Source: Sulfurihydrogenibium sp. YO3AOP1 | GTDB taxonomy: Bacteria; Aquificota; Aquificia; Aquificales; Hydrogenothermaceae | DNA length: 64,000 bases | Assembly (NCBI RefSeq): GCF_000020325.1 | Contig: NC_010730.1 | Span: 546,001 to 610,000, forward strand | Reading direction: 5' to 3' | Shown: positions 1 to 64,000 of the stretch, piece by piece | Layout: every line of letters starts with the position of its first letter | Position numbering within the stretch: position 1 is the stretch's first letter | Made by a program: the position numbers and the translations under genes | Notes under the pieces: generated by a model | Database searches by the model: none | What the model saw: the letters and a program-made list of their open reading frames with translations, nothing else | What the model was told of the DNA's origin: nothing

Positions 1-120
1 ACAGATGAAGAAAAATGGAATGCTTATCAAAAAAGTGCATTAACAAGAGTAAATAAATTTTACAGGAAAGAGCAATTTTTAGACAATTATAGAAAGATTT
101 ATAAAGAGGTTTTAACATAA
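1..120 (+). CDS. pelF: C-terminal end of a probable PelF-type glycosyltransferase (partial)
   Basis: An open frame runs from the window edge to a TAA at 118-120 and encodes the last 39 residues of a protein ending in a Lys/Tyr-rich helix. The A of its stop codon is shared with the ATG of the next gene (TAATG), so the two are translationally coupled. PelF, the cytosolic GT4-family glycosyltransferase of Pel polysaccharide synthesis, normally sits directly before PelG. The assignment rests on that gene order, because the visible residues are too few to carry a diagnostic motif. Confidence 0.55.
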   Translation, partial: TDEEKWNAYQKSALTRVNKFYRKEQFLDNYRKIYKEVLT

Positions 121-1490
121 TGGCAGGTATAAGCTTTGAACTAAGGAAAGTATTAAGAGAAAGAACGCTTGGTTCAATAGTAAAAGCTTTTGGATACTCT
201 GCTGTTTTAAGTGCCGGACCATATCTAATTTCTATACTTACGTTAATAATATCTTTTTATGTTTTAAGACCAATTGTTTCTTCCGATAAAATTGTAATTC
301 AGTTTGGTGTAATAGTAACATACTTAACAGCTTTCAGCCTTATTTTAACCGGATTTTCTCAGCTTATGATAACAAGATTTCTTGCAGACAGAATTTTTGA
401 GAAGAAATATGAAGTTGTTCTTCCAAATCTTATTGGGAATATGCTTTTAAATATGATTTTGGCTTTTATCATTTCTTTAATTTTTTCAGTTATCTTTTTT
501 AAAGAGCAAGGTGCAGTTTTTATTATTTTGTATGTATTAGTTTTTACGATAATGTGTGGGTTATGGATTGTAAATGTTGTATTAACCGGATTTAAAAGCT
601 ATAAATTTATAGTCTTTTCTTTTGCTATAGGATACATTACTTTCTTCTTTTTTGCTTTATATATGGCAAGATACGATTTGGCAGGGTTAATGTTTTCATT
701 TTTTGTTGGTCAGGCGGTGTTATTTTTCTTACTTCTTGGGTATTTTATAAGAACTCATTATTCAGATAAGATAATATCTTTTGATTTTTTTGATAGGCAT
801 AAAATATATATATCTTTAATTCTTTCAGGATTTTTCTATAATCTTGGTATATGGACAGATAAATTTATATTTTGGTTTTATCCTGATACAAGCATCCAGA
901 TTTTAGGACCTGTTAGAGCTTCTATTGCTTATGATATTCCGATGTTTTTAGCATATATAGCAATTGCTCCCGGTATGGCAGTATTTTTCCTAAAACTTGA
1001 AACAGAGTTTGCAGATTATTATGATAGATATTACCGTGCAGTTAGAGAAGGGGCAACCTTAAATAAAATTTATCAATTTGGCGATGACATGATACTTTCA
1101 GCTCGTTCTGTTATTTTTGATACTTTGAGAATTCAAGGAATAGCATTTGTATTTTTCTTAATATTTGATACGCTTTTATTCAAAATATTTAAGCTTTCTC
1201 TTTTATACATACCACTTTTCCATGTTTTGATGGTTGGAACTTACCTTCAGCTAATATTTATGACATTGCTCGCAATACTAAACTACTTTGACAGAAGAAG
1301 AGAAGCTCTTTACTTATCTATTCTTTTTGCTGTTTCTAATGCAGTATTTACCTATGCTTCTATTTTACTTGGACCTTACTTCTATGGATATGGTTATGTT
1401 ATCTCTCTGTTTATTTCTGATTTGCTTGCCATAATTTTGTTAAGGAGGTTTTTAGATGAGATACACTATCAGACTTTTATGCTTATTTAA
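120..1490 (+). CDS. pelG: PelG, inner-membrane Pel polysaccharide transporter
   Basis: A 456-residue, very hydrophobic protein with about twelve membrane helices. Its start, MAGISFELRKVLRERT, followed by a Ser/Ala/Gly-rich first helix, is the typical PelG beginning. PelG belongs to the MOP flippase superfamily and is thought to move the growing Pel polymer across the inner membrane together with PelF. The gene starts on the last base of the upstream stop codon and overlaps the next gene by 35 bp, so it lies inside one operon. Length is normal for the family (about 455). No truncation is seen. Confidence 0.9.
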   Translation: MAGISFELRKVLRERTLGSIVKAFGYSAVLSAGPYLISILTLIISFYVLRPIVSSDKIVIQFGVIVTYLTAFSLILTGFSQLMITRFLADRIFEKKYEVVLPNLIGNMLLNMILAFIISLIFSVIFFKEQGAVFIILYVLVFTIMCGLWIVNVVLTGFKSYKFIVFSFAIGYITFFFFALYMARYDLAGLMFSFFVGQAVLFFLLLGYFIRTHYSDKIISFDFFDRHKIYISLILSGFFYNLGIWTDKFIFWFYPDTSIQILGPVRASIAYDIPMFLAYIAIAPGMAVFFLKLETEFADYYDRYYRAVREGATLNKIYQFGDDMILSARSVIFDTLRIQGIAFVFFLIFDTLLFKIFKLSLLYIPLFHVLMVGTYLQLIFMTLLAILNYFDRRREALYLSILFAVSNAVFTYASILLGPYFYGYGYVISLFISDLLAIILLRRFLDEIHYQTFMLI

Positions 1491-4182
1491 TATTTTATTT
1501 ATATTTAATCTATCTTACGGAAAAGATATAAGCGTTGGGTTTATATACAGAGAACCACCTGAAGAGGCATTCTACCTTTATGACTGGCTTGTGGTTGACC
1601 CGGATAACTTTTCTTTTGAAAAACTTAAAGAAAAATACTACATAAAAAATAAGAAAGCAAAACTTTTTGCGTATGTATCCGTAGGAGAAATAGAGCCTTA
1701 CAGAAAGTATTATAAAGAAATGGATAAAAGCTGGATAGCAGGAGAAAATAAGGACTGGAAAACCTACATAGCAGATATTAGAAAAAAAGAGTATAGAGAA
1801 TTTCTAATAAACAAAGTCTTAAAAAGCCTTTCTCAATACGATGGATTTTTCTTTGATACCTTAGATAGCTATCAAATTGCATTAAAACCAAATGAATATA
1901 AAGATTATGAAAATGCCTTGGCTGAGTTTATCATTCAAGTGAAAAAATCATTCCCGGACAAAAAAATCATTCTAAACAGAGGTTTTGAAGTAGTTCCACA
2001 AGTAAAAGATTATATAGATGCAGTAGTTGCAGAAAGCCTATTCTATGGTCTTGATACCAAAACAATGAAGTATAAAAAAATGAAAGAAGAAGATGCAAGA
2101 TGGCTTTTAAACAAACTAAATGAGATTAAAAACCTTGGTGTCAAAGTTATCGTGATAGATTATGTAGACCCTAAAAACAAAAAATTACAAAAAGAAGTTG
2201 CTAAAAAAATATACGAAAATGGGTTTATCCCATATATTACAGATAAAGACCTAAAAACTCTTGGAACAAGCATATATCAAATTATTCCAAGAAAAATTAT
2301 GATTTTGTATAATTCTAAAGAATTTGATGCAGCATACGATGATTTACATAGAAATTTCCAAGCTTTCTTAGAGTATCTTGGATATGTTCCGGTTATGTAT
2401 GATATTAATAAAGGGCTTCCAAGAGATTATATTGGAGATGAGTATGCCGGGATACTACTGAGGCAAGCAGAATATTCGCCAGAGATGTTGCAGTGGCTAA
2501 AAAAACAGATTTCAGACGGAATTAAAGTATTCTTCCTAAGCTACATTCCATCAGATGAAGAATTTTTAAGCTTTCTTGGTCTAAAAATAGAAGGGAATAC
2601 ATCCATTTTTGATAAAGTTGATTTTGAACCTATAGGTTATGATTACTTTGAGATAAAACCGGAAATCCAACCAATTCCAATAACAACACCACAAAATAAT
2701 TTCAAGCCTATTTTGAAAGCTAAAATAAATGGCAAGGAGTTTTATCCTTTTGCAATTACAGATTGGGGTGGATATGCTTTAGAAGGAACTTTTTTATCAG
2801 AATCTGGAAAGAATGAACTTTTGGTATTTAATCCGGTTGAGATTTTTAGAGACGTTTTTAAACCAGATTTTCCAACACCGGATGTAACAACCGAGAACGG
2901 AAATAGAATCTTAACAGCCCATATAGATGGAGATGCGTTTTTTGGTGTTGCTGACTTTGACCCACAAAAAAATTTAGGAGAGATAATCAGAGATGAGATA
3001 ATAAAAAAATACAAAATTCCACATACTGTTTCTATAGTTGAAGGAGAAATTGCACCTTGGGGTTTGTATCCGGATAAAAGTAAAAAACTTGAAGAAATTG
3101 CAAGAAGTATATTTGCGTTAGAAAATGTAGAGATTGCAAGCCATTCATTTTCACATCCTTTTAAGTGGAAAAAATTGTATGAATTAGAAAAAGAAAACAA
3201 AGAAAGTAATGTAGAAGGCTATAGTTTATCTATTAAAAATTATGAGTTTAATTTAGAAAGAGAGATTATTGGTTCTATAGATTATATCAATAAAAATTTA
3301 GCTCCGGAGAATAAAAAGACAAAAGTTTTTTTGTGGACCGGCGACTGTGTTCCTCCAAAAGAAGCGCTTCAACTAACATACAAGATTGGTGTTTACAACG
3401 TCAACGGAGGAGACACTTGGATAAACTATCAAGAACCGTTTTATACACTAATTGGACCCATGGGGCTTAACAGGGATGAATACTTTCAGGTATATGCACC
3501 TATACAAAATGAAAATGTATACACAAATCTTTGGAGAGATTATTATGGATATATAAAATCTATATCAACCTTTAAACTCACAGACGAAAAATATAGATTT
3601 AAACCTATTTCTATATACTATCACTTTTACTCTGGGCAAAAAATAGCATCCTTAAAAGCTTTAAAGGAAGTTTATGATTATGCTTTATCTCAAGAAATAA
3701 ACCCGATGTTTTTATCAGAGTATACCCAAAGAGTTTTAGAATTTAGAAATACAGTCGTTGCAAAGGATTTGGAAGATAATTTTGTTATTAGAAATGAAGG
3801 AAATCTAAAGACTGTTAGATTTGATAAAGATGTAAAGATAGATATTTTTAAAAGTCAAAATGTGGTCGGTTTTAGAAAAATTCACGATTCAATCTATGTT
3901 CATTTAACCAATGATGGAGATTCAAAAATTTTCTTTTCTGAAGATGAGCCAAATTTTATGGTTATAAATTCTAATGGTCAGATAAAGTTTTACGAAAAAG
4001 ATAATAAAAGTATAAAAATTAAACTTGAAGGCTATATCCCATTAACCTTTAAGATTTTGAACAAAAACTGCAAGTTAAACATAACTCCAAATGATTATAT
4101 CCTAAAAAAAGACAGGAATTATTATGAGTTTAAATTCACGAAAGAGAAAGAAGCCTATGTGGAAGCCCACTGCGGTAGCTAA
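1456..4182 (+). CDS. pelA: PelA-like polysaccharide hydrolase/deacetylase
   Basis: A 908-residue exported protein (about 948 in Pseudomonas PelA). Residues 1-22 form a signal peptide. Residues 25-270 are a GH114-type domain with the FDTLDSYQ segment near residue 133. A middle region around 280-460 follows. A deacetylase domain then carries a DGD motif near 492 and HSFSHP near 562, the metal-binding pattern of this class. PelA deacetylates, and can hydrolyse, the GalNAc-containing Pel polymer in the periplasm. The start is set by TAAGGAGG at 1441-1448, seven bases before ATG 1456. The gene overlaps its neighbours at both ends. Confidence 0.88.
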   Translation: MRYTIRLLCLFNILFIFNLSYGKDISVGFIYREPPEEAFYLYDWLVVDPDNFSFEKLKEKYYIKNKKAKLFAYVSVGEIEPYRKYYKEMDKSWIAGENKDWKTYIADIRKKEYREFLINKVLKSLSQYDGFFFDTLDSYQIALKPNEYKDYENALAEFIIQVKKSFPDKKIILNRGFEVVPQVKDYIDAVVAESLFYGLDTKTMKYKKMKEEDARWLLNKLNEIKNLGVKVIVIDYVDPKNKKLQKEVAKKIYENGFIPYITDKDLKTLGTSIYQIIPRKIMILYNSKEFDAAYDDLHRNFQAFLEYLGYVPVMYDINKGLPRDYIGDEYAGILLRQAEYSPEMLQWLKKQISDGIKVFFLSYIPSDEEFLSFLGLKIEGNTSIFDKVDFEPIGYDYFEIKPEIQPIPITTPQNNFKPILKAKINGKEFYPFAITDWGGYALEGTFLSESGKNELLVFNPVEIFRDVFKPDFPTPDVTTENGNRILTAHIDGDAFFGVADFDPQKNLGEIIRDEIIKKYKIPHTVSIVEGEIAPWGLYPDKSKKLEEIARSIFALENVEIASHSFSHPFKWKKLYELEKENKESNVEGYSLSIKNYEFNLEREIIGSIDYINKNLAPENKKTKVFLWTGDCVPPKEALQLTYKIGVYNVNGGDTWINYQEPFYTLIGPMGLNRDEYFQVYAPIQNENVYTNLWRDYYGYIKSISTFKLTDEKYRFKPISIYYHFYSGQKIASLKALKEVYDYALSQEINPMFLSEYTQRVLEFRNTVVAKDLEDNFVIRNEGNLKTVRFDKDVKIDIFKSQNVVGFRKIHDSIYVHLTNDGDSKIFFSEDEPNFMVINSNGQIKFYEKDNKSIKIKLEGYIPLTFKILNKNCKLNITPNDYILKKDRNYYEFKFTKEKEAYVEAHCGS

Positions 4183-5320
4183 GTTTATAACCAATAGAGA
4201 AATTTTTGGCTTTATCTTAATTGTATTATTTGGCATGATATTAGTTTTTCCAAAAGGTAAATTAGAAAGGCTAATATTTGAAGAAGATAGCAATATAACT
4301 TTGTCTAATATGTATCTTGAAAGTTTAGTAAAAGTTAATCCAGACCCAAGTTTAAAACTCCTAATTGCAGAAAGGTATATAAAAATAGGAGAAGAAAAGA
4401 AGGCGATTAAGCATTTAGACGATTTAGAAAAAAGTAACGATCCAGATATTCTTGGTAAAGCAAAATTTTTAAGATATTCAATTTTAAAGCAAAAGTTCTT
4501 CTCAAAAAATGTATCTTTAGAAGAAAAAGAATATTTAAGAAATCAAATGAAAGCAATTCTTGAAGAAAGCTATAAATCTATGATAGATGCAAAAGAACTT
4601 GAAAAAGAATATAAAGAAGCTTTATCAATGGAGTTTCAAGATTTGGCCTATAAAATAGCAATAAGAATATTGCATATTAAACCAAAGGATATTTACTGGC
4701 TAAAGGAAAGCTATAAACTGGCTATAATGTTAAAAGATTATGAAAATGCTATTAGGTTTTTACAAAAGCTTGTAATTTTAGACAAAGAAAATTCTTTTAA
4801 CTATAATAAGGAAATTGTTAATGTTTATAAAGCAAAAAAAGATTTCTATGGCTTGTCCAATCACTTAGAATATTTATACAAAACTGATTCTGCAAACAAA
4901 TACTATTGGGCTAAAGAATTACTAAATTTGTATAGCTATCAAAAGCAATATAATAAAGCGATTAGCTTATTAGAGCAACTCTATAAAACTGACACTAAGA
5001 ACAAAGACCTGTGGTTAAAACAATTGACAGATTTATATCTATATCAAAAACAGTATGAAAAGGCTTTAAACATTTACTTAACACAGCTTAACATGGAAAA
5101 AAATCCTTTAAAAAGAAAAGAATATTTCAAAAAAGCAGTTGAAATTGCCCTTTGGAGTAAAAATTTTGAATTGGCAAAAAATATAATTTCTAAGCACTAT
5201 AAAGAATTTTTGAATGATAGAGAGATGATGAAGTTTGTATTAAAATCTTCCTTGGCAACAGGAGATCCAAAATTTGCACATAAAATAGCACTGGATATTA
5301 AACAGAGGATTATAGAATGA
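4124..5320 (+). CDS. Membrane-anchored TPR protein, probably the N-terminal part of a split PelB
   Basis: A 398-residue protein with a basic N-terminus, one membrane helix near residues 27-45, then alpha-helical TPR-like repeats to the end. The segment after the helix (SNITLSNMYLESLVKVNPD) resembles, from memory, the beginning of the TPR domain of proteobacterial PelB. It overlaps pelA by 59 bp and shares ATGA with the next gene. I infer that it is the inner-membrane/periplasmic part of a PelB encoded as two proteins. The alternative is a PelE-type TPR partner. An ATG at 4157 is a possible shorter start. Confidence 0.65.
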   Translation: MSLNSRKRKKPMWKPTAVAKFITNREIFGFILIVLFGMILVFPKGKLERLIFEEDSNITLSNMYLESLVKVNPDPSLKLLIAERYIKIGEEKKAIKHLDDLEKSNDPDILGKAKFLRYSILKQKFFSKNVSLEEKEYLRNQMKAILEESYKSMIDAKELEKEYKEALSMEFQDLAYKIAIRILHIKPKDIYWLKESYKLAIMLKDYENAIRFLQKLVILDKENSFNYNKEIVNVYKAKKDFYGLSNHLEYLYKTDSANKYYWAKELLNLYSYQKQYNKAISLLEQLYKTDTKNKDLWLKQLTDLYLYQKQYEKALNIYLTQLNMEKNPLKRKEYFKKAVEIALWSKNFELAKNIISKHYKEFLNDREMMKFVLKSSLATGDPKFAHKIALDIKQRIIE

Positions 5321-8145
5321 TTTCTTTTAGAGAAACCTTAGATAAATATTCTTACATTAAGCTGGCAACTTTGATTGCTTTTACTCCGCTGGTTTCTTTT
5401 GCTATTGGAATAGAAGACATAACTTTACAAATAAAAGAAGAAAAAGTTAATAAAGAACAGCCAAAACAAATCAAAATCAGTAAAGTTTATGATGAAGAGC
5501 TTTTAAAACTTCTTTTGATTACGTTCTTAGGAAATCAAGATTTAGAAAATGCTTATATAGTTGCAAAAAAAGGAGCCGAATTATTTCCTAACAATCCATA
5601 TTGGTTAAAAAACTTAGGACAGGTTGCGATCTGGACAAAAAGACCTGCGGAAGGTATAGAAGCCTACTTAAAACTATATCAAATAACTAAGGATGAAAAT
5701 ATAAAAAGAGAGCTGTTTAACCTTGCCTTAGCGACAAATAGGTTTGATATAGCAACAAATTTGATAGAAAAGGATGCACTAAGTGGCAAATTTAACGATT
5801 TAAAAACTTTGCTTTATATCTATCAACAAGCTGGAGAAGTAAAGAAGCTTATAGAAATTTTAGAAGCTATGTATGAAAAAGATAAAAACATAGATATATT
5901 AAGAAACTTAACAATGATCCTTTATAATTATGGAGATTTAGACAAAGCTTCAAAATATGGTGAAATTCTATACAGTAGGCAAGATAAAAACTATAAAGAT
6001 GTTTTGCTTTATACAAGCATACTATATGCAAAAAAAGATTTGAAAAAATCCTTAGAAGTTTTAAAATCATACCTTCCTAATATAACTGTTAGTAAAGACA
6101 TAGAAGAAGATAGATTAGAGTATCTTTACACGCTATCAGACTTGGCTTGGGCTTTAAAAGATTTTGATACGTCAATTAATATCGCTACCCAGCTTGATAG
6201 CATTGATAAAGGGAGGCTTGAAGAATATATTAGGCTGTATACATACTTCTATTATAAGAAAGAATATAAAATATCCGCTGATTATGCTTTAAAGGGCTAT
6301 GAAAAATATAAAGATTCTTATCTATTATCCAGCTATATAGAAAGTTTGTACTTGACTAATGACTATCAAAAAATAGTTGAATTTATAGAAAGCAATAAAA
6401 TTGATTATAATTCTTCTGCTTTGATGCTATCTAGATATATAAGCAGTTTATTAAAGTTAAATCAAACACAAAAAGCCTTAAACATCGTAAAAAATGTATT
6501 GGATAAAAAGTTTGACTCTCAAATCATTTCTGAGCTAATCTTTGCTTCAATAGAGTCTTCTAATCAAAACCTTGCTAAGTATATAGTAAGTAATTATAAA
6601 AAATATGAGACAGTAATTCCAAAACCTTTTACATTTTTGTATCTCTTTTTAGAAAACACAAAAAAAGCTCTTGAATTGTCTTATAATCAGCTTAAAAATA
6701 GCAAATCTATCTCTGATAAGTTGCTTTACGCAGATATACTTTATACGTACGGCAGATTTGAAGAAAGCGAGAAAATAAAGTATGAAGTATTTAAAGAGCT
6801 TAAAGATAAGCAAAGTCTATCATCAGAAGATGCCTACAATTTTTTGAGAGTAGCTGATGAGTATTTATCCTCAAGGCAATATTTAGAACTACTTGAAAAG
6901 TATAAAAATATTATTTCATTAGAATCTTATAACGACCTTTATTTTTCACATCTTCTTAAAATAGACCATCATCCAGAGTTAGAGTATTTAATGAAAAGGC
7001 ATAGTTATAACTTACGCCCATGGATGCAATTAAATTTAGCTTTATGGTCAAATGATAAGTATTGGCAGGATAATCTTCTTGAAAAATTTGCTGATATCCT
7101 GCCTATTAGAGATAGAGTAACTGCATTTACTGAGACTGGACAAATTGATAAAGCTATGTATTATGGATATAAAGGACTGGATGAAAATCCGGAAGATTAT
7201 TTATTATACAAACAAGAAAGAGATTTAATCACAACTTACAGACCGAAAGTTGAAATGCTAACAAACTATACAGATAGAGCTGGCGTTAAAGACATTTCTG
7301 AAGATACGTTTATTCAAGCTAAACCAAAAGAAGGCTTTTATCTGTTTTTTAGATATAAAGGTTCAAATCCGTTTAGTGTTGATAATTCAAAAATGATTAA
7401 CGTTCCTGATAGAAATGATACAGCAGTTGGTTTTAAGAAGATTCTTGATGATGGAGAATTAAATTTTATTACAGGTTTATTAAAAACTATTTTATCAAAC
7501 TTGTATTTAGATATTCAATTTAGAAAATATATAAAAAATAAAACTTATTTTGGTGGAGAGCTTGGTAAAAATATACCAGCTGACGATACTTTATTTTTAT
7601 ACTACGGTGGAATGAAAGATATGTTAAGTTTCAACTTTTCTCACAGTTTTAATAACAGAACCGGCTTTTATATAAGTCCATCTTACAATATCTATCATTC
7701 TTCTGATGAGAAAAAGATAGGAACTTCTTTTAATTTGTATGATGAGCTTTATTACAAGCTCAGAGTTGGCTATCCTGATTATACGTTTAGACTTTACTCA
7801 TTTCACGGTAAATATAATGAAAAAGATGGATATAAAGGAAATATTGAGAAACTATCTCCATATCAAGCAACTAAATTTCTGCCACAATCTTTTAATTTAA
7901 TTGGAATTGGATTTTCTTTTGGATATGACAATGATACAAATTATGTAAGAGTTTGTAGACCATTTTTCAGTGCCGATATTACTTATAACGATATTACAGG
8001 TTCAGGATATGGTTTTTCTGGTGGAGTAGGTGGTGGTTTATTTAGACAGGATAATTTAAGCTTAGGGTTTAGGTATATTCAAGGATTTAAGGGTACAACG
8101 GATAATTATCTTAATATTTATTTAAGATATATTTTCTTTTACTAA
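5317..8145 (+). CDS. pelB: PelB-like outer-membrane export protein (TPR plus beta-barrel)
   Basis: A 942-residue protein. Residues 1-35 look like a cleavable signal peptide (TLIAFTPLVSFAIG). About 600 residues of helical TPR-like repeats follow. From roughly residue 640 to the end lie alternating, aromatic-rich strands ending in YLRYIFFY, a typical outer-membrane barrel terminus. This matches the C-terminal TPR and porin parts of PelB, which exports Pel across the outer membrane. The gene is coupled to the previous one by ATGA. Having its own signal peptide suggests a working second subunit rather than a broken fragment. PelC, the usual lipoprotein partner, is not in the window. Confidence 0.75.
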   Translation: MISFRETLDKYSYIKLATLIAFTPLVSFAIGIEDITLQIKEEKVNKEQPKQIKISKVYDEELLKLLLITFLGNQDLENAYIVAKKGAELFPNNPYWLKNLGQVAIWTKRPAEGIEAYLKLYQITKDENIKRELFNLALATNRFDIATNLIEKDALSGKFNDLKTLLYIYQQAGEVKKLIEILEAMYEKDKNIDILRNLTMILYNYGDLDKASKYGEILYSRQDKNYKDVLLYTSILYAKKDLKKSLEVLKSYLPNITVSKDIEEDRLEYLYTLSDLAWALKDFDTSINIATQLDSIDKGRLEEYIRLYTYFYYKKEYKISADYALKGYEKYKDSYLLSSYIESLYLTNDYQKIVEFIESNKIDYNSSALMLSRYISSLLKLNQTQKALNIVKNVLDKKFDSQIISELIFASIESSNQNLAKYIVSNYKKYETVIPKPFTFLYLFLENTKKALELSYNQLKNSKSISDKLLYADILYTYGRFEESEKIKYEVFKELKDKQSLSSEDAYNFLRVADEYLSSRQYLELLEKYKNIISLESYNDLYFSHLLKIDHHPELEYLMKRHSYNLRPWMQLNLALWSNDKYWQDNLLEKFADILPIRDRVTAFTETGQIDKAMYYGYKGLDENPEDYLLYKQERDLITTYRPKVEMLTNYTDRAGVKDISEDTFIQAKPKEGFYLFFRYKGSNPFSVDNSKMINVPDRNDTAVGFKKILDDGELNFITGLLKTILSNLYLDIQFRKYIKNKTYFGGELGKNIPADDTLFLYYGGMKDMLSFNFSHSFNNRTGFYISPSYNIYHSSDEKKIGTSFNLYDELYYKLRVGYPDYTFRLYSFHGKYNEKDGYKGNIEKLSPYQATKFLPQSFNLIGIGFSFGYDNDTNYVRVCRPFFSADITYNDITGSGYGFSGGVGGGLFRQDNLSLGFRYIQGFKGTTDNYLNIYLRYIFFY

Positions 8146-8146
8146 T

Positions 8147-8380
8147 ACCTTGGGTAATAAATCTAAAATATTACAAGATTCTTAGTTGTAGTTATAGGAT
8201 GTTAAAAGTGAGAAAGTGAGAGATTGATGGATGTTGGGGCAGTTCATGAACTGCCCGTCCGTTAAGATTGAATAGCGAAAGGTAAGAAGTGAGGGGACTA
8301 ATTAATTTGTTATCTGTCGCTCTTCACTTATTCTGAAGGCTTTATTTATCGAAACTCTCAATTTCTCACCCGGCGTATAT
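8147..8380. repeat. Dispersed mosaic intergenic element, long variant, copy 1
   Basis: This copy fills most of the 363-bp gap 8146-8508. It starts ACCTTGGGTAATAAATC directly after the pelB stop and ends AATTTCTCACCCGGCGTAT, so the ends are inverted versions of one terminus. Inside are a CTTAGTTGTAGTTATAGGA-like stretch, a perfect 20-bp palindrome at 8237-8256, and a region ending TCTGAAGGCTTTA. The same order of blocks recurs at 58102-58320. The remaining gap, 8381-8508, has a TATAAT at 8440-8445 that could serve the next gene, with no convincing -35 box. Confidence 0.75.
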
Positions 8381-8508
8381 TGTAAAAATTATATATGTAA
8401 AAAGAAAATACCTGCACTTTAAAAGATAAAAAATACACTTATAATATTTAATGAATTAACTAACTTCTTAAAATTAGAGTACAAAAAATATATCTTGATG
8501 GAGTATAG

Positions 8509-9420
8509 ATGTATAAATATATTTTTGGACCAGTTTTATCAAGAAGGTTTGGATTATCTCTTGGGATAGATTTATCACCTGATGAAAAAAGCTGTAACTT
8601 TGACTGTTTATATTGCGAGTTAGAAAAAGCAAAGCCGATAGACTATATCAAACATCCGCCAAAAGTTGAAGACATAATCAACGAAGTTAAAGATTATCTG
8701 TATAAAAATCAATATCCAGATGTTATAACAGTTACAGCCAACGGAGAACCAACTCTTTATGAAGATTTAAATAATCTGATTGAGCAGTTAAACAAGATAA
8801 AAAATTCATCTAAAACTTTAATTTTATCCAATGGAAGCACTATAAATGATGCTTCAGTTAAAGAAGCTTTAAAAAAGTTTGATATAGTAAAATTATCTCT
8901 TGATGCAGCAGACCAAGAAACATTTGAAAAAGTAGATAGACCATTGGAAGGAATAGAGATTGAAGATTTAATGAATGGTATGATTTTGTTTAGAAAAGAA
9001 TATAGTGGAACGCTTGTTTTAGAAGTTTTGATTGTTAAATATGTAAATGATAATCCTCAAGTAATTCAAAAGATCGTAGAAGCTGCGAAAAGGATTAATC
9101 CTGACAGAGTTGACATTTCAACAGTTGATAGACCGCCAGCTTACAGAGTCTTTCCTGTGGATAATCAGACTCTTTATGAAATTGCAAAGATGTTTGAAGG
9201 TTTAAATGTTAATGTTGCTGTTAGAAAAAACGGCGGAGATGTCAAAAAAGTTTCATTAGATGAAGAAGACATTTTAAATACTTTCAAGAAAAGAGCTTAT
9301 TCTTTGAATGATATTCAAACTTTGTTTGATGAGGAAACTCAAAAAAGAATTCAAAATCTTTTAGCTACTGGCAAGATAAAGAAAATAAATGTTGGAAATT
9401 TGGAGTTTATTAAAGGGTAA
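8509..9420 (+). CDS. Radical SAM protein (COG0731-like)
   Basis: A 303-residue protein with the radical-SAM cluster motif C-x3-C-x2-C in SCNFDCLYCELE (residues 28-37), then an NGEPTLYEDL segment typical of the fold. The N-terminal FGPVLSRRFGLSLGIDLSP is the signature of a widespread family of radical SAM proteins related to TYW1/MoaA. The substrate cannot be read from the sequence. The last 60 residues form a small helical or winged extension. GGAG lies ten bases before ATG. The gene stands alone between two repeat-filled gaps. Confidence 0.8.
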   Translation: MYKYIFGPVLSRRFGLSLGIDLSPDEKSCNFDCLYCELEKAKPIDYIKHPPKVEDIINEVKDYLYKNQYPDVITVTANGEPTLYEDLNNLIEQLNKIKNSSKTLILSNGSTINDASVKEALKKFDIVKLSLDAADQETFEKVDRPLEGIEIEDLMNGMILFRKEYSGTLVLEVLIVKYVNDNPQVIQKIVEAAKRINPDRVDISTVDRPPAYRVFPVDNQTLYEIAKMFEGLNVNVAVRKNGGDVKKVSLDEEDILNTFKKRAYSLNDIQTLFDEETQKRIQNLLATGKIKKINVGNLEFIKG

Positions 9421-9471
9421 GTGAAAAGTAAGGCGTTTTTAATTTGGGACAAAATAGATAAGTTTTATTTT

Positions 9472-9732
9472 ACACGTTGGGTAGGAGATTCAATAAAAGT
9501 ATGAGATCCTTCGTCTGCTTAAGAAAAACGAATAATGGATAGGTTTTATCGAGAGTGCTTTAAAATTTTAACTAAGTCTAAAAATTATAACCTTTTTAAT
9601 CGTCATTCTGCAGCCAGTGAAGAATCTCCTCTCTTTTTTTACCTCTCACTTACTCACTTTTTCACCTTCTTTAAAAAAAGAGATCCTTCGGCTTTACAGC
9701 CTCAGGATGACAAGGAAAGGTAGGCTTACAAA
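9472..9732. repeat. Dispersed mosaic intergenic element, copy 2
   Basis: This copy fills the convergent 348-bp gap between the radical SAM gene and gltD. It begins ACGTTGGGTAGGAGATTCA and carries three hairpin modules: a degenerate GAGATCCTTCG block at 9503, GTCATTCTGCAGCC...GAAGAATCTCC at 9602-9630, and GAGATCCTTCGGCTTTACAG...CAGGATGAC at 9680-9710 with the inner stem GGCT/AGCC at 9690-9701. A small open frame at 9535-9723 consists entirely of this repeat and is not a gene. Confidence 0.7.
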
Positions 9733-9768
9733 AATTTATGCAACACTTCCATACTTATTCACTTAAAA

Positions 9769-11220
9769 TTAATCTTCTCCGTATTTCCATTCTTTTGTCA
9801 TTAAATACTCATGAATGCTTTCTGCTGCATCTCTGCCATGTCTGATTGCAACAACAACAGTATCTCCACCATTTACAACATCACCACCTGCAAAGATGCC
9901 TTCAACGTTTGCTCTGTATTTCTTATCAACGGTAGATAAGTTATTCCATTTGTCTATTTTTAATCCTGGAACATCTTTGTAGGCAAGCGGGTTATCTCCT
10001 TGACCTACTGCCATGATAACAGCATCACATTCGATTATATGCTCTGAACCGGGCACTTCTACTGGTTTTGGTCTTCCGCCTTTTTCATCCGGCACAAGCT
10101 CCATTTTTATACATTTTAATCCTACAACTTCACCTTTATCGTTTCCGATTACTTCTATCGGCTGAGTTAACCATCTTAAAATTGCTCCCTCTTCTGCTAA
10201 GTGGTCCCATTCTTCCTGTCTTGCTGAGGATGTGTCTCTTGTTCTTCTGTATACTAAATGTGTTTCATTTCCAAGTCTTATTGATGTATACATACAGTCT
10301 GCAGCAGTAAATCCACCACCAATAACTGCAACCCTCTTGTTTCTTGGAAGTTCTATGTCTGTCTCCGGTGCAAGCATATCGTCAACATAATCAACGTTAA
10401 CTTTCATCAAGAATGATATAGCTGTATAAACACCTTTTAAGTCTTCTCCTGGAATTCCCATCTTTTTACCTCTTCCAGAACCAACGCCGATAAACACAGC
10501 GTCAAACTGTTTTCTTAAATCGTTTAATGAGATATCTTTTCCTACTTTAATTCCTGTTTTAATTTCAACGCCAAGTTTTTCTATTAAAGAAATTTCCCAA
10601 TCTAAAACTTCTCTGTCAAGCCTTGGCTTTGGAATTCCGTATCTCATAACTCCGCCTGTAAATGGTAAAGCTTCAAAAACTGTTACCGAGTGTCCTTTTT
10701 TAGCTAAGAAGTATGCAGCAGACAATCCGGCAGGTCCTGCTCCAATCACTGCTACTTTTTTACCTGTTGGTGGCTCTTTTAGGTCTTCCCAATTTATACC
10801 ACTCATTCTTATTGAATCACCTACAAATCTTTCAAGACCGCCAATGTTTACAGGTTGACCGTTGTCTTTAAATGTTAAAACACATGTGCTTTCACATAAC
10901 CTATCCTGTGGACAAACTCTTCCGCAGATTGAAGAAAAAGGGTTTTTTGCTCTAAGTATTCTAAATGCTTCAATTAAATTATTATTCTGAATCTGCTCCA
11001 TCCAAAGGTTTATATCTCCATAAACTGGGCAACCATACTTACCTTGATGCTCTTGGCAAGGTGGTTTTTTGCATAAAATACATCTGTCAGCTTCATCTTT
11101 TGCGGCTGTGTGTCCAAATCCAAGAGCATACTCTTTAAACGTATTTTTTCTTATTTCTGGTGGTAGTAATGGTATGTTATTTCTATCATGCCTTCTGTAA
11201 ACAACCTTCTTCTTTTCCAT
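9769..11220 (-). CDS. gltD: GltD-like NADPH-dependent oxidoreductase (glutamate synthase small-subunit family)
   Basis: A 483-residue flavoprotein. The N-terminal domain has cysteines C47, C50, C55, C64, C99, C103, C109 and C113, which can hold two [4Fe-4S] clusters. The FAD-binding GxGxxG starts at residue 160 (VIGAGPAGLS), a second Rossmann motif, VAVIGGGFTAAD, lies near 295, and IFAGGDVVNGGD near 445 closes the FAD site. In glutamate synthase this subunit passes NADPH electrons to the large subunit. No large subunit is next to it, so a role with another partner (as in NfnB-type proteins) remains possible. It lies 9 bp after argF, with AGGAGG before its ATG. Confidence 0.85.
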   Translation of the reverse strand: MEKKKVVYRRHDRNNIPLLPPEIRKNTFKEYALGFGHTAAKDEADRCILCKKPPCQEHQGKYGCPVYGDINLWMEQIQNNNLIEAFRILRAKNPFSSICGRVCPQDRLCESTCVLTFKDNGQPVNIGGLERFVGDSIRMSGINWEDLKEPPTGKKVAVIGAGPAGLSAAYFLAKKGHSVTVFEALPFTGGVMRYGIPKPRLDREVLDWEISLIEKLGVEIKTGIKVGKDISLNDLRKQFDAVFIGVGSGRGKKMGIPGEDLKGVYTAISFLMKVNVDYVDDMLAPETDIELPRNKRVAVIGGGFTAADCMYTSIRLGNETHLVYRRTRDTSSARQEEWDHLAEEGAILRWLTQPIEVIGNDKGEVVGLKCIKMELVPDEKGGRPKPVEVPGSEHIIECDAVIMAVGQGDNPLAYKDVPGLKIDKWNNLSTVDKKYRANVEGIFAGGDVVNGGDTVVVAIRHGRDAAESIHEYLMTKEWKYGED

Positions 11221-11229
11221 TCTAACCTC

Positions 11230-12144
11230 CTATCTATTTTTAAATAAAAAGCTCATTAATGATTTTTGAACGTGAAGCCTGTTTTCTGCTTGATTAAAGA
11301 TTACGTCTGAATACTGTTCGAATACATCTTCTGTTATTTCTTCACCTTTGTGAGCCGGTAAACAGTGCATCACGATTGCATTTGGTTTTGCAAGTAAAAC
11401 TAAATCTTTATTTACTGTAAATGGTTTAAATACATCTTTTTTGCCTTTTTCATTCTCCTGTCCCATACTAACCCAAACATCTGTATAGATAACGTCAGCT
11501 TCTAAAACAGCTTCTTTTGGGTCGTTTGTAATTGTGATTTTTGAACCAGTTTTTTTAGCAATATCTACACTTTCATAAACAGCTTTGCTATTTGGTTCAT
11601 AGTTAGGAGGTGTTGCAACTGAAATATCCATTCCCATTAATGCACAGGCAAGGAGTAGAGTATTTGCCATATTGTTTCCATCGCCTACATATGCAACTTT
11701 TTTATTTTCTAAGCTTCCAAACTCTTCATCTATCGTCATTAAGTCTGCTAAAACTTGGCAAGGATGTTGATAATCTGTAAGAGCATTTATAACTGGAATA
11801 GAGCCATACTTTGCAAGCTCTTCAACTTCTTGATGTGAAAAAGTTCTTATTACGATACCGTCAAGATATCTTGACATAACTCTTGCTGTATCTTTTATAT
11901 CTTCTCCTCTGCTTAGCTGTGTGGTTGAACCAGAAATATATATAGGCTGGCCGCCCATTTGATAAACACCAACTTCAAATGAAAGTCTTGTCCTTGTTGA
12001 TTGTTTCATGAATATCAGTCCAATAGATTTTCCTTCCAACGTTCTGTCGGCAAACTTATCTTTCTTAAGCTTTTTTGCATAATCAATAATGCCTAAAACT
12101 TCCTCTCTGCTCAAGTCTGTAAAAGATACAAAATCCCTTTTCAT
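11230..12144 (-). CDS. argF: Ornithine carbamoyltransferase
   Basis: A 304-residue enzyme joining carbamoyl phosphate to ornithine to make citrulline in arginine synthesis. The carbamoyl-phosphate loop STRTR is at residues 49-53, HPCQ near 127, and the ornithine-side HCLP motif near 270. HCLP is what separates it from aspartate carbamoyltransferase. Length is normal for the family. GGAGG precedes the ATG. It is first in a two-gene unit with the GltD-like protein, so both may serve nitrogen assimilation. PyrB, the paralogous enzyme, lies 344 bp away on the same strand. Confidence 0.95.
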   Translation of the reverse strand: MKRDFVSFTDLSREEVLGIIDYAKKLKKDKFADRTLEGKSIGLIFMKQSTRTRLSFEVGVYQMGGQPIYISGSTTQLSRGEDIKDTARVMSRYLDGIVIRTFSHQEVEELAKYGSIPVINALTDYQHPCQVLADLMTIDEEFGSLENKKVAYVGDGNNMANTLLLACALMGMDISVATPPNYEPNSKAVYESVDIAKKTGSKITITNDPKEAVLEADVIYTDVWVSMGQENEKGKKDVFKPFTVNKDLVLLAKPNAIVMHCLPAHKGEEITEDVFEQYSDVIFNQAENRLHVQKSLMSFLFKNR

Positions 12145-12215
12145 TCAAAACCTCCATAAAAAATATAACACTGTTTGATTTTTAAGTCAACTTTTCTCAA
12201 TCAAAAATTACGAAA

Positions 12216-12447
12216 ATATATGTGTTGGGCGAGAAATTGGGTAAAATTAGGAGATTAAAAGTAGGAGATTCTTCGCTTCGCTCAGAATGACAAATAAGGC
12301 AACTGTTAACTTTGGATGTGTACGGGCGATTCATGAATCGCCCCTACTCTTCCACTTTTCCACTTTATTTTCATCCTTAAGACTTTAGTTCTAAGGATCT
12401 CCTTTTTAAATTTTTATACACCCCCCTATTTTCTCGCCCGAAGCATA
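12216..12447. repeat. Dispersed mosaic intergenic element, copy 3
   Basis: This copy occupies most of the 344-bp argF-pyrB gap. Its left end, TGTTGGGCGAGAAATTGGG, is the inverted counterpart of its right end, CCCTATTTTCTCGCCCGAAG. Inside, in order: GAGATTCTTCGC...CAGAATGAC at 12264-12290, the perfect palindrome GGGCGATTCATGAATCGCCC at 12324-12343, and a TCCTTAAGACTTTAGTTCTA module at 12372-12400. No gene is seen in the gap. Confidence 0.78.
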
Positions 12448-12488
12448 AGTTCTTTTAAATTTTAGATATACTTTCCGTCAATACTTAT

Positions 12489-13409
12489 TTATACCTTACC
12501 CTCTAAATCCTTTAGATATTTGTAAATAGCCATTCTAACAAATAATCCATTTTCAACTTGGTCTAAGATTAAACTTCTATCTCCATAGACAAGCTCACTT
12601 TGGATTTCAATTCCTCTGTTTACAGGTCCGGGATGCATGATAACTGCATCTTCTTTCATTTTGTTTAATCTTTCCTGATTTAATCCATACTTTATGGAAT
12701 ATTCTCTCAAGCTTGAGAAAAATGGTTTATCCTGTCTTTCAAGCTGAATTCTCAAAAAGATAACTACATCTTTATCTTTTATAGCATCTTCAATGTCTGT
12801 TGTTATGTAGTCTGCACCCAATACTTCTGCATGTCTTGGTAGCATTGTTATAGGTCCGCATACTGTAATTTCTCCGCCAAGCTTTTTAAAAAGTTTTATA
12901 TCAGACCTTGCCACTCTACTATGAAGAATATCTCCAATGATTGCTATCTTTAATCCGGCCAAAGTTCCTTTTTTTTCTACGATAGTAAAAGCATCAAGCA
13001 ATGCTTGGGATGGATGTTGATAAGTCCCGTCTCCTGCATTTATTACATGAGATTTTACAGACTTAGCAACTATGTTAGCCGCACCGGACATATAATGCCT
13101 AATCACTATAAAATCTGCGTTCATTGCTTCTAAGGTTTTCACAGTATCATAAAGCGTCTCGCCCTTCTTTACAGAACTTGAAGATGCTGAAATGTTTATT
13201 GTATCTGCCCCAAGAATCTTTCCGGCAAGTTCAAAAGATGTTCTTGTCCTTGTTGAATTTTCAAAAAATACAAGTAAAACAGAGTATCCTCTTAAATCAT
13301 TAAACTTTTTTTCTCCGTTTTTAAATCTCTCCTTGTATTCTTTGGCAATTTTAAAAATGTTCTCTATGTCTTCTTGATTAAGCTGGTCAATAGAGATTAA
13401 ATCTTTCAT
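12489..13409 (-). CDS. pyrB: Aspartate carbamoyltransferase catalytic subunit
   Basis: A 306-residue enzyme making carbamoyl aspartate, the second step of pyrimidine synthesis. The carbamoyl-phosphate loop STRTR is at residues 52-56, HPSQ near 132, and HPGP near 258, where the aspartate carbamoyltransferase subgroup differs from ArgF's HCLP. No regulatory subunit (PyrI) is adjacent; in Aquifex the enzyme works with dihydroorotase, which is not in this window. dedA lies 9 bp upstream on the same strand, so the two are probably co-transcribed without a functional link. Confidence 0.95.
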   Translation of the reverse strand: MKDLISIDQLNQEDIENIFKIAKEYKERFKNGEKKFNDLRGYSVLLVFFENSTRTRTSFELAGKILGADTINISASSSSVKKGETLYDTVKTLEAMNADFIVIRHYMSGAANIVAKSVKSHVINAGDGTYQHPSQALLDAFTIVEKKGTLAGLKIAIIGDILHSRVARSDIKLFKKLGGEITVCGPITMLPRHAEVLGADYITTDIEDAIKDKDVVIFLRIQLERQDKPFFSSLREYSIKYGLNQERLNKMKEDAVIMHPGPVNRGIEIQSELVYGDRSLILDQVENGLFVRMAIYKYLKDLEGKV

Positions 13410-13418
13410 GATAACCCT

Positions 13419-13985
13419 CTATGCTTTTATTTTTTTGTATGAAAAGGAAATCAAATATATTAAAAGTCCAATGACAGCTACAACCATTCCTACTATGAAG
13501 AAATAGTGCTTAGCCTCGCCAAATAGCATTGTTGCAACATGACCAAAAAGATAACCAATATATAAAAACAGGACAGCCCATATTATCAAAGATAAGATAT
13601 TAAAAAAAAGAAATTTATAAAAATTAAAGCCGAAAGCTCCCATCAACATCATCGGAACTACCCTCATACCATACATAAATCTAATTATAAAGAGAGAGAA
13701 AATCCCATATTTTTGAATTAAGCTTTTCATCTTTCTGTACTTTCTTTTTGTATACTTATTTCCAAGTAAAAAGTGTCTTCCTTTCCATCTTCCTAAGAAA
13801 AAATATATCAGTTCGTGAACTAATGCTCCGAGGATTGAGAATATGAGCGTTGGCAATGGTGCTAAAAATCCATGTTTTATAAAAAACCCAGCAACCAGTA
13901 GAGCAAATTCTCCTTCTAAAAATGTACCTATAAATACAGCGATATATCCATAGCTATTTAAAAATTGCTCAAAGTTTTCTATCAT
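13419..13985 (-). CDS. DedA-family membrane protein
   Basis: A 188-residue integral membrane protein with about five hydrophobic segments. It has the family hallmarks: an acidic FLEGEFALLVAGF near residue 22, the basic GRWKGRHFLLGNKY loop, and FIIRFMYGMRVVPMMLMGAFG near residue 103. DedA/SNARE-associated proteins are linked to undecaprenyl-phosphate or lipid recycling and membrane homeostasis. Substrate cannot be assigned. It is upstream of pyrB in a two-gene unit and directly follows the tRNA-Arg gene. Confidence 0.85.
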   Translation of the reverse strand: MIENFEQFLNSYGYIAVFIGTFLEGEFALLVAGFFIKHGFLAPLPTLIFSILGALVHELIYFFLGRWKGRHFLLGNKYTKRKYRKMKSLIQKYGIFSLFIIRFMYGMRVVPMMLMGAFGFNFYKFLFFNILSLIIWAVLFLYIGYLFGHVATMLFGEAKHYFFIVGMVVAVIGLLIYLISFSYKKIKA

Positions 13986-14003
13986 ACTTCTCCTGGCTGT
14001 AAA

Positions 14004-14077
14004 TGTCCCTGGGCGGATTTGAACCGCCGACCTCCAGATTAGGAATCTGGGGCTCTGTCCTACTGAGCTACAGGGAC
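14004..14077 (-). tRNA. tRNA-Arg (anticodon CCT)
   Basis: Read on the minus strand, a complete 74-nt cloverleaf is seen: acceptor GTCCCTG/CAGGGAC with discriminator A, D-arm GCTC/GAGC, anticodon stem CCAGA/TCTGG around TTCCTAA, a 5-nt variable loop, and T-arm GGCGG/CCGCC around TTCAAAT. The anticodon CCT (14041-14043) reads AGG arginine codons. The CCA end is not encoded. Its first 18 bases are also the last codons of the upstream M16 protease gene, so the tRNA is probably cut out of a longer transcript. Confidence 0.97.
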
Positions 14078-15379
14078 ACTTTCAGGTAGTAGTCTTACCT
14101 CGGTATAATTATTATCTTTTAATGCTTTTATTACTCTATCTAAATCTTCTTTTTTAACTTTTTTGATTCTGTCAAGATACTTTAAATCGTAGTTAACATC
14201 GCCAGTTACAGTTATAGAATAGCCAATTGCCTCTGCGTCATTATCAACTTCTTCTTTTGCAAAGATTTCTCTATTTATTATTCTCTTCTTAGCGTTTTCT
14301 ACCTCTTCTTTAGAAAATCCTTTTTCTTGATATCTTTTTATGATTTCAAATATTTTGCTTTTTGTCTGCTCTATTTTGTTTTCATCGGTTACAAAGTATA
14401 TTAAAAACTGACTTGTTCCTTTATGGGCTAAATATCCACCCATAATTGATTGAACCAATCCAGCTTCTTTTATCTCTTGATACATTACTGAACTTTTTCC
14501 ATTTAATAAAATCTCTTCTAACACATTCAAAGGATATGAATCTTTATCTGTAATAGGTGGGGCTTGCCAACCGATGGCTACGTATGCTCTTGTAATCTGT
14601 TTTTTTCTTATATCTTCTCTTCTTACTTCTTGTTGTGGGTCTTCTAACGGAACCTCCGGTGGTTTGTAGTACTTACCTTTAACACTTCTAAAAGTTTTTT
14701 CTATCTCTTTCAAAACTTGCTCAGCTTTTACATTTCCAACAATAACCACGGTTTTATTTGATGGAGTATAGTAAGAATAAAAATAGTTTCTAACTAATTC
14801 CGGTGTATAGTTTTCTATTGTTTCTCTGTAGCCTATTACCGGATGTTTGTAGTTAGATTTTTTGTAAGCAAGTTTGTTGTATGTATCCCAAAGAAGATTT
14901 TTTGGGTCGTCAAGATGCCTGTTTAGCTCTTCTAAAACGATAGGCTTTTCTTTTGCTACCATTTCATCGGATAATGTCGGTTCAGTAGTCATATAGTAAA
15001 GATAATACAATGCATCTTTCCAAAACTCGCTTGCAATTTCAATATGATAATAAGTAAAGTCAAAGCTTGTTGCTGCGTTTATACTACCGCCTTTCTTTTC
15101 TACTTCAAACTCTATTTCCCCTGGTTTTGTGTATTTAGTTCCGTTAAAAAGCATATGTTCTAAAAAGTGAGCCAGTCCTCTTTCATTATCCTTTTCATAA
15201 ACTGAACCAACACCAAACCAGACTTGAACAGCTACAGCCTGTGTATCTTCTCTTGGTTTTATAACAACAGTCGTGCCATTTTTTAACTTTTTAATGATAA
15301 TATTCTCTTTTGCCTTTACTTCTTTCGCCAATACTAAAGCCATAATCAAACCCCATATTAGTATTATTTTTTTATACAT
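14060..15379 (-). CDS. M16-family zinc protease (pitrilysin/processing-peptidase type)
   Basis: An exported 439-residue protease: a signal peptide (about residues 1-23, ending VKA), then an N-terminal catalytic domain with the inverted zinc motif HFLEH near residue 73 and the third-ligand region EKPIVLEEL near 150, then the inactive C-terminal half-domain. I chose ATG 15379; an in-frame TTG at 15385 is the alternative. It overlaps the end of the Tim44-like gene. Its last six codons and TAG stop lie inside the tRNA-Arg gene, so RNase P cleavage would remove the stop from this mRNA. Confidence 0.85.
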   Translation of the reverse strand: MYKKIILIWGLIMALVLAKEVKAKENIIIKKLKNGTTVVIKPREDTQAVAVQVWFGVGSVYEKDNERGLAHFLEHMLFNGTKYTKPGEIEFEVEKKGGSINAATSFDFTYYHIEIASEFWKDALYYLYYMTTEPTLSDEMVAKEKPIVLEELNRHLDDPKNLLWDTYNKLAYKKSNYKHPVIGYRETIENYTPELVRNYFYSYYTPSNKTVVIVGNVKAEQVLKEIEKTFRSVKGKYYKPPEVPLEDPQQEVRREDIRKKQITRAYVAIGWQAPPITDKDSYPLNVLEEILLNGKSSVMYQEIKEAGLVQSIMGGYLAHKGTSQFLIYFVTDENKIEQTKSKIFEIIKRYQEKGFSKEEVENAKKRIINREIFAKEEVDNDAEAIGYSITVTGDVNYDLKYLDRIKKVKKEDLDRVIKALKDNNYTEVRLLPESVPVAQ

Positions 15380-16253
15380 CGTCAACCTGTTTAATATCGT
15401 CCAATTTCCAATTTAAAGCTTTTCCTACAAATGCCCAATATTCGGTAAATGATACCGGATTGTATTTGTCCGCTTCTACTATATTTCCATTGCTGTCTAC
15501 TGTGTAATCTATAGCTGACGCATCAAGCCTTACTATAACTACTTTATTATCCCCCTCTTCTTCAACATGAACAATTTCAAGATTTTCAATCTTTGGATTT
15601 TCTACGATATTTCTTAGTCCTTTAGCTTTCAAGTCTTTTAATTGCTCTTCTAAGTACTGGTACATTCTATCTGTCAAAAAGTTTTTAACAGGTGATAAAT
15701 CCCCATTAGACCATGCTTTTTGAATATCATAAAAAATATTCTTGGTTAAATTTAAGATTAACTCTTCATTGATGTAAGGCAAACTTCCGGCTTGAGTTTG
15801 AGAATCATCATACTGATAAGGCTGATAGTTTAAATTTGTGTTGAAAGCTCCAACCGGTTCTTCTCCTTTTCTAAATAGCCTAATAACAAAGAAAATCAGC
15901 CCAGCCAATAATAAAAGTCCTAATATTCCTAATACTCCTGCTGCAAACTGTAGTCCTAAGAAATGACTTAATGCTGAAAAGATAACCATCCCCGCTAAAG
16001 CACCAAGTAATCCTGAGAAGAACGATTTAAAGAAAGATGGCTTTTGCTGTGGCATTTGGTTATAGGTTGGCTGATGATTGACAGAATTAGATGGATTTGT
16101 AGGATTGTTTACAGGTTTATTTATTCTGTTAAAATCTTGGGCTTTGTAGCTTCTAAAGTGGGTAGAACTTCCTCTTCCAGCCCTTGCAAAGCTATCTTGT
16201 GTCAGTGATGCTAAAAATGTGAATATAGTCAGTAAAATCAAAATCTTCCTCAC
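15372..16253 (-). CDS. Tim44-like domain membrane protein
   Basis: A protein of about 293 residues. It has a signal peptide (MRKILILLTIFTFLASLTQDSFA), a flexible Asn/Pro/Gln-rich stretch, two hydrophobic segments with a Gly/Ala-rich FFSGLLGALAGMVIF, then a C-terminal Tim44-like (NTF2-fold) domain starting near INEELILNLT. Bacterial members are poorly characterised membrane-associated proteins. I chose GTG 16253 because GGAGG at 16260-16266 is eight bases before it and this gives a clean signal peptide; the frame is open to a TTG at 16268. It is coupled to the M16 protease downstream. Confidence 0.72.
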   Translation of the reverse strand: MRKILILLTIFTFLASLTQDSFARAGRGSSTHFRSYKAQDFNRINKPVNNPTNPSNSVNHQPTYNQMPQQKPSFFKSFFSGLLGALAGMVIFSALSHFLGLQFAAGVLGILGLLLLAGLIFFVIRLFRKGEEPVGAFNTNLNYQPYQYDDSQTQAGSLPYINEELILNLTKNIFYDIQKAWSNGDLSPVKNFLTDRMYQYLEEQLKDLKAKGLRNIVENPKIENLEIVHVEEEGDNKVVIVRLDASAIDYTVDSNGNIVEADKYNPVSFTEYWAFVGKALNWKLDDIKQVDDV

Positions 16254-16326
16254 TCTCATTGCCTCCAAAATATTTAACTATGGAAAATATATAAAGATAT
16301 TTAAATTTTACCATAGTGGAGAAAAA

Positions 16327-16567
16327 GGTGAGAAGTTGACGAGAAGTTTCCAAATTTTAACAAGCCTAAATTAATAATTAACTTTTTGACTGCCATTCTA
16401 AAGTCATACGAATCTTCGCCTTTATCTTCTTTTTTATTCAAAAAATATTTAAAAAGGATATCCTTCGGACTTACGTACTCATGATAAAAAATAAAATGGA
16501 AAAGTTGTCATTCTGCAGCCGGCGAAGAATCTCCTGCTTTTATCCAATTTCTCACTCGACGTATTTA
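16327..16567. repeat. Dispersed mosaic intergenic element, copy 4
   Basis: This copy lies in the divergent 450-bp gap between the Tim44-like gene and tyrS. The left end is AAGGTGAGAAGTTGACGAGA and the right end CCAATTTCTCACTCGACGTA. It contains a degenerate GCCATTCTAAAG...GAATCTTCG module, AGGATATCCTTCGGACTTAC at 16457-16476, and GTCATTCTGCAGCCGGCGAA at 16509-16528. Beyond it, 16568-16716 has only a second AAGTGAGG...TCTCGCTTTCTCGC inverted fragment and a TATAAT at 16679-16684 that may serve tyrS. Confidence 0.7.
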
Positions 16568-16716
16568 TAAAATTACAGGAATTTTAAAGCATTCTCTGGC
16601 AAGAAGTGAGGGATAAAAAGTTATAGGTTAGTAAATATCCTACATCTCGCTTTCTCGCTTTTCCTTTTACAAATAAGCTATAATTATTACTTACTTTTAT
16701 GCATACGGAGGAGTTT

Positions 16717-17919
16717 ATGCTACCTGCAGAGAAACAACTTGAAATCATAAAAAAAGGTGTTTTAGAAATAATATCTGAAGAAGAACTACTTAAAAAATTA
16801 AAAGAAGAAAGACCTTTGATAGTAAAAGCAGGATTTGACCCTACTGCACCGGATTTACATCTTGGACATACAGTTTTACTTCAAAAACTAAGAACCTTTC
16901 AACAACTTGGGCATACTGTATTTTTTATAATCGGTGATTTTACAGCAATGATAGGAGACCCTTCAGGAAGAGACCAAACAAGACCGCCGCTAACAAAAGA
17001 GCAGGTCTTAGAAAATGCCAAGACCTACAAAGAGCAAGTATTTAAAGTGTTAGACCCGGAAAAAACAGTAGTGGTCTTTAACAGTGAATGGCTTGGAAAA
17101 ATGACAGCTGAGGACTTAATAAAGCTTTCAGCAAAATACACCGTTGCTAGAATGTTAGAAAGAGAAGACTTTAAGAAAAGATTTAAAGAAAATATACCTA
17201 TTTCAATACATGAGTTCATATACCCACTACTGCAAGCTTATGACTCGGTAGCTATTAAAGCAGATGTGGAACTTGGCGGTTCTGACCAAAGATTTAACTT
17301 ATTGATAGGAAGAGATATTCAAAAAGAGTATGGAATTGAAAATCCTCAGGTAGCAATACTGCTTCCTCTTTTAGTTGGCACTGATGGCGTTAAGAAAATG
17401 AGTAAATCTTACGGAAACTATATTGGAATAACCGAACCACCGGAAGAAATGTTTGGAAAAATAATGTCTATTTCTGATGAACTTATGTGGCAATATTGGG
17501 AATTGTTGACAGATTTAACAGTAGAGGAGATAAACAAGCTTAAAGAAGATGTCCAAAAAGGTATCTTGCATCCAATGGAAGTAAAAAAGCAGCTTGGAAT
17601 GTATATTGTTGAAAGATTTCATAGCAAAGAAGATGCAATAAGAGCAAGAGAACATTTTGAAAAGGTTCATTCTAAAAAAGAAATTCCGGAAGATATTCCA
17701 GTGTTTAAAGCATCTGAAATTACTGAAACAGAGCTTTTTGAAATAATTTTTAATTTAAAATTAGCAGAAACAAAAGCGGAAGCTAAAAGACTTATAAAAC
17801 AAGGTGGGGTCAAAGTCAACGGAGAAAAAATCACGGACCCGATGCATAAGCCGGATTTAGCAAGGCAGCTCATCATTCAGGTAGGGAAAAGAAAGTTTGC
17901 TAAAATCATTCCAAACTAA
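16717..17919 (+). CDS. tyrS: Tyrosyl-tRNA synthetase
   Basis: A 400-residue class I synthetase that charges tRNA-Tyr. The HIGH-type motif HLGHT follows FDPTAPDL near residue 45, KMSKS lies near 228, and the C-terminal S4 RNA-binding domain covers about 340-400 ([20 protein letters not shown]). The start is ATG 16717 because CGGAGGAG at 16706-16713 sits just before it; the frame also opens 18 bp earlier. It has the longer, S4-bearing TyrRS architecture common outside enteric bacteria. Its 3' end overlaps yraN, which is convergent. Confidence 0.96.
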
Positions 17920-18253
17920 AAGCGTTCTCTAAATGGAAAATTTGGTTGCCTTTAAGGGCAACCACGTCAAACCTAAAATCTTTTCCCTGCAGATTATTCT
18001 CTTCAATAAATTGTAGTGCTGTTTTTACAATCTTATCTATTTTTTTCTTTGTTATACTCTCTTCACCACTGCCAAAATTTTCTGTAAACCTTCCTTTAAC
18101 TTCTACAAAAACAATTACATTATCTGTTTCAGCTATTATGTCAATTTCACCATACTTAGACCTGTAGTTTTTATGTAAAACTTTGTAGCCGATAGATTCT
18201 AAATACCTTACAGCCTTATCTTCAAAAAATTTACCTTTCTGTGTTTTATCCAA
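17906..18253 (-). CDS. YraN/UPF0102 family protein
   Basis: A 115-residue protein with the conserved nuclease-like core of the family: [20 protein letters not shown], then [12 protein letters not shown] and FVEVKGR, which resemble the D...ExK metal site of PD-(D/E)xK endonucleases. The family's biological role is unclear. Its start overlaps the end of the SurA-like gene by 8 bp, and its end overlaps convergent tyrS by 14 bp. A GGTTGCC/GGCAACC inverted repeat at 17944-17963 lies within its 3' end, with no U-run to make it a clear terminator. Confidence 0.85.
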
Positions 18254-19118
18254 GCCTTTGAATTACAGCCTGCTCTTTAAGTTTTTTCAATAATAAATCG
18301 TATGCTTTTTTAAGCTTTTCTACTTCTTTTTCGCTTATCTCAGTTTTAGGAATGAGTTTATTCTCTTCTTTTTCTATATAAATAAAATACGTTCCTTCGT
18401 TTGTTTCAACTTTAAAAATATCCCCTGCTTTGTGTGAAAAGATCGCTTCGTCAAGTTCTTTAACAAGGTCTCCTTTTTTGATTTCCCCGACCAAACCTTT
18501 ATTTTCAGCAGTAAATTTATCATCCGAATATTTAGATGCAAACTCACTAAAATTATTTTTGTTTAATTCTTTATCAAGCTTTGATAAAACTTCTTGATAG
18601 TCCGGTCTATTTTTTGAGATAAATATAAGTCTTACTGTTTTAACATCTTCCTTAGTGCCTTCAATGATACCTTTTGATGCTTTTTCTCTCATGTATAGAT
18701 GAAGCAGTCTGTTAGCAAGCATATCTCTTGCTAAAAATTCTTTTAATTTTGAATAAGAAATACCGCTATCTTCAAGTTTTTTCTTAAAAGTTTCTAAATC
18801 ATTAATCCCGTTTGCTTTTGCTATGTTTAAAACTGCGTTATCCACTTCCTGTGGAGACACAGAAATGCCCATTTTTCTTGCCTGCTGGGCTAAAAGAAAT
18901 GAGTTTATTATCTTTTCTTCAACTTCTTTATCATCTTTGATGTTATACCAGTTTTTCGCAAACTCTAAATCTGACTTTAAAACAGGCTCTCCATTAACTA
19001 CAAGCACAACTTTATCAAAGAGCTGATAACCATCCTCTGCTTTGGCTTTGTTGTTAAAGGTAGAAGATAAGACCACCAAAAGAATTAAAAACGCATTCAA
19101 AATGCTTGTTTTTTTCAT
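18246..19118 (-). CDS. SurA-like periplasmic chaperone/peptidyl-prolyl isomerase
   Basis: A 290-residue exported protein: signal peptide (residues 1-27, ending KAKA), a SurA_N-type helical domain (VVLVVNGEPVLKSDLEFAK, then QQARKMGISVSPQEVDNAV), and one parvulin-type domain (about 145-260) with KYSDDKFTAENKGLVGEIKK and FKVETNEGTYFIYIE. It probably assists outer-membrane protein folding. It has one parvulin domain where E. coli SurA has two. It overlaps yraN and follows the DUF29 gene by 11 bp. Confidence 0.82.
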   Translation of the reverse strand: MKKTSILNAFLILLVVLSSTFNNKAKAEDGYQLFDKVVLVVNGEPVLKSDLEFAKNWYNIKDDKEVEEKIINSFLLAQQARKMGISVSPQEVDNAVLNIAKANGINDLETFKKKLEDSGISYSKLKEFLARDMLANRLLHLYMREKASKGIIEGTKEDVKTVRLIFISKNRPDYQEVLSKLDKELNKNNFSEFASKYSDDKFTAENKGLVGEIKKGDLVKELDEAIFSHKAGDIFKVETNEGTYFIYIEKEENKLIPKTEISEKEVEKLKKAYDLLLKKLKEQAVIQRLG

Positions 19119-19129
19119 AAAATTCCTCC

Positions 19130-19642
19130 TTAATTTTCAATCCATGGTTCATATTCTAAAATTTGCTGGAAAGTGTATGGACATTTTTTTGGAAAATCTT
19201 GCTCTGTTGGCAATTTGTCAAAATATTTTTTAGCTAAGATTTTGTTCTCTGGATATTTAAACCAAGTAATTATCTTTTTGATTGAGTCTTCCCATGCTTC
19301 TTGAATGCTTTCTTCGGCTTTTTTCTTTAATGATGGGTTTTTATCAAAAATCTTAATTAGTCTATATCTTGAATTTAAGATACTTTTTACCCAGCCATTA
19401 CCCATTGTATTATTATCTCTAAAATGCTCATATTTATAAAGATGTTCTAAAATTACAGTCATGAAACTGATTGCGCTGCTAAGCTCGCTTCTACCCATGC
19501 TCTCAAGCTCCTCGATCACATTCTCCCAGTCCACTAAGTCAAATTCTTTGTTTTTTAGTAATTCCACGTTTTCCATAATCCATTGGTAAAAATCTTTGTT
19601 GTATAACTGTTTTAAATCTTGTAAATCCTTAGCTGCCTTCAT
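19130..19642 (-). CDS. DUF29-family protein
   Basis: A 170-residue, charged, mainly helical protein. The pattern LYNKDFYQWIMENVELLKNK, WENVIEELESMGRSE and LEHLYKYE is typical of DUF29, a family abundant in cyanobacteria and some thermophiles, often in several copies and sometimes near mobile DNA. No function is known. The gene starts inside the end of glmU (14-bp overlap) and ends 11 bp before the SurA-like gene, so it is embedded in this operon. No catalytic motif is visible. Confidence 0.75.
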   Translation of the reverse strand: MKAAKDLQDLKQLYNKDFYQWIMENVELLKNKEFDLVDWENVIEELESMGRSELSSAISFMTVILEHLYKYEHFRDNNTMGNGWVKSILNSRYRLIKIFDKNPSLKKKAEESIQEAWEDSIKKIITWFKYPENKILAKKYFDKLPTEQDFPKKCPYTFQQILEYEPWIEN

Positions 19643-21113
19643 TTTCCATCACCTTCTTTTTTCTCTTTTCAGCATAGTTTTCTATAATTTTTTGCTGATT
19701 TCTTTCAATTGCAAGGGCTTTATCCGGAACGTCTTTTGTTATTACTGAGCCAGAACCTGTAACCGCTTCTTCTCCAATCACAATTGGAGCAACAAGCATC
19801 GTATCACTGCCTATAAAAGCTCTGTCTTTTATAATAGTTTTATGCTTTCTAAATCCGTCATAATTGCATGTAATTGTTCCTGCTCCTATGTTTACATCTT
19901 TACCAATTTCAGCATCTCCTAAGTAGCTTAGATGTCTTGCGTTTGTTCTTTCTCCGATAATAGAGTTTTTTACTTCAACAAAGTTTCCAATTACTGCCGA
20001 TTCTTTGATGACTGTATTATTTCTTATTCTTGCAAATGGTCCTATTACGGCGTTATCCTCAATTATAGAGTCTTCTATGTAGCTGTTTGCAAGGATTTTG
20101 ACATTTTTACCTATTTTAGAATTTTTTATAATACAGTTTGGCTCTATTATCGTTCTTTCATCGATAGAAGTTTCTCCTGATAAGAAACAATTTTGATATA
20201 TTTCTACGTCTCTTGATAAGTTTACATCAAATTCTATCCACGTACTTTCTGGTTGATGGAAAGTTGTACCATTTAGAGCCCAAAATGTAATATATCGTTG
20301 CTTCAAAATGTTTTCTACTCCTGCAAGCTGCAATCTATCGTTTACATTTAGTACTTCTGTATAGTCTGGAATTTCTAAAGCATAAATGTATTTTTCCTCT
20401 TGTCTTAAAATCTCTATTACATCGGTTAGATAGTATTCTTTTTGTGCGTTATTGTTTTCTAATTTTTCAAGTGCATCATATAGGTAAGGAGCATAAAATA
20501 AGTATATTCCGGAGTTTACTTCGTTTATATTTTTTTCTTGTGGTGTTGCGTCTTTTTCCTCAACAATTTTTATAACTCTATGACTGCCGTCTTTTATAAC
20601 CCTTCCATAACCGTACGGATTTGGAACTCTTGCTGTAATCATAACCCCTGCTATACTTTTATTTCTGTAGCCTTTGTATGTTTCTAAATTTGCCCCTTCG
20701 TATCTTATCAATGCTTTAAAGTATTCTCTTGCATTTTTTAGAGTTTCTCCTCCAATGAGCGGAGTGTCTCCGTTTATGATTAAAACATAACCATCAAAAT
20801 CTTTAAAATACTCTCTGGCGGTTAAGACTGCATGTCCGGTTCCAAGCTGCTGCTCTTGATAGACAAATTTACATCCATCACAGTTTAACTCTTTTATTAC
20901 TTCTTCTTTTTTATGTCCAACTACAAAAACGATCTCGTCTGGTTTTATCCATGATACTGCATATTTTACATACCAAATCATCGGCTTTCCAAGTACTTTA
21001 TGCAAAACTTTGGGCTTTTCTGATTTAAATCTTGTCCCTTTTCCGGCGGCAAGAATTATTGCTATTAATGGAAAGTCTTTAACGTTTTTGACAGTAATAG
21101 GAATATCTTTCAT
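19629..21113 (-). CDS. glmU: Bifunctional GlmU (UDP-GlcNAc pyrophosphorylase and GlcN-1-P acetyltransferase)
   Basis: A 494-residue enzyme making UDP-GlcNAc for peptidoglycan and lipopolysaccharide. The N-terminal nucleotidyltransferase has LAAGKGTRFKSEKPKVLHKV near residue 24 and the INGDTPL metal site near 115. The C-terminal half is a left-handed beta-helix of hexapeptide repeats (IEDSIIEDNAVIGPFARI), then IGAGTITCNYDG, ending with an acetyl-CoA region. The start is ATG 21113, placed after AGAGGTG; the frame also opens at GTG 21122. It is slightly longer than E. coli GlmU (456) because of an N-terminal extension of about 15 residues and a basic tail. Confidence 0.95.
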   Translation of the reverse strand: MKDIPITVKNVKDFPLIAIILAAGKGTRFKSEKPKVLHKVLGKPMIWYVKYAVSWIKPDEIVFVVGHKKEEVIKELNCDGCKFVYQEQQLGTGHAVLTAREYFKDFDGYVLIINGDTPLIGGETLKNAREYFKALIRYEGANLETYKGYRNKSIAGVMITARVPNPYGYGRVIKDGSHRVIKIVEEKDATPQEKNINEVNSGIYLFYAPYLYDALEKLENNNAQKEYYLTDVIEILRQEEKYIYALEIPDYTEVLNVNDRLQLAGVENILKQRYITFWALNGTTFHQPESTWIEFDVNLSRDVEIYQNCFLSGETSIDERTIIEPNCIIKNSKIGKNVKILANSYIEDSIIEDNAVIGPFARIRNNTVIKESAVIGNFVEVKNSIIGERTNARHLSYLGDAEIGKDVNIGAGTITCNYDGFRKHKTIIKDRAFIGSDTMLVAPIVIGEEAVTGSGSVITKDVPDKALAIERNQQKIIENYAEKRKKKVMENEGS

Positions 21114-21168
21114 GTTGTTCACCTCTGATAATGATTTATTCGTTCGATTTAAATTTTAGCATAAAGCA

Positions 21169-21258
21169 AGTAAGTGAGAAGGTGAGAAAGTGAATAATTG
21201 TGTAGGTGATGAAGTGAGTTAGAAGGTGAGTAAGTGAAAAATTTACTTCTTACCTCTC
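21169..21258. repeat. Low-complexity GTGAG-rich intergenic repeat
   Basis: Between hisG and glmU lies a stretch made of AAGTGAGAAGGTGAG units in one direction (21171-21236), followed by the reverse-complement type, CTTCTTACCTCTCAC (21244-21258). The same GTGAG-rich wording borders several of the mosaic elements (8208-8222, 58158-58168, 62229-62243), so this looks like an eroded member without hairpin modules. Confidence 0.5.
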
Positions 21259-21270
21259 ACATCTTACGTC

Positions 21271-21903
21271 TTAATTCCTCAAATATTCTTCTATCTTTTC
21301 AATGATTGGGAAAATTTTTTCTGATTTTAGTTTATAGCTTATTCTATTTACGATGAGCTTTGCTGTAGATGGTCTTATTGGTTCAATTACAACTAACCCG
21401 TTTTCTCTAAGGGTTGTGCCTGTTTCTACAATATCGACGATAAACCTTGCAAGTCCTACCAATGGAGCAAGCTCAACAGAGCCATAGAGCTCATAAATCT
21501 TAACATTTATACCTTTCTGAGAAAAATATTCCTGGGTTATTTTTGGATATTTGGTAGCAACTGAAATATTTGATGGATTTGAAAAGTAAAATTCTTTATC
21601 TTCTGGCTTGCCTGCAACAACAATATTACAGTATCCAACCTTTAAATCAACCGGTTTATAAACATCCGGATTTGATTCTAATAAAACATCGTCTCCTGCT
21701 ACACCTATGTCTGCAATTCCAGACTCTACATAAACCGGAACATCTTTAGACCTTACTACCAAAAACTTAAAATCCTTAGATTCTAAAATAAGCTTTCTTG
21801 TATTTTGGTCTATGTTTTCATTAAGAATTCCGGATTTTTGGAAAATTTCTATAGATTGAGAAAAAAGCCTTCCTTTTGGTAAAGCAAACGTTATTTTTTT
21901 CAT
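21271..21903 (-). CDS. hisG: ATP phosphoribosyltransferase, short form
   Basis: A 210-residue enzyme catalysing the first step of histidine synthesis. It has the ITFALPKGRLFSQSI start, PVYVESGIADIGVAGDDVL around residues 63-81, and IVDIVETGTTLRENGL near 158, which forms the PRPP site. The length is that of the short HisG form, which needs the HisZ regulatory subunit; HisZ is not in the window. Its ATG directly abuts the minE stop, so it is the last gene of the min unit. Confidence 0.94.
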   Translation of the reverse strand: MKKITFALPKGRLFSQSIEIFQKSGILNENIDQNTRKLILESKDFKFLVVRSKDVPVYVESGIADIGVAGDDVLLESNPDVYKPVDLKVGYCNIVVAGKPEDKEFYFSNPSNISVATKYPKITQEYFSQKGINVKIYELYGSVELAPLVGLARFIVDIVETGTTLRENGLVVIEPIRPSTAKLIVNRISYKLKSEKIFPIIEKIEEYLRN

Positions 21904-22149
21904 TTATTTACCATTAGCAAATGGAATGCTTATCCAAAGTTCATCTCTGTCATTCTCAGATTTTATCTCAACTTCTATGTTATGGGAATCAAATTGTGGA
22001 TATTTTGAAAAAACCGTTATAAGGTCATTTTTTAATATATCAGCAAAATTTGGTGGCAATCCTTTTCTTTCATATGATAAAACCATCATCAGTCTTTCTT
22101 TAGCTTTATTTGCTGATGATTGTCTTTTAAAAAAACTAAAAATTGACAT
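21904..22149 (-). CDS. minE: Cell-division topological specificity factor MinE
   Basis: An 81-residue protein with the MinE layout: an N-terminal amphipathic membrane-targeting stretch (SIFSFFKRQ), the MinD-contacting KERLMMVLSYERKG segment, and a dimerising C-terminal beta domain (IEVEIKSENDRDELWISIP). MinE stimulates MinD ATP hydrolysis and restricts MinC inhibition to the poles. It lies 15 bp after minD and abuts hisG. Length is normal. Confidence 0.92.
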   Translation of the reverse strand: MSIFSFFKRQSSANKAKERLMMVLSYERKGLPPNFADILKNDLITVFSKYPQFDSHNIEVEIKSENDRDELWISIPFANGK

Positions 22150-22164
22150 TTTTCCCTCCTCTTT

Positions 22165-22947
22165 CTATCTTCCAAAAAGCTTAGCAAGAAATCCTTTCTT
22201 CTCCTCAAGCTCTGTAAATGGGACTTCTTCACCTTCTAATCTTCTTGCTATGTTCATGATTGCTTTTGCTGCAGGAAGTTCTTTATGTAAAACAATCGGT
22301 TCTCCCCTGTTAGTAAAATCTACTAATTTTTCTTCGTCCGGCACGATACCGATTTTTGGTATTTGTAAGATTTCTTCTATATCTTCAACTGATAACATCT
22401 CACCTTTCTTAACCTGATGCAATCTAATTCTGTTTATAACTAACCTTGCATTTCCTTTCTCCATAGATTCAAGCAATCCAATTATTCTGTCAGCATCTCT
22501 TACAGATGATACTTCTGGATTTACTACTACAATAGCTTCTTCAGCAGGAGCGGCAGCGGTTTTAAATCCACCTTCAATTCCGGCCGGAGAGTCTATGAAT
22601 ATATAATCAAAACTATCTTTAACTTTTTCTACAATATCTACCATTTGACCGGGTTTTACAGCATCTTTATCTTTTGTCTGTGCTGCCGGCAGTAGATACA
22701 ACGGTAGCCCTCTTTTATCTTTTACAAAAGCTTTTTCCGGAGGAACCCTTCCTTCAACAACATCAACAATATCATAGACTATTCTATTTTCAAGACCAAG
22801 AATCATGTCTAAATTTCTAAGACCTATGTCTGCATCTATTGCTAAAACTTTTTTTCCCATCATTGCCAAAGCAGTGGATATATTGGCTGTGATAGTAGTT
22901 TTCCCTACTCCACCTTTTCCAGAAGTTACAACTATAACTCTTGCCAT
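22165..22947 (-). CDS. minD: Septum-site-determining ATPase MinD
   Basis: A 260-residue ParA/MinD-family ATPase. The deviant Walker A KGGVGKTT is near residue 11, the switch I/II aspartates are in AIDADIGLRNLD and FIDSPAGIE, and a C-terminal amphipathic membrane helix (KKGFLAKLFGR) ends the protein. MinD binds membrane as an ATP dimer and recruits MinC and MinE. It sits between minC (14 bp upstream) and minE (15 bp downstream) in the usual order. Confidence 0.96.
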   Translation of the reverse strand: MARVIVVTSGKGGVGKTTITANISTALAMMGKKVLAIDADIGLRNLDMILGLENRIVYDIVDVVEGRVPPEKAFVKDKRGLPLYLLPAAQTKDKDAVKPGQMVDIVEKVKDSFDYIFIDSPAGIEGGFKTAAAPAEEAIVVVNPEVSSVRDADRIIGLLESMEKGNARLVINRIRLHQVKKGEMLSVEDIEEILQIPKIGIVPDEEKLVDFTNRGEPIVLHKELPAAKAIMNIARRLEGEEVPFTELEEKKGFLAKLFGR

Positions 22948-22961
22948 TTTTTACACCTCTT

Positions 22962-23570
22962 TTATTTAATTTTATCTATAACTATTGCATTATTTTCAAT
23001 ATATGCAATTTCTGGAGAATTTGACTCTTCAGCTTTAACATCAGGTTCATCAGGAGACCTTGCAATATAATTAGAGATTCTTATTTGCTGTGGTCTAAGT
23101 TTTAATGCCATAACTACGGCTGTTTCATCTCCATTAGCTCCGGCATGTACCACGCCTCTTAAATTACCCATGACGATAACGCTTCCGGAAGAAACTACAT
23201 AAGCATCAGGGTTAACATCACCAAGGATTAAAACATCTCCATCATACTCTACTTTTTGACCACTTCTTAGTGTTTTGTTTATAATTTTTAAAGATTTTTT
23301 TTGAGTAACACCTTTTAAACTCTCTTTATTATTCTTTGTATTTTGAAATCCTAAAACTGATGCATTAAAATCTTTCAAAACCTTTTCTATCTCGACTTTT
23401 GATTCTTCGTTTAGTTCTAACCCGTTATAATCAACAACAGCATAAGACCCTTTAAAGAAAGCAGAAGAAAGTTTTTGTTTAAGTTCATCAATATTTTCCT
23501 GCAAGCTTTTACTTGGGTCTAATTTAATAAGCAAAGCTGGTACAGTCAACCCTTTTATTTCTACGCCCAT
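22962..23570 (-). CDS. minC: Septum-site-determining protein MinC
   Basis: A 202-residue FtsZ-assembly inhibitor. The N-terminal domain (about 1-85) and the C-terminal beta-helix domain (about 100-190) are both present; the latter shows DVLILGDVNPDAYVVSSGSV and GNLRGVVHAGANGDE, the conserved MinD-binding face. It is somewhat shorter than E. coli MinC (231). It is first in minC-minD-minE-hisG and is divergent from lysA across an 83-bp gap that must hold both promoters. Confidence 0.93.
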   Translation of the reverse strand: MGVEIKGLTVPALLIKLDPSKSLQENIDELKQKLSSAFFKGSYAVVDYNGLELNEESKVEIEKVLKDFNASVLGFQNTKNNKESLKGVTQKKSLKIINKTLRSGQKVEYDGDVLILGDVNPDAYVVSSGSVIVMGNLRGVVHAGANGDETAVVMALKLRPQQIRISNYIARSPDEPDVKAEESNSPEIAYIENNAIVIDKIK

Positions 23571-23653
23571 ATATGGTTATCCTTCTTGAAAAATTTATAA
23601 AATTATGATTATCTATTCTACTGCAATTTTTATTTGGAGGCAAAACTTTATTA

Positions 23654-24913
23654 ATGCATCAGGTATATAATTACTTCGGATATATAGAAAAAAAACTTTA
23701 CTGTGAAGAGGTTAGCATATTAAATTTAGCTTCAAAAGTTGGCACTCCATTCTTTGTTTACAGTAAAAAAGCAATTTTAGATAAAATTAACCAGTATAAA
23801 GAAGCGTTCAAAGATTATGATACATTAATCTGCTATGCTTTAAAAGCAAATTCTAATCTTAGTCTACTAAAAATTTTTGAAGAAAATGGTGTTGGTGCTG
23901 ACATTGTATCCGGTGGAGAGCTTTATAAGGCAAAAAAAGCTGGATTTTCTTCAAACAAGATAGTTTATGCTGGAGTTGGAAAAACGGACTTTGAAATTAG
24001 TTATGCTATAAGTGAAAACATTCTTTCTTTTAACGTTGAAAGCTTTATGGAGCTTGATGTAATCAATGAAATTGCGGGCAAACAAGAAAAAAAAGCCAAT
24101 GTGTCTATAAGAGTTAATCCTAATGTAGACCCAAAAACCCATCCTTACATTTCAACAGGATTAAAGAAAAGCAAATTTGGAATAGATATAGACCAAGCAT
24201 TAGATGCTTATAAAAAGGCTGCGAAGCTTGAAAATTTAAATGTGGTAGGCGTTCATTGTCATATAGGCTCTCAGATAATGGACATTTCTGTATTTAGAGA
24301 AGCTGCTGAAAAAGTCGTAGACCTTGTGTTTAAACTAAAAAAAGAAGGAATCGAATTAAAATTTATAGATATGGGCGGTGGTCTTGGAGTTAAGTATCAT
24401 CCTGACGATAACCCACCCACTCCAAAAGATTTAGCAGACGCAATAATTCCTGTAGTGAAACAAACCGGATTAAAGTTAATAATAGAGCCGGGAAGGTCTT
24501 TGATTGCTGAAGCCGGAGCATTAATAACGAAAGTAATCTTTTTAAAAGATAAACAAGAAAAACATTTTGTTATTGTTGATTCTGGAATGAATGACCTTGT
24601 AAGACCTGCCATGTATAATGCTTACCACCATGTTTTAAACGTTCAAGAAAAAGATGAAGAGATGATAGCTGATATAGTGGGTCCAATTTGCGAGACAGGA
24701 GATTTTTTAGCTCTTGATAGAAAAATTGGAAAAGTAGAGAGAGGAGATTTGTTAGCCATAATGACTGCCGGTGCATATGGTAGCAGCATGTCATCAAACT
24801 ACAACGTAAGACCAAGAGCGTTAGAAGTATTGGTTGATGGTTCAAACTTTAAAGTAATAAAAGAAAGAGAAGACTATAAACATATATCAAAATATGAAGA
24901 GGAAGTGCTATGA
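23654..24913 (+). CDS. lysA: Diaminopimelate decarboxylase
   Basis: A 419-residue PLP enzyme converting meso-diaminopimelate to lysine. The PLP lysine is K64 in CYALKANSN. Other landmarks are VGVHCHIGSQ, MGGGLGVKY, the phosphate-binding EPGRS near 277, and the active-site CETGDFL near 347. Length is normal. A GGAGG at 23636 lies about 12 bases before ATG, a slightly long spacing. It shares ATGA with purD, so the two are co-translated although their pathways differ. Confidence 0.95.
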   Translation: MHQVYNYFGYIEKKLYCEEVSILNLASKVGTPFFVYSKKAILDKINQYKEAFKDYDTLICYALKANSNLSLLKIFEENGVGADIVSGGELYKAKKAGFSSNKIVYAGVGKTDFEISYAISENILSFNVESFMELDVINEIAGKQEKKANVSIRVNPNVDPKTHPYISTGLKKSKFGIDIDQALDAYKKAAKLENLNVVGVHCHIGSQIMDISVFREAAEKVVDLVFKLKKEGIELKFIDMGGGLGVKYHPDDNPPTPKDLADAIIPVVKQTGLKLIIEPGRSLIAEAGALITKVIFLKDKQEKHFVIVDSGMNDLVRPAMYNAYHHVLNVQEKDEEMIADIVGPICETGDFLALDRKIGKVERGDLLAIMTAGAYGSSMSSNYNVRPRALEVLVDGSNFKVIKEREDYKHISKYEEEVL

Positions 24914-26184
24914 AAGTATTGGTTGTAGGAAATGGTGGAAGAGAACATGCTTTAGTTTGGAAGATTAAACAAAGTAGTCTTGTAAAAGAAGTATACTGTG
25001 CAAGCGGAAACGCCGGTATAGGCAAAATAGCAAAAAGAGTAAATATATCTCCAACGGATATATACAATCTCGTTAGATTTGCAAAAGAAAATAAGATAGA
25101 TTTAACAGTAGTAGGACCCGAGCAACCATTATCCGAGGGCATTGTTGATAGATTTAATGAAGAAGGATTAAAAATATTCGGACATCAAAAATCAGCTGCG
25201 ATTTTAGAGGCAAGTAAAGTCTTTGCTAAAAATTTAATGAAAAAGTACGGCATTCCTACGGCAAAGTTTGAAAGCTTTGAAAAAGAAGAAGATGCTATAA
25301 AGTTTATAAAAGAAGTAGGGGCACCAATAGTTATAAAAGCCGATGGACTTGCTGCAGGTAAAGGTGTAGTTGTAGCAAAAACAGAAGAAGAGGCTATCCA
25401 AGCAGTGAAAGATATGTTTGCCGGAAAGTTTGGACCAGCAAGTAAAAGAGTTGTAATTGAAGAATTTTTAGAAGGGGAAGAAGCATCTTATATATGCTTT
25501 GTCAAAGATGATAAACTCGTCCCGATGCCAACATCTCAAGACCATAAAAGAGCTTATGATAACGACGAAGGACCAAATACTGGCGGTATGGGTGCATACT
25601 CTCCATGCAGTCTTATAACTCCAAAAATGGAAAAAGAGATTCAAGAAAAGATAGTATATCCAACCCTTAGAGCAATGATTAATGAAGGAAGAAGCATGTG
25701 TGGCTTTTTGTATGCCGGTCTTATGATAGGACCAAAAGGCATAAATGTTTTAGAGTTTAACGTTAGAATGGGAGACCCGGAGACTCAGCCAATAATGAGA
25801 AGATTACAATCAGATTTAGTTGAGCATATTTTGGAAATTCTTGAAGGAAATATCGAAAATGTAAAACCAAAATGGAATCCTGACTATGCTATTGGCGTTG
25901 TAATGGCATCTAAGGGCTATCCTGATGCTTATGAAAAAGGAAAAGTAATTACAGGAATAGAAGAGGCAGAAAAAGACCAAGATGTAGTTGTATTCCATGC
26001 TGGAACTGAAGAAGTAGATGGAAAGATAATAACAAACGGCGGAAGAGTTTTGACTGTAACAGCAACAGGTGAAGACATTATTAAAGCAAGAGAAAAAGTT
26101 TACTCAGCTATAGAAAAGATTCATTTTGAAGGAGCTTTTTATAGAAAAGATATAGGATTTAGAGAAGTAAATAGAAAGAAATAA
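24910..26184 (+). CDS. purD: Phosphoribosylamine-glycine ligase
   Basis: A 424-residue ATP-grasp enzyme of purine synthesis (GAR synthetase). Landmarks are KVLVVGNGGREHALVWK at the N-terminus, VGPEQPLSEGIVD near 77, the ATP-grasp loop IKADGLAAGKGVVVA near 140, and the metal-binding EFNVRMGDPETQP near 280. Length is normal. It is the second gene of the lysA-purD pair (4-bp ATGA overlap) and ends at a repeat element that separates it from convergent ubiD. Confidence 0.96.
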   Translation: MKVLVVGNGGREHALVWKIKQSSLVKEVYCASGNAGIGKIAKRVNISPTDIYNLVRFAKENKIDLTVVGPEQPLSEGIVDRFNEEGLKIFGHQKSAAILEASKVFAKNLMKKYGIPTAKFESFEKEEDAIKFIKEVGAPIVIKADGLAAGKGVVVAKTEEEAIQAVKDMFAGKFGPASKRVVIEEFLEGEEASYICFVKDDKLVPMPTSQDHKRAYDNDEGPNTGGMGAYSPCSLITPKMEKEIQEKIVYPTLRAMINEGRSMCGFLYAGLMIGPKGINVLEFNVRMGDPETQPIMRRLQSDLVEHILEILEGNIENVKPKWNPDYAIGVVMASKGYPDAYEKGKVITGIEEAEKDQDVVVFHAGTEEVDGKIITNGGRVLTVTATGEDIIKAREKVYSAIEKIHFEGAFYRKDIGFREVNRKK

Positions 26185-26195
26185 TGTTAGATTAA

Positions 26196-26350
26196 GTATA
26201 CATCGGATGAGAAGTTGGGAATTTTTATAAAATTTAGATAGGGGGATCCTTCGACCTTCGGCTTCGGGATGACAAGTAAACATCTAACAGTATCATTTTG
26301 CAGTCGGCAAAGAATCTCATATTTTTGAATTTCTCACTCGTGGCAAACGT
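26196..26350. repeat. Dispersed mosaic intergenic element, copy 5
   Basis: This copy fills the convergent purD-ubiD gap. The left end, ACATCGGATGAGAAGTTGG, mirrors the right end, GAATTTCTCACTCGTGGC. It contains GGATCCTTCGACCTTCGGCT with CGGGATGACA at 26243-26276 and a reverse-type CATTTTGCAGTCGGCAAAGA at 26293-26312. Modules are more diverged than in copies 7 and 12. Confidence 0.65.
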
Positions 26351-26358
26351 CTTACTTT

Positions 26359-27834
26359 TCACCTTTCACCTTTCATCTTTTGCAGTATCTCGTACCAAAC
26401 AGGCAAAACCTTTTTCTTTACTTCTTCATCCATTTTTGCAACCTCTGGCCAATCTCTTGTATAGCCTTCTTCTTTCCATTTAGTAGTTGCATCTATTCCC
26501 ATTTTTCCACCAAAGCCCGGCAGGTTTGTAGAATGGTCAAGAACATCTATTACACCTTTTTGAATAATTACATCTCTTGAAGGGTCTACATTATTACCCC
26601 AAATCCATAAAACTTCATCAATATCATGAATATTTACCCATTCATCAAAAACTATTATATGCTTTTCAAACATTAACTGACCAAGCCCCCAAAGTGCGTT
26701 AATAACTTTAAATGCATGTCCGGGATAACGTTTTTTTATAGATACAAAAGCAAAGTTATGAAAACATCCAGAGATTGGCAAATTGTAATCTACAATTTCT
26801 GGTAAATTAAACTGAACAAGTGGTAAAAATATTCTTTCTGTTGCTTTTCCAAGCCAACCATCTTCCATTGGCGGCTTTCCTACCACCGTTGTATGATAGA
26901 TAGGATTTTTCCTATGAGTTATACATATTATATGCATTAATGGATATTTATCAACAGGAGTGTAAAATCCTGTATGGTCTCCAAATGGTCCTTCATCAAC
27001 TAATGGCTCGCTTGGGTCTATGTATCCTTCTATCACAATTTCTGCATCTGCCGGAACTTCTAAATCAACCGTTTCACATTTTACAAGCTTAACACCTTTG
27101 TCTCTAATAATACCGGCGAATAAAAATTCGTCTACATCTTCAGGTAGTGGAGCGGATGCACAGTAAGTAAGAACAGGGTCTGCACCTACCACTATAGCAA
27201 CAGGGATTTTAACACCAAGTTTTTTAGCCTTCCAAAAATGATGAGAACCGCCTTTATGAATCTGCCAATGAACTGTTACTTTGTCTCTATCTATAAGCTG
27301 TATTCTGTACATTCCTACATTTCTTATTCCGTTTTCCGGGTCTTTTGAAATGACTATCGGAAGTGTTATGAACCTTCCACCGTCTTTTGGCCAACATTTT
27401 AAAACCGGAAAATCAAAGATGTTTACATCTTGACCTTTTTTGATTACTTCTTTACATTTTCCATCTTTGACAACAACAGGTAAAGCGTCGTTTAATCTTT
27501 TCAATTCTGGTAGCTTTTTTATCTTGTCTAAAAATGTATTAGGAATTTCTGGTTTTAAGATTTTATATAATTTCCAGCCGATGCTTTCAAAACTTTCAAC
27601 GCCCAGTGCCATTTTCATACGCTTTTCACTTCCAAAGGCATTGATTAAAACCGGGATGTTTTCGTATCCTTCAACGTTTTCAAAAAGTAAAGCCTTTCCA
27701 CCTTTTGGAAGCTTTGACATTCTATCTGCAAGCTCGGTTATTTCAAGAATCGGACTAACTTTACTTTTTACTCTGACTAACTCTCCGTTTTTTTCAAGGT
27801 CTGATATAAACTCCCTTAAATCTTCATACGGCAT
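26359..27834 (-). CDS. ubiD: UbiD-family prenylated-flavin decarboxylase
   Basis: A 491-residue decarboxylase of the UbiD family. It contains MYRIQLIDRDKVTVHWQIHKGGSHH-type active-site sequence in two parts (GMYRIQLIDRDK, then VHWQIHKGGSHHF, residues about 175-198), EGYIDPSEPLVDEGPFGDHTG (around 274-294) bearing the catalytic Glu/Asp network, and the C-terminal KWKEEGYTRDWPE. UbiD acts on 4-hydroxybenzoate-type acids in quinone synthesis and needs prenyl-FMN from UbiX. In Aquificales it may serve (demethyl)menaquinone or another route. It overlaps the DUF502 gene by 11 bp. Confidence 0.88.
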   Translation of the reverse strand: MPYEDLREFISDLEKNGELVRVKSKVSPILEITELADRMSKLPKGGKALLFENVEGYENIPVLINAFGSEKRMKMALGVESFESIGWKLYKILKPEIPNTFLDKIKKLPELKRLNDALPVVVKDGKCKEVIKKGQDVNIFDFPVLKCWPKDGGRFITLPIVISKDPENGIRNVGMYRIQLIDRDKVTVHWQIHKGGSHHFWKAKKLGVKIPVAIVVGADPVLTYCASAPLPEDVDEFLFAGIIRDKGVKLVKCETVDLEVPADAEIVIEGYIDPSEPLVDEGPFGDHTGFYTPVDKYPLMHIICITHRKNPIYHTTVVGKPPMEDGWLGKATERIFLPLVQFNLPEIVDYNLPISGCFHNFAFVSIKKRYPGHAFKVINALWGLGQLMFEKHIIVFDEWVNIHDIDEVLWIWGNNVDPSRDVIIQKGVIDVLDHSTNLPGFGGKMGIDATTKWKEEGYTRDWPEVAKMDEEVKKKVLPVWYEILQKMKGER

Positions 27835-28468
27835 TTTTTTCTCCGTTTTCTACAACCTTTGCTTCTTCTGTTTTTTGATTTTCTAATAATTTTATTTGTT
27901 TTTTAATAACTAATCCACCAGAAAGTATAGTTCTTGTTGCTTCTTCAACGGTTAAATCTGTAAGAATAAGGTCTTCTTTTTTCACCATTATGGCAAACCC
28001 AGAAGTTGGGTTTATTGCTGCTGGTATAAAAACAATGTAATAATGTTCATTACATATTTTTAACTCATTAGCCACAAAGCCTATCGCAAGGGTGTCTTTA
28101 TGTGGATATCTAACAAGAGCAACCTTTGAGAAATTTTCTTTCTTTGAGAATAATGTTTCCATCGTTTGCTTTGTTGCATTGTAAATAGAGCTCACTACAG
28201 GAATTTTTGAAATAAATTTATCCCAATATTCCAGTAATCTCTTGCCAAAATAATTTTGAGCCAAGAGTCCAAGGAGAAAGATGATGCTTAAAGTTACTAA
28301 TATCCCAAGACCGGGAATATGAGGAACCGGAACACCAAGCTCTTCAATGTAAGGAAGTATTAGATTATTTACTGCTGATAAAACGGTCTTTACAACCCAA
28401 AATGTAACTATTATAGGTATTAAAACAAAAAGTCCTGTAATAAATGTGTTTTTTAAATTTACTTTCAT
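27824..28468 (-). CDS. DUF502-family membrane protein
   Basis: A 214-residue protein with two membrane helices (about 8-30 and 50-75). The family pattern is clear: FITGLFVLIPIIVTFWVV at the start, PHIPGLGIL, FLLGLLAQNYFGKRLLEYWDK, IPVVSSIYNATKQT, FIPAAINPTSGF. DUF502 proteins have no firmly established bacterial function. It lies between an overlapping membrane protease gene and ubiD, all on one transcript. Confidence 0.85.
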   Translation of the reverse strand: MKVNLKNTFITGLFVLIPIIVTFWVVKTVLSAVNNLILPYIEELGVPVPHIPGLGILVTLSIIFLLGLLAQNYFGKRLLEYWDKFISKIPVVSSIYNATKQTMETLFSKKENFSKVALVRYPHKDTLAIGFVANELKICNEHYYIVFIPAAINPTSGFAIMVKKEDLILTDLTVEEATRTILSGGLVIKKQIKLLENQKTEEAKVVENGEKNAV

Positions 28469-29316
28469 TTTTTAATTGCCTCTGGTCTTTTTACTGGTGG
28501 TTCTGGTAAATATTGGACAGCAGGAATTCCTGTCGGTTGAGGATATAAATCCATCAAAGCATAAACTTCTTCCGGCATTTGGGTGCTTACGTTTAGTCCC
28601 AAATATTTTAGATAATCGTATGTAAGCGGATAGTCATGCGTCCATTTTCCTTGAGATAGTTCATTCGCTATAAATTCAGCCTTTTCTTCACTATGCCCTT
28701 TTTTTATAAGAATTTCTTTAACTGTGTCTTTCATCTGCTTTAAAGCTTTTTTACTCATGTCAATTTTAACAAGCGTTTGGTCATCTATATCTTTTGGGTC
28801 TTTTAACTGTTCTATCCTTACTAAGGATGCTGCCGGTTCCGTTCCAAGCTGTGGGTCAACAGGTCCTAAAACTGCAAATGGGTCCATGACTATTTCATCT
28901 GCAGCCAATGCTATTAACGTCCCCCCAGACATTGCATAGTGTGGTACTATTACCCTTACTTTTGCAGGATGTGCTACCAAAGCTCTTGCTATCTGTGTTG
29001 CAGCCAATGCTATTCCGCCGGGAGTATGTATTATAAAATCTATAGGCTTATCTTTTGGAGTCATTCTGATTGCCCTTAAAACAGCCTCTGAATCTTCTAT
29101 GGTTATCATCCTCATCATAAAAAATCCAAACAACGACCTTGTCTCTTGTCTATGGATTAATGTTATTACCTTAGAGCCGTATTTTTCTTCTATAGCTTTT
29201 AATATCCTCTCTCTGCTCCACTGAAGCATCTGGGCTTGAATAACAGGAAATATAAACATGAAGAGGAAAATTAACCAAAATAACTGTCCTATGAAAAAAT
29301 AACCTGAATCATTCAT
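28465..29316 (-). CDS. Serine dehydrogenase-type ClpP-fold membrane protease (SDH/PF01972)
   Basis: A 283-residue protein with an N-terminal membrane helix (residues 6-27), then a ClpP/crotonase-fold domain. FIIHTPGGIALAATQIARAL around 93-112 and HYAMSGGTLIALAADEIVMDP around 126-146 carry the oxyanion-hole glycines and the probable nucleophile serine in AMSGGT. The family is annotated serine dehydrogenase proteinase but is really a putative membrane serine protease. It overlaps dUTPase upstream and DUF502 downstream. Confidence 0.82.
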   Translation of the reverse strand: MNDSGYFFIGQLFWLIFLFMFIFPVIQAQMLQWSRERILKAIEEKYGSKVITLIHRQETRSLFGFFMMRMITIEDSEAVLRAIRMTPKDKPIDFIIHTPGGIALAATQIARALVAHPAKVRVIVPHYAMSGGTLIALAADEIVMDPFAVLGPVDPQLGTEPAASLVRIEQLKDPKDIDDQTLVKIDMSKKALKQMKDTVKEILIKKGHSEEKAEFIANELSQGKWTHDYPLTYDYLKYLGLNVSTQMPEEVYALMDLYPQPTGIPAVQYLPEPPVKRPEAIKK

Positions 29317-29992
29317 TGCTTTTTACCTCTAAATTATTAAAAACATTTCTTAACTTTTCTTCAAGTTCATCTTTTGAGCCTACTTCTTTGATTACATTTA
29401 ATAAATATTTGTTATCCTCTAAGCCACCAATTACTTTTTGATAGTTTCCAGATTTATAACCTTTTTCTTGTCTTATATGATTGAGTATATTTTTGCCGAT
29501 ATAAAGAAGGTATAATTTATCAAAATTAAAGACTTCCGAGACAACCATACCAAAGAAAAATAACACGCCTTTTAAATCTTGCCTTAAGGCTTTTTCTGCT
29601 ATTCTTTCTATCAAATAGATGTAAATTTTCGTATTTTCTTCTTCTTTATACTTTTGTGCTAAATAATGGTTAATATAATCACCTTCTATATCTTTTAAAT
29701 CTGAGAAGTCTTTGTTTAAACCTTTGTAAAAATAACTTAAATTCGGGTTTCTCTCCATAAGAACCAATGATAAAACAAAATGAAATATATCAGCAAGTTC
29801 AATTTCAAGATTTTCTATATCTGGTTCAATCTTTTTCCACCATTTCCAAGGCAAAGATTCAACAGATTCAGCACATTCAAGCCATATAGCTCTAAAAAAG
29901 TCTTCTTTTGTTCTTATATTTTTCCAATTTATATCAATCTTTTTGTTAAGTTCATCTTGCAGTTTTAAACATTCATTTACTTTCTCTTTCAA
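29309..29992 (-). CDS. Dimeric dUTPase-like NTP pyrophosphatase
   Basis: A 227-residue all-helical protein of the dUTPase_2/MazG superfamily. The metal-binding ExxE...ExxD arrangement is visible in WLECAESVESLPWKWWKK (about 33-50) and ENLEIELADIFHF (about 60-72). The WKWWKK stretch between them is characteristic of dimeric dUTPases. These enzymes remove dUTP (and dUDP) to keep uracil out of DNA. The start is TTG 29992 with AGAGGAGG upstream. That leader is the remnant of the GH57 3' end duplicated when the repeat element at 30033-30224 entered. Confidence 0.8.
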   Translation of the reverse strand: MKEKVNECLKLQDELNKKIDINWKNIRTKEDFFRAIWLECAESVESLPWKWWKKIEPDIENLEIELADIFHFVLSLVLMERNPNLSYFYKGLNKDFSDLKDIEGDYINHYLAQKYKEEENTKIYIYLIERIAEKALRQDLKGVLFFFGMVVSEVFNFDKLYLLYIGKNILNHIRQEKGYKSGNYQKVIGGLEDNKYLLNVIKEVGSKDELEEKLRNVFNNLEVKSNE

Positions 29993-30007
29993 AATAAAAC
30001 CTCCTCT

Positions 30008-30032
30008 AAAAATGTTGTATTTATACTCTAAA
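30008..30032. repeat. Left 25-bp direct repeat flanking element copy 7 (likely target duplication)
   Basis: This stretch matches 30225-30249 at 23 of 25 positions (AAAAATgtTGTATTTATACT against AAAAATacTGTATTTATACT, then CTAAA in both). The two copies bracket the mosaic element 30033-30224. The right copy lies inside the GH57 coding end, so the left copy is best explained as a duplication made when the element inserted. Confidence 0.75.
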
Positions 30033-30224
30033 GCTATGTCGGAGTAAGAAATTCAATAAAAGTAGGAGATTCTTCGCTTCGCTCAGAATGACAACTTTAC
30101 TTTCGTAAGGGCGATTCATGAATCGCCCCTACTCTTCCGCTTTTTCACTTTCCTTGTCATCCTGAGGACGTAAGTCCGAAGGATCTCCTTACTTAAATTT
30201 ATAAAAATACCTAATTCCTTACCC
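30033..30224. mobile_element. MITE-like mosaic element, copy 7, with flanking direct repeats
   Basis: A 192-bp element. The left end, TATGTCGGAGTAAGAAATTC, is related in inverted form to the right end, AATTCCTTACCC. Inside, in order: GAGATTCTTCGCTTCGCTCA with GAATGAC (30066-30092), the perfect palindrome GGGCGATTCATGAATCGCCC (30109-30128), and GTCATCCTGAGGACGTAAGT with CCGAAGGATCTCC (30157-30188). It lies between dUTPase and GH57 and provides the last Gly codon and TAA stop of GH57. It encodes no protein, so movement would need a transposase supplied in trans. Confidence 0.78.
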
Positions 30225-31760
30225 AAAAATACTGTATTTATACTCTAAAAATTCTAAATACTCTTTATCTATTTTACCCATCTCTAACTGTTCTTTCAAT
30301 GTGTAAAAATGGCTTATATGTTCTTTCAATCTGTTTGTTGCATACTGCTGGGCTGTTTCTGTTGTTATTAAAAATGTCCAATCACTGCTTTGAGCCAGCA
30401 GGAGCTGAACCTCTAGCTGCTTTAAGACTCTTTGATTGTTATATTTAGATTTTAAGCTTTCTAAATCTCTTTCCATTTGATGTAAATATCTATAAACCCA
30501 GTGATTTTTTGGATTTATCCATACTTCATAGTATCCCTTATCTCCCCACGATGATGGAGATGGTCTAATTACTTGGTTTTCTGGATATATGTTCAGATAT
30601 TCAGATGGGGTAATTGCTTTAAATTGTTTATGTTTATCAATTTCTTTAAAAAGATTATATAAAAATTCTGGTCCTTCAAACCACCAATGGCCAAACAGTT
30701 CTGCATCGTAAGGAGAAACTATTAACGGCAGTCTATCCATAAATTTGCCAAGATGTTCCATTTGTTTTTCTCTTGATATATGAAAATGTCCAGCATGAAC
30801 CTTTGTCATCTCTTTTGCCTTATCTGGGTCATATGGTTGTTTGTGGGCAAGGTCAACATCTCCGGTTACTCTGTAATATTTTATTCCTGTATAAACTCTA
30901 ATTCCATCCGGGCTTATATAGTCTTTGATATAATCAAATTCAAGGTCAAAACCTATATCTCTATAAAAGTCTCTGTAGTTAGGGTCTCCTGGGTATCCTT
31001 CCTTTGCACTCCATACTTGCTTTGAAGACTCTGGGTCCCTTCCAAATGCTGCCACTTTTGATGGTGTATAAATAGGTGCAAAAACGCCGTATCTTGGAGT
31101 TGGCTTTCCAAAAAGCAATCCATGAGAATCTAAAAAGAAATACTCTATTCCATGCTTAGCTAATATACTATCAAGTCCATCGTAATATGCACATTCTGCA
31201 AGCCAAATGCCTTTTGGCTTTTTCCCAAAAAATTTTTCGTGAGTTTTGATTGCAAGCTCAATTTGTCTCTCTACAGATTGAATTTCTGGTTGAAGTAAAG
31301 GCAAGAACCCATGGGTTGCATTGCAAGTAATTATTTCTATATATCCTTTTTCTTCAAAATATCTATAACCGTTTAAAACATTTTGATTTAAAAATCCGTA
31401 AAAAAAATCTTTAATATAAGTAAACAGCTTGTTATAAAAATTTGCCAGCTTGTTAAATGTTTCACTTGCTCTTGTTCTCTTGATTTCTTTTTCTGTAAGG
31501 GATAGCATTTTGTCAAGATATTTTTTGTACTTTTCAATCAGCAGCCGGTCTGATAGCATATATGCTAAAGGTGGAGTGATAGAGGTTGTTATTCTAAAAT
31601 CTACACCTTCTTCTTCAAGCTTCTTAAATCTCATCAAAAGTGGTATGTATGTTTCTGTTATAGCTTCAAAAAGCCAATGTTCTTCAAGAAAGTATTCATA
31701 TTCTGGGTGTTTTACAAATGGCAAGTGGGAATGTAATACTGGCATCCAGTAGCCTTTCAT
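30219..31760 (-). CDS. GH57 1,4-alpha-glucan branching enzyme
   Basis: A 513-residue GH57/DUF1957 enzyme introducing alpha-1,6 branches into glycogen. The N-terminal HSHLPFVKHPE, the catalytic nucleophile E189 in WLAECAYY and the acid D352 in SPYDAELFGHWW align with E184 and D353 as I recall them for the Thermus enzyme. The C-terminal helical domain ends EYKYSIFG. AGGAGGG precedes ATG. Its final Gly-stop codons come from the terminus of the neighbouring repeat element, so the original C-terminus was altered by that insertion. Confidence 0.88.
   Translation of the reverse strand: MKGYWMPVLHSHLPFVKHPEYEYFLEEHWLFEAITETYIPLLMRFKKLEEEGVDFRITTSITPPLAYMLSDRLLIEKYKKYLDKMLSLTEKEIKRTRASETFNKLANFYNKLFTYIKDFFYGFLNQNVLNGYRYFEEKGYIEIITCNATHGFLPLLQPEIQSVERQIELAIKTHEKFFGKKPKGIWLAECAYYDGLDSILAKHGIEYFFLDSHGLLFGKPTPRYGVFAPIYTPSKVAAFGRDPESSKQVWSAKEGYPGDPNYRDFYRDIGFDLEFDYIKDYISPDGIRVYTGIKYYRVTGDVDLAHKQPYDPDKAKEMTKVHAGHFHISREKQMEHLGKFMDRLPLIVSPYDAELFGHWWFEGPEFLYNLFKEIDKHKQFKAITPSEYLNIYPENQVIRPSPSSWGDKGYYEVWINPKNHWVYRYLHQMERDLESLKSKYNNQRVLKQLEVQLLLAQSSDWTFLITTETAQQYATNRLKEHISHFYTLKEQLEMGKIDKEYLEFLEYKYSIFG
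30225..30249. repeat. Right 25-bp direct repeat flanking element copy 7
   Basis: This is the second copy of the repeat at 30008-30032, 217 bp away, with two mismatches. It lies wholly within the last codons of the GH57 branching-enzyme gene, which makes it the probable original target sequence. Confidence 0.75.
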
Positions 31761-32013
31761 TAAGTCTTCCCTCCTTGTTTTGTAGGTATGTATAAATTTA
31801 GTTTATATTCCTTAAAAGGGAACAATTGGGAATATTCTAACATAACAAGATTTTAAAGGATGGGTATGTAAATTGTATGTTCTGACAAAATTTTAAATCA
31901 TCTTTTCTTCTTTTACTTGAATGAGAGTTTAATGACGATTCTTTAAAATGTATGGAAGTTTTCGAAAGATAATTAAAAAGAAGAATTTTTAAAATAGGAA
32001 ATTTTCATTAATG

Positions 32014-32036
32014 AAAGGGAGGACAAGCCTCCCTTT
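32014..32036 (-). terminator. Hairpin after the Pro/Ala/Gln lipoprotein gene
   Basis: A perfect 9-bp stem, AAAGGGAGG/CCTCCCTTT with a 5-nt loop, lies 14 bp after the stop codon of the lipoprotein gene. The U-tract is short and broken, so termination may be weak or the hairpin may stabilise the mRNA end. The rest of the 289-bp gap 31761-32049 shows nothing recognisable. Confidence 0.55.
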
Positions 32037-32049
32037 ATATAGTGTGAAA

Positions 32050-32289
32050 TTACTTTTGTTCAGCTGGTTTTTGTTCGCCTGCTGGTGCAGCTGGTTGTTC
32101 AGCTGGTGCTGGAGCAGCTTGTTGAGCTGGTTGTTGTTCAGCTGGAGCTGGAGCTGGTGCTGGTGCAGCTTGTTGTTCAGCTGGTGCTGGTGCAGCTTGT
32201 TGAGCTGGTTGTTCTTCTTTCTTTTGGCAGCTGAAAAGTAAAGATGCTGATAATACAGCTGCTACTGATCCGAGTACTAATTTTTTCAT
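32050..32289 (-). CDS. Small Pro/Ala/Gln/Glu-repeat lipoprotein
   Basis: A 79-residue precursor: lipoprotein signal peptide with lipobox LLFSC (C21), a basic QKKEE start to the mature part, then about 55 residues of repeating APAPAEQQ and AAPAP units ending in KPAEQK. The mature part has no fold-forming residues and should be an extended, disordered chain tethered to a membrane. Function is unknown; a spacer or surface layer role is only a guess. It has its own extended -10 promoter, an AGGAGGT ribosome site and a downstream hairpin, so it is probably well expressed on its own. Confidence 0.8.
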
Positions 32290-32324
32290 TTTTAACTACC
32301 TCCTATTAAAAAAATTTAGAGAAT

Positions 32325-32333
32325 ATTATAACA
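32325..32333 (-). promoter_or_regulatory. Extended -10 promoter of the lipoprotein gene
   Basis: On the minus strand, TGTTATAAT (extended -10, TGnTATAAT) lies 36 bp before the ATG. A TTTACA at 32344-32349 is only 13 bp upstream, too close for a standard -35 box, which fits an extended -10 promoter. Confidence 0.6.
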
Positions 32334-32409
32334 TAAAAAAATTTGTAAAGTCTTAATTTAATTTAAAGTTAAAAACTTAGCTTAACTGACGGATTTAATC
32401 AGGAAAAAA

Positions 32410-32431
32410 TTTGAATTTGAATTTGAATTTA
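32410..32431. repeat. Short tandem hexamer TTGAAT
   Basis: Three to four head-to-tail TTGAAT units lie in the divergent gap between the lipoprotein and the NYN-domain gene. Unit number could vary by slippage and change promoter spacing for the rightward gene. This is only a suggestion from position. Confidence 0.6.
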
Positions 32432-32795
32432 TACAAACTTTGTGCTTAATATGGTAGAATTAAGAAAAAATAATGCTAAAAAGGAGTTATTCTTGAACAA
32501 AAAGATATATAACAATCAAAGAGTTGCTATATTTGTAGACATACAGAATCTATATTATTCAGCAAGGGATACATTTAATAGAAAAGTAAATTTTGAAAGC
32601 ATCCTTTATAAAACTCTTGGAGACAGGATTTTAGTTAGAGCCTTTGCTTATATAGTGAAACTACAAGGTGTTGACCAAAAAGGATTTATAAACACGCTTA
32701 AACATATAGGCTATCAAGTTAGAGAAAAGGAGCCAAAAATATTTAAAAGATTGGATGAAGAAGGTAATCTTTGGACAACAATTAAAGCAGATTGG

Positions 32796-32803
32796 GACAT
32801 GGG
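32796..32803. repeat. Left 8-bp target-site duplication (GACATGGG)
   Basis: GACATGGG here is repeated at 34102-34109, directly flanking the insertion sequence. Eight bases is a usual duplication length for IS256-family elements. Removing the IS and one copy restores the NYN reading frame. Confidence 0.92.
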
Positions 32804-34101
32804 GAGACTTGTCAATAATTTTGTGTCTGGACTGAAAACTTTTTATTAAACAATTGTAAAATTTCATAAGAAGCTCCTTTAAAAGCAGGTATAGGCTTTT
32901 TCCATTTTCCATTCTTTAAATTGTCTCTTTGTATAAGCAGATTTATCTCAAGAATGTCCACAGATTGAAAATATCCACCTAAATTTATTCTTACCTTTTC
33001 TATCATGCTATTAACACTTTCAACTGGATTTGTTGTGTATATGTGCTTTCTTAGATTTTCTGGATATTTTAAAAAACATAAGTATCTCTCTTTGTTAGAT
33101 TGAATATGTTTTATAAAGCTTGGATATTTAGACTTAAATCTACCGCATAAATCATCTAATTTTTCTAATCCATCTTCATAATCTAAGCTGTTTTCTTTTA
33201 TGTTTTTCAGTTCTTTGTTAAATACTTGTGAATCTTCTTTATCCATCTGATTTCTAACGTTTCTTTGTAAATGGACTAAACATAGCTGATGGTCTGTATA
33301 AGGAAATAGTGTTTCTATGGCTTTTGTTATCCCAGGAAAATCATCACTTACTATAAGCATTACCCTTTTTAGTCCTCTATCTATTAAATCATTGAATACT
33401 TTTATCCAGTCTGCTTTGTTTTCACTACTGAAAAATGTGTAAAATCCAAATATATCTTTATTTCCTTGTAAATCTATTCCAAGAACTACATAAACAGAAG
33501 CTTTCCTAATTTTGTTTTTTTCTTTTATATCACAGTGATATGCATCTATATACAGTACAAATGCATCCGATGGAAGCTCTCTTGTTTTAAAGCCACTCAA
33601 GTCTTTCTATAAGCTGTTTTTTGATTGCATCCATATGTTGTTTTGAGTAGTTTAAGCCCAAGCTTTTTAATGTAGAATCTATCTTGCTTTCTGAGTATCC
33701 ATTGGATACCAAACTCATAAGAAGGTCTATATAATCTTCATTAACTCTTTTATAAGGGTCAGGTAATATTTGTGGTCTAAATTTACCCTTTCTATCTCTT
33801 GGGACATTTATGTTAAGCTTGAAAGAACCAGTATTTAGGCTTCTTTCATAATACCCATTTGCTTTGTTATCATCGTCATTTTCAAGGAAGAAATTTCTTT
33901 CCTGATTCATAATCAGTTCCACAACAGATTCTAAAAGCTTTCTTATACCTATCTTTTCTTCTTGAGTTGTTATACCGTTTGGGAAAAGTTCTTTTACTAA
34001 TTCTTCGGTAGATCTGTCTAATATTTTTTCAAAGTATTCTTTCTTATCCATTACTACTCCTCCTTATAATTTTATTTAGACACAACATTATTTTAACTCC
34101 C
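32804..34101 (-). mobile_element. IS256-family (Mutator-type) insertion sequence
   Basis: A 1298-bp element bounded by an 8-bp duplication. Its ends are imperfect inverted repeats of about 25 bp: the left end begins GAGACTTGTCAATAATTTTG and the right end, read inward, GGGAGTTAAAATAATGTTGT, both continuing TGTCT. It holds one transposase split in two overlapping frames and nothing else. The ends do not resemble the termini of the mosaic intergenic elements. Confidence 0.9.
32812..34051 (-). CDS. IS256-type transposase in two frames (possible +1 frameshift)
   Basis: Frame 1 (34051-33587, 154 residues) has the N-terminal helical region. Frame 2 (from about 33600 to 32812, 262 residues) has the catalytic core: first Asp in VLYIDAYHCD, second in VSDDFPGI, the CLVHLQRN stretch, and the Glu in TNPVESVNSMIEK. 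All three DDE residues are intact. Frame 1 stops at CTT-TAA-A; a +1 slip there joins the frames smoothly (...ERLEWL then KTRELPSDAF). Either this is a programmed shift or a single-base deletion. AAGGAGGA precedes the first ATG. Confidence 0.85.
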
Positions 34102-34109
34102 GACATGGG
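34102..34109. repeat. Right 8-bp target-site duplication (GACATGGG)
   Basis: This is the second copy of the duplication at 32796-32803. Coding for the C-terminal part of the NYN protein resumes within it. Confidence 0.92.
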
Positions 34110-34419
34110 AATAGCAATAGATGCTATAGCTTTATCTGAAAAGATAGATGTAGCCATACTTACGACGGGAGATGGAGATTTTAAAGACCTTGTAAAATAC
34201 TTACAAACAAAAGGTGTAAAAGTAGAAATTGCAGCATTTAAACAAACAACAGCTAAAGAGTTAATAGAAGTTGCAGACGAATTTATAGATTTGACAACAT
34301 TTGGCGAAGATATTTTCTTGTAAAAAACTTTATCAGACATAAATTATATAAAGTTAGAAGAAAATAAAATTTAAAATTATTCCGTAATGTTTGTAAAACA
34401 AAAATCAGGAGGTAAAAAG

Positions 34420-35022
34420 TTGGAAGAAAAGAATAATCAAGAAAACATTGAAAACCAAGAACAAAATCAAGAAGAAGTTAGAGAAGAAAAGCCTTTAACA
34501 GAGCAAGAGAAAGATGAGCTTATAAAGAAGCTGCAAGAAGAAGTAGAAACATTAAAACAAAAATTACAAAAAACGGAAGAAGCTGCAAAACGTTTAAGCG
34601 CTTTATATCAATCTATTCAAAAAGATTTTGAAGATTATAAAATCAGAGCAATAAAAGAAAGAGAGCAAATAAAAGAAGAATCTATAGAAAAGTTTGCAAA
34701 AGCTTTTTTAGATGTGGTAGATAATTTTGAAAAAGCGTTAGAAAGCTTTAAAGTATCTAATGATATAAACGCAATCATGCAAGGAATACGGATGACGCAT
34801 TATCAAATTATGAACCTTCTTCAAAGCTATGGAATTGAAAAGATAGAGGCAGCAGGGGAATTTAATCCAATGGAGCATGAAGCTTTAGAAACTCTAAAAA
34901 CAAAAGAGTATAGAAATAATCAAATCGTCAAAGTCCTTCAAGCAGGATATAAATATAAAGGTAAAGTTATAAGACCGGCAAAAGTAGTAGTTGCTATATC
35001 TGAGGAAGAAGAAATAACATAA
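34420..35022 (+). CDS. grpE: GrpE nucleotide-exchange factor
   Basis: A 200-residue DnaK cofactor that releases ADP. An acidic, Glu/Gln-rich disordered N-terminus is followed by a long coiled coil (about 35-105, [20 protein letters not shown]) and the beta-rich head ([25 protein letters not shown] and [10 protein letters not shown]). The start is TTG 34420, seven bases after AGGAGGT; an upstream ATG at 34387 lacks a ribosome site. It overlaps the DnaJ-like gene by one base. DnaK is not in the window. Confidence 0.94.
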
Positions 35023-35912
35023 TGAATTTTTATAAACTTCTTGGCTTAAAAATAGATGCTACCGAAGAAGAGATAAAAAAAGCCTTCAGAAAGCAAGCCA
35101 AAAAGTTCCATCCTGATTTAAACAAAGATTCGGAAGAAATTTTCAAGCTTATCAACCAAGCATATAAAACTCTCATAGACCCAGAAAAAAGAAGTTCTTA
35201 TAATAACATTCTTGGAAAATCAAATCTTTTAAATGTATTTGAGGAAAAACTTCTTGAATTTTTAGGATTTACTGATAAGCCAAAAAATGGTTCAAACATT
35301 CATATAACTCTAAAAGTTAGTCTAAAAGATGCTATTTTGGGTAGTGAAAAAGTCATCACTTACAAAAGATACAAAACATGTGAAAATTGTGAAGGTTCGG
35401 GTCTCTCACAATCAAGCAAGATTGTAAAGTGTAAAAAATGCGATGGAATTGGCAAAATCCAGACAAAAATAGGAAAAATCGTTTGTTTTAATTGTTTTGG
35501 TAAAGGATATGAAATTCTAAATCCTTGTGAAAAATGTAAAGGACAAGGCTATTATAAAGGATTAGAATCTATTAAAATTAACATTCCAAAAGGTATTGAT
35601 GATGGAGAAAGGTTAAGAATTAGAAATTTAGGTCATGATGGTATAAGCGGTGGAAAAAGCGGAGACCTGATAATAAGATTTAAGCTGGTTGAAAATGTTT
35701 TTAAAAAAATAGGCAATGATTTGTATCTAAAATTAAAATTACAAAAGCCATTGGAAGAGTATGAAATTCTGAGAATTAAAACAATAACAGATGAGATTTT
35801 AGAGTTAAAAATTCCAAAGGAAGAACAATTACCTTTAACTTTAAAAATTCCAAAGGAAGGCTATATAGACAAATCTGGAAATAGAGGAAATTTATACATT
35901 TATATTTTTTAA
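35022..35912 (+). CDS. dnaJ: DnaJ-like J-domain co-chaperone without a Gly/Phe linker
   Basis: A 296-residue co-chaperone. The J-domain (1-65) has HPD in [10 protein letters not shown]. Four zinc-binding CxxCxGxG repeats follow ([32 protein letters not shown], about 116-182), then the C-terminal substrate-binding domain. It is much shorter than E. coli DnaJ (376): there is no Gly/Phe-rich segment between J-domain and zinc finger, and the C-terminal dimerisation domain appears missing or very short. It may be a specialised DnaJ paralogue. It directly follows grpE. Confidence 0.85.
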
Positions 35913-35997
35913 AGGTATGTAAGTCATGTTGGTTTGGAAAAATTAAAATAAATTATAAGACTCTTAGTTTGTTGCTTACTGACAAAAACTCTTAAAC

Positions 35998-36137
35998 TGC
36001 GTCATTCTGCAACCGGTGAAGAATCTCCGTCCTTTTATACTCCTATTTTGTCATTCTGAGCGTCAGCGAAGAATCCCCTGCTTTTCTTTTCAAAAAATCA
36101 AAAGAGGAGATCCTTCGGACTAAAGTCCTCAGGACAG
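35998..36137. repeat. Dispersed mosaic intergenic element, copy 8
   Basis: This copy lies in the convergent 280-bp gap between the DnaJ-like gene and the ferredoxin. It has two reverse-type modules (CGTCATTCTGCAACCGGTGA at 36001-36020; GTCATTCTGAGCGTCAGCGA at 36050-36069) and one forward module (GAGATCCTTCGGACTAAAGT with CCTCAGGAC, 36108-36135; inner palindrome GGACTAAAGTCC at 36117-36128). Clear outer termini are not seen, so it may be eroded. Confidence 0.65.
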
Positions 36138-36192
36138 ACAGAAGTACAAGTAATTCTAATTCCCATACTTCTTTTAGCTTATACAATTTATA

Positions 36193-36519
36193 TTAAAACA
36201 TTCCCGGTGGTTTTCCTTTTGATACTATAAGTCTTTCTACTGGTTGTCCTTCAATTATATGTTTTTGAACTATCTCCTCTACGTCGGCTGGAGTAACGTT
36301 TCCATACCAGATAGCATCAGGATATACAACTACATTTGGACCAAACATACATGGACCTAAGCAACCTGTTGCAGTTACTGCCATTTTGTTAAAAAGCCCT
36401 TTTGTCATTAATGCTTCTTGGAATTTCATAAAAATTTGGTCAGAGCCCTTATCACCACAAGATGGCATTCCTGGTGGTTTTCTTTGCATACATACAAAAA
36501 CATGTCTAAATTCTGACAT
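36193..36519 (-). CDS. Thioredoxin-fold [2Fe-2S] ferredoxin
   Basis: A 108-residue electron carrier of the Aquifex Fd4/Clostridium Fd type. Cluster cysteines are C10, C21, C53 and C57, spaced like the Aquifex protein. The end, VERLIVSKGKPPGMF, is nearly the same as the Aquifex ferredoxin as I recall it. The gene stands alone, so its redox partner cannot be inferred here. Confidence 0.9.
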   Translation of the reverse strand: MSEFRHVFVCMQRKPPGMPSCGDKGSDQIFMKFQEALMTKGLFNKMAVTATGCLGPCMFGPNVVVYPDAIWYGNVTPADVEEIVQKHIIEGQPVERLIVSKGKPPGMF

Positions 36520-36620
36520 ACTAAGACCTCCTGTTATAAATTTTCTCCTTCAGATTATATAAAAATAGCGTAGATTTTTAAATGATTTAAATTAGAAATT
36601 TTATATAGAGCTTTCTTAAG

Positions 36621-37691
36621 CTAACTATGATAATAAAATCCAAACTCCTCAGAAAGAATGCCTTTAATTACCATTTCATTTAAAACTGTAAAAACATCAA
36701 ATTTTCCATCTACCGATTCTATGATTTTATCAATATAAACCTTATCAGACCCTATGATTTGAAGTATAAATTTTTCTTCCTCTGTTAAATCTAAAACTTT
36801 TTCAAAATTTTCCTTTTTAAAATTTAAAAATGGTAAATGGTCTTTAAAATCTTCAAAGCTTGTTATTGGAATAGCTCCATCTTTTATAAGAAGATTATTA
36901 CCTGTTGCAGAAGATAGATTTATGTTTGCCGGAACTGTAAAAACTAACCTACCGTAGTCGTTAGCATAATTAGCTGTTATTAAACTTCCTGATTTTTCTT
37001 GTGCTTCAATTACAAACGTTCCATAAGTCAATCCGGCTATAATTCTATTTCTATTTGGAAATGTGTATTGTGAAGGTTTTGTTCCAAACGGAAATTCAGA
37101 AATAATACAACCTTTCTCTGAGATTTCTTCATAAAGCTTTTTATTTTCGTAAGGATACACTATATCAATACCATTGCCTAAAACCGCAATAGTATAACCA
37201 TTTTCTTTTAAAGTTATTCTGTGTGCCAAGGTATCAATTCCGGAGGCAAGTCCAGAAACTATAGTTACACCATTCTTTGCCAATTCTTTAACGATAGAGT
37301 TTACTACATAAAGACCATAATTAGAATACTTTCTCGTTCCAACAACAGAAAGAGAGTTATCTAAATTATTTAAATTACCTTTAACATACAAAACCATTGG
37401 TGGGTCTGGAATTTCTTTTAGCAGCTTAGGATAGTTTTCAGAAGAAAATGGAATTATCCGGACGTTGTATTTTAAAGCTTTCTCATACTCTTTTAAAGCT
37501 CTTTCTCTTAAAGATTTATCTCTATTTACAATTAAATTTGCTATATTTTCACCAAAGTTTTCTTTTAGCTGATTAAAATCTGTATTAAGAATATTTTCCG
37601 AAGTTTTAAATTTGAGTATTAAATTTTTAAAAGTTATATTCCCAATACCTTTTATAAATGAAATTTCAAGAGAGCTTAGAATCTCATTCAA
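36621..37691 (-). CDS. dprA: DNA-processing protein DprA
   Basis: A 356-residue RecA-loading protein for natural transformation. The central Rossmann-like domain has LSVVGTRKYSNYG near residue 109, TIVSGLASGIDTLAH near 140 and NRIIAGLTYGTFVIEA near 216. An N-terminal helical SAM-like domain and a C-terminal winged helix (EEEKFILQIIGSDKVYIDKI) are present, so the full three-part architecture is kept. It is divergent from the PilZ gene. Confidence 0.92.
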   Translation of the reverse strand: MNEILSSLEISFIKGIGNITFKNLILKFKTSENILNTDFNQLKENFGENIANLIVNRDKSLRERALKEYEKALKYNVRIIPFSSENYPKLLKEIPDPPMVLYVKGNLNNLDNSLSVVGTRKYSNYGLYVVNSIVKELAKNGVTIVSGLASGIDTLAHRITLKENGYTIAVLGNGIDIVYPYENKKLYEEISEKGCIISEFPFGTKPSQYTFPNRNRIIAGLTYGTFVIEAQEKSGSLITANYANDYGRLVFTVPANINLSSATGNNLLIKDGAIPITSFEDFKDHLPFLNFKKENFEKVLDLTEEEKFILQIIGSDKVYIDKIIESVDGKFDVFTVLNEMVIKGILSEEFGFYYHS

Positions 37692-37749
37692 TATTGATAC
37701 TCCTTCTCATTGTGTTAAAATATTAGTATAACATAGGCCTGAGGTTGCT

Positions 37750-38400
37750 ATGTCAGACGGGATAATTGATAGGTTTATAAATAAACTACAAAAAGATAAA
37801 AAAATAGAAGCATATATTTTTTATGATGAATCACCAATAAAAGTTGTTTTACCTGTTTTAGATATAGATTTTGAAAGAAAGCAGATTGAGTTTGAAATAA
37901 ATCCAAAAATAGAAGCAATGATAAATCAGGAAAAAGAAATTTATGTAAGGTTTAGCAATGAAGTTCTACTTTTAAGACCTTTATTTTGGAATAAGGAAAC
38001 TTTAGTTACAACCTTTCCTTTTCTTGCTATAGAACCAAAAGTAAAAAGGGAACATGTAAGAGTAAAATGTTCCCAAAAAAATCCAATTCTATTAGAGATA
38101 GATGATGACATCAATGTATGTGTGCTGCTTAGGGACATTTCTGAGAAAGGATTTAGTTTTAAGTTGCCAAAAACTGTTTATTTAGAATTAAATAAACCAT
38201 TCTCAGGAAAACTTAATATTAATGGTAAATCCTTGCCAATTGTTTTTAAAGTTCTTTACAAAATAGAAAGACCTGATAATACTTATAGATATGGTGCAAA
38301 AATTTTAAATGCGACAGCTAAGGTTGAAGACGAAGTAGCAAAATACATTTTTGAAAGACAAAGGGAAATTGCAAAGATACTTAATACTTTTGCAGATTAA
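37750..38400 (+). CDS. PilZ-domain protein (c-di-GMP receptor, YcgR-like)
   Basis: A 216-residue protein with an N-terminal YcgR-type domain (about 1-95) and a PilZ domain (about 98-210). The c-di-GMP-binding RxxxR is in KREHVRVKC near residue 100, and the D/NxSxxG motif is DISEKGF near 130, both complete. PilZ proteins change motility or polysaccharide export on binding c-di-GMP. The Pel locus at the window's left end is a natural target in other bacteria, but the genes are 30 kb apart. It is convergent with queE (4-bp overlap). Confidence 0.85.
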   Translation: MSDGIIDRFINKLQKDKKIEAYIFYDESPIKVVLPVLDIDFERKQIEFEINPKIEAMINQEKEIYVRFSNEVLLLRPLFWNKETLVTTFPFLAIEPKVKREHVRVKCSQKNPILLEIDDDINVCVLLRDISEKGFSFKLPKTVYLELNKPFSGKLNINGKSLPIVFKVLYKIERPDNTYRYGAKILNATAKVEDEVAKYIFERQREIAKILNTFAD

Positions 38401-39059
38401 GGCAAACCTAAAACTTTATGGCACTGGGGTATAATTCTACTTTCAATGCCAAACTTCAAAAGCTCATCTTGCAATTTTAAAGCTTTATTAACCATTTCTG
38501 GCTTATTGCTTTCCGGTTGAAGTACGATAACATCGTTTTTAATATACTCCGTAAGGTCCGGTCTTATAATATGTTTAACGTCTAAGGTTTCATCAACGAC
38601 AAATTTAAACTCAGATATATAGGGTAAAAGATTTTTGTTTATAAAATAGAAAGGTGGTTTTGGTGAACATGTGATATAGATCTTAGACTTATCTAAGTTT
38701 TCAAAGTTTTGATTCCAAAGAGTACCGTTTGTTTCTATAAATACTTGATAGTTGTTTTCTATAAGATTTCCAACCAAAATATCAAGATTTTCTGTAAAGA
38801 ATGGCTCACCGCCTGTAATACAAACTCTTTTTAGATTGTATTTTTTTATCTCTTCTAAAATATCAGATATACTTAGTAACTTAAAGTTTTCTCCTGTATA
38901 AGAGTAGGGGGTATCACACCAACTACATCTTAAATTACAGCCTTCTAATCTTATAAAGACAACAGGAAGACCTACCCATCTTCCCTCGCCTTCAACAGAA
39001 CGAAATATTTCAACAACTTTAAAAGTTTCTTTATTGAGGTCTTTCTTCAACAATTTCAT
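38397..39059 (-). CDS. queE: 7-carboxy-7-deazaguanine synthase QueE
   Basis: A 220-residue radical SAM enzyme converting carboxy-tetrahydropterin to CDG on the preQ1/queuosine route. The cluster motif is C41-x3-C45-x2-C48 in [23 protein letters not shown] near 84 and the N-terminal [20 protein letters not shown] are family hallmarks. It overlaps the end of infB by 29 bp and so is the last gene of the translation operon. QueH, a later enzyme of the same route, is at 47770. Confidence 0.92.
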
Positions 39060-41817
39060 AAGCTTCTATTATGTCTCCTACTTTTATGTCATTAAAATTC
39101 TTTAAAGTAAGTCCACATTCAAAGCCTTTCTGAACTTCTTTAACATCTTCTTTAAATCTTTTTAAAGAGCTTATCTCTCCATCGTATATTACAACACCAT
39201 TCCTTACCAATCTGGCTTTTGCATTTCTTTTAATTATGCCATCTGTAATATAACATCCTGCTATTGTACCAATAGATTTTGCTTTAAACGTTGCTCTCAC
39301 TTCCGCAGTCCCGAGCAATACTTCTCTATAAGTAGGAGCAAGCATACCCTTCATTGCTTTTTCTAAATCTTCCAATGCTTGATAGATAATGTTATAAACT
39401 CTTATATCTACGTTCTCTTCTTCTGCAGCTTTTCTTGCTCCAGCATCTGGTCTAACGTTGAACCCTATAATTATTGCGTTAGATGCCGCTGCAAGCATAA
39501 CATCACTTTCTGTAATTCCACCAACAGCACCGTGTATTATATTAATACTTACTTCACTAAATTTATTTGAAAGCTCTTCTATGGACTTTCTGAGAGCCTC
39601 TAAAGAACCTTGTGTATCAGCTTTAATAATGATATTAATTTCTTTAACTTCGCTAAGATTTTCTAAATGTATTCTTGTCTTTTTAGCAAGAAGCTCTTCT
39701 TCTCTTCTTAATTTTCTAATTTCAGCTAACTGTTTAGCCTCTCTTTCTGATGCTTTTACAATAAATTTATCTCCCGCTTGAGGAACTTCTTCAAATCCAA
39801 GCACCTCTACGGGAGTTCCAGGTCCTGCTTCTTTAAGCCTTTCTCCTCTCTCGTTCAAAAGAGCCTTAACCTTACCCCAAGTATAACCAGCTACAAAGTA
39901 ATCTCCAACTTTTAAAGTACCATTCTCAACTAAAACAGTAGCTACAGGTCCTTTCTTAGGGTCTAATTTAGATTCAATAACTGTTCCTACTGCTTGCCTA
40001 TTAGGGTTTGCTTTGAGTTCTAACATTTCAGCAACGAGTAAGACCATTTCTAAAAGCTCTTCTACATTCTTTCCTGTTTTTGCAGATACATCTACAAAGA
40101 TCGTATCTCCACCCCATTCTTCTGGGATAAGTCCATACTGGGTAAGCTCTTGTCTTACTCTCATAGGGTCTGCACCAGGTTTATCTATCTTGTTAACAGC
40201 TACAACAATAGGAACTTTTGCACTTTTTGCGTGGTTAATAGCTTCTACAGTTTGAGGCTTTACTCCGTCATCTGCAGCAACTACTAAGATAGCTATATCT
40301 GCAACTTTTGACCCTCTTGCTCTTAAAGTTGTAAATGCCTCGTGTCCGGGTGTATCCAAGAATGTTATTTCTTTTCCGTTTGGAAGTTTTATTTTATAAG
40401 CACCTATATGCTGAGTGATACCACCATGCTCTTTTGCTGCAACATCTGTTTTTCTAATAGTGTCAAGCAACGTAGTTTTTCCGTGGTCTACGTGCCCCAT
40501 TACTACCACAACAGGCGGTCTTGGGACAAGATTTCCTTCTTCTTCAGCTGTTTCTTCTTCAGAAAGGATTTCTTCCTCTGCTTCTTTTTCTTCCTCTACA
40601 CCTTCTTCTTTCAGTTCAGCTAAAAATCCGTGTTCTTCTGCTATTTCTATAGCTATCTTAGGGTCTATTGTTTGGTTTACTGTTGCAAGTATTTTTCTTT
40701 TTAATAAATCCATCAATATTTGATTTACAGGAATATCTAATAAATCTGCTAACTCTCTAACTGTTATTACTTCAGGGATTTGGACGATTTTAATTTCTTC
40801 TTCTTTTGATTGCTCTTCTACTTCTTTTTTCTTCTCTTCTTTCTTAGGCTTTCTCTTTTTAGGTTGGCCTTCCATTAACTTTCTGAGGGCTTCCATTTCT
40901 TCTTTTTGTTCTTTTGCTAATCTTGTTTCTCTTTCCTCTTTTGTTTCTTTTTTCTCAACCCTTTTCTCTTCTTTTATAGACTCTGGAACGATAGCAATAG
41001 GGGTTGGTTGTTTTTCTTCTCTTTTTTCAAATCTCTCTTTTTTCTCAAATGGCTTTCTTTCTTCTTTGTATTTTTCTTTTTCAGCAAAACCTTCCTTAGG
41101 AGGTCTTGTTTCCTCTCTTTTTTCAAATTTTCCCTTTTTCTCGTATTTTTCTCTTTTTTCATATCCTTCTCTTTTTTCGTATGGCTTCTTTTCGAAAGGT
41201 TTTTTCTCGTAAGGCTTTCTTTCTTCTTTCTTTTCAAATTCTCTTTTTTCTTTTCTGAAAGGCTTTCTTTCTTCTTCTGCAACTACACCTTCTATTACTT
41301 CAGGAATTTCTTCTTTTTTTGGCTCTGGCTTAATTTCTTCTTCTTTTTTCTCTTCAGGAATTTCTTTTATTTTTTCTTTTGCTTTTAACTCTTCTTCTTT
41401 TTTAGCTTTTTCTTCCTCTTCTCTTCTTTTTCTCTCTTCTTCTAATTTCCTTAACTCTTCTTCTCTTCTTTTCTTTTCATCTTCTATGGCTTTTTTAACT
41501 TTTTCAACAGTTTCTTCATCAATGATTGTCCAGTTTGTGATCTCTTTTGAAAATCCCACTTCTTTTAATTTTTCTTCTAATTCAGAAAGAGTTATTCCTA
41601 AGCTGTGATAAAGGTCAAAAGCTTTAATTCCTTTTTCTTCTACTTGGACTTCTTTTACTTCTTGTGATTTTTTATATCTATCTTTGATTAAATCCACTAC
41701 TTCATCAGGTAATTTATCTGTAATCTTTTTAAGCCCTAATCCAAGCTCTTCATTTAACTCCTCTTTTAATTTTTTAGGGTCTATGCCTAACTCTAATGCT
41801 AAATCCTTTAACTTCAA
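39031..41817 (-). CDS. infB: Translation initiation factor IF-2
   Basis: A 928-residue GTPase that brings initiator tRNA to the ribosome. An N-terminal IF2-N fold is followed by a Lys/Glu/Arg-rich low-complexity region (about 100-310), a second IF2-N-like segment (about 350-410), then the G domain with [14 protein letters not shown] near 440, DTPGHE near 487 and NKID near 541, and C-terminal domains II-IV. The start is TTG 41817, six bases after GGAGGT. The charged region explains several long false open frames on both strands. Confidence 0.97.
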
Positions 41818-41829
41818 ATATGAAACCTC

Positions 41830-42126
41830 CTATCCTTTTAAAAAACGTTTTATTTCTCTGCCCAAGTTGTTTTCTAAAACTGCAACAACGCCAACGTTAT
41901 TTTTTCCAAAAATTTTTCCAAGCTCCTGTTTATTTTTGAAAAAATAAATTTCAAATTTATTTAACTTTAATATATCCTTTTTTGTATTCTCTGAAAGGTC
42001 TTTTGCTAAAATCAAAAAGTGCTTTCCTTTAAGTTTATACAAATTTTCATATCCAAACTTTAATTTTCCAGACCTATAAGCAAGCTGCAGCAGTGATATA
42101 ACTTTCTTTTCAGCTTCTAAATCCAT
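41830..42126 (-). CDS. YlxQ-like L7Ae-family RNA-binding protein
   Basis: A 98-residue L7Ae/L30e-fold protein (KKVISLLQLAYRSGKLKFGYE near the N-terminus, HFLILAKDLSEN in the middle). It lies between nusA and infB, where ylxQ is found in many bacteria. These proteins bind kinked RNA, and the exact role is unsettled. The ATG overlaps the nusA stop by one base. Confidence 0.85.
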   Translation of the reverse strand: MDLEAEKKVISLLQLAYRSGKLKFGYENLYKLKGKHFLILAKDLSENTKKDILKLNKFEIYFFKNKQELGKIFGKNNVGVVAVLENNLGREIKRFLKG

Positions 42127-43241
42127 TATTTACTTGGTAGTTTTTGAATTCTCTCAAAATCTTCTTCACTTAATATATCTATATGCCAGCCGGTTAACTT
42201 GTGAGCTAATTTTGCATTTATGCCGTTTTTTCCTATCGCTAAGGAAAGTTCTTCTCTTGGAACAGCAATCTCTATTCTTTTTTCTCTTGGAAGAAGTCTA
42301 TATTTTTTAGCTCTTGCAGGAGCTAAAGCTCTGATAATAAATTTTGCCGGGTCTTCATCCCATTCTATAACATCTATCTTTTCACCGGATAATTCTGAAG
42401 AAACATTTAGGATTCTGCTGCCTTTTAAGCCGACTACGACACCAACAGGGTCTATATTTTTATCCTTTGAATAAACTGCTACCTTTGCTCTTTCTCCTGG
42501 CTCTCTTGCAACCGCCTTAACCTCGATTTCACCTTCTGCAATTTCAGGAACCTCTATTTCTAATAATTTTTTAAGAAAGTTAGGGTGTGTTCTACTAAGT
42601 ATAACCATTGGTGGTTCGAAAACTTTTATGACCCTTTTTAACTTTCCTTTTTCTATGATTGGATAGGTGTTTTCTTTAGAAACTTTTAAAACCAAAGCTC
42701 TTATTCTATCACCTATTTTGTATTTTTCCTTTGGAATTTGCTCTTCCTTTGGCAAAATTGCCTCAATTCTTCCTAAGTCTACGATTATATCATCACCTTC
42801 AAATCTTCTAACAGTTCCGGTTATTATTTTTCCTTCATAATCTTTAAACTCTCTATATAAAATATCTCTTTCAACCTTTGAAACTTTTTTAGCTATTACC
42901 TCTTTAGCAACGCTTAAAGCGATTCTTCCAATATCTTCAAGATTCAATGGAACATACACGTATTTTCCATAATCTGCGTTTGGGTCGTAATTTTTTGCTT
43001 CTTCTAAAGCAATTTCTTTTGTTTCATCTTCTACAAATGGCGTGACTTTTTTCTTGATTAAAACTTTTAATTCATCTTTTTCTTTATCAAAAATAATTTT
43101 TACAGCATCCTTTTCTCTTAATTTAAACTCTTTTTTTACAGCTGTTAAAATACCATCTCTTAATGCTTTTTCTATAACATCTTCAGGAATATTTTTTTCT
43201 CTTGATATGGTTTCTATTACATTTTTTAGTTTTACAGACAT
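42126..43241 (-). CDS. nusA: Transcription elongation/termination factor NusA
   Basis: A 371-residue factor with the core layout: an N-terminal RNA-polymerase-binding domain (1-130), an S1 domain (GKIITGTVRRFEGDDIIVDL, about 135-200), and KH1 and KH2 domains (GVVVGLKGSRILNVSSEL; ELSLAIGKNGINAKLAHKLT near the C-terminus). It lacks the C-terminal acidic repeats of E. coli NusA (495), as in many non-proteobacteria. It lies in rimP-nusA-ylxQ-infB order. Confidence 0.96.
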   Translation of the reverse strand: MSVKLKNVIETISREKNIPEDVIEKALRDGILTAVKKEFKLREKDAVKIIFDKEKDELKVLIKKKVTPFVEDETKEIALEEAKNYDPNADYGKYVYVPLNLEDIGRIALSVAKEVIAKKVSKVERDILYREFKDYEGKIITGTVRRFEGDDIIVDLGRIEAILPKEEQIPKEKYKIGDRIRALVLKVSKENTYPIIEKGKLKRVIKVFEPPMVILSRTHPNFLKKLLEIEVPEIAEGEIEVKAVAREPGERAKVAVYSKDKNIDPVGVVVGLKGSRILNVSSELSGEKIDVIEWDEDPAKFIIRALAPARAKKYRLLPREKRIEIAVPREELSLAIGKNGINAKLAHKLTGWHIDILSEEDFERIQKLPSK

Positions 43242-43255
43242 GCCTACTCCTACAC

Positions 43256-43699
43256 TTAAAAGTCTAATTTTGTTTGGCTAACATTTTCAAATGGAATCTC
43301 TACAGTTTCTTCATTTTCTTTAATTTTTACTTTTTCATCTTCTAAACCCAGCAGTGTACCTTTAAACACTTTTTTCTCATTGATAGGTTCTTTTGTTTTT
43401 ACTACTACATCTCTACCTTTGAAAATATCGTATTCTTCTATATTCTTAAATTTTCTGTCTAATCCTGGTGAAGAAACTTCAAGGATATATGCTTTATCAA
43501 TTAAATCTTCAACATCAAGTAAAGCTCCTATTCTTTTGCTTACCCATTCACAATCATCTATGGATGTACCTTCCGGATTGTATATGTAAATACGCAAAAT
43601 TGGTCTTTTGCTTGGTATAAACTCAATATCCACAAGTTTAAAGTCTCTTTCTTCTAAAATAGGTAAAAGTAATTCCTTTACCTTTTCTTCAACCTTCAT
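43256..43699 (-). CDS. rimP: Ribosome maturation factor RimP
   Basis: A 147-residue 30S assembly factor. The N-terminal alpha/beta domain has LLLPILEERDFKLVDIEF and DDCEWVSKRIGALLDVEDLI, then YILEVSSPGLDRKFK; the C-terminal SH3-like domain covers about 90-147. Its position before nusA is conserved across bacteria. It is 88 bp after frr, with no clear terminator, so readthrough from the rpsB unit is likely. Confidence 0.95.
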   Translation of the reverse strand: MKVEEKVKELLLPILEERDFKLVDIEFIPSKRPILRIYIYNPEGTSIDDCEWVSKRIGALLDVEDLIDKAYILEVSSPGLDRKFKNIEEYDIFKGRDVVVKTKEPINEKKVFKGTLLGLEDEKVKIKENEETVEIPFENVSQTKLDF

Positions 43700-43787
43700 A
43701 AACTAACCTCAAAGTTATTAAAAAATAGTACAATCTAATTTATAAATTTTATCATAAATTTCAAAGAGTTATTTGATTTAAAGGGAT

Positions 43788-44342
43788 TTAAATAGATAGG
43801 ATTTCTTTTTCCTTAGCCTCTGTAAGTTGATTGATTTCTTCTATGTATCTGTCTGTTAATTTTTGGAGTTTTTCAAGAGCTTTTTTGATGTCGTCTTCTG
43901 AAAAGCCTTCTTTTTTGAGTTTTTCTATGTTTTCTTTTTCGTCTCTTCTTATATTTCTAATTGCTATTCTTGCTTCTTCTGCAAACTTATGAATCATTTT
44001 TACAACTTCTTTCCTTCTTTCTTCTGTCATTGGTGGAAGGTTTAATCTTATAACGTTTCCTTCTGTTTGCGGATTTGCTCCAAGATTTGCTTCCATCAAC
44101 GCTTTTTCTATTAGTTTTACAGCTGATTTGTCCCATGTTTGGATTACGATTTGAGCTGGCTCTGGAGTTGAGATTGTTGCAAGCTGTTTTAAAGGAAGTT
44201 CTGTTCCGTAGTAATCTATTTTTATATTTTCAACTAATCCTGTAGAAGCTCTGCCTGTTCTAATTCCTAAAAGTTCTTCTTTGTATTTATTAACTGCTCC
44301 CTTCATTCTTTTTTCTGCTTCTTTAAGATATTCTTCTATCAT
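43788..44342 (-). CDS. frr: Ribosome recycling factor
   Basis: A 184-residue factor that splits post-termination ribosomes with EF-G. The long-helix domain I shows KRMKGAVNKYKEELLGIRTGRAS at the start and LPPMTEERRKEVVKMIHKFAEEARIAIRNIRRD in the second half; domain II (ENIKIDYYGTELPLKQLATIS) lies between. Length is normal. It is 12 bp after pyrH. Confidence 0.96.
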   Translation of the reverse strand: MIEEYLKEAEKRMKGAVNKYKEELLGIRTGRASTGLVENIKIDYYGTELPLKQLATISTPEPAQIVIQTWDKSAVKLIEKALMEANLGANPQTEGNVIRLNLPPMTEERRKEVVKMIHKFAEEARIAIRNIRRDEKENIEKLKKEGFSEDDIKKALEKLQKLTDRYIEEINQLTEAKEKEILSI

Positions 44343-44354
44343 TTTTAACCCTCC

Positions 44355-45068
<714 letters not shown>

Positions 45069-45662
45069 TTACTCTCCAAGCTCGTATCTGCAAAATCTTC
45101 TAACTTGAATGTTTTCACCAATTTTAGCTATATACTCTTTTACTAATTCTTCAATAGTTTTTTTGTCATCTTTAATGTAAGGCTGTTCATATAAGCATAC
45201 TTCTTTATAGAATTTCTCTAATTTTCCTTCCGCTATTTTTTCTGCAATGTGAGCCGGTTTTCCTTCTGCAACTGCAGCTTCTCTTGCAATTTCTCCTTCT
45301 TTTTCAACAACTTCTCTTGGGACATCCTCTCTTTTAACGTACTGTGGCTTCATAGCTGCAATTTGTAAAGCTATTTCGTTAGCAAGTTCTTTGAAAAGTT
45401 CGTTTCTAGCAACGAAGTCTGTTTCACAGTTTAATTCTAAAAGAACGCCAATTCTTCCGCCGGCGTGTATATATGCATGAATTAATCCTTCTTTTGTCTC
45501 TCTTCCTGCTTTCTTAGCAGCTTTTGCAACACCTTTTTTTCTTAAAATTTCAACTGCAAGCTCTAAATCGCCATTAGCCTCCTCTAAAGCTGATTTACAT
45601 TCGAGCATTCCAGCGCCGGTCATTTCTCTAAGAGTCTTAACTAATTTTGCATCAACAGCCAT
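45069..45662 (-). CDS. tsf: Elongation factor Ts
   Basis: A 197-residue nucleotide-exchange factor for EF-Tu. The N-terminal UBA-type domain ([27 protein letters not shown]) and the first core subdomain ([23 protein letters not shown]) are clear. It is the short form of EF-Ts, with a reduced C-terminal part, as in Thermus. It overlaps the rpsB stop by one base. Confidence 0.95.
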
Positions 45663-46546
45663 TAAAGCTCCTCCTTAGCTTCTTCTATTTCTTCATCTAT
45701 ATTAGATTTAACTTCTTTCTCTACCACTTCAGAAAGTTTATCTTCTTTTGAATAATTTTTAGCTCCCATATATCCAGATTCTACAACGTTAGCAGCTTCT
45801 GCTCTTGCTAAAAGCTCTTCTTCAATGGTTTTTGTTCCTACAGCTGTTCCGATAGATTCTCTCATCTTTTTGCCTTCTATTACAGCGTCAGCTATTTTAG
45901 AAGTAATTAATTGAATAGCTTTTATAGCATCATCATTGCCCGGGATTGGATAATCTATTTTGTCTGGGTCGCAGTTTGTATCTGCAATAGCTACAACACG
46001 GACGCCGAGTTTATTAGCTTCTGTAACAGCGTTATTTTCTCTTACTGTATCTACAACAAATATAATGTCCGGAACTCTGTCCATATCAACAATACCTTTT
46101 AGATACTTTTCAAGCTTTTCTTTTTGCTTCATTAAAGTTCTTGCTTCTTTTTTTGGTAAAACTTCAAATACACCTTCAGCTTCCATTTTCTGCAGCTTTC
46201 TTAATTTTGCAATGCTTTTCTTAACAGTTGCAAAGTTTGTGAACATACCGCCGAGCCATTTGTAGTTAACATAGTATGCTCTACATCTTTTAGCTTCTTC
46301 TTCTATGATGTTTTGAGCTTGTTTTTTTGTGCCAAGGAAAAGTATTTCTGCACCGTTTGCTACTTGCTCCGTAACGAATTCAAGAGCTTGTCTGAAGAGT
46401 GGAACTGTTTTTGAAAGGTCTATGATGTGAATGCCGTTTCTCTTAGTGTAGATGTACGGCTTCATTTTTGGGTTCCATCTTCTTACCGGATGTCCAAAAT
46501 GAACACCTGCTTCCAAGAGTTCTCTCATGCTGATTTCTACTGCCAT
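45662..46546 (-). CDS. rpsB: 30S ribosomal protein S2
   Basis: A 294-residue protein with the S2 hallmarks [40 protein letters not shown], and the repeated [26 protein letters not shown] region. It is longer than E. coli S2 (241) because of an acidic Glu/Lys tail of about 40 residues. AAAGGAGG precedes ATG. The pseudoknot-like leader at 46561-46622 ends just upstream of that ribosome site and may let S2 control its own synthesis. Confidence 0.97.
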
Positions 46547-46560
46547 AAAAAATCCTCCTT

Positions 46561-46622
46561 TAAGGGTTTAGTCTTCCACTTCCACATAAAACACCCAAAC
46601 GGGCAACCCTTATGATGGAAGT
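46561..46622 (-). promoter_or_regulatory. Pseudoknot-like structured leader of rpsB
   Basis: On the mRNA strand the order is: strand 1 ACUUCCA (46622-46616), strand 2 UAAGGGUU (46612-46605), hairpin GCCC-GUUU-GGGU (46604-46593), strand 1' UGGAAGU (46584-46578), strand 2' AACCCUUA (46568-46561), then AAAGGAGG and the start codon. Strands 1/1' (7 bp) and 2/2' (8 bp) pair perfectly and interleave, giving an H-type pseudoknot whose second stem touches the ribosome-binding site. This geometry fits ribosomal-protein autoregulation; binding of S2 is inference. Confidence 0.65.
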
Positions 46623-46676
46623 GTGGTTATTTAAGAAAACTATTATATCATAAATTTAGATTTTTTGACTAATTTT

Positions 46677-46957
46677 AATATACGTCAGGTGAGAAATTGG
46701 GTGAAAGCAGAGATTCTTTGCCGGCTTCAAAATGACGATACTTTATCCAAGACCTCATCCTATTCTGTAATGGCAATTCATGAATTGCCTCTACTTTCGT
46801 TTTCCTTGTTTTATACTGAGGACTTTAGTCCGAATTGTTTCCCTTTTGAATTTTTGAAAATAAAGCAGGAGATTCTTTGCATGGCTTTAGAATGACAATC
46901 AAAAGGTTAATTAATTTTTAGACTTGGTTGAAATTTAAAGTACCCTCCCCAAAGCAT
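46677..46957. repeat. Dispersed mosaic intergenic element, copy 9
   Basis: This copy occupies most of the gap between the rpsB leader and the carbonic anhydrase gene. The left end is ATACGTCAGGTGAGAAATTG. It contains AGAGATTCTTTGCCGGCTTC with AAAATGAC (46709-46737), the palindrome GGCAATTCATGAATTGCC (46772-46789), a degenerate ACTGAGGACTTTAGTCCGAA module (46815-46834), and GAGATTCTTTGCATGGCTTT with AGAATGAC (46870-46897). The right end, TACCCTCCCCAAAGCAT, is poorly conserved. Confidence 0.72.
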
Positions 46958-46965
46958 ATTTTTAT

Positions 46966-47706
46966 TTAAAATCCTTCAATTATCCATCTTGAATTAATCT
47001 CTTGAACAGGTCTGTTGTTAGGATTCACCATAACAGATTTTAACTTTTCAAGTTGCTGCTTAGATATAGAAATAGGTTTTTTCAAGACAATCCATCTTAC
47101 ACCTTCAGTGCATGGTGGAGTGGTTAATGAGCCTGAGTATGTCATATATCTCTTATCTTTTGGTATAAGATTGTTTAAATTTAAATTCTTATCAAGAATT
47201 TTTTCTCCTTCTTCAGCAGGAGCAACGTTTAAAATTTTATCTAACTCTTTATTAGTTTTCCCAAGTTTAGCCATTACACCAACGACCAAAATCTTACCAT
47301 CTTCTGTTTTATGAACAAAGTGAATTTCCAACGGATAAGATTTTTTCTCTATTGTATGTTCACTTGGTGTGTGGAAATGAAACTGTTTAAGCTGATACTT
47401 TTCTCCAAGGTAGTTTAAAGTGTTATCTTCTTTTATATTTATCTGAATAGTATGACCATTGTTTACTACTTCTGATTCTTTTGCAGTTTTGTAGTACAAG
47501 TTTAACTTTGGCAGGTTTGCTTTAACTTTATATTTTTTATCAATGTTTATAGGAGATTGATTTTTTAATTTACACCAAAAGAATTCAGGTTTTAACTGCG
47601 CCCAATGCTCCGGTCCCTTTTCACCTTCATAACTCCATTCATGCTCAGCAAAAGATATAGAAATGCTTGATAATACTAAAACTGCAGAAATTAGTATTTT
47701 TCTCAT
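46966..47706 (-). CDS. Exported alpha-carbonic anhydrase (SspCA-like)
   Basis: A 246-residue precursor with a signal peptide cut after SFA (residue 20). The zinc ligands are H110 and H112 (QFHFHTPSEH) and H129 (LEIHFVH). The gate residues lie in SLTTPPCTEGVRW, and C45 and C199 can form the usual disulfide. It hydrates CO2 to bicarbonate in the periplasm. The sequence corresponds, from memory, to the very heat-stable enzyme SspCA of Sulfurihydrogenibium sp. YO3AOP1. It is divergent from queH across 63 AT-rich bases. Confidence 0.96.
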   Translation of the reverse strand: MRKILISAVLVLSSISISFAEHEWSYEGEKGPEHWAQLKPEFFWCKLKNQSPINIDKKYKVKANLPKLNLYYKTAKESEVVNNGHTIQINIKEDNTLNYLGEKYQLKQFHFHTPSEHTIEKKSYPLEIHFVHKTEDGKILVVGVMAKLGKTNKELDKILNVAPAEEGEKILDKNLNLNNLIPKDKRYMTYSGSLTTPPCTEGVRWIVLKKPISISKQQLEKLKSVMVNPNNRPVQEINSRWIIEGF

Positions 47707-47769
47707 ACTTGATTTTCTCCTGTTAGAAGTAAAATATTAAAATATTATAAACAAATCAGGAGCTAAAAG

Positions 47770-48984
47770 ATGGATAAAATTCTTGTTCATATATGCTGTG
47801 GAGTTGATAGTGTTTATGCACTTAGAAAGTTAAAAGAAGATTTCCCAAACAGTGAGCTAATTGGCTATTTTTATGACCCAAACATACATCCAGAAGAAGA
47901 GTTTGAGCTTAGATGGATAGAAACAAAAAGAGTTTGTAATCAGCTTGGGATAGAGTGTATAAAAGGAGATTATGATTTAGATTTATGGCTATCTTCTGTA
48001 AAAGGTCTTGAAAACGAGCCGGAAAGAGGCGAAAGATGTACTGTTTGCCATGATGTAAGATTAACTAAAAGTGCAGAAATAGCAAAAGAGCTTGGATGTA
48101 ATAAGCTTACAACAGTTTTAATGATGAGTCCTAAAAAAGATTTTGAAGTATTAAAGGAAGTTGGAGAAAAGGTAGCAAGTGAGTATGGTTTAGAGTTTTT
48201 GGCTATTGATTTTAGAAAAAACGGCGGAACAGAAAAAATGAATAAACTTGCGAAAGAATCAGAGCTTTATCATCAAAATTACTGTGGCTGTATTTTTGGA
48301 TTATTACCACAAAGACAATTTTCTGACTTTATTCCAGAGCTTATAACTTTCTCAAAAGGCAGGCTTGCAGGCAGCAGAGAAGAGCTTTTATTTATAAAAC
48401 AAATAAGACTATATGCAGAAAGCAATGGCATAAAATGTAAAGAAAAAGATTTTAGCTTTATCGGATGGAGGCTACTGTCTTCTGTTTGTAAGGTTAATAA
48501 AGATTATGTAAATCATAAAGTTTTGCCGTATAGCAGGACAATCAAAGGGGTTTTAAGAGCTATTGTATCTAAGATAGAAGAAAGAGAAGATTTTAAAATT
48601 GCATACTTGAATAAAGGTAATGCAAAAATCTATATTTTAAATGAGCTAAAAGAACTGCCACTTTCCGAGCCGCGTATCTTTACAGACCCAGTTTTTATAG
48701 TTGATACACAGTTAAAAGAAGGTGATAAGGTAGAGCTTCAGCTAAAGTCTGAGTTTATACCGGATATGGTATCTCAAAATCTTTATATTGGTGATGTTGA
48801 AAGTAGCGAGAGGAAGTTAGAGTTTTACAGTGATACAGACAGTGATGGAAATAATGGTTATAGGTTAGAAGATATCATTAGTGCTATAGATGAAAATAAA
48901 GAGGATATTGAAGCAGGAAAGGTAGGTATAGTTGTTTATGGTGTCGAGCTTGTTGGCAGACTTGGAAGAAGGGCTATTAGTTAA
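47770..48984 (+). CDS. queH: Epoxyqueuosine reductase QueH with long C-terminal extension
   Basis: A 404-residue protein. Residues 1-190 are QueH: adjacent C9-C10 in HICCGVDS, RCTVCHD near 90, and QNYCGC near 170, the cysteines that hold the [4Fe-4S] cluster and metal site. QueH reduces epoxyqueuosine to queuosine in tRNA as the non-orthologous replacement of QueG. The last roughly 210 residues have no motif I recognise, and typical QueH proteins are near 180-260 residues. AGGAGC precedes ATG. QueE at 38397 belongs to the same pathway. Confidence 0.85.
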   Translation: MDKILVHICCGVDSVYALRKLKEDFPNSELIGYFYDPNIHPEEEFELRWIETKRVCNQLGIECIKGDYDLDLWLSSVKGLENEPERGERCTVCHDVRLTKSAEIAKELGCNKLTTVLMMSPKKDFEVLKEVGEKVASEYGLEFLAIDFRKNGGTEKMNKLAKESELYHQNYCGCIFGLLPQRQFSDFIPELITFSKGRLAGSREELLFIKQIRLYAESNGIKCKEKDFSFIGWRLLSSVCKVNKDYVNHKVLPYSRTIKGVLRAIVSKIEEREDFKIAYLNKGNAKIYILNELKELPLSEPRIFTDPVFIVDTQLKEGDKVELQLKSEFIPDMVSQNLYIGDVESSERKLEFYSDTDSDGNNGYRLEDIISAIDENKEDIEAGKVGIVVYGVELVGRLGRRAIS

Positions 48985-49072
48985 ACAATAGTTAATAAGT
49001 GAGTAGGTAGGATGAATTTTTTAAAATATCTTGATTATCAAAAACTTTTTCACTTTCGTACACTCCTACCAT

Positions 49073-49552
49073 CTATTTAAAGATTTCTGACAAAAACGCT
49101 ACATAAAACTCATTAGAAATAAAATGTAGAACTACAACTAAAGAAAAAGATTTTGTTTTTTGATATACAAAGCCATAAAACAAAGATGGAAAAAATGTTA
49201 AAAATGAGTGTAAGTCTTGGTAGATGATTATATGTGGAATGGTAAAAAGTATAGAAGTTAAAAGATTAGAAAAATAGCTTAATAAATAAACTCTAAAGAA
49301 AAGCTCTTCTGAAAAAGCTATAAATAAGCTGTTTAATGTTTGAAGTGGTTCAAGGATAAATAAAAGTGGTAGTACAAAAATTATTAATAAATCATACTTT
49401 CTTGAATAAGAAAAAGCAGACTTAAGATCAATAAAAAGAATTGGAGAGAGTAAAACGACAGATATAAAATATGTAAAGTTTGTAATTTTATAAATTATTG
49501 AACTTACAATTAAAGCTGCGTATAATAAAATTGAAAGATTTTTATTATTCAT
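49073..49552 (-). CDS. Small CPBP-family intramembrane protease
   Basis: A 159-residue, very hydrophobic protein with about five membrane segments. The CPBP/Abi signature EExxxR is present as EELFFRVYLLSYF near residue 83. A first His is in TIPHIIIYQD near 109 and a second in LHFISNEF near 142, which together can bind metal for intramembrane cleavage. It is short for the family (200-300). Substrate is unknown. It is convergent with queH and flanked by repeat DNA on its upstream side. Confidence 0.78.
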   Translation of the reverse strand: MNNKNLSILLYAALIVSSIIYKITNFTYFISVVLLSPILFIDLKSAFSYSRKYDLLIIFVLPLLFILEPLQTLNSLFIAFSEELFFRVYLLSYFSNLLTSILFTIPHIIIYQDLHSFLTFFPSLFYGFVYQKTKSFSLVVVLHFISNEFYVAFLSEIFK

Positions 49553-49572
49553 AACTTTTTAAATTACCAATA

Positions 49573-49695
49573 GTATACGTTGAGTGATAAATACAAAAAT
49601 ATGAAATTCCTCGCATACGCTCAAGAATGACAAAGAAGGGCGTCATTCTGCAGCCGGCTAAGAATCTCATATTTTTTTGAATTTTTCAAACGACA
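49573..49695. repeat. Dispersed mosaic intergenic element, copy 10
   Basis: This copy lies between the M48 protease and the CPBP protease. The left end is TATACGTTGAGTGATAAATA. It contains a degenerate GAAATTCCTCGCATACGCTC with AAGAATGAC (49601-49631), directly followed by the reverse-type CGTCATTCTGCAGCCGGCTA with AGAATCTC (49640-49668). Confidence 0.65.
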
Positions 49696-49698
49696 TTC

Positions 49699-50973
49699 CT
49701 ACCTTACCAACATTCTTAATCTATTTTGTGCGTCTTGTTCCCATCCTCTTCTGCCATCGGTAAGTTTTAAAGCTGTAGTAAGGTTGTTATATGCGTTTTG
49801 TCTGTCTCCAATACTTTGATAGCTTACACCAAGGAAGTAGTAAAGGTCTGGATTAGAATCTATTAAATTTTTAGCATTTTCTAAAACTCTTATACTTTCT
49901 TGATAGTTTCCAAGCTTTGTTAAAGAAGCACCCATTATAAGCTGTGGCATAAAATACATTCTATCAATGTTATATGCTTTTAAAGCATCTTCATAAGATT
50001 TTTTGAAGTCTTTAAGCTGATAATAAACATAGGCTCTGTAAGTATATGCTGCATTGTTTTCTGGATATGCTTTTATAGCTTTGTCTAAATTTGTTAATGA
50101 GACAGCTAAATTTTTATTTTTTATGTTATCCTTTGCGTTCTCTACGTATTTATAGCTGTCTGAAGTTAAGATAAGGCGTTTTTTGATCTCTTGAAATTTT
50201 TCACTGTCTTTTTTGAGAAGTAATTTATCTGGATATTTTGTAGCTATTAGCTGAGAAACATTTTGTATTCTTTCTTCCGGTAATGGGTGAGTTAAAAGCC
50301 ATGGAGGGGCTTGAGTTTTTTCCATTTTTTTAAATTTTTCAAAAGTTGCGATTAAACCTCTTGGGTCGTAGCCTGTTTCGTAAGTAAACCTAACACCTAA
50401 AGCATCTGCTTCTCTTTCTTGGTCTCTGCTATACTTTAATTGCAAAAGACCTGCCGATACCTGTGCAAGTTGCATAACGATTTGTTGATACTGAGATTGA
50501 GAGGTTGCTACAGCTAATATATTTAGAAGTATGTTTAATCCATAAGTCTTTTCTAAAAATTTTGCATGGTGTCTTGCGTTGATGTGTCCAAGCTCGTGTG
50601 CTATTACTCCGGCAAGTTCTGATTCGTTATCAAGAGTGAGTAATAATCCTCGATGGATAAATACAGGACCACCTGGAAGTGCAAAGGCGTTTACTTCCCC
50701 TGAATTTACTACATAAAACTGATAATCTACTTTTCTGGGTGTTACTGATGCTAATTTATAACCAATGCTTTTAACATATTCTTGAACTTCTCTATCCGGA
50801 TACAATCCGTCGTTTTCATTTATGGCTTGTGGAACAACCTTTTTACCGATTGCTATTTCTTCGCTTTCTGGCAAAAGTGTTAGAGTCGGCTTTCCTGTTA
50901 ATGGATCTTGAACTTGGGCACAAGAAATTACAAAGAAGAAAATTATCAATAAGGATTTAAAAACCTTTCTCAT
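49699..50973 (-). CDS. M48-family zinc metalloprotease lipoprotein with TPRs (BepA-like)
   Basis: A 424-residue protein. The lipoprotein signal ends at FVISC (C18). The M48 catalytic domain has HELGH in GVIAHELGHINARHH near residue 126, with the third ligand in SRDQEREADALGV near 185. TPR repeats cover about 285-420. The layout matches E. coli BepA, a periplasmic protease that degrades or helps mature LptD and other outer-membrane proteins. It stands alone between two repeat-filled gaps. Confidence 0.88.
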   Translation of the reverse strand: MRKVFKSLLIIFFFVISCAQVQDPLTGKPTLTLLPESEEIAIGKKVVPQAINENDGLYPDREVQEYVKSIGYKLASVTPRKVDYQFYVVNSGEVNAFALPGGPVFIHRGLLLTLDNESELAGVIAHELGHINARHHAKFLEKTYGLNILLNILAVATSQSQYQQIVMQLAQVSAGLLQLKYSRDQEREADALGVRFTYETGYDPRGLIATFEKFKKMEKTQAPPWLLTHPLPEERIQNVSQLIATKYPDKLLLKKDSEKFQEIKKRLILTSDSYKYVENAKDNIKNKNLAVSLTNLDKAIKAYPENNAAYTYRAYVYYQLKDFKKSYEDALKAYNIDRMYFMPQLIMGASLTKLGNYQESIRVLENAKNLIDSNPDLYYFLGVSYQSIGDRQNAYNNLTTALKLTDGRRGWEQDAQNRLRMLVR

Positions 50974-51008
50974 TTTACTACCTCCCTCTAAATCTCACAA
51001 TAAAAGAT

Positions 51009-51260
51009 TTACCTCGTGATAAATTCAATGAAAGTATGAGATTCTTCGCTGGCTGCAGAATGACAATAGGGTTGCTCTTTCTCTAATGCTTATCATTCAA
51101 CCCTTTTCTATCATCCTGAGGACTTTAGTCCGAAGGATCTCCTCTTTTAAAAAATAAAAAAAGGAGATTCTTCGCTTCGCTCAGAATGACAAGGTTGATT
51201 TTTACAAGCAGTCTCAAGGTTCACTTATTCAATTAGTAAAATTAGTAAAATCTCGCCAAG
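51009..51260. repeat. Dispersed mosaic intergenic element, copy 11
   Basis: This copy fills the 290-bp gap between moeA and the M48 protease. The left end is TTACCTCGTGATAAATTCAA. Modules: GAGATTCTTCGCTGGCTGCA with GAATGAC (51039-51065), ATCATCCTGAGGACTTTAGT with CCGAAGGATCTCC (51110-51142; inner GGACTTTAGTCC at 51120-51131), and GAGATTCTTCGCTTCGCTCA with GAATGAC (51165-51191). The right end is AAATCTCGCC. It shows how modules of both directions are combined in one copy. Confidence 0.72.
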
Positions 51261-51263
51261 ACT

Positions 51264-52493
51264 TTAAATCTTCCTACCAAAAAGGATAAACCTTACCTTT
51301 TCTCCTGCTTCTATTTGATGAATATCTTCATCAACAAAAACCAATGCGTTAGCATTTACCATGCTTGTAAGCATGTTGGAAGCTTGTTTAGTAAATGGTT
51401 TTACATAAAAATTATCTTCTTTGTATTCAGCATATGCTCTTATAAACTCTAATCTATCTGCACTTTTTCTTTTAAAATCTTCTGTTAAGATTCCTGAGAA
51501 TATCTTATTTTCTGGATTTTGATATCCCATCATCTTTTTTATAGCCGGTTTTACTAAAATCTCATAAACCACCATGGAAGCAACAGGATTTCCTGGAATT
51601 CCAAAGAAGATTTTTTCATCCTCTTCTCCCCATGTGCCAAATGCAACAGGTTTACCCGGCTTTATAGAAACTTTCCAAAAATGAATATTAACGTTTAACT
51701 CTTTTGATACGAAATCTTTAACAAGGTCATACTCACCAACAGATACTCCGCCCGTTGTAAGTAATACATCGCAGTTTTTAACCCATCTTAATTTTTCTTT
51801 TATATCCTCTGGATTGTCCTTAGCAAAGCCTATGATTGTTGGGATAGCTCCTGTCTCTAAAACTTGTGTATAAAGTGAGTATGTGTTTGATGTTCTTATT
51901 TGAGATTCTTTTGTGATGTTTTCTCCTATATCTAAGATTTCATCTCCTGTTGTAATGATTCCAACTCTTGGAACTTGTTTTACATAAACGGTTGCTTTAT
52001 TTACAGAAGAGAGAACTCCAATTTCAGCAGGTCTTAACCTTTTTCCTTTTGGAATTAGTAAATCTCCGGCTTTATAGTCTCCGCCTTTTTCTCTGATGTT
52101 TGCACCTTTTTTTAATTCTTTAAGAATATATACAGTGTTTCCTTCCACTTTTGTTAATTCTTTTTGGATTATTGTGTCTGCACCTTCTGGAATCAATGCT
52201 CCTGTGTATATTGGAATGGCAGCACCTTTTTCTAATTTTGGCGGCAAATCTCCTGCTTTGCTTTCTCCGATGATTTTTAAAGGAACTGGATTATCCTCAG
52301 ATGCTCCGATAATGTCTTCATGTCTAACAGCAAAGCCGTCCATACCGCTGTTATCAGCAGGTGGATTGTCTCTGTCAGCATATATATCTTCTGCTAATAT
52401 TCTATTTAAAGCTTGATGTATAAAAACTTTTTCATTTCCAAGTGGTTTAGTTTTTTCCAAAACTATCTTTAAAGCTTCTTCATATGTGATCAT
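51264..52493 (-). CDS. moeA: Molybdopterin molybdotransferase MoeA
   Basis: A 409-residue enzyme inserting molybdate (or tungstate) into adenylylated molybdopterin. It has the ADRDNPPADNSGMDGFAV segment near residue 36, IYTGALIPEGADTII near 93, the MoCF_biosynth core VGIITTGDEIL and TTGGVSVGEYDLVKDF (around 175-255), and FGIPGNPVASMV near 298. Length is normal. It begins 2 bp after the carB stop, so the two are translated together. Confidence 0.94.
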   Translation of the reverse strand: MITYEEALKIVLEKTKPLGNEKVFIHQALNRILAEDIYADRDNPPADNSGMDGFAVRHEDIIGASEDNPVPLKIIGESKAGDLPPKLEKGAAIPIYTGALIPEGADTIIQKELTKVEGNTVYILKELKKGANIREKGGDYKAGDLLIPKGKRLRPAEIGVLSSVNKATVYVKQVPRVGIITTGDEILDIGENITKESQIRTSNTYSLYTQVLETGAIPTIIGFAKDNPEDIKEKLRWVKNCDVLLTTGGVSVGEYDLVKDFVSKELNVNIHFWKVSIKPGKPVAFGTWGEEDEKIFFGIPGNPVASMVVYEILVKPAIKKMMGYQNPENKIFSGILTEDFKRKSADRLEFIRAYAEYKEDNFYVKPFTKQASNMLTSMVNANALVFVDEDIHQIEAGEKVRFILFGRKI

Positions 52494-52495
52494 TT

Positions 52496-54088
52496 TTAAA
52501 CTCCTGTATGGATTTCTTGTAATGATTTTACTGTTAATCCTTTCTCTTTGTATGATTTTATTGCCATGACAGCAGCTTGGGCACCTCTTACGGTTGTAAA
52601 GTATGGTGTTTTTGTTGCAACTGCTGCTCTTCTAATATAATATGCATCAGACCTTTCTCTTTTACCGGAAGGTGTGTTTATGATTAAAGCTATTTCATTA
52701 TTTTTAATTCTATCAACGATGTTTGGTCTTTCTTCCGATAGCTTGTTTACAAGATTAGCTTCTATGCCATTTTCTGTTAAGTATTTATAAGTTCCCGTTG
52801 TTGCATAAATATTAAATCCAAGATTTTTAAGCTCTTTTGCAATATCTAAAATGTGAGGTTTGTCTTTGTCTGCTACTGATATAAACACATTTCCTTTTTC
52901 TGGCAGCAACTGACCTGCTGCAGCTTGTGCTTTCCAAAATGCAAGACCAAGGTCTTCATCAATACCCATCACTTCTCCTGTGCTTTTCATCTCTGGACCA
53001 AGTAATGGGTCTACTTCCGGAAATCTATTCCAAGGGAAAACCACTTCTTTAACTGCGAAGTATTTAAAGTCTTTTGAGTGGAAGTCTGTTGCTGGATGTG
53101 GGTCTTTTATCTGGAAAACTTCCGGAATGATTTCTCTTAATTTTTTGCCAATCATAACTTTTGATGCAATCTTAGCAAGTGGATATCCGATAGCCTTACT
53201 TACAAACGGAACTGTTCTTGATGCTCTTGGGTTTGCTTCAATAATGTAGATTTCGTTGTCTTTTATCGCATACTGTATGTTTATAAGTCCTATCGTATTT
53301 AAAGCTTTCGCAAGCATTCTTGATTGCTCTTTTATCTTAATTACTACCTCATCCGGAAGTGTGTAATGTGGAATGCAAGTAGCACTATCTCCTGAGTGGA
53401 TACCGGCTTCTTCTATATGCTCCATCACTGCACCAACTAAAACATCCTCTCCATCACAAACACAATCAACATCAACTTCTATACTTCCATCAAGGAATTT
53501 ATCTATAAGGATTGGTCTATCTTCTGTAACCATGACAGCTTCTTCTATGTATTTCAAAAGCTCTTCCATGTCATAGACTAATCTCATAGCTCTACCACCA
53601 AGGACGTAAGAAGGTCTTACAAGAACTGGAAAACCTATTTCTTGAGCTACTTTTACAGCTTCATCCTTTGATTTTGCTATTGCACTTTCTGGCTGTTTTA
53701 TTCCAAGCTTTATGATTAAATCTCTAAACCTTTCTCTGTCCTCTGCAATGTCTATACTTTCTGGCGATGTGCCAAGAATTGGTATATTTAATTTTTCTAA
53801 GGGTTTTGCAAGTTTTAACGGTGTTTGACCCCCAAACTGAACAACTACACCAAGCGGTTTTTCTTTTTCTATAATGTTTAAAACATCTTCAAGGACAATA
53901 GGCTCAAAGAATAACTTGTCAGAAGTGTCATAATCTGTTGATACAGTCTCTGGGTTGCAGTTCACCATTATAGCCTTATATCCTTCTTCTCTTAAAGACC
54001 AAACACAGTGAACGCATGCATAGTCAAACTCTACACCTTGACCAATTCTATTTGGACCACTTCCAAGAATAATTATTTTCTGCTTCAT
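52496..54088 (-). CDS. carB: Carbamoyl-phosphate synthase large subunit, C-terminal half
   Basis: A 530-residue protein corresponding to roughly residues 550-1070 of E. coli CarB: the second ATP-grasp synthetase unit (IIILGSGPNRIGQGVEFDYA, VRPSYVLGGRAMRLVYD, IEANPRASRTVPFVSKA) and the C-terminal MGS-like allosteric domain (NVFISVADKDKPHILDIAKEL). It has a proper ribosome site and a clean N-terminus, so it is a true separate subunit, as in Aquifex where CarB is encoded by two genes. The N-terminal half is not in the window. Its product feeds ArgF and PyrB. Confidence 0.93.
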   Translation of the reverse strand: MKQKIIILGSGPNRIGQGVEFDYACVHCVWSLREEGYKAIMVNCNPETVSTDYDTSDKLFFEPIVLEDVLNIIEKEKPLGVVVQFGGQTPLKLAKPLEKLNIPILGTSPESIDIAEDRERFRDLIIKLGIKQPESAIAKSKDEAVKVAQEIGFPVLVRPSYVLGGRAMRLVYDMEELLKYIEEAVMVTEDRPILIDKFLDGSIEVDVDCVCDGEDVLVGAVMEHIEEAGIHSGDSATCIPHYTLPDEVVIKIKEQSRMLAKALNTIGLINIQYAIKDNEIYIIEANPRASRTVPFVSKAIGYPLAKIASKVMIGKKLREIIPEVFQIKDPHPATDFHSKDFKYFAVKEVVFPWNRFPEVDPLLGPEMKSTGEVMGIDEDLGLAFWKAQAAAGQLLPEKGNVFISVADKDKPHILDIAKELKNLGFNIYATTGTYKYLTENGIEANLVNKLSEERPNIVDRIKNNEIALIINTPSGKRERSDAYYIRRAAVATKTPYFTTVRGAQAAVMAIKSYKEKGLTVKSLQEIHTGV

Positions 54089-54648
54089 AAAGCCTCCATC
54101 TTTTTAAAATCTTCAATAAGTTCTTTCATATGAGTAAATCTATGATTTCCGCCTGGATACATCACAACATGAAAACCATCAAAATATTTTGCTGTTTCTT
54201 TGCTGTCTAAAAGTTCATCCTCTTCATCAAGATATACGTAAACAAGATTTTTTAAACTTAATAAATCTTTTACATAAAAGTTTTTGAGACTTTCTAAATT
54301 TTCTTGAGAAAAATAATACTCTTCATCAGTTTTAAAGTTTTTTTGAGGTCCGACTTGCTTTTGTAAAGATTTGTACGGGTCTATTGATGGGTTTATCAAA
54401 ACGGCTTTTATTTTAAATTTATCTGCTAAGTATAAAGCATAAAATCCGCCAAGAGATGTTCCAAAGATATAAAGTTTATCTTTATCTTTTATAGAATCTG
54501 TCAAAAATTCTAATAATTTCATTGCTTTGTCGGGTTGATAAGGTAATGTAGGGGCTATGATGTTCTCCGGACCAAAGGTTTCTTTCAGATGATTTATTTT
54601 ATCGCCATAACCGGCAGAGTTAAATCCATGAATGTACAAAATTTTCAT
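54085..54648 (-). CDS. YqiA-like alpha/beta-hydrolase (UPF0227 esterase)
   Basis: A 187-residue hydrolase: YIHGFNSAGYGDK forms the oxyanion region, the nucleophile serine is in FGTSLGGFYA near 66, the acidic residue lies in LDEEDELLD near 141, and the catalytic His in GGNHRFTHM near 168. The family hydrolyses short acyl esters in vitro; the natural substrate is unknown. It overlaps carB by 4 bp and is first in the unit yqiA-carB-moeA. Confidence 0.82.
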   Translation of the reverse strand: MKILYIHGFNSAGYGDKINHLKETFGPENIIAPTLPYQPDKAMKLLEFLTDSIKDKDKLYIFGTSLGGFYALYLADKFKIKAVLINPSIDPYKSLQKQVGPQKNFKTDEEYYFSQENLESLKNFYVKDLLSLKNLVYVYLDEEDELLDSKETAKYFDGFHVVMYPGGNHRFTHMKELIEDFKKMEAL

Positions 54649-54664
54649 CTCTAAGACACCTCAG

Positions 54665-54689
54665 ATTGATTTAATATATTTTACAATAT
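54665..54689. repeat. Left 25-bp perfect direct repeat flanking element copy 12
   Basis: It begins ATTGATTTAATATATTTTAC and is identical over all 25 bases to 54865-54889, exactly 200 bp away. The two copies bracket the mosaic element. This is best explained as a target-site duplication. Confidence 0.85.
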
Positions 54690-54864
54690 ATATCGGATGA
54701 GAAATTCTATAAAAGTAGGAGATTCTTCACTTCGCTCAGAATGACAAATAAGGTTATCCTTCCTTTAATGCTTATTAATCAGCCTTTCGCTGTCATCCTG
54801 AGGACGTATGTCCGAAGGATCTCCTTTGCAAATTTTATAAAAACCACTAATTTCTTACCAAGGT
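54690..54864. mobile_element. MITE-like mosaic element, copy 12, with perfect 25-bp flanking repeats
   Basis: A 175-bp element in the divergent gap between the YqiA-like gene and GDPD. The left end is ATATCGGATGAGAAATTCTA; the right end, read inward, is ACCTTGGTAAGAAATTAGTG. Inside are GAGATTCTTCACTTCGCTCA with GAATGAC (54720-54746), and GTCATCCTGAGGACGTATGT with CCGAAGGATCTCC (54792-54824; inner palindrome GGACGTATGTCC at 54802-54813). It has no open frame. It shows the outer ends of the family most clearly. Confidence 0.82.
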
Positions 54865-54889
54865 ATTGATTTAATATATTTTACAATAT
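54865..54889. repeat. Right 25-bp perfect direct repeat flanking element copy 12
   Basis: This is the second, identical copy of 54665-54689. The remaining gap, 54890-54966, is open in the GDPD frame from 54901 but has no standard start codon. Confidence 0.85.
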
Positions 54890-54966
54890 TTGAAATTTAA
54901 AAATATTTAGAGGTTTTAAAAAATGAAGTCTTCCAGTTAGATTTACTTGAACTTTTTAAACTTCCT

Positions 54967-55626
54967 GTGATAGTAGGTCATAGAGGATATCCTAACAAAG
55001 AGCTTGAAAATACCTTACCTTCTATTGAAGCTGCAATTGAACATGGGGCAGATATTGTAGAAGTTGATATTCAATCTACGTTGGATGGTGTTTTGGTAAT
55101 AAGTCATGATGAATCTCTTGAAAGGACTTTCGGCGTTTCTGTAAATATTAGAGAGTCTGTTTGGAAAGATATTAAGAAGATAAAAAAAGGAAAATATATA
55201 GTTCCAACTTTGTCAGACGTTTTAAAAACAGTCTCTGGTCGTGTTGGGCTTTTTGTGGAAATAAAACATCCAGAAGATACAGAAAAAGTAGTTAAAACTA
55301 TTTATGAAGCTAAAGCTGAAAAGTGGACGGCAGTTATTAGTTTTCATGAAGAAGTTTTAAAAGATTTAAATTTGTATAAAGGGCTTGTGTACTCAAAACC
55401 ACCGGGCAAAATTTTGGAAGCAAAAGAGATTGGCTGTCAGTTGGTTCTTCCTAAGTATTATCTTGCAACTGAAAAAGCTAATGCTTTTGCCCATCGTATG
55501 GGACTATATGTTGTAGCTTGGACTGTTAACAATGTAGACACTGCTATAAAACTGTGGAAATCTGGCGTAAATGGTATAGCAACAGATGATGTAGAACTTA
55601 TAAAAAGTTCTTTGATTTTGGAGTAG
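54967..55626 (+). CDS. Glycerophosphodiester phosphodiesterase
   Basis: A 219-residue TIM-barrel enzyme splitting glycerophosphodiesters into glycerol-3-phosphate and an alcohol. VGHRGYPNKELENT holds the catalytic HR and the metal-binding EN; VEVDIQSTLDGVLVISHDESLERT supplies the ExD and HD residues; ENGIATDDV-type sequence closes the barrel (NGIATDDVELI). I list GTG 54967, but the frame is open back to 54901 with plausible coding sequence (LEVLKNEVFQLDLLELFKL) and no ATG, GTG or TTG. There is no good ribosome site before the GTG, so the true 5' end is uncertain. Confidence 0.85.
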   Translation: MIVGHRGYPNKELENTLPSIEAAIEHGADIVEVDIQSTLDGVLVISHDESLERTFGVSVNIRESVWKDIKKIKKGKYIVPTLSDVLKTVSGRVGLFVEIKHPEDTEKVVKTIYEAKAEKWTAVISFHEEVLKDLNLYKGLVYSKPPGKILEAKEIGCQLVLPKYYLATEKANAFAHRMGLYVVAWTVNNVDTAIKLWKSGVNGIATDDVELIKSSLILE

Positions 55627-55710
55627 GTTTTTGATTGGTACCTAATTTTAGAACTTAAACGAAAGCTTCCAAATCTGTCAGGAATGAATCATGAGAATGC
55701 TTTAAATTTT

Positions 55711-55783
55711 GCCTAAGTAAGCGAAGAATTACCTCTAACCATTTTCTTTAAAAGGAGATCCTTCACTTTGTTCAGGATGACAC
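55711..55783. repeat. Dispersed mosaic intergenic element, copy 13 (eroded)
   Basis: This eroded copy lies between GDPD and groEL (convergent). It consists of a degenerate reverse-type block, TAAGCGAAGAATTACCTC, and a forward module, GGAGATCCTTCACTTTGTTC with AGGATGACA (55754-55782). No outer termini are recognised. Confidence 0.55.
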
Positions 55784-55802
55784 GGAAAGAATGCTTGTGA
55801 AA

Positions 55803-55830
55803 AACAAAAAAGCCCCCGTTAAGGGGGTTT
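55803..55830 (-). terminator. Rho-independent terminator of groES-groEL
   Basis: On the minus strand ACCCCCTTAACGGGGGCT forms a 5-6 bp GC stem with a 5-6 nt loop, directly followed by TTTTTTG and more Ts. It lies 28 bp after the groEL stop. This is the clearest intrinsic terminator in the window. Confidence 0.9.
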
Positions 55831-55858
55831 CATATATTTATTAGTTTAAGAATTTATC

Positions 55859-57493
<1,635 letters not shown>

Positions 57494-57513
57494 CTATGCT
57501 CACCTCCTATTTT

Positions 57514-57810
57514 TTATTGTTCAATAATTGCTAAGATATCATCTTCTCTTAAAATGATTAACTCTTCACCATCAACTTTAACTTCATTTCCTGCATACTT
57601 GCTAAAGTATACTTTATCCCCTACTTTTACTTTGAGAGGAACTACATTTCCATTTTCTAAGACTCTACCTTCTCCTACCGCTACAACTTCACCAATTTGA
57701 GGTTTTTCTTTTGCTGTATCTGGAATAATAATTCCTGCTGGAGTTTTTGCTACTTCCTCTTCAACTCTTTTGATAACAACTCTGTCATACAGAGGTTTTA
57801 ACTTTGCCAT
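57514..57810 (-). CDS. groS: Co-chaperonin GroES
   Basis: A 98-residue lid of the GroEL chamber. [16 protein letters not shown] at the N-terminus, the mobile loop [17 protein letters not shown] (about 20-36), and [34 protein letters not shown] are typical. I chose ATG 57810, eight bases after GGAGGT, over an in-frame GTG six bases earlier that would be too close to the ribosome site. Confidence 0.97.
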
Positions 57811-57846
57811 TTGCACCTACCTCCTTTTAGATTTTAATCATTTTAT

Positions 57847-57876
57847 ATTATACATTATCTTTTTTAATCTTGTCAA
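57847..57876 (-). promoter_or_regulatory. Consensus sigma-70 promoter of groES-groEL
   Basis: On the minus strand a perfect TTGACA (57876-57871) and a perfect TATAAT (57852-57847) are separated by 18 bp, 37 bp before the groES start. It is the best consensus promoter seen in the window. No CIRCE inverted repeat (TTAGCACTC-N9-GAGTGCTAA) is visible between it and the gene, so HrcA-type control is not indicated here. Confidence 0.85.
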
Positions 57877-58005
57877 TAATATTGATTTTAGTAAAGTCAA
57901 ATTATATATAAATAATATACTCAAATTTGAAAGATTTTCAATAGATTTAGAAGAGTTACAAAATCCTTTATCTGCTTGCTATGAGACTGCTCCAAAAGCC
58001 AACAT

Positions 58006-58079
58006 CGTCATTCTGCAGCCGTGCGAAGAATCTCCTACTTTTATCTCCTGCTTTTATTGAATTTCTCACCCGATGTATC
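58006..58079. repeat. Dispersed mosaic intergenic element, copy 14
   Basis: This lies in the 725-bp gap between groES and the PhnD-like gene. It is a reverse-type module, CGTCATTCTGCAGCCGTGCG with AAGAATCTCC (58006-58035), then CTCCTGCTTTTATTGAATTT and a clean outer terminus, TCTCACCCGATGTAT. The left half is missing. 57877-58005 shows only AT-rich DNA. Confidence 0.65.
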
Positions 58080-58101
58080 AGCTTTATATAATAGATACTT
58101 T

Positions 58102-58320
58102 TAGGTAAGAAATCCAAAAGATTACAAGATTCTTAGATGTAGTTGTGGAATTTTAAAAGTGAGAGGTTATGGATGTTGGAGCAATTCATGAATTGCCCGT
58201 ACGAAAAGGTGAAAAATAAGAAGTAAGGCATCTATTGTATTTGTTATTCATCACTCTCCACTTACTCTGAAGGCTTTAGCCTTATCAAAACTTCCAATTT
58301 CCTACCCGACACATTCCTAT
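58102..58320. repeat. Dispersed mosaic intergenic element, long variant, copy 15
   Basis: This is a second copy of the long variant at 8147-8380 with the same block order: TAGGTAAGAAATCC terminus, ATTACAAGATTCTTAGATGT, GTGAGAGG, GGATGTTGGAGCAATTCATG (palindrome GCAATTCATGAATTGC at 58181-58196), AATAAGAAGTAAGGCATCTA, TTGTTATTCATCACTCTCCA, CTTACTCTGAAGGCTTTAGC, and the terminus CCAATTTCCTACCCGACACA. Copies 1 and 15 share a recognisable alignment across about 220 bp. 58321-58541 holds no recognised gene. Confidence 0.75.
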
Positions 58321-58505
58321 AATATATAAAAATTTTCCTTTACTTGGTTCCCAGACCAAGAAGAACTTATAAAGTCTTTATCTACTTGCTAATGACAAAA
58401 AACCTTAAAAAAAAGCTAAAAATAAAATTTTTACCAAGATATTAATTTTTAAGAGTTAGGGAAAAAGTTTAATAATTCCTTTTCCAACCTATTCAAAGAT
58501 AGTGT

Positions 58506-58535
58506 TTGCTAACTTGATATTTTTGGATATATATT
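58506..58535 (+). promoter_or_regulatory. Possible promoter of the PhnD-like operon
   Basis: TTGCTA (58506-58511) and TATATT (58530-58535) are spaced by 18 bp. The start codon at 58542 is only 6 bp after the -10 box, and no Shine-Dalgarno sequence lies before it, so transcription would begin at or near the ATG, giving a leaderless mRNA. Tentative. Confidence 0.4.
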
Positions 58536-58541
58536 ATTTCC

Positions 58542-59351
58542 ATGCTTTTCAGAATACTAATTTTAAGCTTACTAATATTTAATATCTCTTTTGCACAAGA
58601 GAGTCTTAAACTTGCAGTTTTATCCTATGGAGATACTGTTAAAGAGTATAAACGATACTCTGTTTTATCAAAATACTTATCTTCTAAATTAAACAAAAAA
58701 GTTGATATGGTAATTGTTGAAAATGTTGATAGGGTTTTTGAACTATTTAAAAGAAAAGAAGCACATTTAGCTGTTGGGTGCTCTGTTGTATACTTTGAGC
58801 TAAAAAGAAAGTTTAACGTTGAAGCTGTAGCTGTAATGAAAATAAACGGTAAAGCCGTAGAAAACGGCGTTCTTGTTGTTAAAAAAGACAGTCCAATTAA
58901 ATCCATTGAAGATGTGAAAGGAAAAAAGATTACCCTTGGCAGTCCTATCTGTATGAGTAATTGCGTTATGCCTTTATACATGCTTGCACAAGCTGGAATA
59001 ACTCAAGAAGATGTAATAAATATATGGAGTTCTGGAACGGATAAAGGAGCCATTTTGGCAGTTCTTGCAGGAATTGCAGATGTAGCTGGAATAAAGGAAG
59101 AAAGTTTAAAAGCATATCAAGACCAACTTAGAGTGATAGCAAAGTCTCCATCCTTCCCAAGGCATATAATCATGGTATCAAAAACCTTGGATAAAAAACT
59201 TTATGAAGAGATAGAAAAAGCTTTATTCTCAATCGACCAAGAAACGTTAAAAAATATGGAAATAGATGGCTTTGAAAAACCAAATCCAAACATGTTTCAA
59301 GTTATAAAAAATTATAGAAAAATTCTTGACCTATTCCCTGTTTTAAAATGA
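58542..59351 (+). CDS. PhnD-like periplasmic ligand-binding protein (sensor partner)
   Basis: A 269-residue protein with a signal peptide cut after SFA (residue 18), then a PhnD-type two-lobe fold: LKLAVLSYGDTVKEYKRYSVLSKYL, then LAVGCSVVYFELK, KITLGSPICMSNCVMPLYML and WSSGTDKGAILAVLAGIADVA. In transporters PhnD binds phosphonate or phosphite; no permease or ATPase is adjacent here. Instead a histidine kinase overlaps its stop by 4 bp, so a sensing role is likely, as for AioX. Cysteines C80, C137 and C141 in the mature protein could bind a thiophilic ligand. The ligand is unknown. Confidence 0.8.
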   Translation: MLFRILILSLLIFNISFAQESLKLAVLSYGDTVKEYKRYSVLSKYLSSKLNKKVDMVIVENVDRVFELFKRKEAHLAVGCSVVYFELKRKFNVEAVAVMKINGKAVENGVLVVKKDSPIKSIEDVKGKKITLGSPICMSNCVMPLYMLAQAGITQEDVINIWSSGTDKGAILAVLAGIADVAGIKEESLKAYQDQLRVIAKSPSFPRHIIMVSKTLDKKLYEEIEKALFSIDQETLKNMEIDGFEKPNPNMFQVIKNYRKILDLFPVLK

Positions 59352-60910
59352 TTCTGAGAAACCTATCTATTAAGCTTAAAACATCTTTATCGATTGCAAT
59401 CTATGTTTTAATCATTCTAACTGGTTCTATTATCTTCACTGTTAGCAACTTTTACGATAGAATACTAAACGACAGGATTTTGTCCTTAGAAGAAAATATA
59501 ACAAGTCTTGCAGAAAGCTACAAAGAAAAAATCATTGTTAAAAACTTTGAAAAAATAGATGAGCTTGTAAATTTCCTTATAAGAAATAAAGCTATAAAAC
59601 AGGTTTATGTATTAGATAAAGATGGAACAATAATAGGCAGTAATAACTTATCTTTGCTGGGTTATAAATATAATGAAAAAAACATTAACGGTTTGGCAAA
59701 GTTTATCTATGATTTAAAAGTGGATACAGAAATTATTGGAAAATTAATAGTTTTTTATGACATTAAAACTATCGAAAGTGAACTAAAAGAAGATATTGAA
59801 AAAATAGTATACCCCCTTTCTATAGTAGTTTTATTTATATTTATTGCCACATTTACCGGAATTTTCTTTATTTCAAGCATATTAGTAAAACCACTTGTTG
59901 AGCTGAAAGAAAAAATAATAAACCTTTTCAATTTAGATTTTCAAGATCTAAAAGATATTGTTAATTTAAAACCTGTTATAAAACAAGAAAAAAAATGTGA
60001 TAAGGGTATATCTACAACTTGTTGGCTGACTTCTGAAAATGCTGGAGAAATTCTTTTTGATATTGGCAGTAAAGCCATAAAAGAATGTCCAAAATGTCAA
60101 ATATTTAACAATCTATCTGGAGATGAGATAAATAAGCTAACGTTTAGTTTTTATATTATGATTTCTTCATTGAATGATTATATAAATAAACTTGAGGAAG
60201 CACATAAAGAAAGAGAAACCTTAGGCTGTATGGCAGCAATGGGAGAGATGAGTGCAAAAATAGCCCATGAAATAAAAAATGCGCTTTATTCTATATCAAA
60301 TGCAGCAAACTATATAAAAACAAACTCTGATAATGAGATTATAAAAGAGTTTGGAAAAATCATAAAAGAGGAAAGCAGCAGACTAAATGAAATGACTGTA
60401 TCTTTTTTAAACTTTTCTAAATTAATAGAGCCAAAATTTGGCTATACAAACATCAACAAAGTTATAGAAGATGCAGTTAAACTTTTAGTCTACGATTGTG
60501 AAGATTATAATATAAAACTTGAGCTAAATCTTGATAAAAACTTACCATCATCAATGGTCGATGAAAACTTATTCAAACAAGTAATTGTTAATCTTGTTTT
60601 GAACTCTATCGATGCTATAAAAGAAAAAAACATTCAAGACGGCTATATAAAAATTTCCACTTATTACAACAAAGATAAAAACAAAATACAAATAATCGTT
60701 GAAGATAATGGAATAGGAATTAAACAAGAGCATAAAGATAAGATTTTTAAGCCATTTTTTACTACAAAACAGAAAGGAACAGGTCTTGGCTTGCCTATGG
60801 TTTACAAAATTGTTTTCTTACATAAAGGAACGATTAACCTTATTTCAGAATATGGAAAATACACTAAATTTATAATAGAACTACCTTTAGAGGTAAATGA
60901 TGATGTTTAA
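59348..60910 (+). CDS. Membrane histidine kinase with a cysteine-rich linker
   Basis: A 520-residue kinase. TM1 is about 12-34, a periplasmic sensor domain about 35-153 (VYVLDKDGTIIGSN), TM2 about 155-180, and a HAMP-like stretch follows. Between HAMP and the kinase core lie C217, C225 (in TTCWLT), C247 and C250 (in ECPKCQIF), a possible metal or Fe-S site. HisKA phosphoacceptor H307 is in IAHEIKNALYSI; the ATPase domain has NLVLNSIDAI, VEDNGIGI and QKGTGLGLPM. It overlaps the PhnD-like gene by 4 bp and the response regulator gene by 8 bp. It probably phosphorylates that regulator. Confidence 0.9.
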   Translation: MILRNLSIKLKTSLSIAIYVLIILTGSIIFTVSNFYDRILNDRILSLEENITSLAESYKEKIIVKNFEKIDELVNFLIRNKAIKQVYVLDKDGTIIGSNNLSLLGYKYNEKNINGLAKFIYDLKVDTEIIGKLIVFYDIKTIESELKEDIEKIVYPLSIVVLFIFIATFTGIFFISSILVKPLVELKEKIINLFNLDFQDLKDIVNLKPVIKQEKKCDKGISTTCWLTSENAGEILFDIGSKAIKECPKCQIFNNLSGDEINKLTFSFYIMISSLNDYINKLEEAHKERETLGCMAAMGEMSAKIAHEIKNALYSISNAANYIKTNSDNEIIKEFGKIIKEESSRLNEMTVSFLNFSKLIEPKFGYTNINKVIEDAVKLLVYDCEDYNIKLELNLDKNLPSSMVDENLFKQVIVNLVLNSIDAIKEKNIQDGYIKISTYYNKDKNKIQIIVEDNGIGIKQEHKDKIFKPFFTTKQKGTGLGLPMVYKIVFLHKGTINLISEYGKYTKFIIELPLEVNDDV

Positions 60911-62225
60911 GATTTTATTGATTGATGATGAAGAAAGTATCTTAAAAGTTATCAAAACGGTTTTATCAGAAGCAGGATTTGAAGTATTGACTGCAAAGTC
61001 TAAAAAAGAAAGCTTAAGCTTAATAGAAAAAGAAAAGTTTGACTTAATAATCTCAGACTTTTTATTAGAAGATGGAACAGGATTAGAGATTTTAGAAAGT
61101 TTTAGAAAAAAGGATATACTTACACCTTTTTTAATCATTACAGCTTACGGGTCTATAAATGGAGCTGTAGAAGCTATCAAAAAAGGAGCTAACCACTACA
61201 TACCCAAGCCAATAGATATAGATAATTTAATCAAAATAATTGATTTTTATATCAAAAAACAAGAAAATTTTGATGTGGAAGAAGAGTTTGAAGGCATTAT
61301 TGGAAAAAGTCAAAAGATGAAAGATTTATTCAAAGAAATAGATGTTGTAAGTAAAAGCGAATCTTCTATTTTGATTGAAGGAGAAAGCGGAACAGGAAAA
61401 GAGCTTGTTGCAAAAGCCATTCATAGAAGGTCAAAAAGAGCAAACCAACCATTTATTCCTATAAACTGTTCTGCTATACCCAACGAGCTTTTTGAAAATG
61501 AGCTTTTTGGTCATGAAAAAGGTTCCTTTACCGGAGCATCAAACAGAGAAATCGGAAAAATAGAGCTGGCTGGAGAAGGTACGTTATTTTTAGACGAAAT
61601 AGGGGAGATGCCACTATTTATGCAGGCAAAACTTTTAAGAGTTCTTCAAGAAAGAGAATTTTTTAGAGTTGGGGGAAAAGAATTAATAAAAATGAGATGT
61701 AGAGTAATCTCAGCAACCAACAGAAACCTTGAAGAAATGGTTGAAAACAAAGAATTTAGAGAAGATCTATTTTATAGAATAAACGTAATTCATTTAAAAA
61801 TTCCACCTCTTAGAGAAAGAAAAGAAGATATTCCTCTCCTTGTCAAGAAATTTATCGATAAGTTTAGCAAGATTAACAACAAAAACGTATATGATATTGA
61901 TAATGATGCTTTAGAAATATTGATGAATTACGATTGGCCTGGAAACGTTAGACAGCTTGAGAATATCATTGAACGGGCAGTTGTGTTATGCCAAGGTGAA
62001 ATAATCACAGCTAATCATCTTCCTGACAGGATAAAGTCTAACTCCCAAAAAATATCAGAAAATATAAGGTCAGAAAATAATAGTTTAAATCTTTATGATA
62101 TTGAAAAAAATATTATTTTAAAAGTTTTACAAGAAGAGAATTTTAATCAAACAAGAGCAGCTCAAAAACTTGGAATTTCAAGAAAACAGCTGAGAACAAA
62201 GATGAAAAACTTCGGTCTTCTCTGA
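60903..62225 (+). CDS. NtrC-family sigma-54-dependent response regulator
   Basis: A 440-residue activator. The receiver domain has the acidic pair in LLIDDEES, the phosphoacceptor D52 in LIISDFLL, and the switch ITAYG with K in YIPKPID. The AAA+ domain has Walker A GESGTGKE near 163, the sigma-54 contact loop as GSFTGA instead of GAFTGA near 213, and Walker B TLFLDEIGEM near 226. A Fis-type HTH closes the protein (NQTRAAQKLGISRKQLRTKMKNFGLL). The start is ATG 60903, eight bases after AGAGGT; two earlier in-frame ATGs are too close. Target promoters are not evident in this window. Confidence 0.92.
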   Translation: MFKILLIDDEESILKVIKTVLSEAGFEVLTAKSKKESLSLIEKEKFDLIISDFLLEDGTGLEILESFRKKDILTPFLIITAYGSINGAVEAIKKGANHYIPKPIDIDNLIKIIDFYIKKQENFDVEEEFEGIIGKSQKMKDLFKEIDVVSKSESSILIEGESGTGKELVAKAIHRRSKRANQPFIPINCSAIPNELFENELFGHEKGSFTGASNREIGKIELAGEGTLFLDEIGEMPLFMQAKLLRVLQEREFFRVGGKELIKMRCRVISATNRNLEEMVENKEFREDLFYRINVIHLKIPPLRERKEDIPLLVKKFIDKFSKINNKNVYDIDNDALEILMNYDWPGNVRQLENIIERAVVLCQGEIITANHLPDRIKSNSQKISENIRSENNSLNLYDIEKNIILKVLQEENFNQTRAAQKLGISRKQLRTKMKNFGLL

Positions 62226-62249
62226 AAAGGTGAAAAGTGAGAAGTAAAA

Positions 62250-62278
62250 GGATATTCTTCGCCGGCTGCAGGATGACG
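62250..62278. repeat. Solo hairpin module of the mosaic element family
   Basis: A single GATATTCTTCGCCGGCTGCA with GGATGACG lies 25 bp after the response-regulator stop, preceded by GTGAAAAGTGAGAAGTAAAA. No outer termini are seen. The convergent MATE gene ends 55 bp further on. Confidence 0.55.
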
Positions 62279-62332
62279 TTTAAGAAGATTGATTGATTTT
62301 TTAAATTCAGTTAGAATCTAAAATAACTCTCA

Positions 62333-63649
62333 CTAAACTTTAATCTTTTTCCAATCGCCTTTTTTAAAGAAATACCAAAGTATAGCTGCTTTTAAGTATG
62401 TTTCTAAAAACATTGCTAAATACACAAATAAAATATTTCCAAAAATTTTTGAAAGTATGTAAGCCGGAATGATTCTTAAAACCCATAAAGAAAATGTATT
62501 TATGTATAATGTTGTTTTCGTAGCTCCTGCACCTCTTAAAACACCGCTTAAAACAAACCCTATCGCTAAAGGAATTTGAGTTAGTCCTACTATCCTTAAA
62601 TATAAAGAAGCCTCTTCTATTGTTTTTTTATCATTTGTAAACACCATAGCTAAATACTCAGGAAAGATTACCATCACAACACCCATAAGACCCATGAAAA
62701 TAGAAGCAATCTTTATTATCTCTTTTGCATATGCTTCTGCCTGCTGTGGATTGTTAGATCCAAGACTTTGACCTACAAGGGTCATTGCTGCGATTGTAAA
62801 ACCAAAACCCGGCATGAACGCAAGCCCTTCTATCCTCAGACCTACCTGATAACCTGCAAGTGTATAAATTCCATAATCTGCTATTATCTTTACAAAAAGC
62901 AAAAAAGAAAAGTATGTTAAAGTCCTTTCAAAACCACTTGGAACGCCAATTTTAAAAATCTTCTTAACTTCTTCAAGCAAAAAATCAAATTCAAATCTAA
63001 TTTTTGAATGTTTTGAGTTTATCACATACAGATACATAAAAAAGCTTATGTAATAGCTTATGGCTGTGGCAATGGCAGCACCTTTGACTTCAAGCCTTGG
63101 AAATCCAAAATTCCCAAATATCAGTCCATAAGCAAGCACCGTGTTTATAATGTTTGCAACGATTACTATCTTTAAAGGCGTTTTTGTGTCTCCTGCTGCA
63201 TTAAATGCAGAGTATATAGCCATCTCCATGAATAAAACCGGAAAGGTTAAAGCCAATATAGAAAAATACTCTTGACCAAGTCTGATTACTTCATCAGAAC
63301 CTGCCATAAACATAAAAATATACTTAGAAAAGAAAAAGCCTAAGATTGTAAATGGAATAGATAGCAGTAAAGAAAAAACAGAGATAGAAAAGGCAGTTTT
63401 GTTTGACTGTGAGTACTGCTTTGCTCCGATGTATCGCGAAATTACAACAGAAGTACCTACTGAAAAAGTAGCCATCATTGCATACAAAAGCCCTAAAAAC
63501 TGCATAGATATGCCGGCTGACGCGATGGCAGAAGGAGAAACCCTTCCAAGCATGATCATATCTATAAGCACTTGAACGATATCTAAAAAATTACTTAAAG
63601 CAGCAGGAACTGCCAAAGATAAAATCTTTTTTGTGTCTTGATTTAGCAT
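62333..63649 (-). CDS. MATE-family multidrug/metabolite efflux protein
   Basis: A 438-residue membrane protein with about twelve helices in two homologous halves. Both halves start with the MATE pattern: LAVPAALSNFLDIVQVLIDMIMLGRVSP near residue 11, and KIGVPSGFERTLTYFSFLLFVKII near 235. The AGYQVGLRIEGLAFMPGFGF segment, which carries family-conserved residues, is clear. It exports cationic drugs or metabolites in exchange for Na+ or H+; substrate is unknown. Its start overlaps the methyltransferase stop by 7 bp. Confidence 0.92.
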   Translation of the reverse strand: MLNQDTKKILSLAVPAALSNFLDIVQVLIDMIMLGRVSPSAIASAGISMQFLGLLYAMMATFSVGTSVVISRYIGAKQYSQSNKTAFSISVFSLLLSIPFTILGFFFSKYIFMFMAGSDEVIRLGQEYFSILALTFPVLFMEMAIYSAFNAAGDTKTPLKIVIVANIINTVLAYGLIFGNFGFPRLEVKGAAIATAISYYISFFMYLYVINSKHSKIRFEFDFLLEEVKKIFKIGVPSGFERTLTYFSFLLFVKIIADYGIYTLAGYQVGLRIEGLAFMPGFGFTIAAMTLVGQSLGSNNPQQAEAYAKEIIKIASIFMGLMGVVMVIFPEYLAMVFTNDKKTIEEASLYLRIVGLTQIPLAIGFVLSGVLRGAGATKTTLYINTFSLWVLRIIPAYILSKIFGNILFVYLAMFLETYLKAAILWYFFKKGDWKKIKV

Positions 63650-64000
63650 CTTTTTGTTGCAACCAAATAAGCCTTGTATGCTTTTTCATTTTTACAAGTA
63701 ATAACTTCTTTTTCTTGATAGAATACTATTTCCAAAGATAAAAAGCTATGTAATAGCTCATTTTTTCTAAGTAAAAAATCACTGTTTTTTGATGGACTTC
63801 CTTCAAGGAAAGTTTCAAAAATTAAAACGCCATCTTTCTTTAAAGCTTCTTTAATGTATGGAAATAAGATTCTTTCTAAAAAGTTTATATTGATTATCAA
63901 ATCGTATCTATCTTTATCCGGTCTATAAATTTTTAAATCTTGATGAATTGGATTAATGTTTGGATGTAATGTTTTTAGCTTTTCAATTGCTACATCAGAA
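63643..64000 (-). CDS. Class I SAM-dependent methyltransferase, C-terminal part (window edge)
   Basis: The frame stays open to the right edge (last full codon at 63999), so the gene continues beyond the window. The visible 118 residues begin SDVAIEKLK, the region after motif I, then YRPDKDRYDLIININFLERILFP (motif II/III area of the Rossmann fold) and GVLIFETFLEGSPSKNSDFLL. This resembles small TehB/UbiE-like methyltransferases. The catalytic glycine-rich motif lies outside. A TTG at 63898-63900 is an internal codon, not the start. Confidence 0.75.
   Translation of the reverse strand, partial: SDVAIEKLKTLHPNINPIHQDLKIYRPDKDRYDLIININFLERILFPYIKEALKKDGVLIFETFLEGSPSKNSDFLLRKNELLHSFLSLEIVFYQEKEVITCKNEKAYKAYLVATKRC

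Follow-up and report, generated by a model that had tools for sequence, protein, structure and literature searches.

The window, the whole stretch of 64,000 nucleotides analysed here, belongs to a hot-spring bacterium whose genome is a single contig of 1,838,442 bp. On its minus strand lie a gene for a GH57 branching enzyme (30219..31760; PF03065, Glyco_hydro_57, and PF09210, BE_C) and, downstream of it, a dUTPase_2 gene (29309..29992; PF08761). Two 25-mers stand at their boundary, at 30008..30032 (AAAAATGTTGTATTTATACTCTAAA) and 30225..30249 (AAAAATACTGTATTTATACTCTAAA): they are identical at 23 of 25 positions and enclose 192 bp. Counting length minus 3 per mismatch, the pair scores 19, and the best of 400 random pairings of left and right flanks from the repeat family described below scores 8. 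The right copy is still coding, reading LEYKYSIF in the GH57 frame, and the frame then closes with GGG TAA at 30224-30219 (stop codon 30219-30221). The left copy reaches the Shine-Dalgarno region of the dUTPase gene, whose start is at 29992. In each of these respects the original prediction, which saw here an element bracketed by direct repeats and lying between gene end and ribosome-binding region, was accurate. The outermost bases of the element and the A-run of the target look alike, so that the duplication is 22-26 bp long; the outer four A of the GH57-side copy may be the element's own.

It had also been claimed that the insertion changed the C-terminus of the GH57 protein and pushed the dUTPase gene away, and that close relatives should reveal both changes. 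They do. In four element-free congeners (G001, G002, G003 and G005) the protein ends in KNSIFSDIL* or KNSIFSEIL* and the dUTPase gene follows 11-14 nt on, which implies the same original distance for the window strain; in the window genome the protein ends in KYSIFG* and 226 nt separate the genes. The insertion is also present in S. yellowstonense SS-5 (G006), with the end SIFG* and a spacer of 214 nt. On the dUTPase side of SS-5, the sequence TTAGAGTA-AAATATAGTATTTTTAGCGATTAGGAGG reads LE-KYSIFSD*, has a one-base gap relative to the GH57-side copy, and overlaps the Shine-Dalgarno sequence: it is the original end of the GH57 gene, displaced. The corresponding relic in the window genome, the copy at 30008..30032, has lost its stop (AACATTTTTAGAGGAGG). 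Another genome, G004, keeps the SIFG* end and the element at the GH57 site. The gene that comes after them there (contig C21; L052, L096, L097) is not the dUTPase gene, and a search of that genome, made without a positive control, returned no dUTPase match; the locus has possibly been rearranged, or partly deleted, at the element. For the enzyme itself, a large effect of the new stop codon seems unlikely, because the change is confined to the last few residues and the BE_C profile is matched as far as residue 512 of 513.

The 192 bp at 30033..30224 are a miniature inverted-repeat element (MITE), non-autonomous, as the family alignment, the copies elsewhere in the genome and the strength of its hairpin attest; it is assigned to the plus strand by the orientation that puts the ACGTCGGG end on the left. 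Its left terminal inverted repeat, ATGTCGGAGTAAGAAATTC (plus strand, 30036..30054), follows the consensus ACGTCGGGTGAGAAATTC, and the SS-5 orthologue of this repeat carries ACGTCGGGTTAGAAATTC. The right one, at 30212..30224 on the minus strand, reads GGGTAAGGAATTA inward and contains the GGG TAA that serves as last codon and stop of the GH57 gene. In the family alignment the consensus of this end is ACCTTGGGTGAGAAATTAG, of which GGG TAA forms the inner part, and the prediction that the gene closes on the terminus of the element thus holds. Further inside, a left arm (GGAGATTCTTCGCTTCGCTCAGAATGACA, 30065..30093, plus strand) pairs with a right arm (TGTCATCCTGAGGACGTAAGTCCGAAGGATCTCC, 30155..30188, plus strand), and the loop between them holds a 28-nt palindrome, GTAAGGGCGATTCATGAATCGCCCCTAC, at 30105..30132; a sequence similar to this palindrome lies near 58175-58206. 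The region 30030-30226 folds far more stably than its shuffles (z of -5.05). The right arm also contains a small hairpin, AGGAC-loop-GTCC, found in the window at 30166-30178 and 54802-54814 for example. Of 78 copies sampled, 72-75 preserve its pairs, and changes from A-T to C-G and from C-G to T-A occur; because the copies are related, the independent pair changes are fewer than these counts.

The original prediction called this interval a second copy, as if the elements were a pair, and here it falls short: they form a large family. In the window genome, from which the copies were sampled, the right-arm motif occurs at 217 places, its reversed control at none, and the element ends (ACGTCGGGTGAGAAATTC / ACCTTGGGTGAGAAATTAG) are found at 149 places with at most 2 mismatches. 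The family member at 54690, used as a query, has at least 50 matches across that genome. A search of the relatives gave about 60 matches each in G004 and SS-5; G001, G002, G003 and G005 return 2-3 matches each and, among the matches listed, these are genes only, with no element. Short (175-192 bp in the window), non-coding, with inverted-repeat ends and a high copy number, the family has the properties of MITEs. A literature search found no description of it in Sulfurihydrogenibium, the terms MITE, repeat element and repetitive are all absent from a genome comparison of Aquificales (PMC4227106), and an Rfam search of the window reported a single tRNA and nothing else.

The member at 54690..54864 (175 bp, plus strand) gives the clearest view of an insertion. 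It is flanked by an exact 25-bp repeat (54665..54689 and 54865..54889), and the site is empty in both G004 and SS-5, where the 25-mer stands in a single copy: this proves a target duplication of 25 bp. The second case invoked by the original prediction is thus genuine, and the equality of the two lengths is a coincidence, since duplications in the family span 22 to 38 bp, with one exception of 8-9 bp. That exception is a MITE specific to SS-5, at the site corresponding to window positions 43726-43733 (L091 / L258), which repeats TAGYACAA and is lacking at this site in both G004 and the window genome; it means that short duplications occur, or that one copy was trimmed. Across the window genome, 11 of the 35 elements with two recognisable ends have direct repeats of 24-33 bp scoring at least 10, a score reached by none of 400 random flank pairings, and a convincing long duplication is absent in the other 24. 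This last count, and the two mismatches between the 25-mers at the GH57 gene, are what one would cite for the alternative that the gene end was duplicated at an earlier time, in tandem or segmentally, and that a repeat-rich spacer grew between the copies without any transposition. We consider such a history extremely improbable: the spacer belongs to the element family and has its defined ends, and the sister copy at 54690 has a clean empty site with one copy of the repeat.

What could have moved a non-autonomous element? A candidate was found in the window genome itself, at G000:C1:348800-349642: an element of 843 bp with the ends of the MITE, inverted repeats that match at 15 of 16 positions, a perfect 24-bp duplication (TAATATAGAATTATTATAACAAAA) and a transposase-like ORF of 241 aa. 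Compared with full-length relatives of 288-299 aa, this ORF lacks about 40 residues, including the catalytic GD(K/R)GY, and its product is therefore presumably inactive; no intact copy of this insertion sequence (IS) was seen in the window genome. Full-length copies exist in G001, G005, G068, G079 and others, and of the 23 IS loci found in the genome collection, 22 are in Aquificota and one is in an Acidobacteria MAG. Intact copies have one ORF for a DDE transposase of about 290 aa, and measure 963-966 bp between ends in G001, G005 and G079, and up to 968 bp between duplications. At 20 sites in these three genomes the duplications are exact, 23-38 bp long (median 27), with AT first in 17 and AT last in 16. 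Through the copy in its own genome and the intact relatives elsewhere, the MITE thus has its ends in common with an autonomous element; the common sequence is the terminal ~17 bp only. The ends of the MITE are those of an Aquificota IS family with long (23-38 bp) duplications, a point that goes beyond the original prediction.

Classifying this IS group is less simple. Its best NCBIfam match is IS982 (NF033520), with 34.8, 48.5 and 28.4 bits against a cut-off of 130. Against IS1182 (NF033551), the transposase scores 11.5 bits, below the cut-off of 270; IS1182 elements make target duplications of up to 60 bp. A search of the PDB with the transposase profile found no relative, and plasmid records gave no match to the transposase. 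IS982 elements are defined by ends beginning with AC, direct repeats of 2-10 bp, and no K or R at position +6 or +7 from the catalytic E (PMC7335449). The likeness is real: about 1 kb in length, a single ORF of about 290 aa, AC ends with T at position 9, and a DDE transposase. The duplications, in contrast, are 23-38 bp long, and K245 is as invariant in our alignment (A1) as E238, which we took by inspection as the catalytic residue, so that a lysine stands at E+7. We would therefore describe the group, which scores below the NCBIfam cut-offs, as IS982/IS5-like rather than as a member of IS982.

The end likeness could be incidental, and the MITE could have been moved by another transposase, IS481-like, IS3, IS256 or IS1202-type. 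Transposases of the rve and IS256 types occur in the clade, and relatives of IS1202 make duplications of 16-28 bp (PMC10132070). The length of the duplications had indeed prompted us to consider IS1202; we dropped the idea when no examined rve locus had MITE ends on both sides. Compared by profile and description only, the long-duplication subgroup of IS1202 has just the long duplication in common with our group: its transposases are TnsB-like and the ISAjo2 group has TGT...ACA ends, whereas the ends here are AC...GT and the Pfam and NCBIfam scans report DDE_Tnp_1 and IS982/IS5, with no rve (PMC10132070). The window genome also has DDE_Tnp_1 loci at 827640 and 1777718; these two were tried as partners and lack such ends. 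The IS982/IS5-like elements have both MITE ends together with long, AT-rich duplications, and we regard mobilisation by another transposase as very unlikely.

The flanks of both kinds of element also say something about where they insert. Among 71 IS flanks, 40 have a TATAAT, on either strand, within 32 bp of the junction, against 4-6 in each 32-bp window farther out; since both flanks of one IS carry its duplication, they are not independent, and the contrast is about eightfold. For MITE flanks, the numbers are 23 of 90 in the first 32 bp and 4-8 farther out. In IS flanks, the centres of TATAAT are concentrated at a distance of 10-16 bp to the junction, in the middle of the duplication; their positions are broader in MITE flanks. 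The motif occurs in 31 of 55 sequences for an expected 13.4, and none of 500 dinucleotide-preserving shuffles reached 31. Outward clean ORF starts mostly fall within the first 60-120 bp of the flanks, with counts per 60-bp bin of 17, 8, then 0-3 for the IS, and 15, 9, then 0-6 for the MITE. This analysis was devised post hoc from the flanks, with distal windows and shuffles as controls. Dyad symmetry in the targets does not exceed what composition predicts (124 versus 121.5, sd 4.3). From the sequences at hand, the family seems to insert into the -10 regions of promoters, a short way ahead of gene starts. At one site (L199), TGTTATAAT-TTGTCAGATA is followed by GGCGCGTAGCTCAGAGGGAGAGCGC, which to our own eye resembles a tRNA.

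Such an excess could also arise by survival, if insertions had no target preference, were lost from within needed genes, and persisted in AT-rich intergenic DNA near gene starts: AT content is indeed 78% in the first 32 bp of the flanks and 61-63% beyond. Survival does not predict, however, that TATAAT should hold a set position, 10-16 bp from the junction and midway along the duplication, nor that it should exceed shuffles of the same sequences that preserve dinucleotides; we hold it to be unlikely as the explanation of the excess. If the -10 region is indeed the target, one can imagine, tentatively and with more doubt than confidence, that the transposase recognises either the -10 box as such or promoters that RNA polymerase has melted, and that it joins the ends at the two edges of the opened region. 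In that event, the duplication would be as long as the bubble with its flanks, and the core of a promoter would be doubled at each insertion: one -10 copy would stay beside the host gene, and an intact promoter would point into the element.

The explanation that we favour, with a probability of roughly nine in ten, is that insertion of a MITE replaced the end of the GH57 gene, mobilisation by an IS982/IS5-like transposase being its most likely cause. From the common ends and the long duplications we infer that the transposase of this Aquificota family acted in trans, and the following geometry. The target would be AT-rich, with a TATAAT-like -10 box at its centre, and the DDE transposase would attach the AC...GT ends to its two strands at positions separated by about 23-38 bp, most often 24-28 bp; repair of the gaps would then duplicate the intervening stretch. 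At the locus studied here, the insertion would have occurred in an ancestor shared by the window strain, SS-5 and G004, across the end of the GH57 gene and the start region of the dUTPase gene. The GH57-side copy of the target now runs straight into the element, whose terminal GGG-TRA supplied the last codon and the stop, turning SIFSD(IL)* into SIFG*. The dUTPase gene kept the other copy, which includes the former gene end as well as the Shine-Dalgarno sequence and is decaying. Any effect on expression would be a further consequence.

The locus thus documents a mobile element that replaced the stop codon of its host gene, the discarded end being still readable in a sister strain. The available part of a review of bacterial MITEs (PMC10969869) depicts elements much like ours, shorter than 300 bp and non-coding, with terminal inverted repeats, target duplications and high copy number. 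They differ, as far as that part goes, in the length of the duplication and in that here the end of the element supplies the stop codon of the host; the in-frame fusions that it describes are those of the Rickettsia palindromic elements, and it never uses the term 'stop codon'. For a DDE transposase of about 290 aa, duplications that are long, vary in length and have a -10 box at their centre are unusual, and the IS group lends itself to direct tests of target choice, of stagger geometry, and of the expression of downstream genes after insertion. In G004, several contig ends carry the final ~35 codons of the transposase, with 97% identity to the copy in the window genome, which suggests that this genome holds many near-identical and possibly active IS copies. 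Finally, some IS copies that lack a duplication have exchanged flanks: in G079, the right flank of L240 is the left flank of L243, and in G086, the left flank of L201 is the right flank of L202, which indicates recombination between IS copies.
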